Origin: a virus
IMG/VR virus record: IMGVR_UViG_3300030102_003131
Location: 1-36,763 of that record
Strand: one strand, 5' to 3'
Length of the DNA stretch: 36,763 bases
Under the pieces are notes generated by a model. That model saw nothing but the letters and a program-made list of their open reading frames with translations, was not told where the DNA came from and made no database searches. A program made the position numbers and the translations under genes. This document shows, piece by piece, positions 1 to 36,763 of this stretch. Within the stretch, counting starts at the first letter, position 1. Every line of letters starts with the position of its first letter.

Positions 1-60
1 CGATCTGATAGTATTGTAGGCGATCTGTACTAATAAAATGTAAAAAAACCAAAACATAAA

Positions 61-516
61 TCATGGAAAGTAATCCCAAATGTCCAACCAACCCATATGG
101 TGTAGATAAGCAGTAGAGCCAACCAGCGCCGCTGTAAGAAGCAAAACAATAGATGCGGCAGTAAGAGCTAAATCAGCACGATCTTGTGCCTCACGCCTAG
201 CCCTAGCCTCTGCTTCGCGCTTTTCAGCCAAAACTTCTCTACGAATTTTTAGAAGCTCTAAGTATTTTGATCTTCCGTAGGTCTGTGTAATCCACTCTTT
301 AAGCTCTTCTTCAGCTTCCGCTGCTTGGCGTATTTTAGCCCAGCGATCCAACGCCGTAGCATTTGCACTTTTGCTTGATACACCTTTTTTCTGTAGAGTT
401 TTCTTTGCTTGGTCAGTTGCGTCAAAAAATTGCCCAATCTGCTTACTTAGCCCTGCAACAGTTTTACCAGCAGCAAGCCCTGTTTTTATGCTTGCAAGAA
501 TTGTAATGGGGTCCAT
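61..516 (-). CDS. Hypothetical membrane-anchored protein, allele 1
   Basis: A 151-residue protein beginning MDPITIL. It has an amphipathic N-terminal half, a long charged Glu/Arg/Ala helix at about residues 60-112 that is likely coiled coil, and one C-terminal transmembrane segment at about 113-138. MDPIT-starting proteins of about 150 residues with a C-terminal membrane segment are common in marine phages, and I know no function for them. It follows the acidic 138-residue gene by two bases at the end of the capsid cluster and, across the circular junction, precedes the lysis genes. A virion-membrane or lysis-accessory role is therefore possible but unproven. The copy at 35826-36281 differs at 48 of 151 residues, mostly in the C-terminal half. 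Confidence 0.85.
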   Translation of the reverse strand: MDPITILASIKTGLAAGKTVAGLSKQIGQFFDATDQAKKTLQKKGVSSKSANATALDRWAKIRQAAEAEEELKEWITQTYGRSKYLELLKIRREVLAEKREAEARARREAQDRADLALTAASIVLLLTAALVGSTAYLHHMGWLDIWDYFP

Positions 517-518
517 TG

Positions 519-935
519 CTATCTACCATCGGACATTGTTGGGCGTCTTGCCAAGAACTCTAACGTATTTTCTAAGGTCTTAACTCTGGCTTGTAATTTA
601 ACAATTTGATTAAACTGAAGTAAAAACCCTTCTTGGGTTTCGTATACGTCTTCAAACTCTTCATAGATTTCATCAATAGTTTCGCCACCGTCTTCCTCTA
701 CTTCTATGATGTAATCAATAATCTCATCTATTCGTTCAGTGTTTTCTTCAACATCACGAATAAGATTCGTGCGATCCGTTGCATTGTTTTCAATAGTAAG
801 AGTTTCAACTTGCTCTGTTAGACCTTCGATAATTGATGCTTGGGAACTAGCATACCAGATACCACCGCCCACGGTACTGACTATCGCCACTACTGCACTT
901 GCAGCAACGGCTATATTTACCTTGGGCAGCTCCAC
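519..935 (-). CDS. Hypothetical acidic coiled-coil protein with N-terminal membrane anchor
   Basis: A 138-residue protein with one N-terminal hydrophobic segment (about residues 7-30, Ala/Val/Gly-rich). A very acidic helix (about 35-125), rich in Glu, Asp and Ile with heptad-like spacing, follows and is likely coiled coil. The topology suggests an anchored protein with a long soluble rod. It lies two bases from the next gene and directly after the neck-type gene at 937-1227. I do not recognise a family. The terminal-repeat copy at 36284-36700 differs at only four residues, in contrast to the neighbouring gene. A spanin-like role is conceivable, but no lipobox or partner gene is visible. Confidence 0.85.
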   Translation of the reverse strand: MELPKVNIAVAASAVVAIVSTVGGGIWYASSQASIIEGLTEQVETLTIENNATDRTNLIRDVEENTERIDEIIDYIIEVEEDGGETIDEIYEEFEDVYETQEGFLLQFNQIVKLQARVKTLENTLEFLARRPTMSDGR

Positions 936-936
936 G

Positions 937-1227
937 TTAGTAGCTACCTTCCCAAACTCTCAGTTTGGCAAATTCATTGCTCATTAGCTTTCTTTTTAAC
1001 ACTTCTTTAACTGCGCCTGTATCTGACCAGCTAACGCCAGCCTCCTTCAACCACACGCTAAGTAATGCCATATCGACATTACCAACGTGTTTATAATCAG
1101 AACCAAAGCTATTGGCAGAATGTTGCCTTGCGTGCTCAACATCCTTTAGCATATCATTAGCGTCATGCGTGTTTTTAATGATTAGTTTATCATCTTCAAA
1201 CTTATATGACTCGCCAATCTTAGCCAT
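937..1227 (-). CDS. Putative head-closure/neck protein downstream of the capsid gene
   Basis: A 96-residue protein if it starts at the internal ATG giving MAKIGESYKF. This start overlaps the end of the upstream gene by eight bases and has a Shine-Dalgarno-like GAGG upstream; an ATG 36 bases further upstream is possible. The acidic N-terminus, a segment of the form D-A-N-D-M-L-K-D-V-E-H-A-R, and a C-terminal F-x-x-L-R-V-W-x-G motif resemble small proteins often found just after podophage capsid genes and thought to belong to the neck. This is a context- and pattern-based call. Confidence 0.75.
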   Translation of the reverse strand: MAKIGESYKFEDDKLIIKNTHDANDMLKDVEHARQHSANSFGSDYKHVGNVDMALLSVWLKEAGVSWSDTGAVKEVLKRKLMSNEFAKLRVWEGSY

Positions 1228-1471
1228 CTTCCCAAGCCTCATTTTCTGGTGTGCTAGGATCATCAGCTTTTAGAGTGCCATCATCGTTTCTAGCACGTTT
1301 CTTTTTTGCTGCTTTTTTTGCAGGCTTTGGGTCTGCTTTTAGCACCTCAAAAGCATTTGGATTTATGGTCATAATCTTCTTTATTTCTGATTCTGGCAGA
1401 TCAACCTCATCTCCACCCCTCACAATACCCTTAGAAGTTGATATACTTCTATCTACTACTAATACTTTCAT
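1220..1471 (-). CDS. Small Lys-tailed protein following the capsid gene
   Basis: An 83-residue protein starting MKVLVVDRSI. This start has AGGAGA seven bases upstream; an ATG 27 bases upstream has no comparable site. It has an N-terminal beta-rich part, a Lys/Ala-rich linker (PKPAKKAAKKKRAR) and a short acidic tail with DDPSTPENEA. Similar small proteins with a basic linker and acidic DDP-containing tail follow capsid genes in marine podophages, and their function is unknown. It lies just behind the intrinsic terminator that follows the capsid gene, so it is probably expressed at a lower level. Confidence 0.85.
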   Translation of the reverse strand: MKVLVVDRSISTSKGIVRGGDEVDLPESEIKKIMTINPNAFEVLKADPKPAKKAAKKKRARNDDGTLKADDPSTPENEAWEDG

Positions 1472-1484
1472 TTTAATCTCCTGT

Positions 1485-1510
1485 AAAAGTAGGGGCAAAA
1501 ATGCCCCTAC
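1485..1510 (-). terminator. Intrinsic terminator/attenuator behind the major capsid gene
   Basis: A perfect 9-bp GC-rich stem (GTAGGGGCA / TGCCCCTAC) with a 4-base loop. On the minus strand it is followed by TTTT. It sits 12 bases after the capsid stop codon and 18 bases before the next start codon. It probably lets most transcripts end after the capsid gene, with partial read-through into the neck and lysis genes. Confidence 0.75.
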
Positions 1511-1521
1511 CCATTATTTTA

Positions 1522-2478
1522 TTATGAAGTTGTGTTATCAGCAATAATGCCGTTAGCTTTTTCGCTTTTAGCACACAACGTAAGCTCAGTAACGATTTGT
1601 CTCTGAGTGTTATCACCAGTTTTTGCAAGCTCAGTGTTTTTAGTTGGACGCAATGTTGCGATCTCCCACTTGTCATCCTGCATGATGAAAACGTCACGAC
1701 TTCTGTTCTCGCGGCTAGGCATAAACTCTATAGTTCCCCACGGAGTTGTATATACTGCCAAGCTTTTGATTACACGCTCGTCAGATGCTTGCACTTGTGA
1801 ACGCTGGTTGTTGTTACCAGTAAAGCCCAATGCAACATTCATCTGAAACGCAGATAGATACACCGTGTCTGGCTCTCCACCGTTTTCCCAAATTGATTGC
1901 ATAACAGTGTCAAATTTGGTTTGTGAAAACGCTGTTGGAGTACCGTCATCTGTTCGTGCGTCAGTACCGTCACCAGTTGGGTTTGCACCAGAGTTACCAG
2001 ATTGGAAGTCTACGTTTGTAATCAACCAAGCTGGAGCGCCAGCCAACTCTCTCGCAGTACTCGCGTTCCCTGCCACTTTTGAATTATTGTCAAATAGCGC
2101 TTTTTCTATATCAAGCTTCTGCTCTTTGGCAATTTTTACAATTTGGTAGGCCATCTCACGCTGCCTTCCAGCCTTGTTAAGACCTTCATCAGTGTCAGAC
2201 ACGATTACCGCATTTTTGAAGATTTGTGTTCGGTTGTTAAGTCGAACAGTTGCAGTAGCTGCTTGTGCAGTTGTTGCGTCACCTTCAATATGTGCATTTG
2301 TCGCAGAATTTCTTAACGTATCAGTCTGCCATTCTACCAACGTATTGCTGGCTGTTGTTTTAGGACACTTACTATGAAACGGAGTGGCCTCTGGAGTAAT
2401 GTTATTGATAACATCGCTCAAGTCTTCTCTGATCCCTACTTGATCATAGCTATCAAAGGTATTTGCTGGTTGTGCCAT
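1522..2478 (-). CDS. Major capsid protein (DUF5309 / SU10-type, HK97 fold)
   Basis: A 318-residue protein that builds the icosahedral head. The N-terminus carries the family signature NTFDSYDQVGIREDLSDVI, followed by a TPF motif and a W-Q-T-D-T-L segment. Further on are an iEGD motif (about 64-67), an N-R-T-Q-I-F-K stretch and a VSDTD segment. These fit the DUF5309 family, whose structurally known members are HK97-fold capsid proteins. It lies directly behind the scaffold gene, in the classical portal-scaffold-capsid order. It has an AAAGGA ribosome site and is followed by a strong terminator, consistent with high expression. Confidence 0.93.
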   Translation of the reverse strand: MAQPANTFDSYDQVGIREDLSDVINNITPEATPFHSKCPKTTASNTLVEWQTDTLRNSATNAHIEGDATTAQAATATVRLNNRTQIFKNAVIVSDTDEGLNKAGRQREMAYQIVKIAKEQKLDIEKALFDNNSKVAGNASTARELAGAPAWLITNVDFQSGNSGANPTGDGTDARTDDGTPTAFSQTKFDTVMQSIWENGGEPDTVYLSAFQMNVALGFTGNNNQRSQVQASDERVIKSLAVYTTPWGTIEFMPSRENRSRDVFIMQDDKWEIATLRPTKNTELAKTGDNTQRQIVTELTLCAKSEKANGIIADNTTS

Positions 2479-2502
2479 TAATCTATTCCTTTCAACGGCT
2501 TA

Positions 2503-2521
2503 TAGCATTTTGTTAATGCTA
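2503..2521 (-). other. Hairpin at the scaffold stop codon, upstream of the capsid gene
   Basis: A 7-bp inverted repeat (TAGCATT / AATGCTA) with a 5-base loop. It begins at the scaffold stop codon TAG on the minus strand and ends about 25 bases before the capsid start. It has no U-tract, so it is more likely an mRNA stability or processing element than a terminator. Confidence 0.45.
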
Positions 2522-3496
2522 AGTTTTCAATATTAGATCGATTGCATCTTCCATTCGACCTGTCTTTTGCAATTTAGCAAATTGCTTACGCTTTAGTGAA
2601 CCTTCTGGATCAGCTACCTTCTTAGCACCAGCTTTTACAACAGGTTTGGCTTTCTTGCCTTTGGCTTCTGCCTTTTTGCGGTTTGCAACAATACGTCTAA
2701 ACTTCATAGCATCGTTAGCCATTTGGATATAACGTGCATCGGCTGTGGCTGCGATCTCTTCATCGCTAAAGCCATACTCTTTGGCACTATTCATAAGTGA
2801 CTGCCAGTGAGATTGACTCTTTTCTGGATTAGCCAGTTCTGGAATTTTGCCTTTAATTATTTCAGCCTGTTCTGCAACAAAAGACTGGTACTGTTCATCA
2901 GCTTGCCTTTGTTGCTGTTCTTGTAGTTGCTGCATTTGCATCTGCTGCTGCTGGTAACTTTGTAAATCAGCATCATATTTAGCCCTCTGCTCCATATAAG
3001 AAACAGGATCACTCTCAGCTAAAGCCTGATCTGGCAGCTTAGGTGGTGATATAAAGCCTTGCTGTTGAGACTGATTGTAAAGATAATTTACCATTTGCTC
3101 ACGTTGTAAGACCTCAGAAGTCTTTTGCTCAATTTGCTTTCGCATTTCAGCCACTTCCTGAAATCTTTTGTTTATTGCGCTTTGACCTGAATAACTTTGC
3201 TTTAACTGATCTATTGTTACCGTTTCTTCCTTACCATCTGTTTTGACGGTGTAATACTCTGGCTCGACAGTTTCTTCTTCAATGTCAGTTGCTTCAATAT
3301 CAGCATCTAATAATTCCTCATCAGATACCTCTAATTCATCAAGCTCATCGGTTTCTTCAACTGCTTCCACTTCAGCTTCTTCAGCCTCTGGAGTTACAGA
3401 TGTTTCTTCCTCAACTTGATTAGTTTCGCCTGTTTCTTCTTGCGCTGGCGCTATGATTTGTTCAATCGCGCTTTCTATTTTGTCAGTCGTTTCCAC
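2519..3496 (-). CDS. Capsid scaffolding protein
   Basis: A 325-residue protein with a very acidic N-terminal third (Glu/Asp/Val-rich). Next come a Gln-rich, strongly helical middle (about 120-205, with repeated QQQ) and a basic C-terminus (about 265-325, Lys/Ala-rich). This charge layout, an acidic then helical body ending in a basic capsid-binding tail, is typical of phage scaffolds. Its position between portal and major capsid genes agrees. I see no protease motif. It probably co-assembles with the capsid protein and leaves the prohead on DNA packaging. Confidence 0.88.
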   Translation of the reverse strand: METTDKIESAIEQIIAPAQEETGETNQVEEETSVTPEAEEAEVEAVEETDELDELEVSDEELLDADIEATDIEEETVEPEYYTVKTDGKEETVTIDQLKQSYSGQSAINKRFQEVAEMRKQIEQKTSEVLQREQMVNYLYNQSQQQGFISPPKLPDQALAESDPVSYMEQRAKYDADLQSYQQQQMQMQQLQEQQQRQADEQYQSFVAEQAEIIKGKIPELANPEKSQSHWQSLMNSAKEYGFSDEEIAATADARYIQMANDAMKFRRIVANRKKAEAKGKKAKPVVKAGAKKVADPEGSLKRKQFAKLQKTGRMEDAIDLILKT

Positions 3497-3507
3497 GGTA
3501 CTGTCCT

Positions 3508-3744
3508 CTACTCTTTACGATCTAAAAGTGTCTTTGCTGCTATTGCAGCGTCAAGCTGCACTTCGATCTTGTTTAATGCACGCAGTATTGCGTGCGCCTC
3601 TTCACGTTGCTCAACGTCTTGAGCCGCGCTAGTCGTAAAAAGCCTAATTTGCTCATTACGAACATCCTCAACAAACTGCGTAAAAGCAGTATCGTTTTTT
3701 AATCTCTCAGCATCATCTGCCGCTATTCTTATTTCTGTTGTCAT
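3508..3744 (-). CDS. Small helical protein between portal and scaffold genes
   Basis: A 78-residue, mainly helical and acidic protein, not assigned to a family. Its ATG overlaps the portal stop codon (ATGA), implying translational coupling, and the scaffold gene follows 11 bases later. Small helical proteins in this position are common in podophages, and their roles are mostly unknown. A head-assembly accessory function is an inference from position only. Confidence 0.8.
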   Translation of the reverse strand: MTTEIRIAADDAERLKNDTAFTQFVEDVRNEQIRLFTTSAAQDVEQREEAHAILRALNKIEVQLDAAIAAKTLLDRKE

Positions 3745-5843
3745 AACCCTGCTGCTCTAGCGGTCATGTCGTTTATCTGCCGCTCTCTATCTTGCTCTGC
3801 CTTAATCCTAGCTATATCTACCGCTGAACCATATTGACCCAGAGTTTTAGCGGCATCAACATATAAATCTTGTGCCATTTGATCTCTTCTAAGATCATCC
3901 TGCATATTCATTTCTTCGCGTTTTCTAGCATCATCCATCTGCGCTCTTTGCAAATCAACTTGCGCTTTGGTTTGCGCCTTCATTGCTTCAGCCTGCACCA
4001 TAGCTGTTGCAGGGTCTTGCGCTTGCCCTTGCCCTGCTAGTGCGGCTTGCTGCTGTTGTTGTATCTGCAATAGTTGCATCTCTATCTCTGGTGTAATTGG
4101 CGCGAAGTAACGGTCTGCATTTCTAATACCGCTAGACGCTAATATATCAGAAAGAGTATTTCTAATGTTTGTTAGCGATACCAAGCCGTTCATAGGGCCG
4201 TAAGTTTGATAAACCATAGTCTGCTGTTGCAGAGCCATAGCCAGAGCGTTCATTTTCTCCTCTTCTCTGCCAGTGCCAAGCCCCACATTAATGCTTATGT
4301 CCATATCTATATCAAAAGCTTTTGGATCAACAGGTTGAAAACGCCCATTCATACGCATCATAGCGCCATCTTCCATGTTCTTTTGTAGCAATCTCAACAT
4401 TAAGCCAAACAAGTCTCTAGCACCGTCAGCTAGATTTCGCACCATCACCTCTACTTGCCCTGCTGCTGCTTGCACAGTGGCCTGCACAGCGGCCTTAGTT
4501 GTAGACTGCATAGCATCAGGGTCTAAGCCCATAGAGGCCCTAGTAACGCCTGTCTTGCCCTCTACAAGCTGGTCTAAGTAGGTTAGTGCGCCTAGCGTCT
4601 GCCCTGCTGTAAATGGAATAGCTAAATCCTGCACTGCGCCTGCCTGCCTCATACGAACAATCGCGCCTATCTCATTGTTTAAAACATCGTCTATATTTAC
4701 TGCGCCATCGACTATACCAACTCTAGGATTATTAGTCATAGCTACATTGTCTAATATACCTCTCAAAATAGAGGTTGCTGCGTCTTGATCATCTATAACT
4801 AGATCAGCAATACTTCTGCCATAGAACGTGTGTGGTTCTGGGTCTACTTCAAATTTTGCAAAAGGTAATTCATCTGCTAACTCATAATCTAGCAGTTTGT
4901 ACCTAGTTCCACCGCATAGAAATCTATGCAACACAGCAACCCCTGTTCCATCAACGTCCATCCGCATATAAGCTTCTGTTAAAGTAACTTGATTCATAGA
5001 TGGATCAGAGCTTGTTTCATTAAAATCACTTGTATAGCCCTGTCTCTCAGTTCGCTCGGCTTCAGTCATTTCTGTGCCTGCATCAAAACTATCAAGTTTT
5101 AAAACTTCTTCAGCATCAAACCCCATAGCTATAAGATCGCTTGCTCTCATTTCTGTTCTATGAACAACAACATGAGCATCCTCTAGGGTTCTGCAATTTC
5201 TATCTACAAAAAATTCTTCTGGAGGTACGCTTTCTATTTTTAAGCAACCAGCATACATTTTTCTTGATACCTTTGCAGAATGAACAGGCATCTCAACCTC
5301 AACGCCTTGCTCATTCATGCTCATTTCCTGCTCAACGGTATGTTCTAAAACTGTTACATCATCGTCCTGCACTAGAAATGTATACTCATCGTCAGATAGG
5401 TTTGTGTAAGTATATATTTCTGCTTGGGGCATTTCTTCCCAGTAAGCTTTGACTATACCCTGTTTTTTAATTAGCGCATCGTGAAACGCATCGTTCAACA
5501 CCCTATAACCATTGCTGCGCTGAAACTCGTAATGAACGTAATCAGTCGCTTGCTCTGCCATTGCCACATCTTCTGCGCCATGAGGCATAAACTCTACAGG
5601 TCTAGCAGTACTTAAAAACACACGCATCAGGCTAGGCTTAACCGCACGCACAACATCGCGAACTTTAGTTGCAACAACTTTGCTACGCCCATCCTCAAAG
5701 CCTATGTCAACTTCACCATCGTAGTATCTTTGAGCAGTTATCCTATCTTCCGATATTTCGCTTTCAACAAAGTCTACAGCGTCATCAATAGCAGCCTGTA
5801 CAATACTTTCTATTTCACTTTCTGTTTTAGCTTTAAGTTCCAT
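3741..5843 (-). CDS. Portal protein (P22-like)
   Basis: A 700-residue protein, close to the size of the P22 portal (about 725). It should form the dodecameric ring through which DNA is packaged and ejected and to which the tail attaches. Supporting features are a helical N-terminus, a central segment with DPEPHTFYGRSIADLV and DQDAATSILRGILDN of the kind found in P22-type portals, a TKAAVQATVQAAAGQVE helix, and a Gln-rich coiled-coil C-terminus (about 590-700) that may form a barrel. It lies between the internal-protein genes and the scaffold/capsid pair. The start has GAGGGCGG upstream. Confidence 0.92.
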   Translation of the reverse strand: MELKAKTESEIESIVQAAIDDAVDFVESEISEDRITAQRYYDGEVDIGFEDGRSKVVATKVRDVVRAVKPSLMRVFLSTARPVEFMPHGAEDVAMAEQATDYVHYEFQRSNGYRVLNDAFHDALIKKQGIVKAYWEEMPQAEIYTYTNLSDDEYTFLVQDDDVTVLEHTVEQEMSMNEQGVEVEMPVHSAKVSRKMYAGCLKIESVPPEEFFVDRNCRTLEDAHVVVHRTEMRASDLIAMGFDAEEVLKLDSFDAGTEMTEAERTERQGYTSDFNETSSDPSMNQVTLTEAYMRMDVDGTGVAVLHRFLCGGTRYKLLDYELADELPFAKFEVDPEPHTFYGRSIADLVIDDQDAATSILRGILDNVAMTNNPRVGIVDGAVNIDDVLNNEIGAIVRMRQAGAVQDLAIPFTAGQTLGALTYLDQLVEGKTGVTRASMGLDPDAMQSTTKAAVQATVQAAAGQVEVMVRNLADGARDLFGLMLRLLQKNMEDGAMMRMNGRFQPVDPKAFDIDMDISINVGLGTGREEEKMNALAMALQQQTMVYQTYGPMNGLVSLTNIRNTLSDILASSGIRNADRYFAPITPEIEMQLLQIQQQQQAALAGQGQAQDPATAMVQAEAMKAQTKAQVDLQRAQMDDARKREEMNMQDDLRRDQMAQDLYVDAAKTLGQYGSAVDIARIKAEQDRERQINDMTARAAGL

Positions 5844-7547
5844 TTAGCCGCCCTCTATGCTTGCTGCCGAACCAATAAGTTGCCTAATTTCTTGGTCTGT
5901 TATGTTTATTTTCTGCTTAGGTTTTGCGCCTAACATAATTGTTTCTCTAATTCTATTTACAGTTGATCTAGCTAAGGCATCACCAGCGGCTTTTGCTCCA
6001 AACCCAGCGGCTGTTCCTACAACAAAAGCAGGATTTGTTGCTATTGCAGCAATATTTAAAGCCTGCATAAGACCATTTCCAGTAGGGGATAGCTTACCAA
6101 TTAATCTTAATGCATTATCAGAAAGCCTACCCATAACAAAAGCTTCCATCATTTCAATCTCAGGAGGATCAAACTGATCTCTCATTCTTTTATTTGTTAA
6201 TATCTGCTTTGCTGCTTGTCTGTATGAATTTACAATATTACCACCAGACCCTTGAGCAGCCGCAGTAAGTTCTGCCTTGCCTGCGGTTCCCATAACCTCT
6301 TCAAAAAGCTCTATTTTTTTAAGCCTTCTGTAATCATTTCTTGCAGTTCTAATTAAACCTTCAAGAGTTTCTCTTCTAGCATTTGGTGTACTTCCAAATC
6401 TAACTGGAAGATTATTAGGGTTTATATTGTCAATTGGCGTTTTCATTATAATATCATCAAGCTGATCCTTTATAAATCCTACTCTTGGATCATATCCACT
6501 CTTCTTATGTAGAGCGCCTATTCCAGATCTTAAACTATCTAATTGAGCTAAGTTAAACCTTTTACCAGTGTGTTGAATTATTGCCTGTCTTGCCGCATCA
6601 ACATACTCACTGCCAGCAAGCCTAGTCGTATAAGCCATAAATAATCTTTCGCCTTCTTCAGAACGAAAGACTGAATCTTCAACTTTTCTTACAACGTCAT
6701 CCATGTTTATAAATTTACCGCCAGCGGTCATTTCAGCAACCGCGTCATCAAATGCTTTATAAGATGCTTTAGATGCATCTCTGGCTGTTTCTATGGCAGG
6801 CTTCTCCATAGCTCTCTTTTGAAAAGCTGCTAATGTTTTGTTTTTAACACCTGTTGCAGCCATTGGAGCTAAAAAAGCACCGATAACTCTTGCGGCTGGC
6901 TCTGCGGCTGTTCCTTCAGTCAATTGACCAGCGGCCTCACTACCTATGCCAGCTATCGCCGCTGTCTTTCCAGCCTCTAGCGCTCCGCCAACACCTCTAC
7001 CAACACCTAAATCCTGAACACGCTGGCCTGCTTTTTGTAAACCTTCGCCAATAGCTTGCTGCGTTGTCGCTCCAGCATTTGCAGTAGCAGGAAGGTTTGA
7101 CCTATTTTTTGCTAATGCCTTTCCTAAAACTTTAGCACCCTTACCAGCCGCACCAAATGCACCTGTACCGCCAATAAACTCGCCTACAGTGCCTGCATAT
7201 TTTCCTGCGGTTGTTTGTGCTTCATAGTCATCAAGAGATGTTAGATTGCTTAAACCTCTACCTATTTTTGTTTCTAATACAGGTATATCATTACCTTCAT
7301 CCATAAGGCCGACAGCTTGCAAACCTTCCTGCCCTAATCTAGCAGCGCCTCTCAAGGCCATTTCTGGTAAAGCTGCTAAACCTATACCACCTCTTACAAC
7401 ACCACTACCAAAAGACCTTGCTGCATCTTCTACAACGCCAACATCTTCACCCAGCATCTTCATTAACGCTGCGTGAGCGCCTTGGGCGTTATCGCCGCTT
7501 ACTTTGTATTTTTTACCGTCTGGTGCTGTAATGTTAAATGTTGGCAT
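5844..7547 (-). CDS. Putative internal virion (DNA ejection) protein
   Basis: A 567-residue protein. The N-terminus (MPTFNITAPDGKKYKV...GAHAALMKMLG) is a short beta-alpha module often seen at the start of phage structural proteins. It is followed by Gly/Ala-rich hydrophobic stretches, a central helical part (about 240-430) and a further hydrophobic Ala-rich stretch near 490-530. Internal ejection proteins of podophages look like this. It abuts the portal gene, as ejection genes do in several P22-like and marine podophages. No lytic transglycosylase motif is visible. The function is inferred from composition and position. Confidence 0.75.
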   Translation of the reverse strand: MPTFNITAPDGKKYKVSGDNAQGAHAALMKMLGEDVGVVEDAARSFGSGVVRGGIGLAALPEMALRGAARLGQEGLQAVGLMDEGNDIPVLETKIGRGLSNLTSLDDYEAQTTAGKYAGTVGEFIGGTGAFGAAGKGAKVLGKALAKNRSNLPATANAGATTQQAIGEGLQKAGQRVQDLGVGRGVGGALEAGKTAAIAGIGSEAAGQLTEGTAAEPAARVIGAFLAPMAATGVKNKTLAAFQKRAMEKPAIETARDASKASYKAFDDAVAEMTAGGKFINMDDVVRKVEDSVFRSEEGERLFMAYTTRLAGSEYVDAARQAIIQHTGKRFNLAQLDSLRSGIGALHKKSGYDPRVGFIKDQLDDIIMKTPIDNINPNNLPVRFGSTPNARRETLEGLIRTARNDYRRLKKIELFEEVMGTAGKAELTAAAQGSGGNIVNSYRQAAKQILTNKRMRDQFDPPEIEMMEAFVMGRLSDNALRLIGKLSPTGNGLMQALNIAAIATNPAFVVGTAAGFGAKAAGDALARSTVNRIRETIMLGAKPKQKINITDQEIRQLIGSAASIEGG

Positions 7548-7551
7548 TTAA

Positions 7552-8745
7552 TTACTCACTTAGCTCAATGGTATATCCGTCTATAACAGTAACATTAGAA
7601 GCTTGCCCTTCTTGCCCTGTTTCAACATCATTACCTAAAATCATATCAACTTCTGCTTGAGAAAAGAAATCATATGGACTTACCACTTTGCCTGTAAATT
7701 TATTTTTAAGTCCTTTTTCATTATCCATAATTGCAGCATCAATTATTCGCTTCATTGAGGTAATATATTCACCCTTAACTCTTTGAAGATTTCTAACCAC
7801 AATTTCCCTATCTTGGGTTATATCTAAGCTACCCATTGTTGCCCTTAGTGCTTCAAGTTCCTGAACAGCTACCTGACCAAGTGCGCCACCAGTTGGGCTT
7901 TCATCTCTCATTCTTTGCAATCTATCAAAACCAATTGTGGCTGAAACTGTTTCAATTGTCTTAGCTAAGTTTCTAGCCTCTGTGCCACCTATGTTTTGAA
8001 GAAGTTGGCCTCTAAGACCTGTAGCCATTGATGTTCCCATAGCTATTTCAATAGCTCTATCAATGTTTTCTAGAACTATTCTTCCAGACCTTGATTGATT
8101 GGTAAATGTTGCAATCCTTGCCTGATCTTCTTTGCTGGCTTCTTCTTCCTGCTTACCACCTTCAATATTAACAAGTCTTACATTTTGAAATTTACCAGTG
8201 TCATCATAAACAAACTCATAATCTTGACCAGCAGGCGGTTTAGTAAGTGTCTTACGATATTCAGCCTCAAAGCTGTTATCAATCTTACCTGTAAGCATAA
8301 ACCTTTCAAACTCAGGGGTTTTTGGTATAAGCCCTGCGGCAATAGCATTTTTATATCTAGTAGTGCCTGTACCGCCAGACCTAAGCTCTGCAAGTTTTAA
8401 ATCTCTACTATACTTCAAGTCAGCCGCTGTTTTTGCTCGATCAGCCGCTCTTTGTTCTGCTTCCATGCTAAACATTAGGCTGTAAGCATCTTTTGCACCT
8501 AATCCACCTGACTGAACCATTGCAGCTAATCTATCCATGTCAGGTGTACCAAAGCTTTTTAGAAGCTCTATAGTTTTGTTTCTACCCTTTCTTGCAGTCT
8601 GTTGCTGCATGACGTTTTGCAAATCAGCGTTTAGTTGTTGATCTGGAAATGTCCTAAGAGTGTTAAAACCCTTGGCAAGAGCAGCTGCTACAGGTCTAAA
8701 ATCACGATCATCATCTTGCTGAAGGTTAAAAGCGTTTGGTAGCAT
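7552..8745 (-). CDS. Putative internal virion protein
   Basis: A 397-residue, mostly helical protein starting MLPNAFNLQQDDDRDF with GAGGTG upstream. It contains a helical, charged N-terminal part (to about 125), a short beta segment with YEFVYDDTGKFQNVRLV (about 175-192) and a helical C-terminal half. It lies between two other probable internal or ejection proteins, and I infer the same class. There is no recognisable enzymatic motif. Confidence 0.7.
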   Translation of the reverse strand: MLPNAFNLQQDDDRDFRPVAAALAKGFNTLRTFPDQQLNADLQNVMQQQTARKGRNKTIELLKSFGTPDMDRLAAMVQSGGLGAKDAYSLMFSMEAEQRAADRAKTAADLKYSRDLKLAELRSGGTGTTRYKNAIAAGLIPKTPEFERFMLTGKIDNSFEAEYRKTLTKPPAGQDYEFVYDDTGKFQNVRLVNIEGGKQEEEASKEDQARIATFTNQSRSGRIVLENIDRAIEIAMGTSMATGLRGQLLQNIGGTEARNLAKTIETVSATIGFDRLQRMRDESPTGGALGQVAVQELEALRATMGSLDITQDREIVVRNLQRVKGEYITSMKRIIDAAIMDNEKGLKNKFTGKVVSPYDFFSQAEVDMILGNDVETGQEGQASNVTVIDGYTIELSE

Positions 8746-8753
8746 ATGTCACC

Positions 8754-9389
8754 TCAAAATCTAGGCATACCAGCGTATATTTGTGCGCCAGCCGTTAAGT
8801 AATCCATTATCCCAAGCTGTCTATCAGTTACTTGAGTTTCTGGAAGCGGAGAAGCCCCCAAAGCTGCAAGTGGCAAACCAAGCTTATTAGTTGGGGCAGC
8901 GGCAAACTGATTATATTGATTTCTTCCTGCATTAATAAGATTTTGCATTAGCTGTTGCTGCATAGCTCCTTGCCGCATTTGTTGCTGATTAATAGCTTGC
9001 CCCATGTTAAACGCTTGAGAACCTATACCTTGCAACCCAGCAGCAGACCTAAACGCATTGTTCATAGCGTTATTAAAGCCCTGTTGGTTTAATCTTGAGA
9101 CTTGATCAAGAGCCTGTTGGTTAAAGCCCTTTAAGGCCTCAGCTTCCATAACACCCTGCCTTGAACCACCATAAGCACCTGATCTTTGTGCTTGTGCGCC
9201 TATATTATTCAAACCCATCTGCGCTGCGTTGCCTACATCACGAATTGTAGCATCGACCACCTGTTGCTGGTATGGGTTCATAAATTGGTTTACATTTGGA
9301 TTTGCAAATGCCTGTCCTGCTGCCATTGTTGCTTGTGCAGCCCCTTGAAAGGGGTTCATTGTCATTGCTGGATTTGCTGCGCCTGCCAT
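8754..9389 (-). CDS. Gln-rich internal virion/injection protein with GAYGGSRQG motif
   Basis: A 211-residue protein rich in Gln, Asn and Ala. It carries NPYQQQVVDATI at about 38-49 and GAYGGSRQGV at about 71-80, a pair of motifs common in podophage internal structural proteins near the ejection genes. The Gln-rich helix after residue 85 suggests a coiled coil or pore-forming assembly. The start has GAGGGG upstream and begins two bases after the preceding gene. A virion protein is likely; the exact role is not known. Confidence 0.75.
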   Translation of the reverse strand: MAGAANPAMTMNPFQGAAQATMAAGQAFANPNVNQFMNPYQQQVVDATIRDVGNAAQMGLNNIGAQAQRSGAYGGSRQGVMEAEALKGFNQQALDQVSRLNQQGFNNAMNNAFRSAAGLQGIGSQAFNMGQAINQQQMRQGAMQQQLMQNLINAGRNQYNQFAAAPTNKLGLPLAALGASPLPETQVTDRQLGIMDYLTAGAQIYAGMPRF

Positions 9390-9390
9390 A

Positions 9391-9885
9391 TTACTTACCC
9401 CTCATCATTGCATTTCTTGATATAGGTTGGACCCCTAGTGGTGAAGTATTTGTATAACTTGTAGGAGTAAAGCTTTCTGCATTTCCTAATGGGGCAGCAT
9501 TACTTCCTGCCTCACCTGTAACAGGGTCCATAAAGAATGTATCCATAAATTGACTTTGCGCTGGCCTAAACTGAGCTAAGTTTTCTACAGATTGTTCAAA
9601 TATAGGTGCAGAAGAATAACCCATAGCACCACCAGCAAATTCTGTCGGAGCAGGCATAAATTGTCCTGCACCTGTATTCATTCCAAAGGCTGAAGCTGCA
9701 TCTTGTGTATTTTGAAATGCGGCATCTTGCATTGGAGAGAATGCAGCAACGTCTGGTCCATAATAAGGCGTATAACCTATGTTAGATATTCTGTCAGCAA
9801 GAGCTAAATTAGATTTAGCCGCATCCTCAATGTACGCTGGTATTTCTGTTGATCTACTTCTGCTACCGCCTTTGCCGCCACTCAT
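9391..9885 (-). CDS. Hypothetical virion-associated protein, Gly/Ala/aromatic-rich
   Basis: A 164-residue protein starting MSGGKGGSRSRS. I prefer this start because AGGAGA precedes it and the upstream gene ends one base before. It has a basic Gly/Ser N-terminus, then low-complexity sequence rich in Ala, Phe, Pro and Gln with little predicted regular structure. The Y-x-P-Y-Y-G-P-D motif near residue 39 and the neighbours suggest a small structural or ejection protein. No family could be assigned. Confidence 0.7.
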   Translation of the reverse strand: MSGGKGGSRSRSTEIPAYIEDAAKSNLALADRISNIGYTPYYGPDVAAFSPMQDAAFQNTQDAASAFGMNTGAGQFMPAPTEFAGGAMGYSSAPIFEQSVENLAQFRPAQSQFMDTFFMDPVTGEAGSNAAPLGNAESFTPTSYTNTSPLGVQPISRNAMMRGK

Positions 9886-9886
9886 C

Positions 9887-10261
9887 TTATATCTCCTTTT
9901 GAAACGAAGCGTGTAATGGCTTCCAGCCATGCGCTTTTAAGGGTTTCTTCCATCCAAAACGGCCTGTAATACTCAAAGCCTCACATCCATAGCTTTTTGC
10001 CCAATCTGTAACATCATTATGCATATCTAACAACTGATCTAGCTCACCACCGCCTAAAAACACGTTTAGCACCTTTTTTCTAGGATATACCACAATTTCT
10101 GTCACAATGCACCCCCTTGGAGTAGGCCATAACTGCATATTACCCTCAAGAATACCTTTTGCCACATCTTCAAAGCTATGAGTACCACCAGAATACTCCA
10201 AAGCCGCCTCTATCCAAGGGCGGCATCTTTCTAATTCATTTACTTGTGTATCTTTAGGCAT
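9887..10261 (-). CDS. GNAT-like small protein
   Basis: A 124-residue protein containing RGCIVTEIVVYPRKKVLNVFLGG and a following helix ending in Y-G-C-E-A-L-S-I-T-G-R, then W-K-K-P-L-K-A-H-G-W-K-P. This beta-beta-alpha-beta layout resembles the GNAT acyltransferase-like proteins encoded beside podophage tail genes, but the acetyl-CoA loop (Q/RxxGxG/A) is not clear. An enzymatic role is therefore doubtful and a structural role as a minor internal protein is possible. It sits between a fibre-like gene and the internal-protein genes. Confidence 0.65.
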   Translation of the reverse strand: MPKDTQVNELERCRPWIEAALEYSGGTHSFEDVAKGILEGNMQLWPTPRGCIVTEIVVYPRKKVLNVFLGGGELDQLLDMHNDVTDWAKSYGCEALSITGRFGWKKPLKAHGWKPLHASFQKEI

Positions 10262-10609
10262 TTAATATGTAGACAATGCTACCCTCTTCCAAATTGCTGT
10301 TGATCCATCATATGCAGCAGTACAAATATAAATATAATTTGCATCCCATGCTATCATCCCAGCTCCATCGCCAGCCGCGCCAACACTTGAGCTTGGTGTG
10401 GTTTGCTTCATAGCCACTTGTTTAAATTCATTTTGCGCCGAAACTACTGGGTAGTTTCTTTCCTCATCCCACAGGAAAATACCGTTATCGGCTGGAACAT
10501 CATCGGACTGTTTAAAAAACAACTTACCTAAATTTCGGCTAAGAAAAAGATTTAGTTCTCTGCCCCATTGTCGTATGTCTGTGCCTATCACTGGTGGAGT
10601 AACTGGCAT
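10262..10609 (-). CDS. Small fibre-like virion protein
   Basis: A 115-residue protein. The N-terminus (PPVIGTDIRQWGRELNLFL) resembles podophage tail-appendage proteins. The C-terminal half ends in a beta hairpin (IAWDANYIYICTA...WKRVAL), a module found at the ends of many phage fibre and head-fibre proteins. The start codon overlaps the tail-hub stop by one base (TAATG), so translation is probably coupled. An appendage or fibre attachment role is inferred. Confidence 0.65.
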   Translation of the reverse strand: MPVTPPVIGTDIRQWGRELNLFLSRNLGKLFFKQSDDVPADNGIFLWDEERNYPVVSAQNEFKQVAMKQTTPSSSVGAAGDGAGMIAWDANYIYICTAAYDGSTAIWKRVALSTY

Positions 10610-12471
10610 TATCTGTTACCTCCAGCCCTTGCTTCTAAGCGCATTGTTCCCACACGCCATTTTGCAGCCTTAACTCCATCTACCTTCATTCTAACTTGTC
10701 TTCCACTAAATCTAGCATCCGTAGGGTTTGAAGGAACAAATGGCCCAAATGTTGACTCAGAGCCATTGGGATGAAGCCTTGTTTTAAAAGTCATATTTAC
10801 ATCACCCTGAGTTTTTTCATCAGGTATAACTGACGTAACATACATAACATTATCACCATTTCCTATTGATATTGGGCCAGTTTCACAAAAAACAGCGCCG
10901 CTGTCATAATTTAATCCTTGCTCATGGTTGTAAACTTGAACTGGCTCTATAACAGAAATATTCCACCCCATCCCATTATGGCTTGAACAATAATAAAACA
11001 AATTAGACGGTGTGCTATCTGTAACTGTTATCTCCACATACGAACCAGCCGACCCAGCCGAACCAGTAGAAACGACATTTGTGTTATAAACAGAGCCGCC
11101 GTTATGCGTACCATTTGCAGTTGTAGAAAAATTAAAAGGGTGACCAATATTGCTAGAGTCACTTTGGTCAAATCGGTATGTATTGCCTTTGATAAAAGTG
11201 AGAGCAACGTCATCGGTAGCTGTAGAGCCATTTATTGCATACTTGTTAGATGAACCTACGTTATACTGAGGGTGATTAGCAGGGTTTCCACCTACGACTG
11301 TTACAGTATAAGTTATGCTTTCAGAATTTTCACCACTCATTATTGGTGTTCTAAAAACACCCCTAGAAACACCACCAGTTCGTGACAAATTACCTATAAG
11401 CCAATGATTTTCAAGCAAATCTACTGCAACATATCTATCTATCTCTAAACTATTTGCAGACGGATAAAACCACCAAACTTCGCTAAATTCGGTATTACTA
11501 AACGCCCATATCTTTGACTGTTGATTTACATTTATATCGTCAAAAACGTAATCGTGAACTTCGCAAGGTATTTCTTTCACACTGTTACCATCAAATGTAA
11601 AAAAACCTTTTTGCCCCATCCAGAACGCACCCATGTCAGTGTCAACCGCTGACATTCGAGAAACAGCTCCGCAAGAAGTACCGACGCGATCAAATCCATA
11701 AACATATGGCGGCCCAAGATATTTTGCGGAAAACGCATCACTATCTGTTATAATTAGTGTTTGCCCTCTGGTGTTTAAACCTTGCATAATTTGACCAGTT
11801 GTTTGCAAAGTAAAATCGCCAGCTTCATTTGTTGCGGCTGGTGTCCATACCGTATTTGCTTCTTTATCGCACCATTGTACTTTTCTAGGGTCACCACCAG
11901 CACCAAGCAAAAATATAAATCGTTCTTCTGTTACAACTAAACCTAAATTATTTAACGGCGCATTTGTAACAGGTGCGGCCACCGCTGAAGAGCCAAGTTG
12001 CCATTCTACAAGCGTTCCAGTGTCATAATGTACACCAACTAAAAACTGTCCAAAGTTATCTAATGACCAGCTTGATGCTTCTGAATAAGTTCCTGTTGAT
12101 GGTCTTTGTGTTCCATAATACCCAGTTCCATAAAACCCACCACCAAAACCTAAATTAAGTCCTGCATCTTCCCTGCCATTAGACATTGTGACTGGCGTTA
12201 TGTCATATGTAATTCCTGCGCCTGTCATTGCTGTTAATTCGTTGTAGCTACCAGCAGCAAAATATGCCGTTCCGTTTAAACTTTCCCAAGCGTGTGCGCC
12301 TCTAATTGGATTTGTACAAAATCCTTTTTTTAAATTTTGCCATCCACCTATAGGTCGCAAAGAACCATCGCGCCACCTAACAAGGCTACCGTCACGCCAC
12401 CTGTTTGACGCATCAAATTCTGTGCCGTTTCTGTAAAAACCTGCTTTTAAATCTAATGGTACTAAAGGCAT
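10609..12471 (-). CDS. Tail hub / packaged-DNA stabilisation protein (P22 gp10-like) with inserted cupredoxin-like domain
   Basis: A 620-residue protein. The N-terminus (LDLKAGFYRNGTEF...RWRDGSLVRWRDGSLRPIGGW) and the repeated beta blades to about residue 380 match P22 gp10-type tail hubs that close the portal and carry the fibres. Residues of about 386-508 form an inserted beta-domain with GHPFNF (His444) and YYCSSHNGMG (Cys495, His498, Met501), the His-Cys-His-Met ligand set of type 1 copper proteins. After it, the hub sequence resumes. Similar cupredoxin-like inserts occur in marine phage virion proteins. Copper binding or a surface-binding role is an inference. Confidence 0.87.
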   Translation of the reverse strand: MPLVPLDLKAGFYRNGTEFDASNRWRDGSLVRWRDGSLRPIGGWQNLKKGFCTNPIRGAHAWESLNGTAYFAAGSYNELTAMTGAGITYDITPVTMSNGREDAGLNLGFGGGFYGTGYYGTQRPSTGTYSEASSWSLDNFGQFLVGVHYDTGTLVEWQLGSSAVAAPVTNAPLNNLGLVVTEERFIFLLGAGGDPRKVQWCDKEANTVWTPAATNEAGDFTLQTTGQIMQGLNTRGQTLIITDSDAFSAKYLGPPYVYGFDRVGTSCGAVSRMSAVDTDMGAFWMGQKGFFTFDGNSVKEIPCEVHDYVFDDINVNQQSKIWAFSNTEFSEVWWFYPSANSLEIDRYVAVDLLENHWLIGNLSRTGGVSRGVFRTPIMSGENSESITYTVTVVGGNPANHPQYNVGSSNKYAINGSTATDDVALTFIKGNTYRFDQSDSSNIGHPFNFSTTANGTHNGGSVYNTNVVSTGSAGSAGSYVEITVTDSTPSNLFYYCSSHNGMGWNISVIEPVQVYNHEQGLNYDSGAVFCETGPISIGNGDNVMYVTSVIPDEKTQGDVNMTFKTRLHPNGSESTFGPFVPSNPTDARFSGRQVRMKVDGVKAAKWRVGTMRLEARAGGNR

Positions 12472-12472
12472 A

Positions 12473-13282
12473 TTATTTCCAATGTGCTACTGCTAATCGG
12501 TGAAAAGTTCCATTAGGGCTTGCATTAGTTCCAGCGCTTCCCTGCGTACATACATAACTTCTAGTTCCTGAAGGAGTATTTTCGTCTTTCCAACTATAAT
12601 GATTGGTAGCACTTTCTAAATCAATTTGCAGTAATTGGTCAGAATTACTTACTGTTACACCATTAGTAATAGTGTCTTCGGTAAGTCCTGACCCAATCGT
12701 TACGCCATTAAACTGAGTTGAAACTGATATGGTTTCACTAAAGCTAGAACCCGCGTTTGCAGCAGTTGTAGAAAATACGGCTGTAGTTGGTGTAGAACTA
12801 TCGTATCCAGTAATTTCCCAAATATGACCCACCGACCTACCACTGCCGCCATTGCCAGTAATGGATTGATTGCCAGATGCAGAAGTTACTAAATAATAAA
12901 TTAACGAATGACTACCATTAGGGTTACTATTGGTATTGAAGCTATCTGCAGCGAGCGTCATACTTGTGCCACCTAATGTACAAAATGTATTTTTAAACCC
13001 AGGAATTTGCAAAGTAACCACGACTATCTTTGTTCCAGAACTTAAAGAAACAGTACCATTAGGAAACCCGTTGCCAGTTGTTTGTATGCGTCCTTTGAAA
13101 GTTGCGACGGGCGCGGCTCCAGAAACGCCATAATAGTCATTAAATCTGTTTTGTGCGCCGGAGCCTTTGCCAACCATACCGCGTATGTCGGCATCATTTA
13201 AGGATGCTTGAGTTCCGCTAGAGCCTCCTGCCTCAACGTGAATTTGGTTTAAACTTATTGCACCACTACTCGGTAGCGTCAT
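12473..13282 (-). CDS. Tail fibre protein
   Basis: A 269-residue protein. The N-terminal SSGAISLNQIHVEAGG...LNDADIRGM...FNDYYG motif is the virion-attachment module of many marine phage fibres. The rest is Ser/Thr/Gly/Asn-rich beta sequence typical of a receptor-binding tip. The last 17 bases of the S74-type fibre gene overlap its start... its own 5' end overlaps the upstream gene's 3' end, linking translation of the two fibre genes. Receptor specificity cannot be read from the sequence. Confidence 0.8.
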   Translation of the reverse strand: MTLPSSGAISLNQIHVEAGGSSGTQASLNDADIRGMVGKGSGAQNRFNDYYGVSGAAPVATFKGRIQTTGNGFPNGTVSLSSGTKIVVVTLQIPGFKNTFCTLGGTSMTLAADSFNTNSNPNGSHSLIYYLVTSASGNQSITGNGGSGRSVGHIWEITGYDSSTPTTAVFSTTAANAGSSFSETISVSTQFNGVTIGSGLTEDTITNGVTVSNSDQLLQIDLESATNHYSWKDENTPSGTRSYVCTQGSAGTNASPNGTFHRLAVAHWK

Positions 13283-14117
13283 TTTTTAGTTCCTCAATTT
13301 CGGCTTTTAATTCTTTTATTGCTTCAATTAGCAGGCCATGTATTTGGTCATATTGAACCGTTTTATATTCTACACCTTCCTGCCCACTAAATACTAATTT
13401 TTTACTTTCTACTGCGCTCGGTAAAACATTTTCTATTTCTTGTGCTATTACTCCGGCGCTGTTCCTACCATCTTCATTATAAGTAAAAGTATAACCATTT
13501 ATTTGAGATACTTTATCCAAAGCATTTTCTATTTTATTAATGTCATGCTTTAGACGTTGATCCGAAACCGTTGTGGAGAAAGCAGTTATATTGCCATCAA
13601 CGTGCAAGTCGCCGCCATCCGTAAGCCTCATGTCTTCGCCACCAGCCGTGTAAAATCGCATACCTACATCAGTATCATAATGAATGTAATCATTACTATT
13701 GCCAGTATAAACATCTGTATTACTGTTTATCCGCATATCTGTTTTTAGAGAAAAAGTTAAATCGTAAGGGTCAGCATCTGTTCCGTCTGAAGTGTCAGTC
13801 CAATTAATATCAATACCATGACCTTCGACAAACTTTATTTCTTTTCCGTCAGTAACTGAAACTTCTGTGCCGTCACCATCTTCAATTACAAAACTTTGTA
13901 CGACGCTACCACCAGTATTTAAACTACTTAACAAATCTAGCTCTGGAGCCGTTACGCTACTAGAAACACCATTTATTGTTACGGTCGTAAGATTTGGTGC
14001 TAATGTTCCAGAAGTTCCGTTAGCAGCGTTAACTATTGTATCAAGCGCCGTATTGATAGTTGCGCCCCAAGTTCCTTCACTACCGCCGATTGTTGGTTTG
14101 GTTATCGTAATAGCCAT
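13266..14117 (-). CDS. Tail fibre with C-terminal S74 intramolecular chaperone
   Basis: A 283-residue protein. The N-terminus has GGSEGTWGATINTALDTIV, an attachment motif common in phage fibres, followed by a beta-rich shaft. The C-terminal third begins at about residue 187 with SDQRLKHDI and contains SAGVIAQEIENVLPSAV and a final coiled coil, diagnostic of the peptidase S74 chaperone that trimerises the fibre and then cleaves itself off. The Ser-Asp of the SDQRLK motif is the expected cleavage region. AGGAG precedes the start. Confidence 0.88.
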   Translation of the reverse strand: MAITITKPTIGGSEGTWGATINTALDTIVNAANGTSGTLAPNLTTVTINGVSSSVTAPELDLLSSLNTGGSVVQSFVIEDGDGTEVSVTDGKEIKFVEGHGIDINWTDTSDGTDADPYDLTFSLKTDMRINSNTDVYTGNSNDYIHYDTDVGMRFYTAGGEDMRLTDGGDLHVDGNITAFSTTVSDQRLKHDINKIENALDKVSQINGYTFTYNEDGRNSAGVIAQEIENVLPSAVESKKLVFSGQEGVEYKTVQYDQIHGLLIEAIKELKAEIEELKNDATE

Positions 14118-14148
14118 ATTTTTCTCCTATTTACGCAAAAGTAGCACG

Positions 14149-14781
14149 TTAAGCTACATCCGTCCATATTGCTGGTGGTAAAGAAGGACTTAACCAGCCT
14201 CTTATTTTAAAATTTTGAAATGTATAATTGTACTGACCACTCACTGGCCTTAAAAATCTACCAGCAAAAAGCGTTGCATCTTGGCCAGTGTAAGTAAATT
14301 GGCCACGGTCAAAAGCTTCAGCAACGCCTTTAAGAGCGTCTTGACCAGTAAGTGTGAATGTTGCATTACTTAAATCAACATTCATTTGTTTTGTAAAGTT
14401 TATGCTTTGACCAGTAAACGTAAATGCTTGACTGGCTAAAACCATGCCAAAGCCTTTCTCAAAGATTACATCTTGCCCTGTGTATGTGAATTGAGAATTA
14501 TTATAAATTGTATCTATAATTAGACCAAAGTTCTGATCAAATAAAACATTTTGACCTGTGTATGCAAACGCCCCAGTATCAAAATTTGCAGGTCTTTGCG
14601 CTGTAACTGAGGCAGCTTGCCCATCTAAAACAAAAGTTCCTGTTGGATAAATGTCAGTAATAAGCTTTCCTGCGCCTTGCAAAGAAAGGGTAAACGTGCC
14701 GTTTGTGACTGCTAGTGAGTAATTTACATTAGCACTTGCTCCAGATGGAGCGCCGCCTATTGGTCCTCCTGCAATACTCAT
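14149..14781 (-). CDS. Repeat-containing virion protein with tandem TGQ motifs
   Basis: A 210-residue protein built from about five beta repeats of 18-34 residues sharing F-x-[YFL]-T-G-Q-[DNS], at about residues 73, 99, 122, 145 and 166. Each is followed by a hydrophobic strand, and a related V-L-D-G-Q lies near 52. The pattern suggests a beta-solenoid or prism in an appendage. It lies between the S74-type fibre and the dioxygenase genes, so a fibre or decoration role is likely. I do not recognise a named family. The AAAGGATTAAAA leader resembles the early-gene ribosome sites. Confidence 0.7.
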   Translation of the reverse strand: MSIAGGPIGGAPSGASANVNYSLAVTNGTFTLSLQGAGKLITDIYPTGTFVLDGQAASVTAQRPANFDTGAFAYTGQNVLFDQNFGLIIDTIYNNSQFTYTGQDVIFEKGFGMVLASQAFTFTGQSINFTKQMNVDLSNATFTLTGQDALKGVAEAFDRGQFTYTGQDATLFAGRFLRPVSGQYNYTFQNFKIRGWLSPSLPPAIWTDVA

Positions 14782-14794
14782 TTTTTAATCCTTT

Positions 14795-15343
14795 CTATTG
14801 CCACTTTGGTCCACAAAACCAAGCTACAAGAGATTTCCTAACACCTTTAGTTACTGGGCTTACTGCGTGTTGCAGATAGCTAGGAAAAATTAAAACTGTT
14901 CCCTTAGGCTTACTTATTTCTGATTTTGGGTTTTCTGTTTCTTGAAATTGAAACTCTCCACCATCATAATCTTGAGGATTACTTAACTGAATTGTTACAG
15001 ATAATTTTCTGTCAACGCCATTACAATTATTCCAATCTATGTCGTGGTGCCAATCGTAGTGACCACCTTCTGACGCATGGTATTCAGTATATTGAATGTC
15101 AGCTTTATTATACAGATTAACGTGAAAGGCATTTTGATTTGCATAATCAGCAAACCCAAATAATAAATCTTTAAGCCAATCATGTTGAGTAAGCCAACAA
15201 ACACGGCTCGACCTAACGCTCTCATCACTATTACTGAAAGTTGACGCTTTTTGCGTTTCTCCTGCTAAATTTATAATATTATCTACAAGCTCTTCCGACA
15301 GGTTACTTGTAAAACATTGCCAATTTTGTCTTGCTGTTGTCAT
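14795..15343 (-). CDS. 2-oxoglutarate/Fe(II) dioxygenase (prolyl-hydroxylase type)
   Basis: A 182-residue single-domain enzyme. The iron triad appears as H99-x-D101 (in DWHHDID) and His159 (in LQHAV), and Arg169 (GVRKSL) should bind 2-oxoglutarate. R-K-L-S-V-T-I-Q-L-S and D-Y-D-G-G-E-F-Q-F are typical of P4H/PKHD hydroxylases. It would hydroxylate a protein or small substrate using O2. It overlaps a second dioxygenase gene by four bases and lies in the fibre cluster, two genes after a collagen-like fibre, which makes virion proteins plausible substrates. This is an inference. Confidence 0.88.
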   Translation of the reverse strand: MTTARQNWQCFTSNLSEELVDNIINLAGETQKASTFSNSDESVRSSRVCWLTQHDWLKDLLFGFADYANQNAFHVNLYNKADIQYTEYHASEGGHYDWHHDIDWNNCNGVDRKLSVTIQLSNPQDYDGGEFQFQETENPKSEISKPKGTVLIFPSYLQHAVSPVTKGVRKSLVAWFCGPKWQ

Positions 15344-15999
15344 TGGCTGCCTCTTGGAAAAAAGAATAAAGCTTGATTAAGTCTATGCTTTGTAGATTTG
15401 TTTTGACCCTCGTAATAAAAATAAGTTTCATCATCAACGGCTGCGCCATGAGGTATTTTAGAGGCATCAAATAAAAAACCTCTGTTAAATTTAGGCGTTA
15501 AATAATTAACTATTTCAAAATCAGTTTTAGGCTTCCAAGGATGACGGTCTTCTTCTGTTTTTCTACCGCCATATTTATAAATGCTACCGTTTTTATCTTC
15601 GTAGATGTTTGTTCCATTTGTTTCATCTTCATTAAGATAAATAATACAAACCCATCCTGCGTCTAAATGCGGAAACCAGTAATTATCTTGATAATTGTTA
15701 AAGTCTGATTTTTTCCAACGCATAAAATTGGTGTCTAAAACGTCAACGCCATTTTCTTTGTAAACATAAAAGTTAGTATCGTCTAAAAGCTCTACTACTT
15801 GATCAGTATACTTTTTTAGAGTTGGCTCTTCCCTATGATGACGTAAATCAAAAAATTCGTCACCATGTTTAGGATGCTCCGTTATAACTTGGTTTGGTGG
15901 ACCAGACAAAATCATATCCATTATAAACCCTGCGTTATCGTAGAAGTTATCTATTTGGAAAGCACGAGTTCCTAGTAAATCAAATTCTTTTACATCCAT
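15340..15999 (-). CDS. Second 2-oxoglutarate/Fe(II) dioxygenase-like protein
   Basis: A 219-residue protein starting MDVKEFDLLG, where ATG overlaps the upstream stop codon (TAATG). The probable triad is H111-x-D113 (WFPHLDAGW) and His184 (KIPHGAAV), with Arg206 (KHRLNQALFFF) as the 2-oxoglutarate ligand. The strand after the HxD motif (VCIIYLNED) and the N-G-T-N-I-Y segment fit the double-stranded beta-helix core. It is not closely similar to the adjacent dioxygenase, so this is not a recent duplication. Substrate unknown. Confidence 0.82.
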   Translation of the reverse strand: MDVKEFDLLGTRAFQIDNFYDNAGFIMDMILSGPPNQVITEHPKHGDEFFDLRHHREEPTLKKYTDQVVELLDDTNFYVYKENGVDVLDTNFMRWKKSDFNNYQDNYWFPHLDAGWVCIIYLNEDETNGTNIYEDKNGSIYKYGGRKTEEDRHPWKPKTDFEIVNYLTPKFNRGFLFDASKIPHGAAVDDETYFYYEGQNKSTKHRLNQALFFFPRGSQ

Positions 16000-16415
16000 T
16001 ATACATCTGGTTTCGTCGGCCAAGTTACATTATCAGGAAAGCCTGATTGCTCTGAAATATCTAGTAAAGCTTGTCTGTAAGATGCCCAACTATTTTGCTG
16101 TTCGGTAGACATTGCAGCCCATCGAAGTGGGTTAGCAAGAATTTCGTCCATTTCAACCAACAAGCCGTAGCGCTCTTCCCTAACATCTCTTTCTTTTTCA
16201 GCAAGTATTTCTTCGGCTGTAGGAGCAACGTAAGCTTCTTTATTAGAACCAATAAGTGTCAACAGCGCACTGTTATCAATCGTCATATCAGTATCGGATG
16301 TATCAAGCGTGTATGGTATCCATCCATGATCTGGATGGTTTATTTCAACATCAATTCGACTACCGTCTTCACTTATAATTTTTGCATTTCTATATTCTGT
16401 AATAGGAGTAGACAT
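15999..16415 (-). CDS. Tail fibre assembly protein-like
   Basis: A 138-residue protein starting [10 protein letters not shown], with GAGG upstream; the ATG overlaps the fibre stop codon. The C-terminus has W-A-S-Y-R-Q-A-L-L-D-I...G-F-P-D-N-V-T-W-P-T-K-P, the usual ending of phage tail-fibre assembly chaperones, and a charged helix precedes it (about 72-95). It directly follows the collagen-like fibre, the expected client. Confidence 0.78.
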   Translation of the reverse strand: MSTPITEYRNAKIISEDGSRIDVEINHPDHGWIPYTLDTSDTDMTIDNSALLTLIGSNKEAYVAPTAEEILAEKERDVREERYGLLVEMDEILANPLRWAAMSTEQQNSWASYRQALLDISEQSGFPDNVTWPTKPDV

Positions 16416-17356
16416 CAAGAAATCCTCACAAATACTGTCGTTGACCACCAATCAGAGTTATGAGCCGAACATTGCCCCATGCTTCTCCATGTTCCTGAAC
16501 GGGTACTTCCTGCATTATAAAGAATGGTTATTCCGTGTGTAGATCCTCTTGTATGATATCCTGCTGTTCTCAAGCCGCTTCCTGCATAGGTGCTGCCAAA
16601 ACCTAAAGTACTACTGCCAACTTTTTTCAAAAAAGCATAAGAGCCTACACTGTTATGGCTTGTACTTGGCGTTCCAGATGGTCCAGTCGGTCCACGAGCG
16701 CCCGTAGGTCCAGTAGGTCCGCGTGCTCCAGTAGGCCCCGTAGGTCCCGTAGGTCCAGTCGCACCGTCTGATCCTGCAGGTCCAGTCGGTCCTACCAATG
16801 CAGCATTTGTTATTGTTGCCTTTTTAAGACCGCTACTTGTTATAACTGGTATTACGTCTGATCCAGATATACTTGTTTCAGTTGCTAACGCATTAATTGC
16901 TGTATTTGTTACATCTGCACCAGAAGAAACCCCATCAAGCTTAGATCCATCCGTTGCTACGTTTCTGCCGTCCACATTTCCAGAAACAACAACATTACCA
17001 GTTACAGTTATGCCGCCACTATCAGCTTGGATTTTTGTAACACCGTCTACTTGCAGCTTTCCAAAGTCACTGGCTATGGAGCTTATAAATACTTTTGCGC
17101 CACCGCTTAAAGATAGTGCGGAGCCACCTCCACTACTTTCACTTGGTGATCTGGTTAAAGTTGTACCACTTGCGCCATAAGTACCAGTTCCGATTTCCCA
17201 ACTTGTTCCATCTTCAATAACATACTGGACAACATCACCATCAGTAACTCCTGCATCCGCAAAAGATTGCATACCAGTATCGGCTGTCGTTAGGGTTAAG
17301 GTTCCCGAGCCAGTAGTTGAGGTGTTCATCTTGGCTCTGTTAAATAGTTTTGCCAT
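16415..17356 (-). CDS. Tail fibre with collagen-like Gly-X-Y stretch
   Basis: A 313-residue protein. The N-terminus ([16 protein letters not shown]) and following beta region with [13 protein letters not shown] are typical of the virion-attachment end of marine phage fibres. Residues of about 189-228 are around 13 Gly-X-Y triplets, mainly GPT with GAR, GPA and GPS, expected to form a trimeric collagen helix. A roughly 80-residue tip follows, rich in Gly, Ser and His. The next gene encodes a probable assembly chaperone, and two dioxygenases follow. Confidence 0.85.
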
Positions 17357-17368
17357 GATAAGCCCCTC

Positions 17369-17800
17369 TTAGGTTAGTGTTAGCAAACCATTTGTGCCAA
17401 TATCGATGGTAAATGTATCACCGTCATTTAGCGTCAATGATGAACCATAATCGTAGTAGCCCACTATTGGGTCGGCAGGAGATGTCGGTGTGTCATTATA
17501 AACAACCACATATCTAAATGGTGCAACCGAACCTCCAGATGCAGTTAGAACTAAATCATCAGCCGATAATTTGTACGTTCCACTTGTCTGTGTGCTTGTA
17601 ACATTTTGCAATGTTCTTGCAGATAAGTTTGTGTAGCTTATCTCAGTAACATTTGCTAATACGCCGTTTCCATCTGCGGCGGCATTTGTTCCGGCAGTTG
17701 GGTCTGTATTGCAAAGTGCAACTTTTAGCGTGTCGCTGTCCAAGTCCATAGCGTTAGCTAGATTGACCACAAAGTCATTCACTTTAGTAAAACTTGCCAT
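17369..17800 (-). CDS. Virion structural protein, beta-rich
   Basis: A 143-residue protein starting MASFTKVNDFVVNLANAMDL with AGGAG upstream. It contains a segment L-K-V-A-L-C-N-T-D-P and later V-A-P-F-R-Y-V-V-V-Y-N-D-T, then G-D-T-F-T-I-D-I near the end. This pattern is common in phage structural genes next to the head-tail adaptor and usually annotated as structural. The exact position in the virion is unknown. Confidence 0.72.
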   Translation of the reverse strand: MASFTKVNDFVVNLANAMDLDSDTLKVALCNTDPTAGTNAAADGNGVLANVTEISYTNLSARTLQNVTSTQTSGTYKLSADDLVLTASGGSVAPFRYVVVYNDTPTSPADPIVGYYDYGSSLTLNDGDTFTIDIGTNGLLTLT

Positions 17801-18418
17801 TTAGTAGCTCCTTATTTTCATTCTGCGACCAGAGCCGCCAGTTTTTGCTCGTTCACTCTCCGCATTTATATCATTGATTGCCTTTTGATACAATGCACTC
17901 CATTCTGCTATTCTATTACCCTCAGACAAATATGGTGCAGAATGAAGTAAAGAACCATATAGATATGCGGAGGGATAATAAGTCATTAACCAGTTTGTGC
18001 TATTTATAGCTAGTTCTGGTATTTCTTCGTAATAAGTTAACTCAAGAACATAATCACCATCAGGCGCTGGAAAAACCTCAAAAGCCTGATCTAAGATTGT
18101 ATAAAGTCTAGGAACGCCAACATTATCACCATTTGCCTGCCTTAACTTTGATATTTCTAAAGCTCCGACAAGTTCTAATATTTGAAAGTTTCCTGTTGTT
18201 TTTACTAATCTTATAGGCTCAAGAAAGTTTATTGGCAAAGCGGTATACTGAGAATCTATTGTTGCAATAGACCTGTCTTCCATTCTCCAGTGTCTTATTT
18301 CTCTATTTAGTTGAGCCTCTGCAAGACTTATAAAATCAGGAATGACTGACGTTAAATCATCTCTGTTTAGAAAATCGGCTATACTTGCCTTTAAATCATT
18401 GTAATTACTTAAAGCCAT
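17801..18418 (-). CDS. Head-tail adaptor (connector) protein
   Basis: A 205-residue protein. The N-terminus (SNYNDLKASIADFLNRDDLTSVIPDFISLAEAQLNREIRHWRM) is a helical signature of podophage adaptor proteins of the P22 gp4 / T7 gp11 functional class. Later it has a beta hairpin with Y-V-L-E-L-T-Y-Y and a helical C-terminus with W-S-A-L-Y-Q-K-A-I. It would dock below the portal and connect it to the hub. It abuts the preceding small basic gene. Confidence 0.85.
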   Translation of the reverse strand: MALSNYNDLKASIADFLNRDDLTSVIPDFISLAEAQLNREIRHWRMEDRSIATIDSQYTALPINFLEPIRLVKTTGNFQILELVGALEISKLRQANGDNVGVPRLYTILDQAFEVFPAPDGDYVLELTYYEEIPELAINSTNWLMTYYPSAYLYGSLLHSAPYLSEGNRIAEWSALYQKAINDINAESERAKTGGSGRRMKIRSY

Positions 18419-18685
18419 CTAACAATTCCATCTTCTACGAGCAGCTTTGCCACGTTCACCTGTCCAACCTCTAGACCTAGCGCAAAAAGACTTCTTACGA
18501 GCCTTTTCTTTTGCAGTTAAATTTTTCTTTTTTGTTACAGCCGTTTTTAGTTTCGACTTTGGGTTTTTCCTTCTATGTGCCGCAACACCTTTTGCGGTCA
18601 TGCCAGCGCCTTCTTTTACCGTCCTATAGTTACGACCCTTACCTTTAGTCGTTTTGGGTATGGCTTTTTCGCGCTTTCGAGGCAT
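18419..18685 (-). CDS. Small basic protein with C-terminal RRRWNC motif
   Basis: An 88-residue protein, extremely Lys/Arg-rich throughout, with a C-terminal block KKSFCARSRGWTGERGKAARRRWNC-like (Cys near residues 68 and 88). Small proteins with this ending recur next to adaptor genes in marine podophages. Two cysteines and high charge suggest binding to DNA or to acidic virion proteins. The function is unknown. Confidence 0.75.
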   Translation of the reverse strand: MPRKREKAIPKTTKGKGRNYRTVKEGAGMTAKGVAAHRRKNPKSKLKTAVTKKKNLTAKEKARKKSFCARSRGWTGERGKAARRRWNC

Positions 18686-18687
18686 TG

Positions 18688-19575
18688 TTAAAAACGAGTT
18701 CCCGAAGCAACCATTCTGTCATATACAGATTTAGCCATTGGCAAATCATTCATCAAGAAACTCATATTTGGGTCATTTCTAGCCATTGTTAAAAATCTAT
18801 TAAAACCCTCATCAGCCGTTGCTTGAGATGGTGGTAAAGGAACACCAGCGCCAACTTCTATGTTCATTTGCCCCCTTGGATCGGTAGGCATATCATAAGA
18901 TGGCCCAGAGAAAGGATTAGGTAAAGAACCTCTACCAGCCTCACCCATGTTCATAGTTCCATAAGGTAATGGTGTATCGGCAGGCATAGAGCCTCTTCCA
19001 GCTTCACCCATATTCATAGTTCCATAAGGTAATGGTGTATCGGCAGGCATAGAGCCTCTTCCAGCTTCACCCATATCCATAGTCGCATATGATGGAGCTG
19101 GAGTTCTACTAGGTCTAATCTGCGGTCTAGGAATTGATCCACCTTGCACATTAGGCGAAGTGCTGGGGCTAACAAACATACGCTCACGCTGTGAACCATA
19201 TGGATCAATGCCAATTTGATTTAATACACCGCTAAGAGGACCACCAACAAACTCATCGCCTCTTGTGTTTCTACCACCACCATCAATCATATCTATAATG
19301 GCAGGAACATAACGCTTATTTACCTCATCAAAGTAACCAAAGCTTTTATCAGTATTAGCAGCTTTTCTATCAGCCGCAGAGGTGTTTTCATATCTAGAAC
19401 CACCTTTATTAGAACCTAAGCCTCCAGACCTAGCTTTAGCTCCACTACCAAGTGGACCACCTGTTTTGCTACCACCGCCTCTTCTCATAGAAGCAAAATG
19501 TGCTGCGTGTGGGTTTTTCATGCCTAAAGCTCTATAGTGAGCCTCAACTCTCTGCATATGCTCTTCATTTGCCAT
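18688..19575 (-). CDS. Hypothetical protein with tandem 21-residue repeats
   Basis: A 295-residue protein, Gly/Pro/Met/Ser-rich and probably disordered. The N-terminus has MQRVEAHYRALGMKNPHAAHFASM. A repeated unit ending in MGEAGRGSMPADTPLPYGTM occupies about residues 160-225. It ends in a short helical segment with AKSVYDRMVASGTRF. The start codon overlaps the stop of the upstream 39-residue gene (TAATG). The function is unknown. Its place among the small basic genes behind the terminase suggests a head or DNA-associated role. Confidence 0.75.
   Translation of the reverse strand: MANEEHMQRVEAHYRALGMKNPHAAHFASMRRGGGSKTGGPLGSGAKARSGGLGSNKGGSRYENTSAADRKAANTDKSFGYFDEVNKRYVPAIIDMIDGGGRNTRGDEFVGGPLSGVLNQIGIDPYGSQRERMFVSPSTSPNVQGGSIPRPQIRPSRTPAPSYATMDMGEAGRGSMPADTPLPYGTMNMGEAGRGSMPADTPLPYGTMNMGEAGRGSLPNPFSGPSYDMPTDPRGQMNIEVGAGVPLPPSQATADEGFNRFLTMARNDPNMSFLMNDLPMAKSVYDRMVASGTRF
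18955..19080 (-). repeat. Two tandem 63-bp repeats inside the 295-residue protein gene
   Basis: Units 18955-19017 and 19018-19080 are nearly identical, and a diverged partial unit flanks each side. The period is a multiple of three (21 residues), so copy number can change without frameshift. Confidence 0.85.
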
Positions 19576-19694
19576 TACTTCTTACCCTTCTTCTTTTTTC
19601 TTAACTTCTTTAAATCTGCGCCTGTTATTTTTTTACGAGGTGGAGCTAAAGCCGCCAGTTTCTTTTGCTTTTTGCTGTACTTAGAAAATGGCAT
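19575..19694 (-). CDS. Very small basic protein (39 aa)
   Basis: A 39-residue protein starting MPFSKYSKKQKKLAALAPPR, containing K-K-I-T-G-A-D-L-K-K-L and ending in a Lys/Arg run. Small proteins with the KYSKKQKKLAALAPPR and ITGADLKKL motifs accompany terminase genes in other marine podophages. Both ends are in TAATG overlaps with neighbours, so translation is coupled. The function is unknown; nucleic-acid binding is suggested by charge. Confidence 0.8.
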   Translation of the reverse strand: MPFSKYSKKQKKLAALAPPRKKITGADLKKLRKKKKGKK

Positions 19695-19927
19695 TACTTC
19701 TTACCCTTCTTTCTTTTTGTTTTCCAACTTATCCTAGCTGGGCCTGTCTTACGTTTCGCCGCCTTCTTTGCAGAGGCAGAACTTGCTTTGCTTTTAGGAC
19801 GACAAGCAGGGTAAGGTCTACCTTTATCTTTCTTGCCGCTTCTACCACACTTCTTTCCTGTCTTAACATCGCGCCAATCTTCCTTAAACCATTTAGTCAG
19901 CCCACCTTTAGGCTTTCTACTAGGCAT
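19694..19927 (-). CDS. Small basic protein with GLTKWFKEDW motif
   Basis: A 77-residue protein starting MPSRKPKGGLTKWFKEDWRDV, with two cysteines in a K-K-C-G-R-S-G-K-K-D-K-G-R-P-Y-P-A-C core and a Lys-rich tail. This motif is shared by a widespread group of small phage proteins. The start overlaps the upstream gene by eight bases. The ATG 48 bases further upstream would sit deep inside that gene. Function unknown; possibly metal or nucleic-acid binding. Confidence 0.78.
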   Translation of the reverse strand: MPSRKPKGGLTKWFKEDWRDVKTGKKCGRSGKKDKGRPYPACRPKSKASSASAKKAAKRKTGPARISWKTKRKKGKK

Positions 19928-20084
19928 AAGTGCCGCCACGCTTTTTATACTCACGCACCAGCCAAGCATTTGCATACGCAGAAGGATAAACCTTAAACTT
20001 CTTCTTAGCTGCTGCCTTTACTCTAGCATATAAAGCAGGATTTTTAGGCTTGGGGCTAGATGACTTACGAGCTTTTTTAGCCAT
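19920..20084 (-). CDS. Small basic protein with YPSAYANAW motif (54 aa)
   Basis: A 54-residue protein starting MAKKARKSSSPKPKNPALYA. It contains F-K-V-Y-P-S-A-Y-A-N-A-W-L-V and ends E-Y-K-K-R-G-G-T-Y-A. The LYxxVK...PSAYANxWLVxxYKxRGGxY pattern is a recurrent small phage protein of unknown function. It is linked by TAATG to the upstream gene and overlaps the downstream one by eight bases. Confidence 0.82.
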   Translation of the reverse strand: MAKKARKSSSPKPKNPALYARVKAAAKKKFKVYPSAYANAWLVREYKKRGGTYA

Positions 20085-20260
20085 TATGCTCTCTTTCTAG
20101 CTTTCTTTTTAGCAGTCATGCTTAATTCGCTAAAATGAAAAAGACGCTTACTATTCTTAGTATGCGTCTTACCAGTATGAAGCTGACCATTAGCCATTTT
20201 GTGCATAGCGCCCTTATGCTCAGTTCCATCTCGGAAATAATGCTTTACACCTTTAGCCAT
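20084..20260 (-). CDS. Small basic protein with KHYFRDGTEHKG motif (58 aa)
   Basis: A 58-residue protein starting MAKGVKHYFRDGTEHKGAMH, followed by N-G-Q-L-H-T-G-K-T-H-T-K. It is rich in Lys and in His (six) and ends in K-K-K-A-R-K-R-A. Closely similar short proteins are encoded near terminases of marine podophages. It is linked by TAATG overlaps on both sides. Function unknown; the His pattern may bind metal or DNA. Confidence 0.82.
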   Translation of the reverse strand: MAKGVKHYFRDGTEHKGAMHKMANGQLHTGKTHTKNSKRLFHFSELSMTAKKKARKRA

Positions 20261-20358
20261 TATTTTTTCTTAGCTTTTTTAGCTTTTTTCTTTTTCTTAG
20301 TCGTTTTTTTAGGTGGTCTACCCATTGTAGAACCATAAGTACCTTTACCCATCGGCAT
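20260..20358 (-). CDS. Tiny Lys-rich protein (32 aa)
   Basis: A 32-residue protein starting MPMGKGTYGSTMGRPPKKTT and ending in a Lys/Ala run. GTYGSxxGRPPKK is a recurrent start of small phage proteins beside terminase. It has a good AGGAGA ribosome site and is the first of a chain of small genes joined by TAATG overlaps, so its site probably loads ribosomes for the whole chain. Confidence 0.8.
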   Translation of the reverse strand: MPMGKGTYGSTMGRPPKKTTKKKKKAKKAKKK

Positions 20359-20393
20359 GATTATCTCCTTTATTTTTTTAAACACATACCACA

Positions 20394-21800
20394 TTATGCG
20401 ATCCCACGCAAATTACGTTTTATCTCGCCTTTCCAGCTAGAAAATGCCCCAGATAATGCTGTTGCAGCATCACTAGCCATAGTTAAACAAAGCGCATCAG
20501 CCAAGTCAGGTGACGCTAATCCACGCTTACGCATCTCATCTTTACTCTCAGCTTTCATCTTACCACTAGACGTAAAGCTATATCGAATACCTGTCAATTC
20601 CGCTAATAACTGATCATCCTTTGGCAGCTTACAAGCACGATCTTCAAACCAGCCCTTAGTTTTAAACCACAATTCAGAGCGTAAATTTAAATATGTAGCG
20701 CCCATACTAGGGGCTTCTGCAACATTAATACCTCGAACAGGTAGCTCTAGCTCACGCAACCTATCTACAACACCAGAACCAAGTCCAATACTATCAACAA
20801 GTATCTCTCTAGGCCGCTTAGAGGGCAACAAACCCTCATATTCAGCCACAACACGACCCACAGTCTGCATCAAATCAAGCCCAGACCAAGACCTAACCTC
20901 AGTCACAATAGAACCTTGCCGCTTACACAGAGCAGTTTTGTCATTGCCAAACCTACTAACGTCCAAACCCCACACACTCGGCAAGTCTTCATCACCCTCA
21001 ACATCACGATGTATTGCATTTTCAACCAAGTGATACGGTATGATTGTATCGTCATCTGCTTGAGGAAACTCTCCTAACACTCTGATTCTAAAGGCATTAC
21101 TTTCTTCACCATAGCGTAACTTCATCTCTTCGATAAACTCATCACTAACCAACGGACTGTCAATGCACGACCAACGCCTCGTCCACCAGCTATCAGCAAG
21201 CCTGTTTTGACTTTCAAAAAACGTACCGCTAGACCTAGTAGGGTTACTCAACATAACTGTTGTAGCATTATGACCAGACATAGACCCAGCAGCAGCCTCA
21301 AATACTTGCTCTGGCACACCACTAGCTTCATCTACGATCAGCATAACATGCTCTGAGTGTACACCAGCTAGCGCCTCTGGCGTTTCTGCACGACTAGTTC
21401 TGGCCGAAATAAACATTTCAGACGGTGCGGCAGTATGCTCAACCCTATCGGACTTAACATTAAGCACCGTCTGAAATGCTGGGGGTAACTCGTTTATCCA
21501 TCTTTTCATTTCTGCAAACAAAGCATCAAATAGCTGGCTAGAAGTTGGCGCAGTCACAACAACCTTATTCGGGTAGTGCATCAAAAAATACCACAGCATA
21601 GCCCAAGATGCAGCAGTACTCTTGCCAGTTCCATGTCCAGAACGAATTGAAATTTTTCTTTTGCCAGACGCAATAGCCTCAAGAAACTCAGCTTGATAAT
21701 CTAATGGCTCTACACCAAGCACCTCTCTCACAAACAATGTAGGTTTTTTAGCATAACGCTGGGTAAACTCTATCATCGTGTTTTGAGATAGGTCATTCAT
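20394..21800 (-). CDS. terL: Terminase large subunit
   Basis: A 468-residue packaging motor and nuclease. Walker A is SGHGTGKS (54-61), Walker B VMLIVDE (152-158) and the coupling motif SNPT (185-188). The RNase H-like nuclease has GLDVSRFGNDKT (Asp280), ILVDSIGLGSGV (Asp336) and SPDLADAL (Asp432/435). It cuts concatemeric DNA and translocates it through the portal. It overlaps terS by eight bases. With the P22-like portal and the circularly overlapping window ends, headful (pac) packaging is plausible. Confidence 0.96.
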   Translation of the reverse strand: MNDLSQNTMIEFTQRYAKKPTLFVREVLGVEPLDYQAEFLEAIASGKRKISIRSGHGTGKSTAASWAMLWYFLMHYPNKVVVTAPTSSQLFDALFAEMKRWINELPPAFQTVLNVKSDRVEHTAAPSEMFISARTSRAETPEALAGVHSEHVMLIVDEASGVPEQVFEAAAGSMSGHNATTVMLSNPTRSSGTFFESQNRLADSWWTRRWSCIDSPLVSDEFIEEMKLRYGEESNAFRIRVLGEFPQADDDTIIPYHLVENAIHRDVEGDEDLPSVWGLDVSRFGNDKTALCKRQGSIVTEVRSWSGLDLMQTVGRVVAEYEGLLPSKRPREILVDSIGLGSGVVDRLRELELPVRGINVAEAPSMGATYLNLRSELWFKTKGWFEDRACKLPKDDQLLAELTGIRYSFTSSGKMKAESKDEMRKRGLASPDLADALCLTMASDAATALSGAFSSWKGEIKRNLRGIA

Positions 21801-22281
21801 GGTCTACAACTTTCATTTTTCGCAACGCATCCAAATGTAAATCACCAATATTAATCTGTATATTTTGCTGACTACCTGTACCATACCTATTTTTGTTTAA
21901 AGATGAAGCTATAAAATTATGTTGCTGCGCTAAACCCTTCGCAATACCAATATCAACCTGATTAACATTACCCTCAGAAACGTCACGATCACCGTTTAAG
22001 GCTTCTTTAACCTCAAGCTCTCGCCTTTCTCTAATATCGTTAAGCATATCAAACGCAGCATCCGCATGAGCATCAGCAACTTGATGCTCTATCTCTCGTA
22101 TAGCATTGCCATACTTTTCATCCTTCATAAGATTACGCCTAAAATAGCCGCGATCTAAATTTAGCTCTTTAGCAATCATAGGAATTGTTTTGCCTGCTAA
22201 CAATTCTTTCTGCAAAGCTTCAACGCCACCTCTTCTATCAAGTTCGGATAAAGCTTTTTTTAATTTTGGTTTACCAGCCAT
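21793..22281 (-). CDS. terS: Terminase small subunit
   Basis: A 162-residue protein. The helix-turn-helix is at about residues 30-52 (T-I-P-M-I-A-K-E-L-N-L-D-R-G-Y-F-R-R-N-L). A central helical oligomerisation region (57-125) follows, and the C-terminus contains QQNIQINIGDL and may contact the large subunit. It is the first gene of the leftward late operon and overlaps terL. It would recognise the packaging site, which in this type often lies in or near the gene. Confidence 0.85.
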   Translation of the reverse strand: MAGKPKLKKALSELDRRGGVEALQKELLAGKTIPMIAKELNLDRGYFRRNLMKDEKYGNAIREIEHQVADAHADAAFDMLNDIRERRELEVKEALNGDRDVSEGNVNQVDIGIAKGLAQQHNFIASSLNKNRYGTGSQQNIQINIGDLHLDALRKMKVVDHE

Positions 22282-22323
22282 ATTTTTTCCGCAAAAGTTA
22301 TGTTCAACATACTACAATTAATA

Positions 22324-22356
22324 ATTATTAATGCCTATAGGCATTTTAATAATTAA
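22324..22356. repeat. 33-bp repeat with 16-bp palindrome, copy upstream of terS
   Basis: This is identical to 27979-28011. It contains the perfect palindrome AATGCCTATAGGCATT (22330-22345) flanked by AT-rich sequence. It begins 43 bases upstream of the terS start. Both copies lie just upstream of leftward genes, suggesting an operator or replication element. Confidence 0.85.
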
Positions 22357-22446
22357 TTAACCTTAAGTATAGGTATGTCTTACTAGTATTAAAGCCCTTA
22401 AAAATATAGAAAATATTAAAATATTAATAAAATATCTGCAAAATAC

Positions 22447-22467
22447 TTAGGATTTTAAAAATCCTAA
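22447..22467. repeat. Inverted repeat TTAGGATTTT / AAAATCCTAA
   Basis: Ten-base arms are separated by one central base, so this is a binding-site-like palindrome rather than a terminator. A reverse-oriented copy of CTTAATAATT (22469-22478), the motif repeated at 28017-28094, lies next to it. Confidence 0.6.
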
Positions 22468-22684
22468 CAATTATTAAGTTCCTAAGAGGGGGTATGGGGG
22501 GGTGTTGCGAGAAAGCGTAATAAAAAATTCGGGAGGTAAAATTTTATTAAACAACACCCAAAAATATTATAACATAAATTCTACTGTGTGGGAATGTAGT
22601 TATAGCATAGGTACGCCAGATATTTTAAATGGGGGGGGTCCAAAAAAAATGATCTTGTTTGTATACAATTGCTCTCTATTGTTC

Positions 22685-22830
22685 AACATTAGCTCAAACA
22701 AGTACCAAGCAATACTTAAATGGGGTTAGGTATTTAGTTAAACATTAATTAAACATTGCTAAACAAAGTTGAACCATTGTTTTGATTTGAACATTATTTA
22801 AACAATGCAAAACAAAAGCTTGCCAATGTT
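22685..22830. repeat. Cluster of AACATT / AACAATG motifs (iteron-like)
   Basis: AACATT occurs at 22685, 22741, 22753 and 22790, its complement AATGTT at 22825, and AACAATG or its complement at 22776 and 22801. Spacing is irregular. The motifs may be binding sites for a replication or regulatory protein; chance enrichment in AT-rich DNA is possible. Confidence 0.4.
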
Positions 22831-23093
22831 TTAAAAATCGCATATTCGCGTGCGCCCGCGCCCAACCTTGTGTTTTAGTATCTGCTCGGTCGATTTTTAA
22901 CACAATCTGAACAATGCGAGACAATTGTATACTAAACAGTCAAAAAATGGGCAAAAATCGCGTAGAGCCAATATAAAGCCCTCTGATAAGCCTTATTTCC
23001 TTTTGTATAGTTTAGGTCATAAAAAAGCTTTAACCCTACTCAGTGAGCAATTACCTAATATCGCCTAATATTTAATCAATATTATATAAATGT

Positions 23094-23122
23094 TTGCTAA
23101 TATCTATTGATATCGATAAAAT
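23094..23122 (+). promoter_or_regulatory. Predicted sigma70 promoter of the early operon
   Basis: TTGCTA (23094-23099), a 17-base spacer and TAAAAT (23117-23122). Transcription would start near 23129, about 50 bases before the first early gene. Confidence 0.6.
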
Positions 23123-23178
23123 GAACGTGTAACCGCGCTACTACTGATTCGCGCATAAACTAAGGAAAGGCTAAAAAA

Positions 23179-23370
23179 GTGAAACAAGTATTATTAAAGC
23201 ACGTTAAAGAGGGTCATTCTTTCAAACGTAAAAAGGACGCCAAGCACGAATTTATTCGTAACCATTATAACCGTAAAAGCTGGTTAAATGGTTTTGCCAA
23301 TTATTCATGTACTAACTATGAAACTGGAAACGAAATATTCCTTAAACCAACAACATTAGTTTGGGTTTAA
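23179..23370 (+). CDS. Small early protein (63 aa), function unknown
   Basis: It starts with GTG behind the conserved AAGGAAAGGCTAA leader. It contains K-E-G-H-S-F-K-R-K-K-D-A-K...Y-S-C-T-N-Y-E-T-G-N-E-I-F-L-K-P-T-T. This resembles a group of short phage proteins with an FKRKxDAK / IFLKxxTxV pattern, possibly a small SH3-like fold, with no known role. It is the first gene of the rightward early operon and is followed one base later by hairpin cassette 1. Confidence 0.78.
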   Translation: MKQVLLKHVKEGHSFKRKKDAKHEFIRNHYNRKSWLNGFANYSCTNYETGNEIFLKPTTLVWV

Positions 23371-23371
23371 T

Positions 23372-23419
23372 ATTGATATTAATGACCAGCCTATATTTAG
23401 GCTGGCATTTAATACCAAT
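23372..23419 (+). ncRNA. Intergenic hairpin cassette, copy 1
   Basis: The outer stem ATTGATATTA / TAATACCAAT has one A-C mismatch. Then come ATG/CAT pairs, a bulged A on the 5' side and a bulged T on the 3' side, and the inner stem CCAGCCTA / TAGGCTGG with a 4-base loop. The same architecture with a different outer-stem sequence recurs at 24301, 25119 and 26309. It starts one base after a stop codon. Confidence 0.8.
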
Positions 23420-23444
23420 TGCATAACTAAGGAAAGGCTAACAA

Positions 23445-23591
23445 ATGCAAACTAAATACCAAATGCTTAAAGCATATTTAGACAAATTAGAGCGAGACTC
23501 CGAGCGTGATTTTTTTGACGATTTTCAACATTTATCGCCACAAGATAATGACCAACTAAAAAGTGAGGGTTTAACTAATGACTTTAACTAA
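23445..23591 (+). CDS. Small acidic early protein (48 aa)
   Basis: A 48-residue protein starting MQTKYQMLKAYLDKLERDSE, helical and acidic with an F-F-D-D-F segment. The start is set by the AAGGAAAGGCTAA leader seven bases from the ATG. It overlaps the next gene by 14 bases, giving coupling to the Cys-rich protein. Not recognised. It could be an inhibitor-type or adaptor peptide, as such acidic early peptides sometimes are, but nothing here proves it. Confidence 0.72.
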   Translation: MQTKYQMLKAYLDKLERDSERDFFDDFQHLSPQDNDQLKSEGLTNDFN

Positions 23592-24303
23592 AACCCAAAT
23601 AGCGGCAAACGCTGGAAAAACATTATTTCAGTATCGCGTTAAACCAGCTGATAAATCTTTAATGGCTAAAAGTGAAAGACTTATTAAAAAGTCTACAAAT
23701 GCCAAGCTTGGTAAAAAAGTCAGAAAAGGACATTATAAAGGCTATCCAATTTATACGTTAACTTTAGAAGAGCGTGCAACTTGCCCTAGGTCATGCGTTC
23801 ACTGGCTGGATTGCTACGGCAATCATATGAGATACGCTTACCGCTACCAGGCTGGAGCAGCACTTGAGGCAATGCTAGAAACTGAGCTTGCCGAATTGCA
23901 GCGTAAACATCCTAAAGGCTTTTTAGTTAGGTTACATATATTAGGCGATTTTTACAGCGTTTCATATGTTGCTAAATGGGCAAGCTGGTTAGGCAAGTTT
24001 CCAGCTTTGCACGTTTATGGATATACAGCCAACCAGCCCAACGCTAATGACAAGCTTGAGCGCTCAATAGGTCAAGCAATCTTAAGCTTGCGAGAAAATG
24101 CAAACGGACGTTTTGCCGTTAGGTTTAGCGGCAATTTTGACGATAATTTTTCTGCAAATAGTTTTGATGATGTTAGGTCAAAAGAAGCAATAGAAAGGAA
24201 AGAAGCGATACTTTGCCCTGAACAAACGGGACAAGTAAATTCATGTGCTGATTGTGCGGTTTGTTGGGTCGCTCAAAAACCTGTCATATTTCAAACTCAC
24301 TGA
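23578..24303 (+). CDS. Cys-rich phage protein resembling the Gp88 family (putative Fe-S protein)
   Basis: A 241-residue protein. The N-terminal part carries C69-x3-C73-x5-C79 (CPRSCVHWLDC). Later come H120-x-x-G-D-F (LHILGDFYS) and a V-Y-G-Y-T segment (147-150), and a C-terminal cluster C213...C223-x2-C226-x2-C229. This combination fits the phage family known as gene product 88. The cysteines suggest an Fe-S cluster and a distant radical-SAM-like layout, but family function is unknown to me. It is in an early operon between two hairpin cassettes; the second begins at its stop codon. Confidence 0.72.
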   Translation: MTLTKTQIAANAGKTLFQYRVKPADKSLMAKSERLIKKSTNAKLGKKVRKGHYKGYPIYTLTLEERATCPRSCVHWLDCYGNHMRYAYRYQAGAALEAMLETELAELQRKHPKGFLVRLHILGDFYSVSYVAKWASWLGKFPALHVYGYTANQPNANDKLERSIGQAILSLRENANGRFAVRFSGNFDDNFSANSFDDVRSKEAIERKEAILCPEQTGQVNSCADCAVCWVAQKPVIFQTH

Positions 24304-24351
24304 GCTTATTAATGACCAGCTTACAAGCTAGGCTGGCATTTCATAAGCTTA
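24301..24351 (+). ncRNA. Intergenic hairpin cassette, copy 2
   Basis: The outer stem TGAGCTTAT / ATAAGCTTA (one G-U pair) starts at the stop codon itself. It shares the ATG-bulged-A-CCAGC core, and here U-G replaces the C-G pair in the inner stem (CCAGCTTA / TAGGCTGG). The outer stem sequence is unrelated to copy 1, yet pairing is kept. Confidence 0.8.
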
Positions 24352-24397
24352 CTAAAAGTTTATGGTTATCTGTTAAACAAAAAGGAAAGGCTTACTA

Positions 24398-25120
24398 ATG
24401 GATAAAAAAGAAATACTAAACAGAATGAAAATGTTCAGTGAACGCACCATTGAAAACGGATGCAGTGAAGCTGAGGCAATGCTTGCCGCTAAAAAACTAA
24501 GCGAATTGCAAGCTAAGTATAACGTAACCTTAACCGAGCTTGACGTTCAGGAAATGGACTTTGAAATTCATTATTTTGAAGCTGGTAAACGTAGGCATCC
24601 AGTATCATGTGCGTTCAATGGTATTAAAGAATTTTGCCAAGTTCAAATTTTGTTTCATCCTCACCAAGTCAAAAATGTTTCAGTTTTTGGTGAACCTCAT
24701 AAGGTGCAAAATGCTTTGTATATGATCAACTTGATCAAAGCGACAATGGATCAGGAATTCGCACAATTTAAATTGCAATGGGAATACCAAGATTTAAGAA
24801 TGCGTCATCATCCGCAATCGATACGTTCAAACTTTTTAAATGCTATGGGTTTTCGAATAAGTGAACGATTAAAAGAAATGGCACAAGCTGAGAGAGAGCA
24901 AGTAAAAGAGCAAGCTAGCACTGGAACGGATTTAATCGTTTTAGCTGATAATAAAAGGGTTCAGGCATGGCGCAAAATGTTTCCAAGTATTCGCAAGGGT
25001 TCAGGCCGCAACGCTGGTAGCGGTGGCGCTGGTGCTGCTGGCCGCGCTGCTGGCAATAGAGCAAGCCTGAATCGCGGTGTAGGCTCAGGAAGCTCAGGAG
25101 GCACGCTCAGGCTAGCTTAA
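24398..25120 (+). CDS. DUF2786-type protein with Gly/Ala-rich tail
   Basis: A 240-residue protein. The N-terminal helical hairpin has E-A-E-A-M-L-A-A-K-K-L-S-E-L-Q-A-K-Y-N-V (about 21-42), the DUF2786 pattern. The middle region includes SVFGEPHKVQNALYMINLI (about 94-112). Low-complexity Gly/Ala/Arg/Ser sequence fills about 200-236. Such proteins are widespread in phages and have no established function. It lies between hairpin cassettes 2 and 3, with the AAGGAAAGGCTTA leader at its start. Confidence 0.75.
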   Translation: MDKKEILNRMKMFSERTIENGCSEAEAMLAAKKLSELQAKYNVTLTELDVQEMDFEIHYFEAGKRRHPVSCAFNGIKEFCQVQILFHPHQVKNVSVFGEPHKVQNALYMINLIKATMDQEFAQFKLQWEYQDLRMRHHPQSIRSNFLNAMGFRISERLKEMAQAEREQVKEQASTGTDLIVLADNKRVQAWRKMFPSIRKGSGRNAGSGGAGAAGRAAGNRASLNRGVGSGSSGGTLRLA

Positions 25121-25169
25121 ACGCTACTGATGACCAGCCCTAGCTTAGGGCTGGCATTCAGTGTCGTTT
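25119..25169 (+). ncRNA. Intergenic hairpin cassette, copy 3
   Basis: The outer stem AAACGCTACTG / CAGTGTCGTTT (one mismatch, one G-U) overlaps the stop codon. It keeps the bulged A and T, and an inner stem one pair longer (CCAGCCCTA / TAGGGCTGG) in which both arms changed together. Confidence 0.82.
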
Positions 25170-25198
25170 TGACGCTCACAGCTAAGGAAAGGCTAAAA

Positions 25199-25282
25199 AT
25201 GAGTAATAGAGAAATTATTTGGTACACTGTATCGAGAGCTTTAGTGCTGGCTCTTATTTTCATTTTACCCCTGTTTATCTGA
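25199..25282 (+). CDS. 27-residue membrane peptide
   Basis: It starts MSNREIIWYTVSRALVLALI and ends LPLFI: a polar N-terminus followed by one transmembrane helix. The start is fixed by AAGGAAAGGCTAAAA. It follows hairpin cassette 3. Its size and hydrophobicity suggest a host-membrane effector, but it has no known family. Confidence 0.6.
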   Translation: MSNREIIWYTVSRALVLALIFILPLFI

Positions 25283-25296
25283 TATCAAGTAAATGT

Positions 25297-25325
25297 TTGA
25301 GATATCATTTTAAACATGGTACAAT
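25297..25325 (+). promoter_or_regulatory. Predicted sigma70 promoter inside the early operon
   Basis: TTGAGA (25297-25302), a 17-base spacer and TACAAT (25320-25325): each hexamer is 5 of 6 to consensus. The expected start, 7-8 bases downstream (25332-25333), coincides with the 5' base of the helix that closes the structured RNA. Confidence 0.7.
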
Positions 25326-25332
25326 TCGAATC

Positions 25333-25424
25333 GTGGCAGTTAGTGAAGCTCGTTAAGGACTGTTTGTATTATAGCAAATTAATATGATTAGTGATTAAAC
25401 CTCAAGTAGCTGACTGTCACACCA
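25333..25424 (+). ncRNA. Putative structured RNA (leader or small RNA)
   Basis: Bases 25333-25344 pair with 25409-25420 in a 12-bp helix with three G-U pairs and no mismatch (GTGGCAGTTAG against CTGACTGTCAC, plus one closing U-G). Inside, 25353-25358 can pair with 25400-25405 (one mismatch). Hairpins of five pairs each lie at 25362-25379 and 25379-25398; they share base 25379, so they cannot both be complete. After the closing helix comes ACCA. It looks tRNA-like in size and ends but has no TTCRA T-loop, so a true tRNA is unlikely. It ends 20 bases before the next start codon. Confidence 0.55.
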
Positions 25425-25444
25425 AAAAGAAAAGGAAAGGCTAA

Positions 25445-25633
25445 ATGTATACTGTAGATGAAAAGCTCTTTTATCATGGGCGTTTAATCTCTTTGCATCG
25501 TGAGGATGTTAACAACCCTTTACACCCCAATTTATGGGCTGATTTATGCGGTGATCTAGACCTTGACCCAGAAACAACAAACGCCGTTGATTTGAAGGTT
25601 GTTAAGGTTAAAGTGACGGATGCTTCACAATGA
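25445..25633 (+). CDS. Small early protein (62 aa)
   Basis: It starts MYTVDEKLFYHGRLISLHRE behind AAGGAAAGGCTAA, and is acidic with a C-terminal beta strand (V-D-L-K-V-V-K-V-K-V). Not recognised. It ends in an ATGA overlap with the next gene, so the two are coupled. The putative structured RNA lies directly upstream and could regulate its translation. Confidence 0.72.
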   Translation: MYTVDEKLFYHGRLISLHREDVNNPLHPNLWADLCGDLDLDPETTNAVDLKVVKVKVTDASQ

Positions 25634-25872
25634 GATATTTACCGACTTTAAATATCTGGAAGCCTAGCGTTCAAAACGCTATTAAAAGCGGTCAAATCAA
25701 GCTACAGCGCGGTCAATGGTTGCGCTGTGGCACTGAGGGCAAGCGTTGCCGTTTTGTTGGGTTTTTAAATGATCGTTCAATCTGGGTGACACACTGGCAA
25801 GGTACACCCGAAAAAACCAACGCTAAGTTTTTAAGTGCTGTTAAAAATTACACTGCAAGGAATGCACGATGA
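25630..25872 (+). CDS. Small basic early protein (80 aa)
   Basis: Basic and Trp-containing (W-K-P-S, G-Q-W-L-R-C-G, I-W-V-T-H-W-Q-G). A compact core, I-K-L-Q-R-G-Q-W-L-R-C-G-T-E-G-K-R-C-R-F-V-G-F, with two Cys, suggests a small beta barrel that might bind nucleic acid. ATGA overlaps join it on both sides to its neighbours. No family assigned. Confidence 0.72.
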   Translation: MRYLPTLNIWKPSVQNAIKSGQIKLQRGQWLRCGTEGKRCRFVGFLNDRSIWVTHWQGTPEKTNAKFLSAVKNYTARNAR

Positions 25873-26141
25873 GGGGTATAAAGTTAAGGTTGAGCAACGG
25901 ATACATTTTATCCGTTGTTCCTGAGATGAACGAAAAAGTTCATGACGGTTTAGTTGAGGTTGCTTTGCTTAATTCTGATAGGGATTTTGTAAATACTTGG
26001 CTATGGCTGGGCGTGCCTGACGATCAAGAGGACAGCGACTATTGGCCTGACGTTGAGCGTTTTGTTGGGGCAAAGCATTTGCCCAGAATTATTGAAAAAG
26101 CTTATTGCTACGCAGAAAGGATTGCAGATGCAAAAATATGA
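25869..26141 (+). CDS. Small acidic early protein (90 aa)
   Basis: It starts MRGIKLRLSNGYILSVVPEM, with two beta strands and then an acidic middle (VPDDQEDSDYWPDVERF) and a C-terminal helix. It overlaps the previous gene by ATGA and the following one by 14 bases. Function unknown. Confidence 0.7.
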   Translation: MRGIKLRLSNGYILSVVPEMNEKVHDGLVEVALLNSDRDFVNTWLWLGVPDDQEDSDYWPDVERFVGAKHLPRIIEKAYCYAERIADAKI

Positions 26142-26310
26142 ATTTTACCTTGAAGCTGAATATGGCGTTAGCTTTGGTATTATCCGAGCTAAGGATGAAA
26201 AAGATTTTCTCAGAATTTTAAAAGAGGACTTTCCGCGTGATATAGGCGCAGATGGTTTTTATAACTGCCCGACAACTGGCGATGAGGTTGCCATAGATTG
26301 GTTTTTATAA
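26128..26310 (+). CDS. Small early protein (60 aa)
   Basis: It starts MQKYEFYLEAEYGVSFGIIR. AAAGG lies seven bases upstream of this ATG, so I prefer it to an upstream ATG at 26053 that has no such site. It appears alpha/beta, acidic, with a C-terminal E-V-A-I-D-W-F-L. Its stop codon overlaps hairpin cassette 4. Function unknown. Confidence 0.7.
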   Translation: MQKYEFYLEAEYGVSFGIIRAKDEKDFLRILKEDFPRDIGADGFYNCPTTGDEVAIDWFL

Positions 26311-26357
26311 TGCTATTGATGACCAGCCTTTTACCTAGGCTGGCATTCAATATCATT
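26309..26357 (+). ncRNA. Intergenic hairpin cassette, copy 4
   Basis: The outer stem AATGCTATTG / CAATATCATT (one mismatch at the same level as in copies 1 and 3) begins at the last two bases of the stop codon. It has the same ATG/CAT pairs, bulged A, bulged T and CCAGCC / GGCTGG core, with a larger terminal loop. Confidence 0.8.
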
Positions 26358-26380
26358 TCAACAGCAAGAAAGGCTAAAAC

Positions 26381-26587
26381 ATGATGATAGCGCACTACCC
26401 GACTAAAAAGGAGCTTAAAGAGAATATCGGCAAGCCCTTAAACTACACTGAGACTTCACTATTCGGCAATGAGTACACGCCTGATGGTGAATTTGCAGTG
26501 TGCAACAGGCCTCACTTAACAGGTTATAAGCGCGAGTTTTTCGCAGCCGTTACAATGGAAAACGGACTGATTAAGGCCGTTAAATGA
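26381..26587 (+). CDS. Small early protein (68 aa)
   Basis: It starts MMIAHYPTKKELKENIGKPL, preceded by AAGAAAGGCTAAAAC; the second ATG, three bases on, is equally possible. It has a helical N-terminus (KKELKENIGKPL) and a beta C-terminal half. An ATGA overlap joins it to the next gene. Not recognised. Confidence 0.7.
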   Translation: MMIAHYPTKKELKENIGKPLNYTETSLFGNEYTPDGEFAVCNRPHLTGYKREFFAAVTMENGLIKAVK

Positions 26588-26793
26588 AGCTTTACGATTT
26601 ACCGCTAAATTATGCGATTTACGGTAACACTGATAGCGCAGGCGATATTGAGTCTTACTCTTTAATTGATTGGCGAACTGGTGATCACGTTTTAGACGAT
26701 GATCAGATCGAGAATCTTTTTGTCGCCTACGCTATGTGTTTGAAGCGAATTGCGAAAATTAGACGCGATAAAGAAAAAAGGAAAATGCATTGA
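26584..26793 (+). CDS. Small early protein (69 aa)
   Basis: An acidic, beta-rich N-terminal half (Y-S-L-I-D-W-R-T-G-D-H-V-L-D-D-D-Q) and a basic helical C-terminus ending in R-R-D-K-E-K-R-K-M-H. Coupled on both sides (ATGA upstream, TTGA downstream). Function unknown. Confidence 0.7.
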   Translation: MKLYDLPLNYAIYGNTDSAGDIESYSLIDWRTGDHVLDDDQIENLFVAYAMCLKRIAKIRRDKEKRKMH

Positions 26794-27032
26794 TTAGTAT
26801 TTTAGAAAAATTGAAGCTTGAGCCTGTAGGCTTCGCAGTCGTTAAGATAAACAATCTTAACAAGATAAGCGTGTGGGCTATCCATGACCAGCTAAAGGCA
26901 AGTGAACACGTTGAGATACTTGGCTTTGCTAAAGAACTGCATCTAGCTGAATTGATAAGAGATAAAATCTTATTCGACAGCGCTATTGCTGAATCAGAAG
27001 CTATTTTAGAGAAAGGAATAGACATTGATTAG
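26790..27032 (+). CDS. Small early protein (80 aa), TTG start
   Basis: It appears to begin with TTG in TTGA, overlapping the upstream stop, with AAGG upstream. The protein starts (M)ISILEKLKLEPVGFAVVKIN and has two beta strands followed by charged helices. Not recognised. The next gene starts with the same CATTGATTAG sequence. Confidence 0.65.
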   Translation: MISILEKLKLEPVGFAVVKINNLNKISVWAIHDQLKASEHVEILGFAKELHLAELIRDKILFDSAIAESEAILEKGIDID

Positions 27033-27243
27033 CGGTGATATATCAGTTGATTTTTATATGCCTGACATAGGGGTGCATTTTACCTTTGTTGTCGATTATA
27101 ACTTTTTGGATTTACCAAATACGCACGTTCCAAGCGATAAGGAGATAGAGCAAGCTGTTTATAAGCTTATGAGGAACACTAGCCACGATATTGAGGATAT
27201 CGAACTTAATTTAACAGTTGATGAGGATGAAGGGGAATTATAA
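27025..27243 (+). CDS. Small acidic early protein (72 aa), TTG start
   Basis: A TTG start in TTGA overlaps the upstream stop, with AAAGGA upstream. Beta strands (ISVDFYMPDIGVHFTFVVDY) are followed by a helix with SDKEIEQAVYKLM and a very acidic end. Not recognised. It is joined by TAATG to the last gene of the operon. Confidence 0.65.
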   Translation: MISGDISVDFYMPDIGVHFTFVVDYNFLDLPNTHVPSDKEIEQAVYKLMRNTSHDIEDIELNLTVDEDEGEL

Positions 27244-27515
27244 TGCAGATAACTTTATGGCAAAGTGAGGTGATGGAAGCTATTACGGAGCATTTAAAAA
27301 AGAAAAAAATAGAGTTCAAAATTGATGACTTTGACGATGTTTGGATTGAATTTCAAGAGCCAGTTTGGCGCGAGAAAAAACACAAAAACGGCAAACCCAT
27401 TTTAAATAAGTTCGGCTATCCAGAAAGAGAAATAGAAAAATATGAGACTGTATCTCATGCTTTTTCTGAGGACGCTGAATTTCGTATTTACACTAGCTTT
27501 GTGGATGATGATTAA
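27243..27515 (+). CDS. Last gene of the early operon (90 aa)
   Basis: It starts MQITLWQSEVMEAITEHLKK, an N-terminal helix rich in Lys. It continues with aromatic and acidic beta sequence (FDDVWIEFQEPVW) and ends V-D-D-D. TAATG links it to the previous gene. It ends 33 bases before the strong terminator. Function unknown. Confidence 0.72.
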   Translation: MQITLWQSEVMEAITEHLKKKKIEFKIDDFDDVWIEFQEPVWREKKHKNGKPILNKFGYPEREIEKYETVSHAFSEDAEFRIYTSFVDDD

Positions 27516-27539
27516 AAAATAAACTCACCTTTCCTTGAG

Positions 27540-27740
27540 TTAAACTTGCCCTGCTTCGGCAGGGCTTTTTTTTGCGCCCTTGCCATGTTTCCAGCGCAAC
27601 AGGTTAAGTATTTCCGCGCTCAGGTGGTGTAGCTCATCATTTTCTATTATCCCTATCAGTGCGCCCTCATAATAGACCCTAAGCCCATCATCGTATACAG
27701 CCCACCTTAACGGTTCTTTCGTATTTCCATTAAACGCCAT
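27540..27740 (-). CDS. Small protein at the end of the leftward replication operon (66 aa)
   Basis: It starts MAFNGNTKEPLRWAVYDDGL with Y-E-G-A-L-I-G-I-I-E, a compact beta pattern, and a basic C-terminus. It overlaps the upstream gene by 34 bases. Its last codons are encoded by the terminator hairpin at 27548-27573, so the same bases serve the opposite-strand operon. No family recognised; I regard it as a probable gene. Confidence 0.6.
   Translation of the reverse strand: MAFNGNTKEPLRWAVYDDGLRVYYEGALIGIIENDELHHLSAEILNLLRWKHGKGAKKSPAEAGQV
27548..27573 (+). terminator. Strong intrinsic terminator of the early operon
   Basis: A 7-bp stem GCCCTGC / GCAGGGC with a TTCG tetraloop, followed by eight T. 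It lies 33 bases after the last rightward gene. It also overlaps the 3' end of the leftward gene at 27540-27740, where it may act as the mirror-image end. Confidence 0.92.
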
Positions 27741-27967
27741 TTTATCGCTTTTACCTGTTCTTCATTCCATTCAGGCAGATTAATACCGAGCACTCGCCTA
27801 CGGTTAGCAAAACCATACAATTCATCCTCAGTATTGATGCTAGCCAATTTTTGCTCAAACGTCTGCAAGAATTTAATTTTACTGGTTCCTTTTTTAAATT
27901 CTTTAGCAGAACCATTTTTTAACTTTTCTTTTAACCAATTTGAATAGTCCAATTTATTTCCTAACAT
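27707..27967 (-). CDS. Small basic protein (86 aa), replication operon
   Basis: It starts MLGNKLDYSNWLKEKLKNGS and is helical and Lys-rich, with an F-A-N-R-R-R-V-L-G-I-N-L-P-E-W-N segment and the C-terminal helix E-E-Q-V-K-A-I-K-W. The composition suggests a nucleic-acid-binding or regulatory helper. It starts 12 bases from the 33-bp palindromic repeat and may have its own promoter there. No family assigned. Confidence 0.65.
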   Translation of the reverse strand: MLGNKLDYSNWLKEKLKNGSAKEFKKGTSKIKFLQTFEQKLASINTEDELYGFANRRRVLGINLPEWNEEQVKAIKWRLMEIRKNR

Positions 27968-27978
27968 TAATATTATTT

Positions 27979-28011
27979 ATTATTAATGCCTATAGGCATT
28001 TTAATAATTAA
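27979..28011. repeat. 33-bp repeat with 16-bp palindrome, second copy
   Basis: This is identical to 22324-22356, with AATGCCTATAGGCATT at 27985-28000. It sits between the primase-helicase gene and the small genes at 27.5-27.97 kb, next to repeated CTTAATAATT. Confidence 0.85.
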
Positions 28012-28016
28012 ATAAG

Positions 28017-28094
28017 CTTAATAATTTATGTTCGTTTTCTTAATAATGCTTAATAATTGCATTTATAAGTTATTGTTTTTTAAACTTAATAATT
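28017..28094 (+). repeat. Four CTTAATAAT(T) direct repeats (iteron-like, possible origin)
   Basis: Copies are at 28017-28026, 28039-28047, 28049-28058 and 28085-28094, in a 128-bp AT-rich gap directly behind the primase-helicase gene. One inverted copy lies at 22469-22478. Iterons next to a replication gene plus an AT-rich palindrome are typical of phage origins, but function is inferred. Confidence 0.5.
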
Positions 28095-28095
28095 A

Positions 28096-30000
28096 TTAAA
28101 ATGGATTATTAGGCTCCTCATATTTACCTTCTTTATCGCAAAACCATATTTTACCCTCATTTATGGCTATATGGCCCTTTTTAACCATTGATTTTACCGT
28201 TTGATTGTAAGCTGATGATGAATTGGCATGATCGGGTAATTTACCCTTAAAATGATCCTTAAGAGTTTCACTTTCAATGCACCAGTAAGCACCGCCTTTA
28301 GGCCAGCCAGCGCCTGATGGGTTTTTACCTCCAATATTCTCACCTCTAAGCTGATAAAATACTTCTTTAAACATAACTTGATTAGGGCCAGAAATTTTTT
28401 CCCTTTTAGCCTCTTTTAGCTCTTCATCAGTCGGCTCACGAATCGTGCAAGTAGTAATGTCATCACCATCTTCATCTTGACCTAAAACTTCACGACTAAG
28501 TAAAAAATTTATTGTTTTACCTATTTCCATGTCACGTTGTTTTGTGGTTTTAGCCGTTCTTAAACCAATTTCTTCATTATTGGTTATTTCTATCTCAGTG
28601 TCAGTGCCAGCCTTTTGAGCCGAGCTACCTCTTAACCCTTTTGACGGGTCTTTACCTGAATGACCAACCAGCATAACGTGTATACCTGTTTCCGATCTCA
28701 AAATATCTAAATTTGTTAAAAATTTTGCAAAGTCGGAATTGCTATTTTCATCTAACTGACCTTGAGTGGCTCTAGATATAGTATCCACGATCAATACTTT
28801 AACTGGTTCATATTTTTTACCAATTATTTCAATTAACGATTTTACCTTAGCCATGTCATCTTCATTATTAAAAAGATTTATTGGTGCAGCCCTGACAGCA
28901 AGATTTACGTCTTCAAAATCGCTGTACTTGTTTCTTAATGCAATTAAACGTGTGTTAAACGCCTGACCACCTTCTGTCTGCAAATATAATACTGCTCCAC
29001 CTCTAACCTTATTGCCCAGCCAAGGCTGGTTAGCGGCAATATGATAAGCCATATCCATACAAAAGAAGCTTTTACCCACATTGCTTGCGCCATATACAAT
29101 GCTCATACTGTTTTCACTTAGCCAGCCTTTAACAATGTAATTTAACGATGTTTGAGCTACAGCTTGATCTGGAAATACAACCTCATCTAAAATGCTTTGT
29201 GGTCGTAAAGCTTTAATTAAAAACTCTTTTCCTCTAGCTACCCAAACATCATTCCAGTCTAATCCCTTGCTTTTAGGAACGACAAAATCAACACCATGTT
29301 CTTCTTTAGCTTTATTGCACGCTTTTAAACCAGCTTCATCATTATCACCAGCTATAGTAAATTCTGTTTCTGGTTTTACCGATTTTAACTCGCTAACTAC
29401 ATTTACAACATTACCAGCATTTAATGCATGAACGCATGGCACTGATGTTGCCTCATATACTGAAGCAGCAGTCGCAAAACCTTCCGCAATATAGGCTTTA
29501 TCCTTAATCACGCCACCAACAACATGAAAACATCCTTTGTATTGCAGACCAGTGTTAAACTTCTTTTGACCCTGCCCATCGATGTACTGGTAACCTTTTA
29601 TATCACCGTTTTTATCTATAACTGGTATTTTTAGCCTACCATTATCAATTTTAGCTCCATGCTGTTTAATCTTTTTAAGCGATAAGTACGGATGCACATC
29701 ATCAAACTTAGGCACTTTACTAAAGTCCTCTTTTTTTTGTGGCTCAAACTTAGGTAACAATCCCTGATCCCTTAAATTTTTTGTAATACCAGCAAAATCT
29801 TCACATTTGCGGCAATTAACACGAATTTCCCCATGAAACTCACTTATCCAAAATCTATCCTTACCGCCACAACAAGGACAAGCTCCGTGATATTCTTTTG
29901 GACTGACTTTTTTTAATTCTAAAGCTCGAATAATGCCTTCAGCATACTCTGACCAATATGCTGTATATGACTTGTTATTATTATCTAGATATTGTACCAT
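28096..30000 (-). CDS. Primase-helicase (zinc-ribbon, Toprim, RepA-like ATPase)
   Basis: A 634-residue replication protein. The zinc-binding N-terminus is C41-x2-C44 and C63-x2-C66 (CPCCGGKDRF...VNCRKC), for template recognition. The Toprim domain has Glu173 (IAEGFATA) and GDND at 218-221 as catalytic carboxylates. The RecA-like C-terminal half has Walker A GASNVGKS (304-311), Walker B VLIVDT (402-407) and VGHSGK (445-450), of the AAA_25/RepA helicase type. It would prime and unwind phage DNA. Phage DNA polymerase is absent, so host Pol III would extend. Confidence 0.93.
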   Translation of the reverse strand: MVQYLDNNNKSYTAYWSEYAEGIIRALELKKVSPKEYHGACPCCGGKDRFWISEFHGEIRVNCRKCEDFAGITKNLRDQGLLPKFEPQKKEDFSKVPKFDDVHPYLSLKKIKQHGAKIDNGRLKIPVIDKNGDIKGYQYIDGQGQKKFNTGLQYKGCFHVVGGVIKDKAYIAEGFATAASVYEATSVPCVHALNAGNVVNVVSELKSVKPETEFTIAGDNDEAGLKACNKAKEEHGVDFVVPKSKGLDWNDVWVARGKEFLIKALRPQSILDEVVFPDQAVAQTSLNYIVKGWLSENSMSIVYGASNVGKSFFCMDMAYHIAANQPWLGNKVRGGAVLYLQTEGGQAFNTRLIALRNKYSDFEDVNLAVRAAPINLFNNEDDMAKVKSLIEIIGKKYEPVKVLIVDTISRATQGQLDENSNSDFAKFLTNLDILRSETGIHVMLVGHSGKDPSKGLRGSSAQKAGTDTEIEITNNEEIGLRTAKTTKQRDMEIGKTINFLLSREVLGQDEDGDDITTCTIREPTDEELKEAKREKISGPNQVMFKEVFYQLRGENIGGKNPSGAGWPKGGAYWCIESETLKDHFKGKLPDHANSSSAYNQTVKSMVKKGHIAINEGKIWFCDKEGKYEEPNNPF

Positions 30001-30040
30001 CTCTTTGGATACTCCGCATGGATATTTATTTTAACTGCTA

Positions 30041-30070
30041 GACCTACATTTATTAGCCTTTCTGTAGGTC
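30041..30070 (-). promoter_or_regulatory. Hairpin enclosing a ribosome site and an ATG-TAG start-stop
   Basis: A perfect 8-bp stem (GACCTACA / TGTAGGTC) with a 14-base loop. On the minus strand the loop carries GAAAGGCTAATAA, the conserved early-gene ribosome site, and the ATG that follows (30049-30047) is immediately succeeded by TAG. This is either a minimal upstream start-stop element controlling the primase-helicase gene or a relic of a lost gene. Confidence 0.55.
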
Positions 30071-30080
30071 AAACTAATAA

Positions 30081-30112
30081 AGCCCCACTTTAACAGTGGG
30101 GCTATTTTTTTT
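30081..30112. terminator. Intrinsic terminator between the SSB and primase-helicase genes
   Basis: A 9-bp stem AGCCCCACT / AGTGGGGCT with a TTAAC loop. In the plus direction it is followed by ATTTTTTTT, and in the leftward (gene) direction by the weaker TTATTAGTTT. In the leftward operon it would attenuate the primase gene; in the plus direction it would stop antisense transcripts. Confidence 0.7.
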
Positions 30113-30118
30113 GTGATT

Positions 30119-30787
30119 TTAGAAGGGTATTTGATCATCAAAGAAGTCATCCGAATCATCCGACTTCTTCATTTCACCCTTGTTAGGTGCAAGCTCAGGC
30201 TCCTCATCATCATCAGTTTTAACCTGATGCCCATTAGGTGCGTCACTAGCTTTAAACCCACCTTCTTCAGCCTCAAACGGCGATGGGCGCTCCATAGGTT
30301 CAGCTAGCTCAATGACTTGTATGTCAGTAAGCTTAAGCGTTAAACCCTGTTGTGAGCCGTTTTTATAGCCTTTAATCAAAAACTGGCAATGTATTGTGCT
30401 GTTCGTTGTTAAGGCAAAATCTTTTGGTAAACGCTCCCCAGCGCTATCCCATTGCCTAACGACAGTTTTTTCCTCGCCATATGTGGGCAGCTTCATTTTA
30501 CAATAACCCCTGCCCTCATTATCCTCATCCAAAGGCAACCTAAACTTTTTAGGGTCTTTGATCGGCTTATTTTCCTGCTCACGCTTTTGGCAAAATTCTT
30601 TCCAAACTTGCTCACACTTTTCCTGCAAATCGTTATAAACTTCCGCAGAAATAAATGCGTCACAATAAAAAGCAGCACCAGTTTCATCAGCCGCGCATCC
30701 TATGTACCTATTATCTGCATCACTCCAGATATAAGGTTGGTTCATTTTTGGATACCTAGCTTTAACTTTTTTTAATTTATGTATCAT
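30119..30787 (-). CDS. Single-stranded DNA-binding protein
   Basis: A 222-residue protein. A beta-rich N-terminal OB-type core (about 1-150; YIWSDADNRYIGC, YCKMKLPTY, I-H-C-Q-F-L-I-K-G-Y) is followed by a disordered acidic tail ending DDFFDDQIPF. This acidic aromatic-ending tail is the classic interaction tip of SSB and T7 gp2.5-type proteins. It lies between the RecE-like exonuclease and the primase-helicase genes. The start has AGAAAGGTTAAA upstream. Confidence 0.85.
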   Translation of the reverse strand: MIHKLKKVKARYPKMNQPYIWSDADNRYIGCAADETGAAFYCDAFISAEVYNDLQEKCEQVWKEFCQKREQENKPIKDPKKFRLPLDEDNEGRGYCKMKLPTYGEEKTVVRQWDSAGERLPKDFALTTNSTIHCQFLIKGYKNGSQQGLTLKLTDIQVIELAEPMERPSPFEAEEGGFKASDAPNGHQVKTDDDEEPELAPNKGEMKKSDDSDDFFDDQIPF

Positions 30788-30797
30788 TTTAACCTTT

Positions 30798-31646
30798 CTA
30801 CATTTCTTCCATTACTTCATCTTCGAGATAGCTGGGCAAATGAATAACATTTTCATCAGGCCAGCCAGTGCTAAATTTACCTGATATTTGAGCATCAAGT
30901 AATTCAGCCATTGCTTTGAACATCTGCTTTTCAGCATATTTCAAATACAATTCGCTTAGTGTGTGCTTTGTACAGATACCTGTTTCCTTGCACACTGCAA
31001 AAAAGATAAATCGATCTACATTCAAACCTATTGATTTGCAGCATTTCATGTAGAACACAGCTTGAACGCCGTAATTCCAATTTTTTATCTCTTTAGCAAA
31101 CCCTGTTGGGCTGACATTTGTGGTGGTTTTTATATCCATTAATGTCGCCTTTTTTAATTTTTTATCTAATAGCATACCATCAGGTCTGCATTTTATAGAT
31201 AAGCCAGTGTTTTCACACTCACCAAATACACTCACCTCTGGCAGAAAATTTTTATGCTTTATAAAATCCTGCAAATCAGTGTTAGTGTGAAGCGCAACCT
31301 CAGCTAATTTTTTAGCATGATCGTAGGTACTTTCTTTTAAAAGTATTTTACCCTCTTCGGCAGCTTTTTCTTCCATTTCAGCCCATGCTTTTCGTTGCAT
31401 TTTACTTGGTAAGCCGCGCATAAATTCATTTTTTTGCGGCTCCAAAATAAACGCATGAACTGCACTGCCTAACAGCATAGCTTCTGTCGGTTCTTTTTTA
31501 GGCTCATCTTGCTTTAAAGCCCAATGTAAGGCTGAATTTTTAACAACCTCTTTTATATCTGACGAGCTGAAATGAGGATAAGTGTCACTATCGTGATACT
31601 GCTCATTGGTTAAGTCTCGCCTAAAAAAATCTTTAGGACGCTCCAT
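30798..31646 (-). CDS. RecE-like PD-(D/E)XK exonuclease (DUF3799 type)
   Basis: A 282-residue protein, counted from the ATG with GAGGAG eight bases upstream; a GTG six bases before is too close to that site. Motifs are GSAVHAF (His64), C-R-P-D-G-M (Asp156), L-M-D-I-K-T (Asp171, Lys173) and Y-G-V-Q-A-V-F-Y, the order of the PDDEXK/RecE exonucleases that resect dsDNA ends for recombination. The neighbouring SSB and resolvase support a recombination/replication module. No obvious separate annealase gene is seen. Confidence 0.87.
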   Translation of the reverse strand: MERPKDFFRRDLTNEQYHDSDTYPHFSSSDIKEVVKNSALHWALKQDEPKKEPTEAMLLGSAVHAFILEPQKNEFMRGLPSKMQRKAWAEMEEKAAEEGKILLKESTYDHAKKLAEVALHTNTDLQDFIKHKNFLPEVSVFGECENTGLSIKCRPDGMLLDKKLKKATLMDIKTTTNVSPTGFAKEIKNWNYGVQAVFYMKCCKSIGLNVDRFIFFAVCKETGICTKHTLSELYLKYAEKQMFKAMAELLDAQISGKFSTGWPDENVIHLPSYLEDEVMEEM

Positions 31647-31651
31647 CTTCA

Positions 31652-31954
31652 CTACTCCTCAGACGAACGACATTTTCGTTCCTCAAGCAATGCCAAAACA
31701 GTATCATATCTCTCCTGCCTATGCGCCGTATTGACGTTAAGACCACCTTTTAAAAATACTCTAAGAGTGCGATAATCATTTGATGAGTGTGTTGGAATAT
31801 CCTGCCAAGCAACAACATCATCTATGTGAAAATGGATAAAACCCTGATCACCGATATGAAGACCTTCAAAGTCTTTATCATAAATCTTCATGACAAAAAA
31901 ATTAGGGTCCAACAGACCATTGCCTAAATCTAATTTTCTTACTTTTTTAGCCAT
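31652..31954 (-). CDS. Hypothetical 100-residue protein of the recombination module
   Basis: Beta-rich (F-F-V-M-K-I-Y-D-K-D-F...G-D-Q-G-F-I-H-F-H-I-D-D-V-V-A-W), with a basic C-terminal helix. No recognised motif. It is preceded by the AAGAAAGGCTAA leader used by the early genes and located between the resolvase and the RecE-like exonuclease. It may be a recombination partner, but I have no direct evidence. Confidence 0.75.
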   Translation of the reverse strand: MAKKVRKLDLGNGLLDPNFFVMKIYDKDFEGLHIGDQGFIHFHIDDVVAWQDIPTHSSNDYRTLRVFLKGGLNVNTAHRQERYDTVLALLEERKCRSSEE

Positions 31955-31967
31955 TATTTAGCCTTTC

Positions 31968-32384
31968 TTAGCTGTTCCAATTTTCTCTCGCAACGTAGCA
32001 AAAAGCATCCCAATCAAGTTCAACCTTTAAACCATGCTCCGTTCCATCTTTCAACAAATGTTCAAGTCTCATCACAACTCTTATTGGTTGTCTATCAAAC
32101 TTGTACACTAAGACAGGCTCTTTATTTGCAGCCTTTGCTGCTTTATCAACCTGATCCCACCAGCTTTGCGACCAGCTACCCTTTTTGTATCTTTTACATT
32201 CGATCACATAAGGAAAGCTATTATCGTCAATTAATATGTCGCCTCGATCCGCAGACCTATACTGCTCTAAGTCTCTCTTTGCAGTCTTTACGTTTAAATC
32301 GTCTCGTAAAGCGTTGCATATGGTGCGCTCAAAACTAGCTCCTTTTTGCCTGCCATTAACCATATCATTCAGTTTGCCCGACAC
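31968..32384 (-). CDS. Hjc-like Holliday-junction resolvase/PDDEXK nuclease
   Basis: A 138-residue protein with an apparent GTG start; an ATG 21 bases later is possible. Catalytic pattern: Glu19 (KGASFER), Asp49 (ADRGDILI) and E62-x-K64 (VIECKRYKK), followed by a Trp/Ser loop and P-V-L-V-Y-K-F-D-R-Q-P. This fits small archaeal-type Hjc resolvases found in phages. It would resolve recombination or replication branches before packaging. Its start overlaps the RHH gene by 20 bases. Confidence 0.82.
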   Translation of the reverse strand: MSGKLNDMVNGRQKGASFERTICNALRDDLNVKTAKRDLEQYRSADRGDILIDDNSFPYVIECKRYKKGSWSQSWWDQVDKAAKAANKEPVLVYKFDRQPIRVVMRLEHLLKDGTEHGLKVELDWDAFCYVARENWNS

Positions 32385-32565
32385 TCTCTCTTGTCTTAGA
32401 AAAGTTATACTTAACTAAATCCTCTTCCAAGTTGCCGTGAAGCATATACTGCTCCGTCAGAACACTTTTAGGAATGCGAGTTACATTGCTGAGAAAGTCC
32501 AATTTCTCTACCGTACTTTCTCTCATCCTCATGCACTGTTGCACTGTTTTTTCCTTCACTGTCAT
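32365..32565 (-). CDS. Ribbon-helix-helix regulator-like protein
   Basis: A 66-residue protein. An N-terminal beta strand is followed by R-E-S-T-V-E-K-L-D-F-L-S-N-V-T-R-I-P-K-S-V-L, a typical helix-turn-helix spacing of Arc/CopG/MetJ RHH proteins. As the first gene of the leftward replication operon, directly beside a palindromic divergent promoter, it may be an autoregulator. AAGGAG lies upstream of the start. RHH is a pattern-based call. Confidence 0.65.
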   Translation of the reverse strand: MTVKEKTVQQCMRMRESTVEKLDFLSNVTRIPKSVLTEQYMLHGNLEEDLVKYNFSKTRESVGQTE

Positions 32566-32585
32566 TTTAACTCCTTAAAAAAAAA

Positions 32586-32626
32586 TTGACACTATTGCAT
32601 TTAGGAAATATTAACATATATGTCAA
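32586..32626. promoter_or_regulatory. Divergent promoter pair with a central palindrome
   Basis: Rightward: TTGACA (32586-32591), 17 bases, TATTAA (32609-32614). Leftward: TTGACA on the minus strand (32626-32621), 17 bases, TAAATG. The promoters face each other and overlap, and ACATATATGT (32614-32623) is a perfect palindrome inside the overlap, a probable operator. Only one direction could be used at a time, giving a switch-like arrangement. Confidence 0.7.
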
Positions 32627-32659
32627 GTCCATACGATAATATAATGAAAGGTTAAACAA

Positions 32660-33313
32660 GTGAATATTGATATTAGGCAAGTCGCAGTTACCCATATAAT
32701 AAGATCAGGTCAGGCTTTTGGTAAATGTTTACGCACATTTGATGAAATATTTATAAATAAAAAGTTTGTTACTGATTATGAACTTGAAATAAACGACACT
32801 TTTTTTGCAGAGGTTAGCGAAACTTCAGAGGGAGAAAAAAAGATGTTTAACGACAGGGGTAAAGAAGTAAGCAAATATAAAATAAAGGCTATTTACGATG
32901 AAAACAGTCCATTTATTGAGTTGCTGCAAGAGTATAAGAAAACAGGCAAAATTTATTTAAATGGTGATCCACCATCTATACCTGAGCAAAGACCTGTAGA
33001 AAGAAAGCTTATAGATTGGGATGAGGCTATTTTAAAATTATTAAGAAAAGCCGATAACTTTATGACCACAAGAAATGTTTTAGAAGAACTGCAAGAAATA
33101 TACAAAGTTGATTGTGGTGGTAGAGATATAGGCAATAAGCTTATGGCTTTACATAGAACAGGCAAGGTAGCTAGGCTGGTCTTATCTACTGATGGAAGTC
33201 ATAAAAGAATAAGCCAGTGTTGCTGGTGTTATGCAAATATAGCCGTAGAGCTATACAAGAATAATATATTTGGTGAATTTGAAGATGATGAAGATGACTT
33301 GCACGCTGTGTAA
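32660..33313 (+). CDS. Hypothetical protein with possible winged helix (217 aa)
   Basis: It starts with GTG behind GAAAGGTTAAA. The N-terminal half is beta-rich; residues of about 116-170 (IDWDEAILKLLRKADNFMTT...LMALHRTGKVARLVL) look like a winged helix. CCWCY (about 187-191) gives three cysteines, and the C-terminus is very acidic. Possibly a transcriptional regulator, being the first gene rightward from the divergent promoter, but not assigned to a family. Confidence 0.72.
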   Translation: MNIDIRQVAVTHIIRSGQAFGKCLRTFDEIFINKKFVTDYELEINDTFFAEVSETSEGEKKMFNDRGKEVSKYKIKAIYDENSPFIELLQEYKKTGKIYLNGDPPSIPEQRPVERKLIDWDEAILKLLRKADNFMTTRNVLEELQEIYKVDCGGRDIGNKLMALHRTGKVARLVLSTDGSHKRISQCCWCYANIAVELYKNNIFGEFEDDEDDLHAV

Positions 33314-33518
33314 TAATACAGGTTATATTGAGGTAGAGAAGGTGTATCCAGTAAGCTTTTTACCTAACATTGGGTACATCAAGAAAGAAAAAAAACTTTG
33401 CGAAGGATGTAATAATGGAGTTGAAGCCAGAAGACAGGAATCTGAGAGACAGTTTAAAAAGAGAAATACAAAGCCTAGAGCCAACGGCCTTGATGAAGGA
33501 CGCACCGCCAGAGATTAA
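33285..33518 (+). CDS. Small zinc-finger (DnaJ-like CxxC) protein
   Basis: About 77 residues, overlapping the end of the previous gene. C-x2-C-x2-T-G-Y (CTLCNNTGY) and later C-x2-C-x2-G (CEGCNNG) form a DnaJ-like zinc site; the C-terminal part is basic. The exact start is uncertain (TTG 33270, GTG 33273, ATG 33285, 33288 or 33294) because no clear ribosome site stands out. It shares 104 bases with the next gene in another frame. Confidence 0.65.
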   Translation: MMKMTCTLCNNTGYIEVEKVYPVSFLPNIGYIKKEKKLCEGCNNGVEARRQESERQFKKRNTKPRANGLDEGRTARD

Positions 33519-33594
33519 GCAGAAATACCGAGAAGCACAGGCTGCAATGGAAGTGCTTATTGGTAAGCTTAGAGCCGAGGGCGTAGATGTATGA
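33415..33594 (+). CDS. Small helical protein (59 aa)
   Basis: It starts MELKPEDRNLRDSLKREIQS, with GAAGGA seven bases before this ATG. The upstream ATG at 33370 has none and would add a Lys-rich extension. It is highly charged and helical, possibly coiled coil, and overlaps the zinc-finger gene by 104 bases in a different frame. An ATGA overlap joins it to the next gene. Unknown function. Confidence 0.65.
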   Translation: MELKPEDRNLRDSLKREIQSLEPTALMKDAPPEIKQKYREAQAAMEVLIGKLRAEGVDV

Positions 33595-33836
33595 GTACGC
33601 ACACACTTAAGTCTAATAGGCGGCATCCAGATGCAGACAGAGAATGCATACAGGTGGGTCACATAACTTTTGAGTTTAGTAGAAAGAATAAAACTTTTGC
33701 ATTGAAAGCTTGCGAAGCTGCAAACGCGAAAGACCGTAGACCCTTGTTTACAGGGTTTATTAATAAAGGAATGGACGTAGAGCTAAGACGGCTTGCCTCT
33801 GTCTTTAGGCAGATAGTGGAACAGGATTATGAGTGA
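33591..33836 (+). CDS. Hypothetical protein (81 aa)
   Basis: A beta core (I-Q-V-G-H-I-T-F-E-F-S) and a C-terminal helix (E-L-R-R-L-A-S-V-F-R-Q-I-V-E). It is joined by ATGA to the upstream and by an 8-base overlap to the downstream gene. Not recognised; basic overall. Confidence 0.72.
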   Translation: MSTHTLKSNRRHPDADRECIQVGHITFEFSRKNKTFALKACEAANAKDRRPLFTGFINKGMDVELRRLASVFRQIVEQDYE

Positions 33837-34041
33837 GGACGATTTAGCAAAGGCCATGATGGAAATGGCTAAGGGCGAAAAAGATAGGCAGCGCAAAATG
33901 TTGCATGGTACATCTAAAAACCATACGCAAGAAAATAATTTTAAGTTATTAAAAAATAAAGGAAAAATTCGCGAGGAAGCCAGAAGCGGATTTAATTTGA
34001 GCAGGAAAAAGTATAAACTAAAGGCTCCCTCTAAGACCTAA
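33829..34041 (+). CDS. Small basic protein (70 aa)
   Basis: It starts MSEDDLAKAMMEMAKGEKDR. A short acidic start is followed by a long basic, mostly helical sequence ending in K-K-Y-K-L-K-A-P-S. Composition suggests nucleic-acid binding. Function unknown. The next gene begins 25 bases later with a good ribosome site. Confidence 0.72.
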   Translation: MSEDDLAKAMMEMAKGEKDRQRKMLHGTSKNHTQENNFKLLKNKGKIREEARSGFNLSRKKYKLKAPSKT

Positions 34042-34066
34042 AATAACACACTTGAGGAGATAGGCA

Positions 34067-34273
34067 ATCGAATATTTTACCTTATTAACAATAGTTTATC
34101 CGCTAATGGAGCATGATTGGCAGTTTAGCATATGGTTTCCAAGTGAAGATGAGTGCTGGAGTATACTAATGAGTAGCGGCACTCTCTATGATAAAATCAA
34201 TGCTACAGAAGGTTACTGTCAGGTTAGTGATGTAGCTTCTAAAATAGTTAAACCAGTTCTTAGGCCGTGGTGA
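34067..34273 (+). CDS. Small protein with probable AUC start codon (68 aa)
   Basis: The frame carries IEYFTLLTIVYPLMEHDWQF, then W-F-P-S-E-D-E-C-W-S, ending I-V-K-P-V-L-R-P-W. GAGGAG lies at 34054-34059, seven bases from ATC at 34067, and a stop codon lies two codons upstream of that ATC, so no ordinary start fits the site. The only ATG in the first part (34106) has no ribosome site and would remove the hydrophobic N-terminus. Short proteins of this form with Cys and a C-terminal R-P motif occur in marine phages. The last 14 bases overlap the endolysin gene on the other strand. Confidence 0.65.
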   Translation: MEYFTLLTIVYPLMEHDWQFSIWFPSEDECWSILMSSGTLYDKINATEGYCQVSDVASKIVKPVLRPW

Positions 34274-34889
34274 GCCACTCATAAATCTTTTTAGTTTGCT
34301 CTATACGATCTTTTAGGCCATGCGTGCCTCCATTTACACGCTTGGTCACAGCCTTGATTGTATTATCGTCAACACCGTTATCGCATATGCTAAACAGCTT
34401 GTTAGACCTAAAGAACCACAAGGCTGATTCAAAGGCATATTCAGTCTCAACAAACGCTGGATGTTTCATTACATCAGGCAAACGCATATCACTGCTAAAT
34501 GATCTGTAATTAGAACGCCCTGTTAGCTGAATAAAACCTTTTCCTGCAAATTTAAAACCATCTCCAGACGCTTCATCACCGTTCCCCATACGATCACTAT
34601 AAACATTGTTAGCCAGTGCTTCTGGATTCTTAACGTAAGGCTGTGCATCTTCTACAGATTTAAATCGACTAGGCCATACAGCCATCAGTCTTTCTGGTGT
34701 ACTGTAATACAAACCTTCCTTAGTGCGTTTAAACCCACCGCTTTCGTGGTGGGCCTGTCCTAACAGGTGCGCCCCACGTTTGTCTGATAACTCATAGTGT
34801 TTTGCTATAGCTCTAGCTGTGTTGGGGCCAAATGATCCATCGTCATCCACACCACATTTAGCTTGTAGTATTTTTAATGCTGTACTCAT
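34260..34889 (-). CDS. Endolysin, glycoside hydrolase 19 type
   Basis: A 209-residue protein. The N-terminal segment resembles a peptidoglycan-binding helix pair (LQAKCGVDDDGSFGPNTARAI, about 8-28). The catalytic domain has Glu49 in HHESGGF and Glu58 in K-E-G-L-Y-Y, then P-E-A-L-A-N-N-V-Y-S-D-R-M-G-N, G-K-G-F-I-Q-L-T-G-R-S-N-Y: a GH19 chitinase/lysozyme-type muramidase. It cuts the cell wall at the end of infection. No signal peptide is seen, so it needs the holin just upstream, with which it overlaps by four bases. Confidence 0.93.
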   Translation of the reverse strand: MSTALKILQAKCGVDDDGSFGPNTARAIAKHYELSDKRGAHLLGQAHHESGGFKRTKEGLYYSTPERLMAVWPSRFKSVEDAQPYVKNPEALANNVYSDRMGNGDEASGDGFKFAGKGFIQLTGRSNYRSFSSDMRLPDVMKHPAFVETEYAFESALWFFRSNKLFSICDNGVDDNTIKAVTKRVNGGTHGLKDRIEQTKKIYEWLTTA

Positions 34890-35263
34890 TTTTTACTATC
34901 CGTTTTCTTTAGCTTGTCGAATGATCTCATTCCACCCATACCTAACATACCTAATAACAATGGCATCATTACTGACATATCTGCTTGAGGTATGTTAAAA
35001 CCAAAGCCCATAGCTATTGGGGCCACCATGTAATTTATACCGAGAGATATGCCTCCGATCCAGCCTATGAGCGGCCTCCAAGACGATTGGAACCAGTTGC
35101 CTTGAGCGTCAGCTTTGAGTATTTCTAACTGAGCCATAGCAAGCTCCTGAGCGTGCTTATCACTCATTGTCGCTATTTCATGCGCTAACCTTGCGGCTTG
35201 GTCTTTGTCTTTTATAACTTTTCCAAGTAAACCACTAACAGGCTCAATAAGTTTATCTATCAT
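34886..35263 (-). CDS. Holin, GTA_holin_3TM-type
   Basis: A 125-residue protein. The soluble helix with D-K-D-Q-A-A-R-L-A-H-E-I (about 20-31) and A-Q-E-L-A-M-A-Q-L-E is followed by S-S-W-R-P-L-I-G-W (about 59-67) and two or three hydrophobic segments to about 112, then L-L-L-G-M-L-G-M-G-G-M-R-S-F-D-K. This matches holins first described in gene transfer agents. It permeabilises the inner membrane. It overlaps the endolysin gene and the upstream membrane gene by ATGA. Confidence 0.88.
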   Translation of the reverse strand: MIDKLIEPVSGLLGKVIKDKDQAARLAHEIATMSDKHAQELAMAQLEILKADAQGNWFQSSWRPLIGWIGGISLGINYMVAPIAMGFGFNIPQADMSVMMPLLLGMLGMGGMRSFDKLKKTDSKK

Positions 35264-35565
35264 TGTTCTTTACCCATGTTAGTGAACCCATAATATGCTG
35301 CAACAATAGCAGCAATACTGACATAATATATATTACTCATAGATGATAACATTTCTGAAGCTCTAGGTAGCTCCATCCATTCAGTAAACACTACGCCAAA
35401 AGGAAACAAAAGCATACCAGTAAGGCTAAACCATGCCATGCGCCTCTGTGCATCTCTTTTAGCATCAGCATCAATCATAATGCGCTTTCTATCTTCAAGC
35501 ATTATTGCACGCTCGTCTGGATCAATCTTGCCGTTATCATTTAAATCATATTTTGCTTTGGGCAT
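35260..35565 (-). CDS. Lysis-cluster membrane protein with EF-hand loop
   Basis: A 101-residue protein starting MPKAKYDLNDNGKIDPDERA. GAGGA lies eight bases before this ATG; the TTG 15 bases upstream sits on that site. DLNDNGKIDPDE is a complete 12-residue calcium-loop pattern (D1, N3, N5, D9, E12). A charged helix and two transmembrane segments (about 40-60 and 73-93) follow. It overlaps the holin by ATGA, so a role in lysis control is likely. Calcium binding is an inference. Confidence 0.75.
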   Translation of the reverse strand: MPKAKYDLNDNGKIDPDERAIMLEDRKRIMIDADAKRDAQRRMAWFSLTGMLLFPFGVVFTEWMELPRASEMLSSMSNIYYVSIAAIVAAYYGFTNMGKEQ

Positions 35566-35743
35566 CTGCGTATTCCTCAACTATCTTTCTATTGTATCCT
35601 AGTATTATAAGCCTACCATTTTTATCGTATGCTGCAAACTTCTTACCTCTTTCGATTATTGTTGGGCGTTTACTTCGAGGCAAGTCACTTTCATCGAGTT
35701 GTGTGTTACCATGATTTTTGCCTTTTCTGCTTGCTCTAGGCAT
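35546..35743 (-). CDS. Small basic protein, first gene of the lysis group (65 aa)
   Basis: A strongly basic N-terminus (MPRASRKGKNHG) and a compact beta C-terminal region with F-A-A-Y-D-K-N-G-R-L-I-I-L-G-Y. It overlaps the EF-hand gene. In the circular map it directly follows the 151-residue gene across the junction. Not recognised. Confidence 0.68.
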   Translation of the reverse strand: MPRASRKGKNHGNTQLDESDLPRSKRPTIIERGKKFAAYDKNGRLIILGYNRKIVEEYADAQSKI

Positions 35744-35825
35744 TGCTCTTTATCCGAATATGTGCCGATCTGATAGTATTGTAGGCGATCTGTACTAATA
35801 AAATGTAAAAAAACCAAAACATAAA

Positions 35826-36281
35826 TCATGGAAAGTAATCCCTTACGTCAATCCAATTCATATAGTGAAGATAAGCAGCAGCACCGACAAATGTAAAAAC
35901 AAGCAAAACAGCTATACCAGCTATTGTAATCATAAGCTCCTGCTGTGCGATTGCATCCCTTCTAGCTTGAGCTTCCGCTTCTCTCTTTTCTTGCAAAACT
36001 TCTCTGCGTATTTTTAGCAAAGTTTGCCAGTGTGACGGACCTAGCGTTTCTGATATAAATTTCTTTAATTCCTCTTCAGCTTCAGCCGCTTGCCTCAGCT
36101 TTTGAAAACGCTCCATAGCTATGGCATTTACACTTTTGCTTGAAACACCTTTTTTTTGTAGTTGTTTTTTTGCATTGTCAGTTGCATCAAAAAACTGCCC
36201 AATTTGTTTTGACAAGCTTGCTACAGATTTACCAGCGGCTAAACCTGTTTTTAACCCTGCAAGGATTGTTATGGGGTCCAT
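35826..36281 (-). CDS. Hypothetical membrane-anchored protein, allele 2
   Basis: A 151-residue homologue of 61-516 with the same N-terminus and topology, but 48 residue differences concentrated in the second half, including the transmembrane segment. It probably represents a different strain version at the overlapping end of the contig. If it is a real second copy, it would be a diverged tandem duplicate. Confidence 0.85.
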   Translation of the reverse strand: MDPITILAGLKTGLAAGKSVASLSKQIGQFFDATDNAKKQLQKKGVSSKSVNAIAMERFQKLRQAAEAEEELKKFISETLGPSHWQTLLKIRREVLQEKREAEAQARRDAIAQQELMITIAGIAVLLVFTFVGAAAYLHYMNWIDVRDYFP

Positions 36282-36283
36282 CG

Positions 36284-36700
36284 CTATCTACCATCAGACA
36301 TTGTTGGTCTTCTTGCTAGAAACTCTAATGTGCTTTCTAAAGTCTTAATCCTAGCTTGTAGTTTGATGATCTGATTAAATTGTAACAGAAAACCCTCTTG
36401 GGTTTCGTATACGTCTTCAAACTCTTCATATATTTCATCAATGGTTTCGGAACCGTCTTCTTCTACTTCTATGATGTAATCAATTATCTCATCTATACGC
36501 TCAGTGTTTTCTTCTACATCACGAATTAAGTTTGTTCGATCAGTTGCGTTGTTCTCAATCGTAAGAGTTTCAACTTGCTCTGTAAGCCCTTCAATAATTG
36601 AGGCTTGAGAGCTTGCATACCATATACCACCGCCCACGGTACTGACTATTGCCACTACCGCACTTGCAGCAACAGCTATATTTACCTTGGGCAGCTCCAC
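36284..36700 (-). CDS. Acidic coiled-coil protein, second allele
   Basis: 138 residues, differing from 519-935 at only four positions (one Gly/Ser, two Val/Ile, one Asn/Ser). It has the same N-terminal anchor and acidic helix. Confidence 0.85.
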   Translation of the reverse strand: MELPKVNIAVAASAVVAIVSTVGGGIWYASSQASIIEGLTEQVETLTIENNATDRTNLIRDVEENTERIDEIIDYIIEVEEDGSETIDEIYEEFEDVYETQEGFLLQFNQIIKLQARIKTLESTLEFLARRPTMSDGR

Positions 36701-36701
36701 G

Positions 36702-36763
36702 TTAGTAGCTACCTTCCCAAACTCTCAGTTTGGCAAATTCATTGCTCATTAGCTTTCTTTTTA
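36702..36763 (-). CDS. Partial neck-type gene, cut by the window end
   Basis: Contains only the last 20 or so codons, ending F-A-K-L-R-V-W-E-G-S-Y, of the gene seen complete at 937-1227. The 5' part lies outside the window. Confidence 0.75.
   Translation of the reverse strand, partial: KRKLMSNEFAKLRVWEGSY

Follow-up and report, generated by a model that had tools for sequence, protein, structure and literature searches.

Comparative analysis identifies the + strand stretch at 25333-25420 as a member of a real, uncatalogued family of structured phage RNAs, 86-88 nt in length, which behaves as an exchangeable module at the predicted 5' end of transcripts. The window in which it lies is the whole of IMG/VR virus record IMGVR_UViG_3300030102_003131, positions 1 to 36,763 (36,763 bases). 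An earlier note on this DNA had proposed a promoter, TTGAGA-N17-TACAAT, that would initiate transcription where a long helix begins, and its hexamers, its 17-nt spacing and its coordinates are all as described (Table 1). A consensus scan of 22200-28200 scores this promoter at 10/12, equal to the best match there, and no other + strand match reaches that score. The first helix of the RNA (P1) is entered 7-8 nt past the predicted -10. Between the RNA and the next gene of the window we found no terminator-like site, and the 62-aa product of that gene has no match in Pfam or PHROGs. Another promoter-like site, at 23094-23160, has the AAATGTTTG lead-in of the 25297 promoter and a GCGC hairpin immediately past its predicted start, and it precedes the first + strand genes.

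Table 1. Positions of the leader RNA, its promoter and neighbouring features in the window, and of the short-form elements in related contigs.
Feature	Position	Strand	Evidence or remark
Predicted sigma70-type promoter, extended -10 (TTGAGA, 17, TG-G-TACAAT)	25297..25325	+	Consensus scan; near-unchanged TTTGTGATATCATTTTAAACGTGNTAMAATTCGAATC in 7 distinct relatives
P1 5' arm, beginning at predicted +1/+2	25333..25344	+	Seen directly; compensatory changes in the long, short and group-2 forms
Internal loop, 5' strand, GAAGCTCGTTAAGG	25345..25358	+	14/14 positions invariant in 9 long-form rows
P2 hairpin (25359-25371 with 25380-25392), 8-nt apex 25372-25379	25359..25392	+	Compensatory changes at A1 columns 34/54 and 35/53
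Internal loop, 3' strand, GATTAAACCTCAAGTA	25393..25408	+	15/16 positions invariant
P1 3' arm	25409..25420	+	Direct; conservation with group 2 stops at 25419
Ribosome-binding repeat of next gene, AAGGAAAGG	25432..25440	+	AAGGAAAGGCT repeated ahead of five window start codons
62-aa ORF 3' of leader, start codon 25445	25445..25633	+	Homologues in 6 contigs
Short-form elements, 63 nt	L009 4639-4701; L014 5309-5371; L012 5402-5464		Group-1 promoter

The window RNA consists of a 12-bp P1, a 14+16-nt internal loop and the P2 hairpin. P1 is present with the three G-U pairs that the earlier note had counted, as is pairing further in, although a rod suits that inner part better than the branched arrangement proposed: the fold and the consensus structure both describe one rod, in which P1, the internal loop and P2 follow one another. 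The minimum free energy is -27.8 kcal/mol (z -3.5), a value reached by 1 of 200 shuffled sequences, and z ranged from -2.4 to -5.2 in all 11 homologous elements folded. A UUAA/UUAA helix that the folding program draws is doubtful, as it is broken in two sequences.

Conservation follows this structure closely. In the A1 alignment, compensatory changes replace A-U with G-C at columns 10/80, G-C with A-U at 34/54 and U-A with A-U at 35/53, and pairing is kept in 99.1% of cells, compared with 13-52% for slid versions of the same structure. When the short form described below is included, three pairs of P1 are changed on both sides. Both P1 and P2 thus stay paired by way of compensatory changes. 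The interior of the RNA is more conserved than its ends: 29 of the 30 internal-loop columns are invariant, whereas 13 of the remaining 55 columns vary (permutation p 0.012, ignoring relatedness), and the P2 apex differs between homologues. Adjoining P1, the first three bases of GAAGCTCGTTAAGG (GAA) stand opposite the last four of GATTAAACCTCAAGTA (AGUA, AGTA in DNA) with loop-E polarity, which fits a loop-E (bulged-G) motif as a match of sequence, the invariance of these bases leaving no covariation signal. Such strict conservation of the internal loop speaks for a specific contact in addition to plain protection of the 5' end.

Coding does not account for this conservation, as no reading frame is kept across the RNA rows. 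The GTG-AAG-CTC... frame runs uninterrupted through some rows, but it meets stops in the window, L033 and L031 and is broken by a frameshift in L032; the other frames contain stops in every row. A seven-codon leaderless ORF at +1 (ATG/GTG-GCA-GTT-AGT-GAA-GCT-CGT-TAA) cannot be distinguished from structural conservation.

Counting the window, 11 viral records contain long-form copies: six belong to the window's own group of phages (group 1) and five to a second group (group 2). Relatives of the flanking genes and promoter yielded seven distinct elements in group 1, the window's included, of which four have the long form and three the short form; the five group-2 contigs, L029-L033, were found by scanning viral contigs for the 20-mer GTGAAGCTCGTTAAGGACTG. 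Group 2 differs from group 1 in portal, terminase and promoter, its portal of 802 aa being close to those of HTVC023P/HTVC027P and CRP-901/902, and both groups are apparently marine. L029 is 95.3% identical to the window over exactly 25334-25419 and the L031 RNA is 93.0% identical to that of the window, while the flanks agree with group 2 at 13-22 of 61 and 9-18 of 50 positions, which is chance level. Since identity is confined to 25334-25419 in this way, we take the unit of conservation to be the RNA alone, from P1 to P1'. Beyond the RNA, blastn aligns L031 with the window only at a right-end block of the window and at a diverged left-end copy of that block (75.6% and 65% identical). A pair of adjacent late genes, of 151 and 138 aa, is present twice in diverged form close to either end of the record (61-935 and 35826-36700).

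Known RNA families and reference genomes gave no counterpart. Rfam 15 returned 0 matches at the gathering cut-off, the best at E<=10 being gltS with 16.2 bits against a cut-off of 47.5 (E 4.7), and no Rfam 15 match overlapped the element at homologous loci. No copy was found by blastn in 50,697 phage records and 72,556 plasmids, nor by a two-part pattern in 84,980 bacterial and archaeal genomes, where three stretches matched, compared with roughly 12 expected by chance on our estimate, and 0 were supported by the covariance model. A looser pattern picked up 19 further stretches in viral contigs, and the covariance model scored none of them convincingly (best E 0.27). There was no match in CRP-361, CRP-114, CRP-738, CRP-902, HTVC023P, HTVC027P, Greip, phiM5 or ctjtQ328, and in DSL-LC04 one score at chance level (E 0.25). 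We found no paper describing RNA 25333-25420. By these comparisons the RNA is new in that it matches no catalogued RNA family, though structured phage RNAs are known as a kind.

These searches also bear on the proposal that the element is a tRNA-like mimic whose ACCA end would be aminoacylated, a reading suggested by its size and by the ACCA that follows P1 in the window and in its relative L008. The ACCA end holds for these two, and is absent from the other five of the seven distinct group-1 elements and from every group-2 element; there is no T- or D-arm, and ARAGORN found 0 tRNA genes, in keeping with the negative Rfam result. We consider a tRNA mimic extremely improbable and have rejected it because the homologues have no conserved ACCA.

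What lies around the RNA is far less constant than the RNA itself. The gene on its 3' side is a different one in L010 and unrelated in group 2, a variation that weakens the suggested role as a regulated leader of the next gene. In group 1, as well as in L030 and L031, the RNA is joined to an mRNA leader; in L032 and L033 it forms a separate unit. P1 again starts 7-8 nt past the predicted -10 in L029 and L033, behind a promoter different from that of the window; L030 and L031 have a third, less clear promoter. L029, L032 and L033 each have a dedicated promoter for the RNA, TTGACA-N17-[AG]ATCAT, the two making up an additional unit that was not observed in relatives, and in L033 the RNA is an inserted cassette upstream of the ancestral promoter. 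A strong terminator (GCTCGCGGG..CCCGCGGGTCTTTTTT) lies ~60 nt past the RNA in L032, with no ORF seen before it. The next ORF in L029 is convergent, a Mom-like gene that ends with its stop codon right against the RNA; this DNA modification gene (4010-4600; PHROG 1384, E 2.5e-9) is a reverse insert directly after the RNA.

Close relatives carry other structures at the same spot. Behind the same group-1 promoter, the short form is a different element with P1 in the same register (GTGGCGGC...GCCGCCAC) and two mutually overlapping pairings, which could represent a pseudoknot or a switch; a pseudoknot (GTGCAA/TTGCAC, TCTG/CAGA, TAAAG/CTTTA) fits 97% of cells, but three sequences are not enough to support it and it does not stand out from shuffles. 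In group 2, the RNA directly follows its upstream gene in 4 of the 23 contigs having that gene, so its presence is optional. L071 and L073 share the same promoter and the same downstream ACGTTATTTGAC and differ only in having a 20-nt hairpin or the RNA, and in a fifth group-2 scaffold an RNA-less allele (TAGGCTAAAGTTATGCCTTA) and the RNA allele flank 10 N. The remaining group-2 contigs have other leaders at the site, and those tried with the covariance model, which are fragments, contain no copy. Because relatives bear either another element or a plain hairpin at this position, the RNA is best described, from these alignments, as an exchangeable 5'-terminal module that is swapped with the 63-nt element or a plain hairpin between close relatives. 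Optional presence at three unrelated sites, with sharp boundaries at an inverted repeat, could instead reflect a mobile palindromic DNA element (MITE-like or attC-like) in which P1 provides the terminal inverted repeats and the RNA is incidental. We regard this as quite improbable, as all copies have one orientation and adjoin the predicted +1, the interior is conserved above the ends, no target duplication is visible by eye, and the site is exchanged with other structures rather than simply inserted into.

Comparison defines a + strand, non-coding, structured RNA next to the predicted start of different sigma70-type promoters, in agreement with the earlier suggestion of a small RNA or leader: conserved at +1, it is leader-fused in group 1, L030 and L031, and separate in L032 and L033. 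Since the following gene is irrelevant and placement at +1 is strict, we tentatively favour action in cis, on the polymerase that makes the transcript or on the transcript's decay, as a leader that would form the 5' end of the transcript and work independently of the following gene, through 5'-end protection, contact with polymerase or a host factor, or both. The stretch 25333-25420 would then lie at the 5' end of its own transcript, which, guessing from gene position, may be early or middle. P1 could bury the 5' end and so block 5'-end-dependent decay, and the conserved internal loop may be displayed on the emerging transcript to RNA polymerase or to a host factor that binds RNA, as in HK022 put. 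Terminator-like hairpins 3' of the RNA in L031 number 29, compared with 12.8 in shuffles (both strands); such an excess in group-2 operons would offer a target for antitermination, an observation made in RNA-bearing operons only and for which we claim no link.

Several copies sit less easily with a cis-acting leader, as the L032 terminator, the L033 cassette and the convergent gene in L029 fit a separate small RNA better. The main rival is accordingly a small phage RNA that acts in trans and is carried in the manner of a moron cassette; its loop would bind a host protein or pair with host RNA, and in group 1 it would be cut from the leader or work within it. We hold this to be possible, though less probable than a cis-acting leader: it would explain the extra promoter-bearing units in L029, L032 and L033, the terminator in L032 and the optional presence, but the RNA is fused to leaders in all group-1 contigs and in L030/L031, no terminator-like site separates it from the gene in the window, and no processing site was identified. 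The P1, internal loop and P2 also resemble a classic aptamer, with conservation concentrated in a junction-like loop, as would be expected of a ligand-binding riboswitch in early leaders. This is unlikely, given that the copies share no expression platform or downstream gene, that some are free-standing or face a convergent gene, and that MFE and suboptimal folds show no alternative pairing with the ribosome-binding site. A more novel reading, which we hold to be possible, is that the family represents a new phage RNA class whose loop-E-containing internal loop acts on the transcription or RNA-decay machinery of the host, and which phages exchange with one another as a plug-in 5' module, in place of other structured modules at +1 such as the 63-nt short form.

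The window holds further repeated elements outside the leader. Four intergenic hairpins past stop codons (23370-23425, 24300-24360, 25115-25170 and 26305-26365) share a common TGACCAGC...GCTGGCAT with an internal loop UGA/CAU, and their outer stems are variable yet still paired; downstream of three of them comes the AAGGAAAGGCT ribosome-binding repeat or a sequence very like it. By analogy, they resemble T7-style RNase III processing sites. A fifth match to this hairpin repeat, at 26877, lies inside an ORF and was set aside as chance. At 22330-22345 and 27985-28000, an identical perfect 16-bp palindrome, AATGCCTATAGGCATT, within a 50-bp repeat (92% identical) bounds the + strand gene block at both ends; these palindromes are possible regulator sites.

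The RNA is compact, nearly invariant, present in two phage groups and absent from Rfam, and the family has the unusual habit of being swapped at +1. With natural swap alleles at the same promoter, either another structured leader or a plain hairpin, its function is directly testable in a reporter. Candidate structured RNAs such as manA, wcaG, PhotoRC and Ocean-V have come from marine metagenomes and phages (PMC2864571). The window RNA was discovered in the same way, and some of those RNAs lie in phages; no family in Rfam release 15, however, matches the window RNA at its cut-off or close to it. 5'-terminal stem-loops protect mRNAs from 5'-end-dependent decay (RppH/RNase E), and the window RNA resembles them in that its helix lies within a base or two of +1, ahead of any gene, and that relatives bear plain hairpins at the same spot. 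It differs from plain protective stem-loops, which need no conserved interior, in that its interior is its most conserved part. To our knowledge, early phage transcripts that begin with a structured RNA of known action are few, HK022 put being the clear case. HK022 putL is a phage-encoded structured RNA of ~70 nt, with pairing from ~+3, directly downstream of an early sigma70 promoter; put RNAs form two stem-loops with a minor-groove triplex and, acting in cis through the RNAP beta' zinc-binding domain, suppress pausing and termination without a dedicated protein factor (PMC9378689). Like put, the window RNA is predicted to lie at the 5' end of a phage transcript next to its promoter, "early" again following from gene position. 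Its described structure, one rod interrupted by a 14+16-nt internal loop, sets it apart from put and counts against put-like action, and we have not filed it as put because put has two stem-loops; by analogy, HK022 putL is nonetheless the nearest model for how the window RNA may act.

Follow-up and report, generated by a model that had tools for sequence, protein, structure and literature searches.

Imperfect end repeat of a marine phage record: a probable double closure of one circular map at a recombining two-gene cassette

Why should a viral contig begin and end with the same two genes in different versions? The question is raised by a virus record of 36,763 bases, which was analysed over its whole length (the window) and encodes an SU10-type capsid and portal, a terminase, a primase-helicase, a three-transmembrane holin and an endolysin. 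Bases 1-998 recur as a direct repeat at 35766-36763, and the two copies were aligned without gaps at the constant offset of 35765 with 206 mismatches. The first-pass annotation had described a 998-nt repeat of constant offset with 77 identical leading bases, and had counted 4 and 48 residue differences in two encoded proteins of 138 and 151 residues; the alignment of both copies and the comparison of the proteins gave the same values. All 206 differences were located inside repeat positions 78-909, a confinement with a probability of about 10^-18 under uniform placement. The outer limits are identical, namely the first 77 nt (1-77 and 35766-35842) and the last 89 nt (repeat positions 910-998; the second copy, 36675-36763, is the contig end). 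The minus-strand variable block of 832 bp, 25% of which differs between the copies, is referred to as allele A at 78-909 and allele B at 35843-36674.

Almost the whole of two genes on the minus strand, with 138 and 151 codons and 2 nt between them, falls within the block, and the reading frames are intact in both copies. The 151 gene (61-516 in allele A, 35826-36281 in allele B) ends in the 77-nt flank, which also holds a small overlapping ORF, and the 138 gene (519-935 and 36284-36700) starts in the 89-nt flank, where the gene of a 108-aa protein ends. Between the two alleles, 48 residues of the 151-aa protein and 4 of the 138-aa protein are changed. Within this single contig, one protein seems hypervariable, as if active diversification machinery, a retroelement or an invertase, were rewriting the 151 gene. 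Such machinery is extremely improbable here: reverse transcriptase, tyrosine integrase and resolvase had no match in the record, no inverted repeats of the minimum length of 30 were detected in the window, and the changes were of all kinds, with a majority in the third position of codons (151 gene: 79 of 151; 138 gene: 43 of 54) and with 119 of the 206 involving the base A.

At the DNA level, the 138 gene is not near-identical between the alleles, as had been stated for everything outside the 151 gene: 54 differences in 417 nt correspond to 87% identity. Fourfold silent sites differed in 20 of 51 cases in the 138 gene and in 18 of 43 in the 151 gene (Fisher p 0.84), and the codons that keep their residue differed in 42 of 132 and 45 of 100 cases, respectively (p 0.055). 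Since the silent divergence is alike in the two genes, the contrast between 4 and 48 residues is mostly one of amino-acid constraint, the 138 protein being the more constrained of the two between alleles A and B.

Next to allele A, the minus strand encodes the 108-aa protein of unknown function between capsid and cassette (937-1263), the similarity of which tracks the capsid gene and not the cassette, the major capsid protein (1522-2478; SU10_MCP, E 2.7e-82), a head scaffolding protein (2519-3496; phrog_3927, E 4.9e-48) and the portal protein (3741-5843; SU10_portal, E 7.2e-191). Next to allele B, on the same strand, are a 57-aa ORF (35656-35829), the ATG of which overlaps the stop of the 151 gene (ATGA), a 65-aa basic ORF (35546-35743), both without a family match, a 106-aa membrane protein (35260-35580), which comes after the cassette in relatives, the holin (34886-35263; profile match to GTA_holin_3TM) and the endolysin (34260-34889; phrog_181, E 8.5e-55). 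To place the ends relative to each other, 233 loci of relatives, some of them from one contig, were gathered by similarity to the 138, 151 and capsid proteins. The order capsid-138-151-106 on one strand was found in all 55 loci carrying the four genes, and the order 138-151-106 in 101 of the 101 carrying the three. Duplicate copies were found in none of the collected loci, neither for 138 (0/161) nor for 151 (0/179). Closing the window leaves a gap of 245 nt between the 151 and 106 genes, the same value as in 4 of 25 relatives. Since relatives carry the cassette once, between the capsid and the lysis genes, the two ends of the window adjoin, and the best reading is a single map of 35,765 bp, circular or at least circularly permuted, on which the 832-bp two-gene cassette has two alleles. 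A circular map of about this size had been proposed from the repeat, and it is supported by the gene order, the lack of duplicates, the 245-nt gap and the wrap-round of relatives described below. With regard to end overlap, the same sequence is present at both ends, but the overlap is not an identical one (206 of 998 positions differ).

Intact reading frames in both copies and a repeat at both ends, as with the terminal repeats of linear phage DNA, would also be expected of a true duplication, i.e. one molecule carrying two diverged cassette copies at its ends like a degenerate terminal redundancy. Terminal redundancy, being copied in each round, should however be identical, whereas a quarter of the block differs; no collected locus carries two copies, the joined order equals that of the relatives, and a related contig wraps round over 14 kb with a 77-nt start of the same kind. 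A duplication is thus rated very unlikely.

Twelve related contigs were fetched whole, and two of them (G001 and G003) had the same imperfect wrap-round. G001 (50,498 bp; loci L162/L171) overlaps itself over 14 kb at offsets of 36.7-38.2 kb in pieces of 71-90% identity, which amounts to 1.4 laps round a circular map, and carries two capsid alleles with 96% and 85% identity to that of the window. The end repeat of G003 covers 184 nt at 94%. The exact leading repeat was 77 nt in the window and 77 nt in G001, not one base more, and 47 nt in G003. Rather than being biological, the 77 shared bases probably reflect the k-mer of a de Bruijn assembler that begins its contigs at branch points, 77 being a common largest k of metaSPAdes; the right-hand identity of 89 nt is not explained as a k-mer. 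An exact search of viral_contigs with the shared flank gave no match. Portal proteins of the twelve contigs were 87-95% identical to that of the window. In the 11 of them that reach the cassette, the 106 protein was 85-100% identical (63% in G005), and against allele A the 138 and 151 proteins had identities of 45-95% and 64-83%, so that a variable block lies between conserved neighbours in the manner of a hypervariable region.

Assemblies of relatives tend to break where the window breaks. In loci fetched with the capsid, the first 2 kb downstream of its gene, where the 108, 138 and 151 genes lie, contained 32 of 63 reachable contig ends, compared with 6 of 44 for the first 2 kb upstream. Ends accumulated a second time (25 of 44) 2.5-3.5 kb upstream of the capsid, at the distal end of the portal gene. 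Just past the portal, at 5844-8745, the window carries genes of 567 and 397 aa, for which one relative has counterparts 85-91% alike and the others have counterparts 29-40% alike or none; contig ends cluster in this region as well.

Further features were noted in other parts of the window. Positions 22317-22366 and 27972-28021 form a 50-nt near-repeat (92%), 5.6 kb apart, with the perfect palindrome AATGCCTATAGGCATT; it sits at both edges of the plus-strand gene region and looks like a regulator or terminator site. A collagen-repeat protein with 9-nt units is encoded at 16415-17356 (Pfam Collagen, E 2.9e-7), and the adjoining ORFs at 14795-15343 and 15340-16023 had no counterpart in the twelve related contigs. 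At 18919-19107, a 63-nt unit occurs in three head-to-tail copies within a 295-aa ORF.

Allele B could also come from another, unrelated phage and have been misjoined at a short identical stretch in a pure assembly chimera. The shared flanks of just 77 and 89 nt are about one k-mer long, and phages whose capsids differ greatly can have cassette genes at least 90% alike, as in locus L018, where 138 is at 93-94% while the capsid is at 34%. On the other hand, allele B is flanked by shared sequence at either end, and what follows it at 36675-36763 is the exact 138 gene start and 108 gene end of the same phage, the latter gene tracking the capsid lineage and not the cassette. A chimera of this kind is accordingly considered unlikely, though less so than the duplication.

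The end repeat most likely arose as the assembler closed a circular phage map twice through a locus at which coexisting strains differ. The assembly path round the circular map of one phage population would enter the locus twice, with allele A first and allele B second, and coexisting phages would carry different cassette versions on an otherwise common, co-assembled background. The earlier proposal of two coexisting strains is retained as two alleles of one map, on the strength of gene order, absence of duplicates and wrap-round; that both strains were present in one sample is something we infer. The reading as a whole, a strain-allele map closed twice at a cassette that is a recombination hot spot in marine phages, is regarded as probable, with good though not full confidence.

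The origin of the two alleles was followed by ranking their relatives along the genes. In the 138 gene, A and B rank 1-2 for each other up to codon 46, 13 and 7 at codons 47-69, 3 and 1 at codons 70-92 and 16 and 14 at codons 93-115; in the last part, B ranks 12 for A, after 16. Along the 151 gene, the rank of B for A lies between 54 and 93 out of 116, and A changes its best match every 75-150 nt (L076/L077, L030, L029, L055/L049). In terms of block classes, A and B share both 138 blocks (classes 7 and 2) and differ in both 151 blocks (middle block class 5 in A and 3 in B, C block class 1 in A and 3 in B). Because A and B stop being nearest kin already within the 138 gene, several old breakpoints are indicated, and the comparison points to old recombination between and within the two genes at several places. 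The single recombination boundary that had been placed near 516/36281 is not borne out: silent divergence has no step there, the sharp limits are 78 and 909, and the kinship switches inside the 138 gene.

The coupling of the two genes was then determined across marine phages. In all of 98 distinct cassettes, 138 lies directly beside 151, with a gap of 1-9 nt. Near duplicates (>97% identity) and incomplete genes were dropped, and the core set excludes 15 of the 117 151 proteins, which had <55% identity. The similarities of 138 and 151 are linked weakly at most, with a Mantel rho of 0.10 (null mean 0.001, SD 0.048, maximum of 500 shuffles 0.146). Of 252 pairs with 151 proteins at least 90% identical, 163 had 138 proteins below 80% and 78 below 60%. 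With near duplicates removed, rho was 0.73 for scaffold-capsid and 0.82 for capsid-108, and 0.003, 0.09 and 0.06 for 108-138, 138-151 and 151-106, respectively. These loci had been selected by similarity to 138 or 151, and sampling on one gene lowers correlations; the test was therefore repeated on 80 loci chosen through the 106 gene as a neutral anchor, which resulted in 0.29 for 138-151 (n=42), 0.12 for 151-106 (n=16) and 0.80 for capsid-108 (n=10). In a small capsid-chosen set, rho was 0.285 for 138-151 (n=7), 0.02 for capsid-138 (n=11) and 0.01 for capsid-endolysin (n=17); against the pattern, 151-106 and 106-endolysin reached 0.77 and 0.86 (n=8 each).

Within the genes, the alignments of 138 and 151 display discrete block versions in differing combinations. 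Residues 35-100 and 101-151 of 151 were correlated with a rho of 0.16, compared with 0.79 for 35-66 and 67-100 (n=82), and the first and last thirds of 138 with 0.11 (n=73). The within-gene controls were 0.48-0.66 for capsid thirds (n=40), 0.62-0.80 for the scaffold (n=14), 0.50-0.54 for the endolysin (n=39) and 0.45-0.71 for the 108 protein. The first third of the 106 protein was also poorly coupled to its rest (0.19-0.21, n=12), so that the recombination hot spot may be wider than the cassette. In the 106-anchored set, the values were 0.32 for the 151 blocks, 0.06 for the 138 ends, 0.81 for endolysin halves, 0.71 for capsid halves and 0.42 for 106 halves. Forty different four-block combinations were found among 68 cassettes. 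In the pairwise homoplasy test (PHI), performed with the first 60 of 82 151 rows, 60 of 68 138 rows and 60 capsid rows, z was -5.8 inside 151 and -6.1 inside 138, and the capsid gene (-0.65) had no recombination found.

Exchanging the trees of 138 and 151, or of the two 151 parts, lost 30-44% of the log-likelihood versus 5-9% for the capsid controls; the AU test (36 and 34 rows) rejected the exchanged trees for the capsid controls too and is without discrimination, only the effect size being different. A quarter-wise test that kept distant members gave 0.62-0.88 for 151 segments and 0.27-0.53 for endolysin quarters, and the high 151 values are attributed to those distant members. Capsid, scaffold and endolysin are not block-mosaic to the degree of 138 and 151. 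Of the 2292 151-gene pairs with identities under 80%, 2 had an exact run of at least 55 nt in common and none had one of 77 nt, which makes short-read chimeras an unlikely source of the mosaicism. No fixed linker sequence was seen at the block limits, and synonymous sites there were not specially conserved.

The cassette would thus act as a recombination hot spot in marine phages. Homologous exchange between co-infecting phages at short similar stretches would be the probable mechanism, swapping 138 against 151 and also the N against the C part within each gene, which would lead to nearly free block combinations. The selection on both families is purifying: the median pairwise dN/dS was 0.116 for 151 and 0.081 for 138, compared with 0.085 for the capsid and 0.192 for the scaffold. 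Positive selection on 151 was rejected at the level of pairwise dN/dS. The strong diversification of one membrane protein suggested earlier does not amount to positive selection, and 138 is equally variable among relatives.

As to the role of the proteins, a Kyte-Doolittle window placed a single N-terminal membrane stretch in 138, from about residue 8 and followed by an acidic helical C part, and one C-terminal stretch in 151, from about residue 116 and preceded by a cytoplasmic-looking N part. Members of the 138 family matched phrog_739 in 18 of 31 cases at E up to 0.01 (best 6.3e-5) and phrog_214 in 8 of 31, i.e. a weak similarity to Rz-like spanins. No lipobox candidate for an o-spanin partner was present in the gene frames scanned, the sole match being LTSC in a 35-aa frame within the endolysin gene. 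The 151 protein matched uncharacterised families only, and all five Foldseek matches of its model among viral models at E <0.001 were unnamed or uncharacterised proteins. The structure models are all helical and too weak to name a fold (mean pLDDT 65 for 151 and 50 for 138). The 151 family had no match in 50,697 phage records and was matched in 174 loci of viral contigs. Searches of defence families (PADLOC) and NCBIfam gave weak matches only, far below the cut-offs where these exist. A host-genome scan resulted in a single match, a 29,798-bp MAG contig equal in size to the IMG/VR record of locus L048, so that the scan names no host.

We tentatively suggest, with somewhat less than even confidence, that 138 and 151 are envelope (inner-membrane) proteins of the lysis region. 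Judging by position and weak profiles, 138 is likely i-spanin-like and 151 its tail-anchored partner or a regulator. The cassette diversity may be kept because each protein part meets different host-envelope partners. A more far-reaching and rather doubtful idea is that the cassette serves uncultured marine phages as a dedicated specificity locus, in which block exchange and frequency-dependent selection would keep many combinations; the causes might be, for instance, superinfection exclusion of phages with the same combination or a match to a polymorphic host envelope protein.

That phage genomes are mosaic is textbook knowledge, but the exchanged units usually described are entire genes or large domains, chiefly of tail fibres and endolysins. 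In the cassette, two neighbouring genes with some 140 codons each and 2 nt between them reassort almost freely, mutually and internally, in phages with quite different capsids. This suggests that a strong, unexplained pressure acts on these two small membrane proteins next to the lysis genes. An imperfect repeat at the ends of a viral contig can reflect a strain bubble, and such genomes may be complete despite their non-identical ends. The direct terminal repeats of linear phage DNA are identical copies, unlike those of the window.

In the openly accessible literature on metaviromic islands, domain shuffling and lysis-protein diversity, no description of the 138-151 cassette was found. Rz-like i-spanins (PMC6139136) resemble 138 in having an N-terminal membrane stretch, a helical rest, a place near holin and endolysin and, on the side of 138, weak phrog_739 and phrog_214 matches; 138 differs in that no lipobox partner was found nearby, and the similarity is too low to name it. 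A survey of domain shuffling in phage proteins stresses receptor-binding proteins, endolysins and polymerases and refers to spanins and holins as under-represented in domain databases (PMC10684548). In both cases, recombination joins parts of proteins in many combinations, also between distant phages, whereas the units swapped in the cassette are blocks within homologous proteins that are only 138 and 151 residues long. The metaviromic islands or hypervariable regions of marine phages (PMC3909814, PMC11094077) are defined by read under-recruitment, and the Sargasso study links them to host recognition, DNA synthesis and packaging. Like these islands and regions, the cassette is a small part of the genome that varies among coexisting relatives and breaks short-read assemblies; unlike them, it consists of two adjacent small membrane-protein genes by the lysis genes, with the exchange taking place inside the genes.
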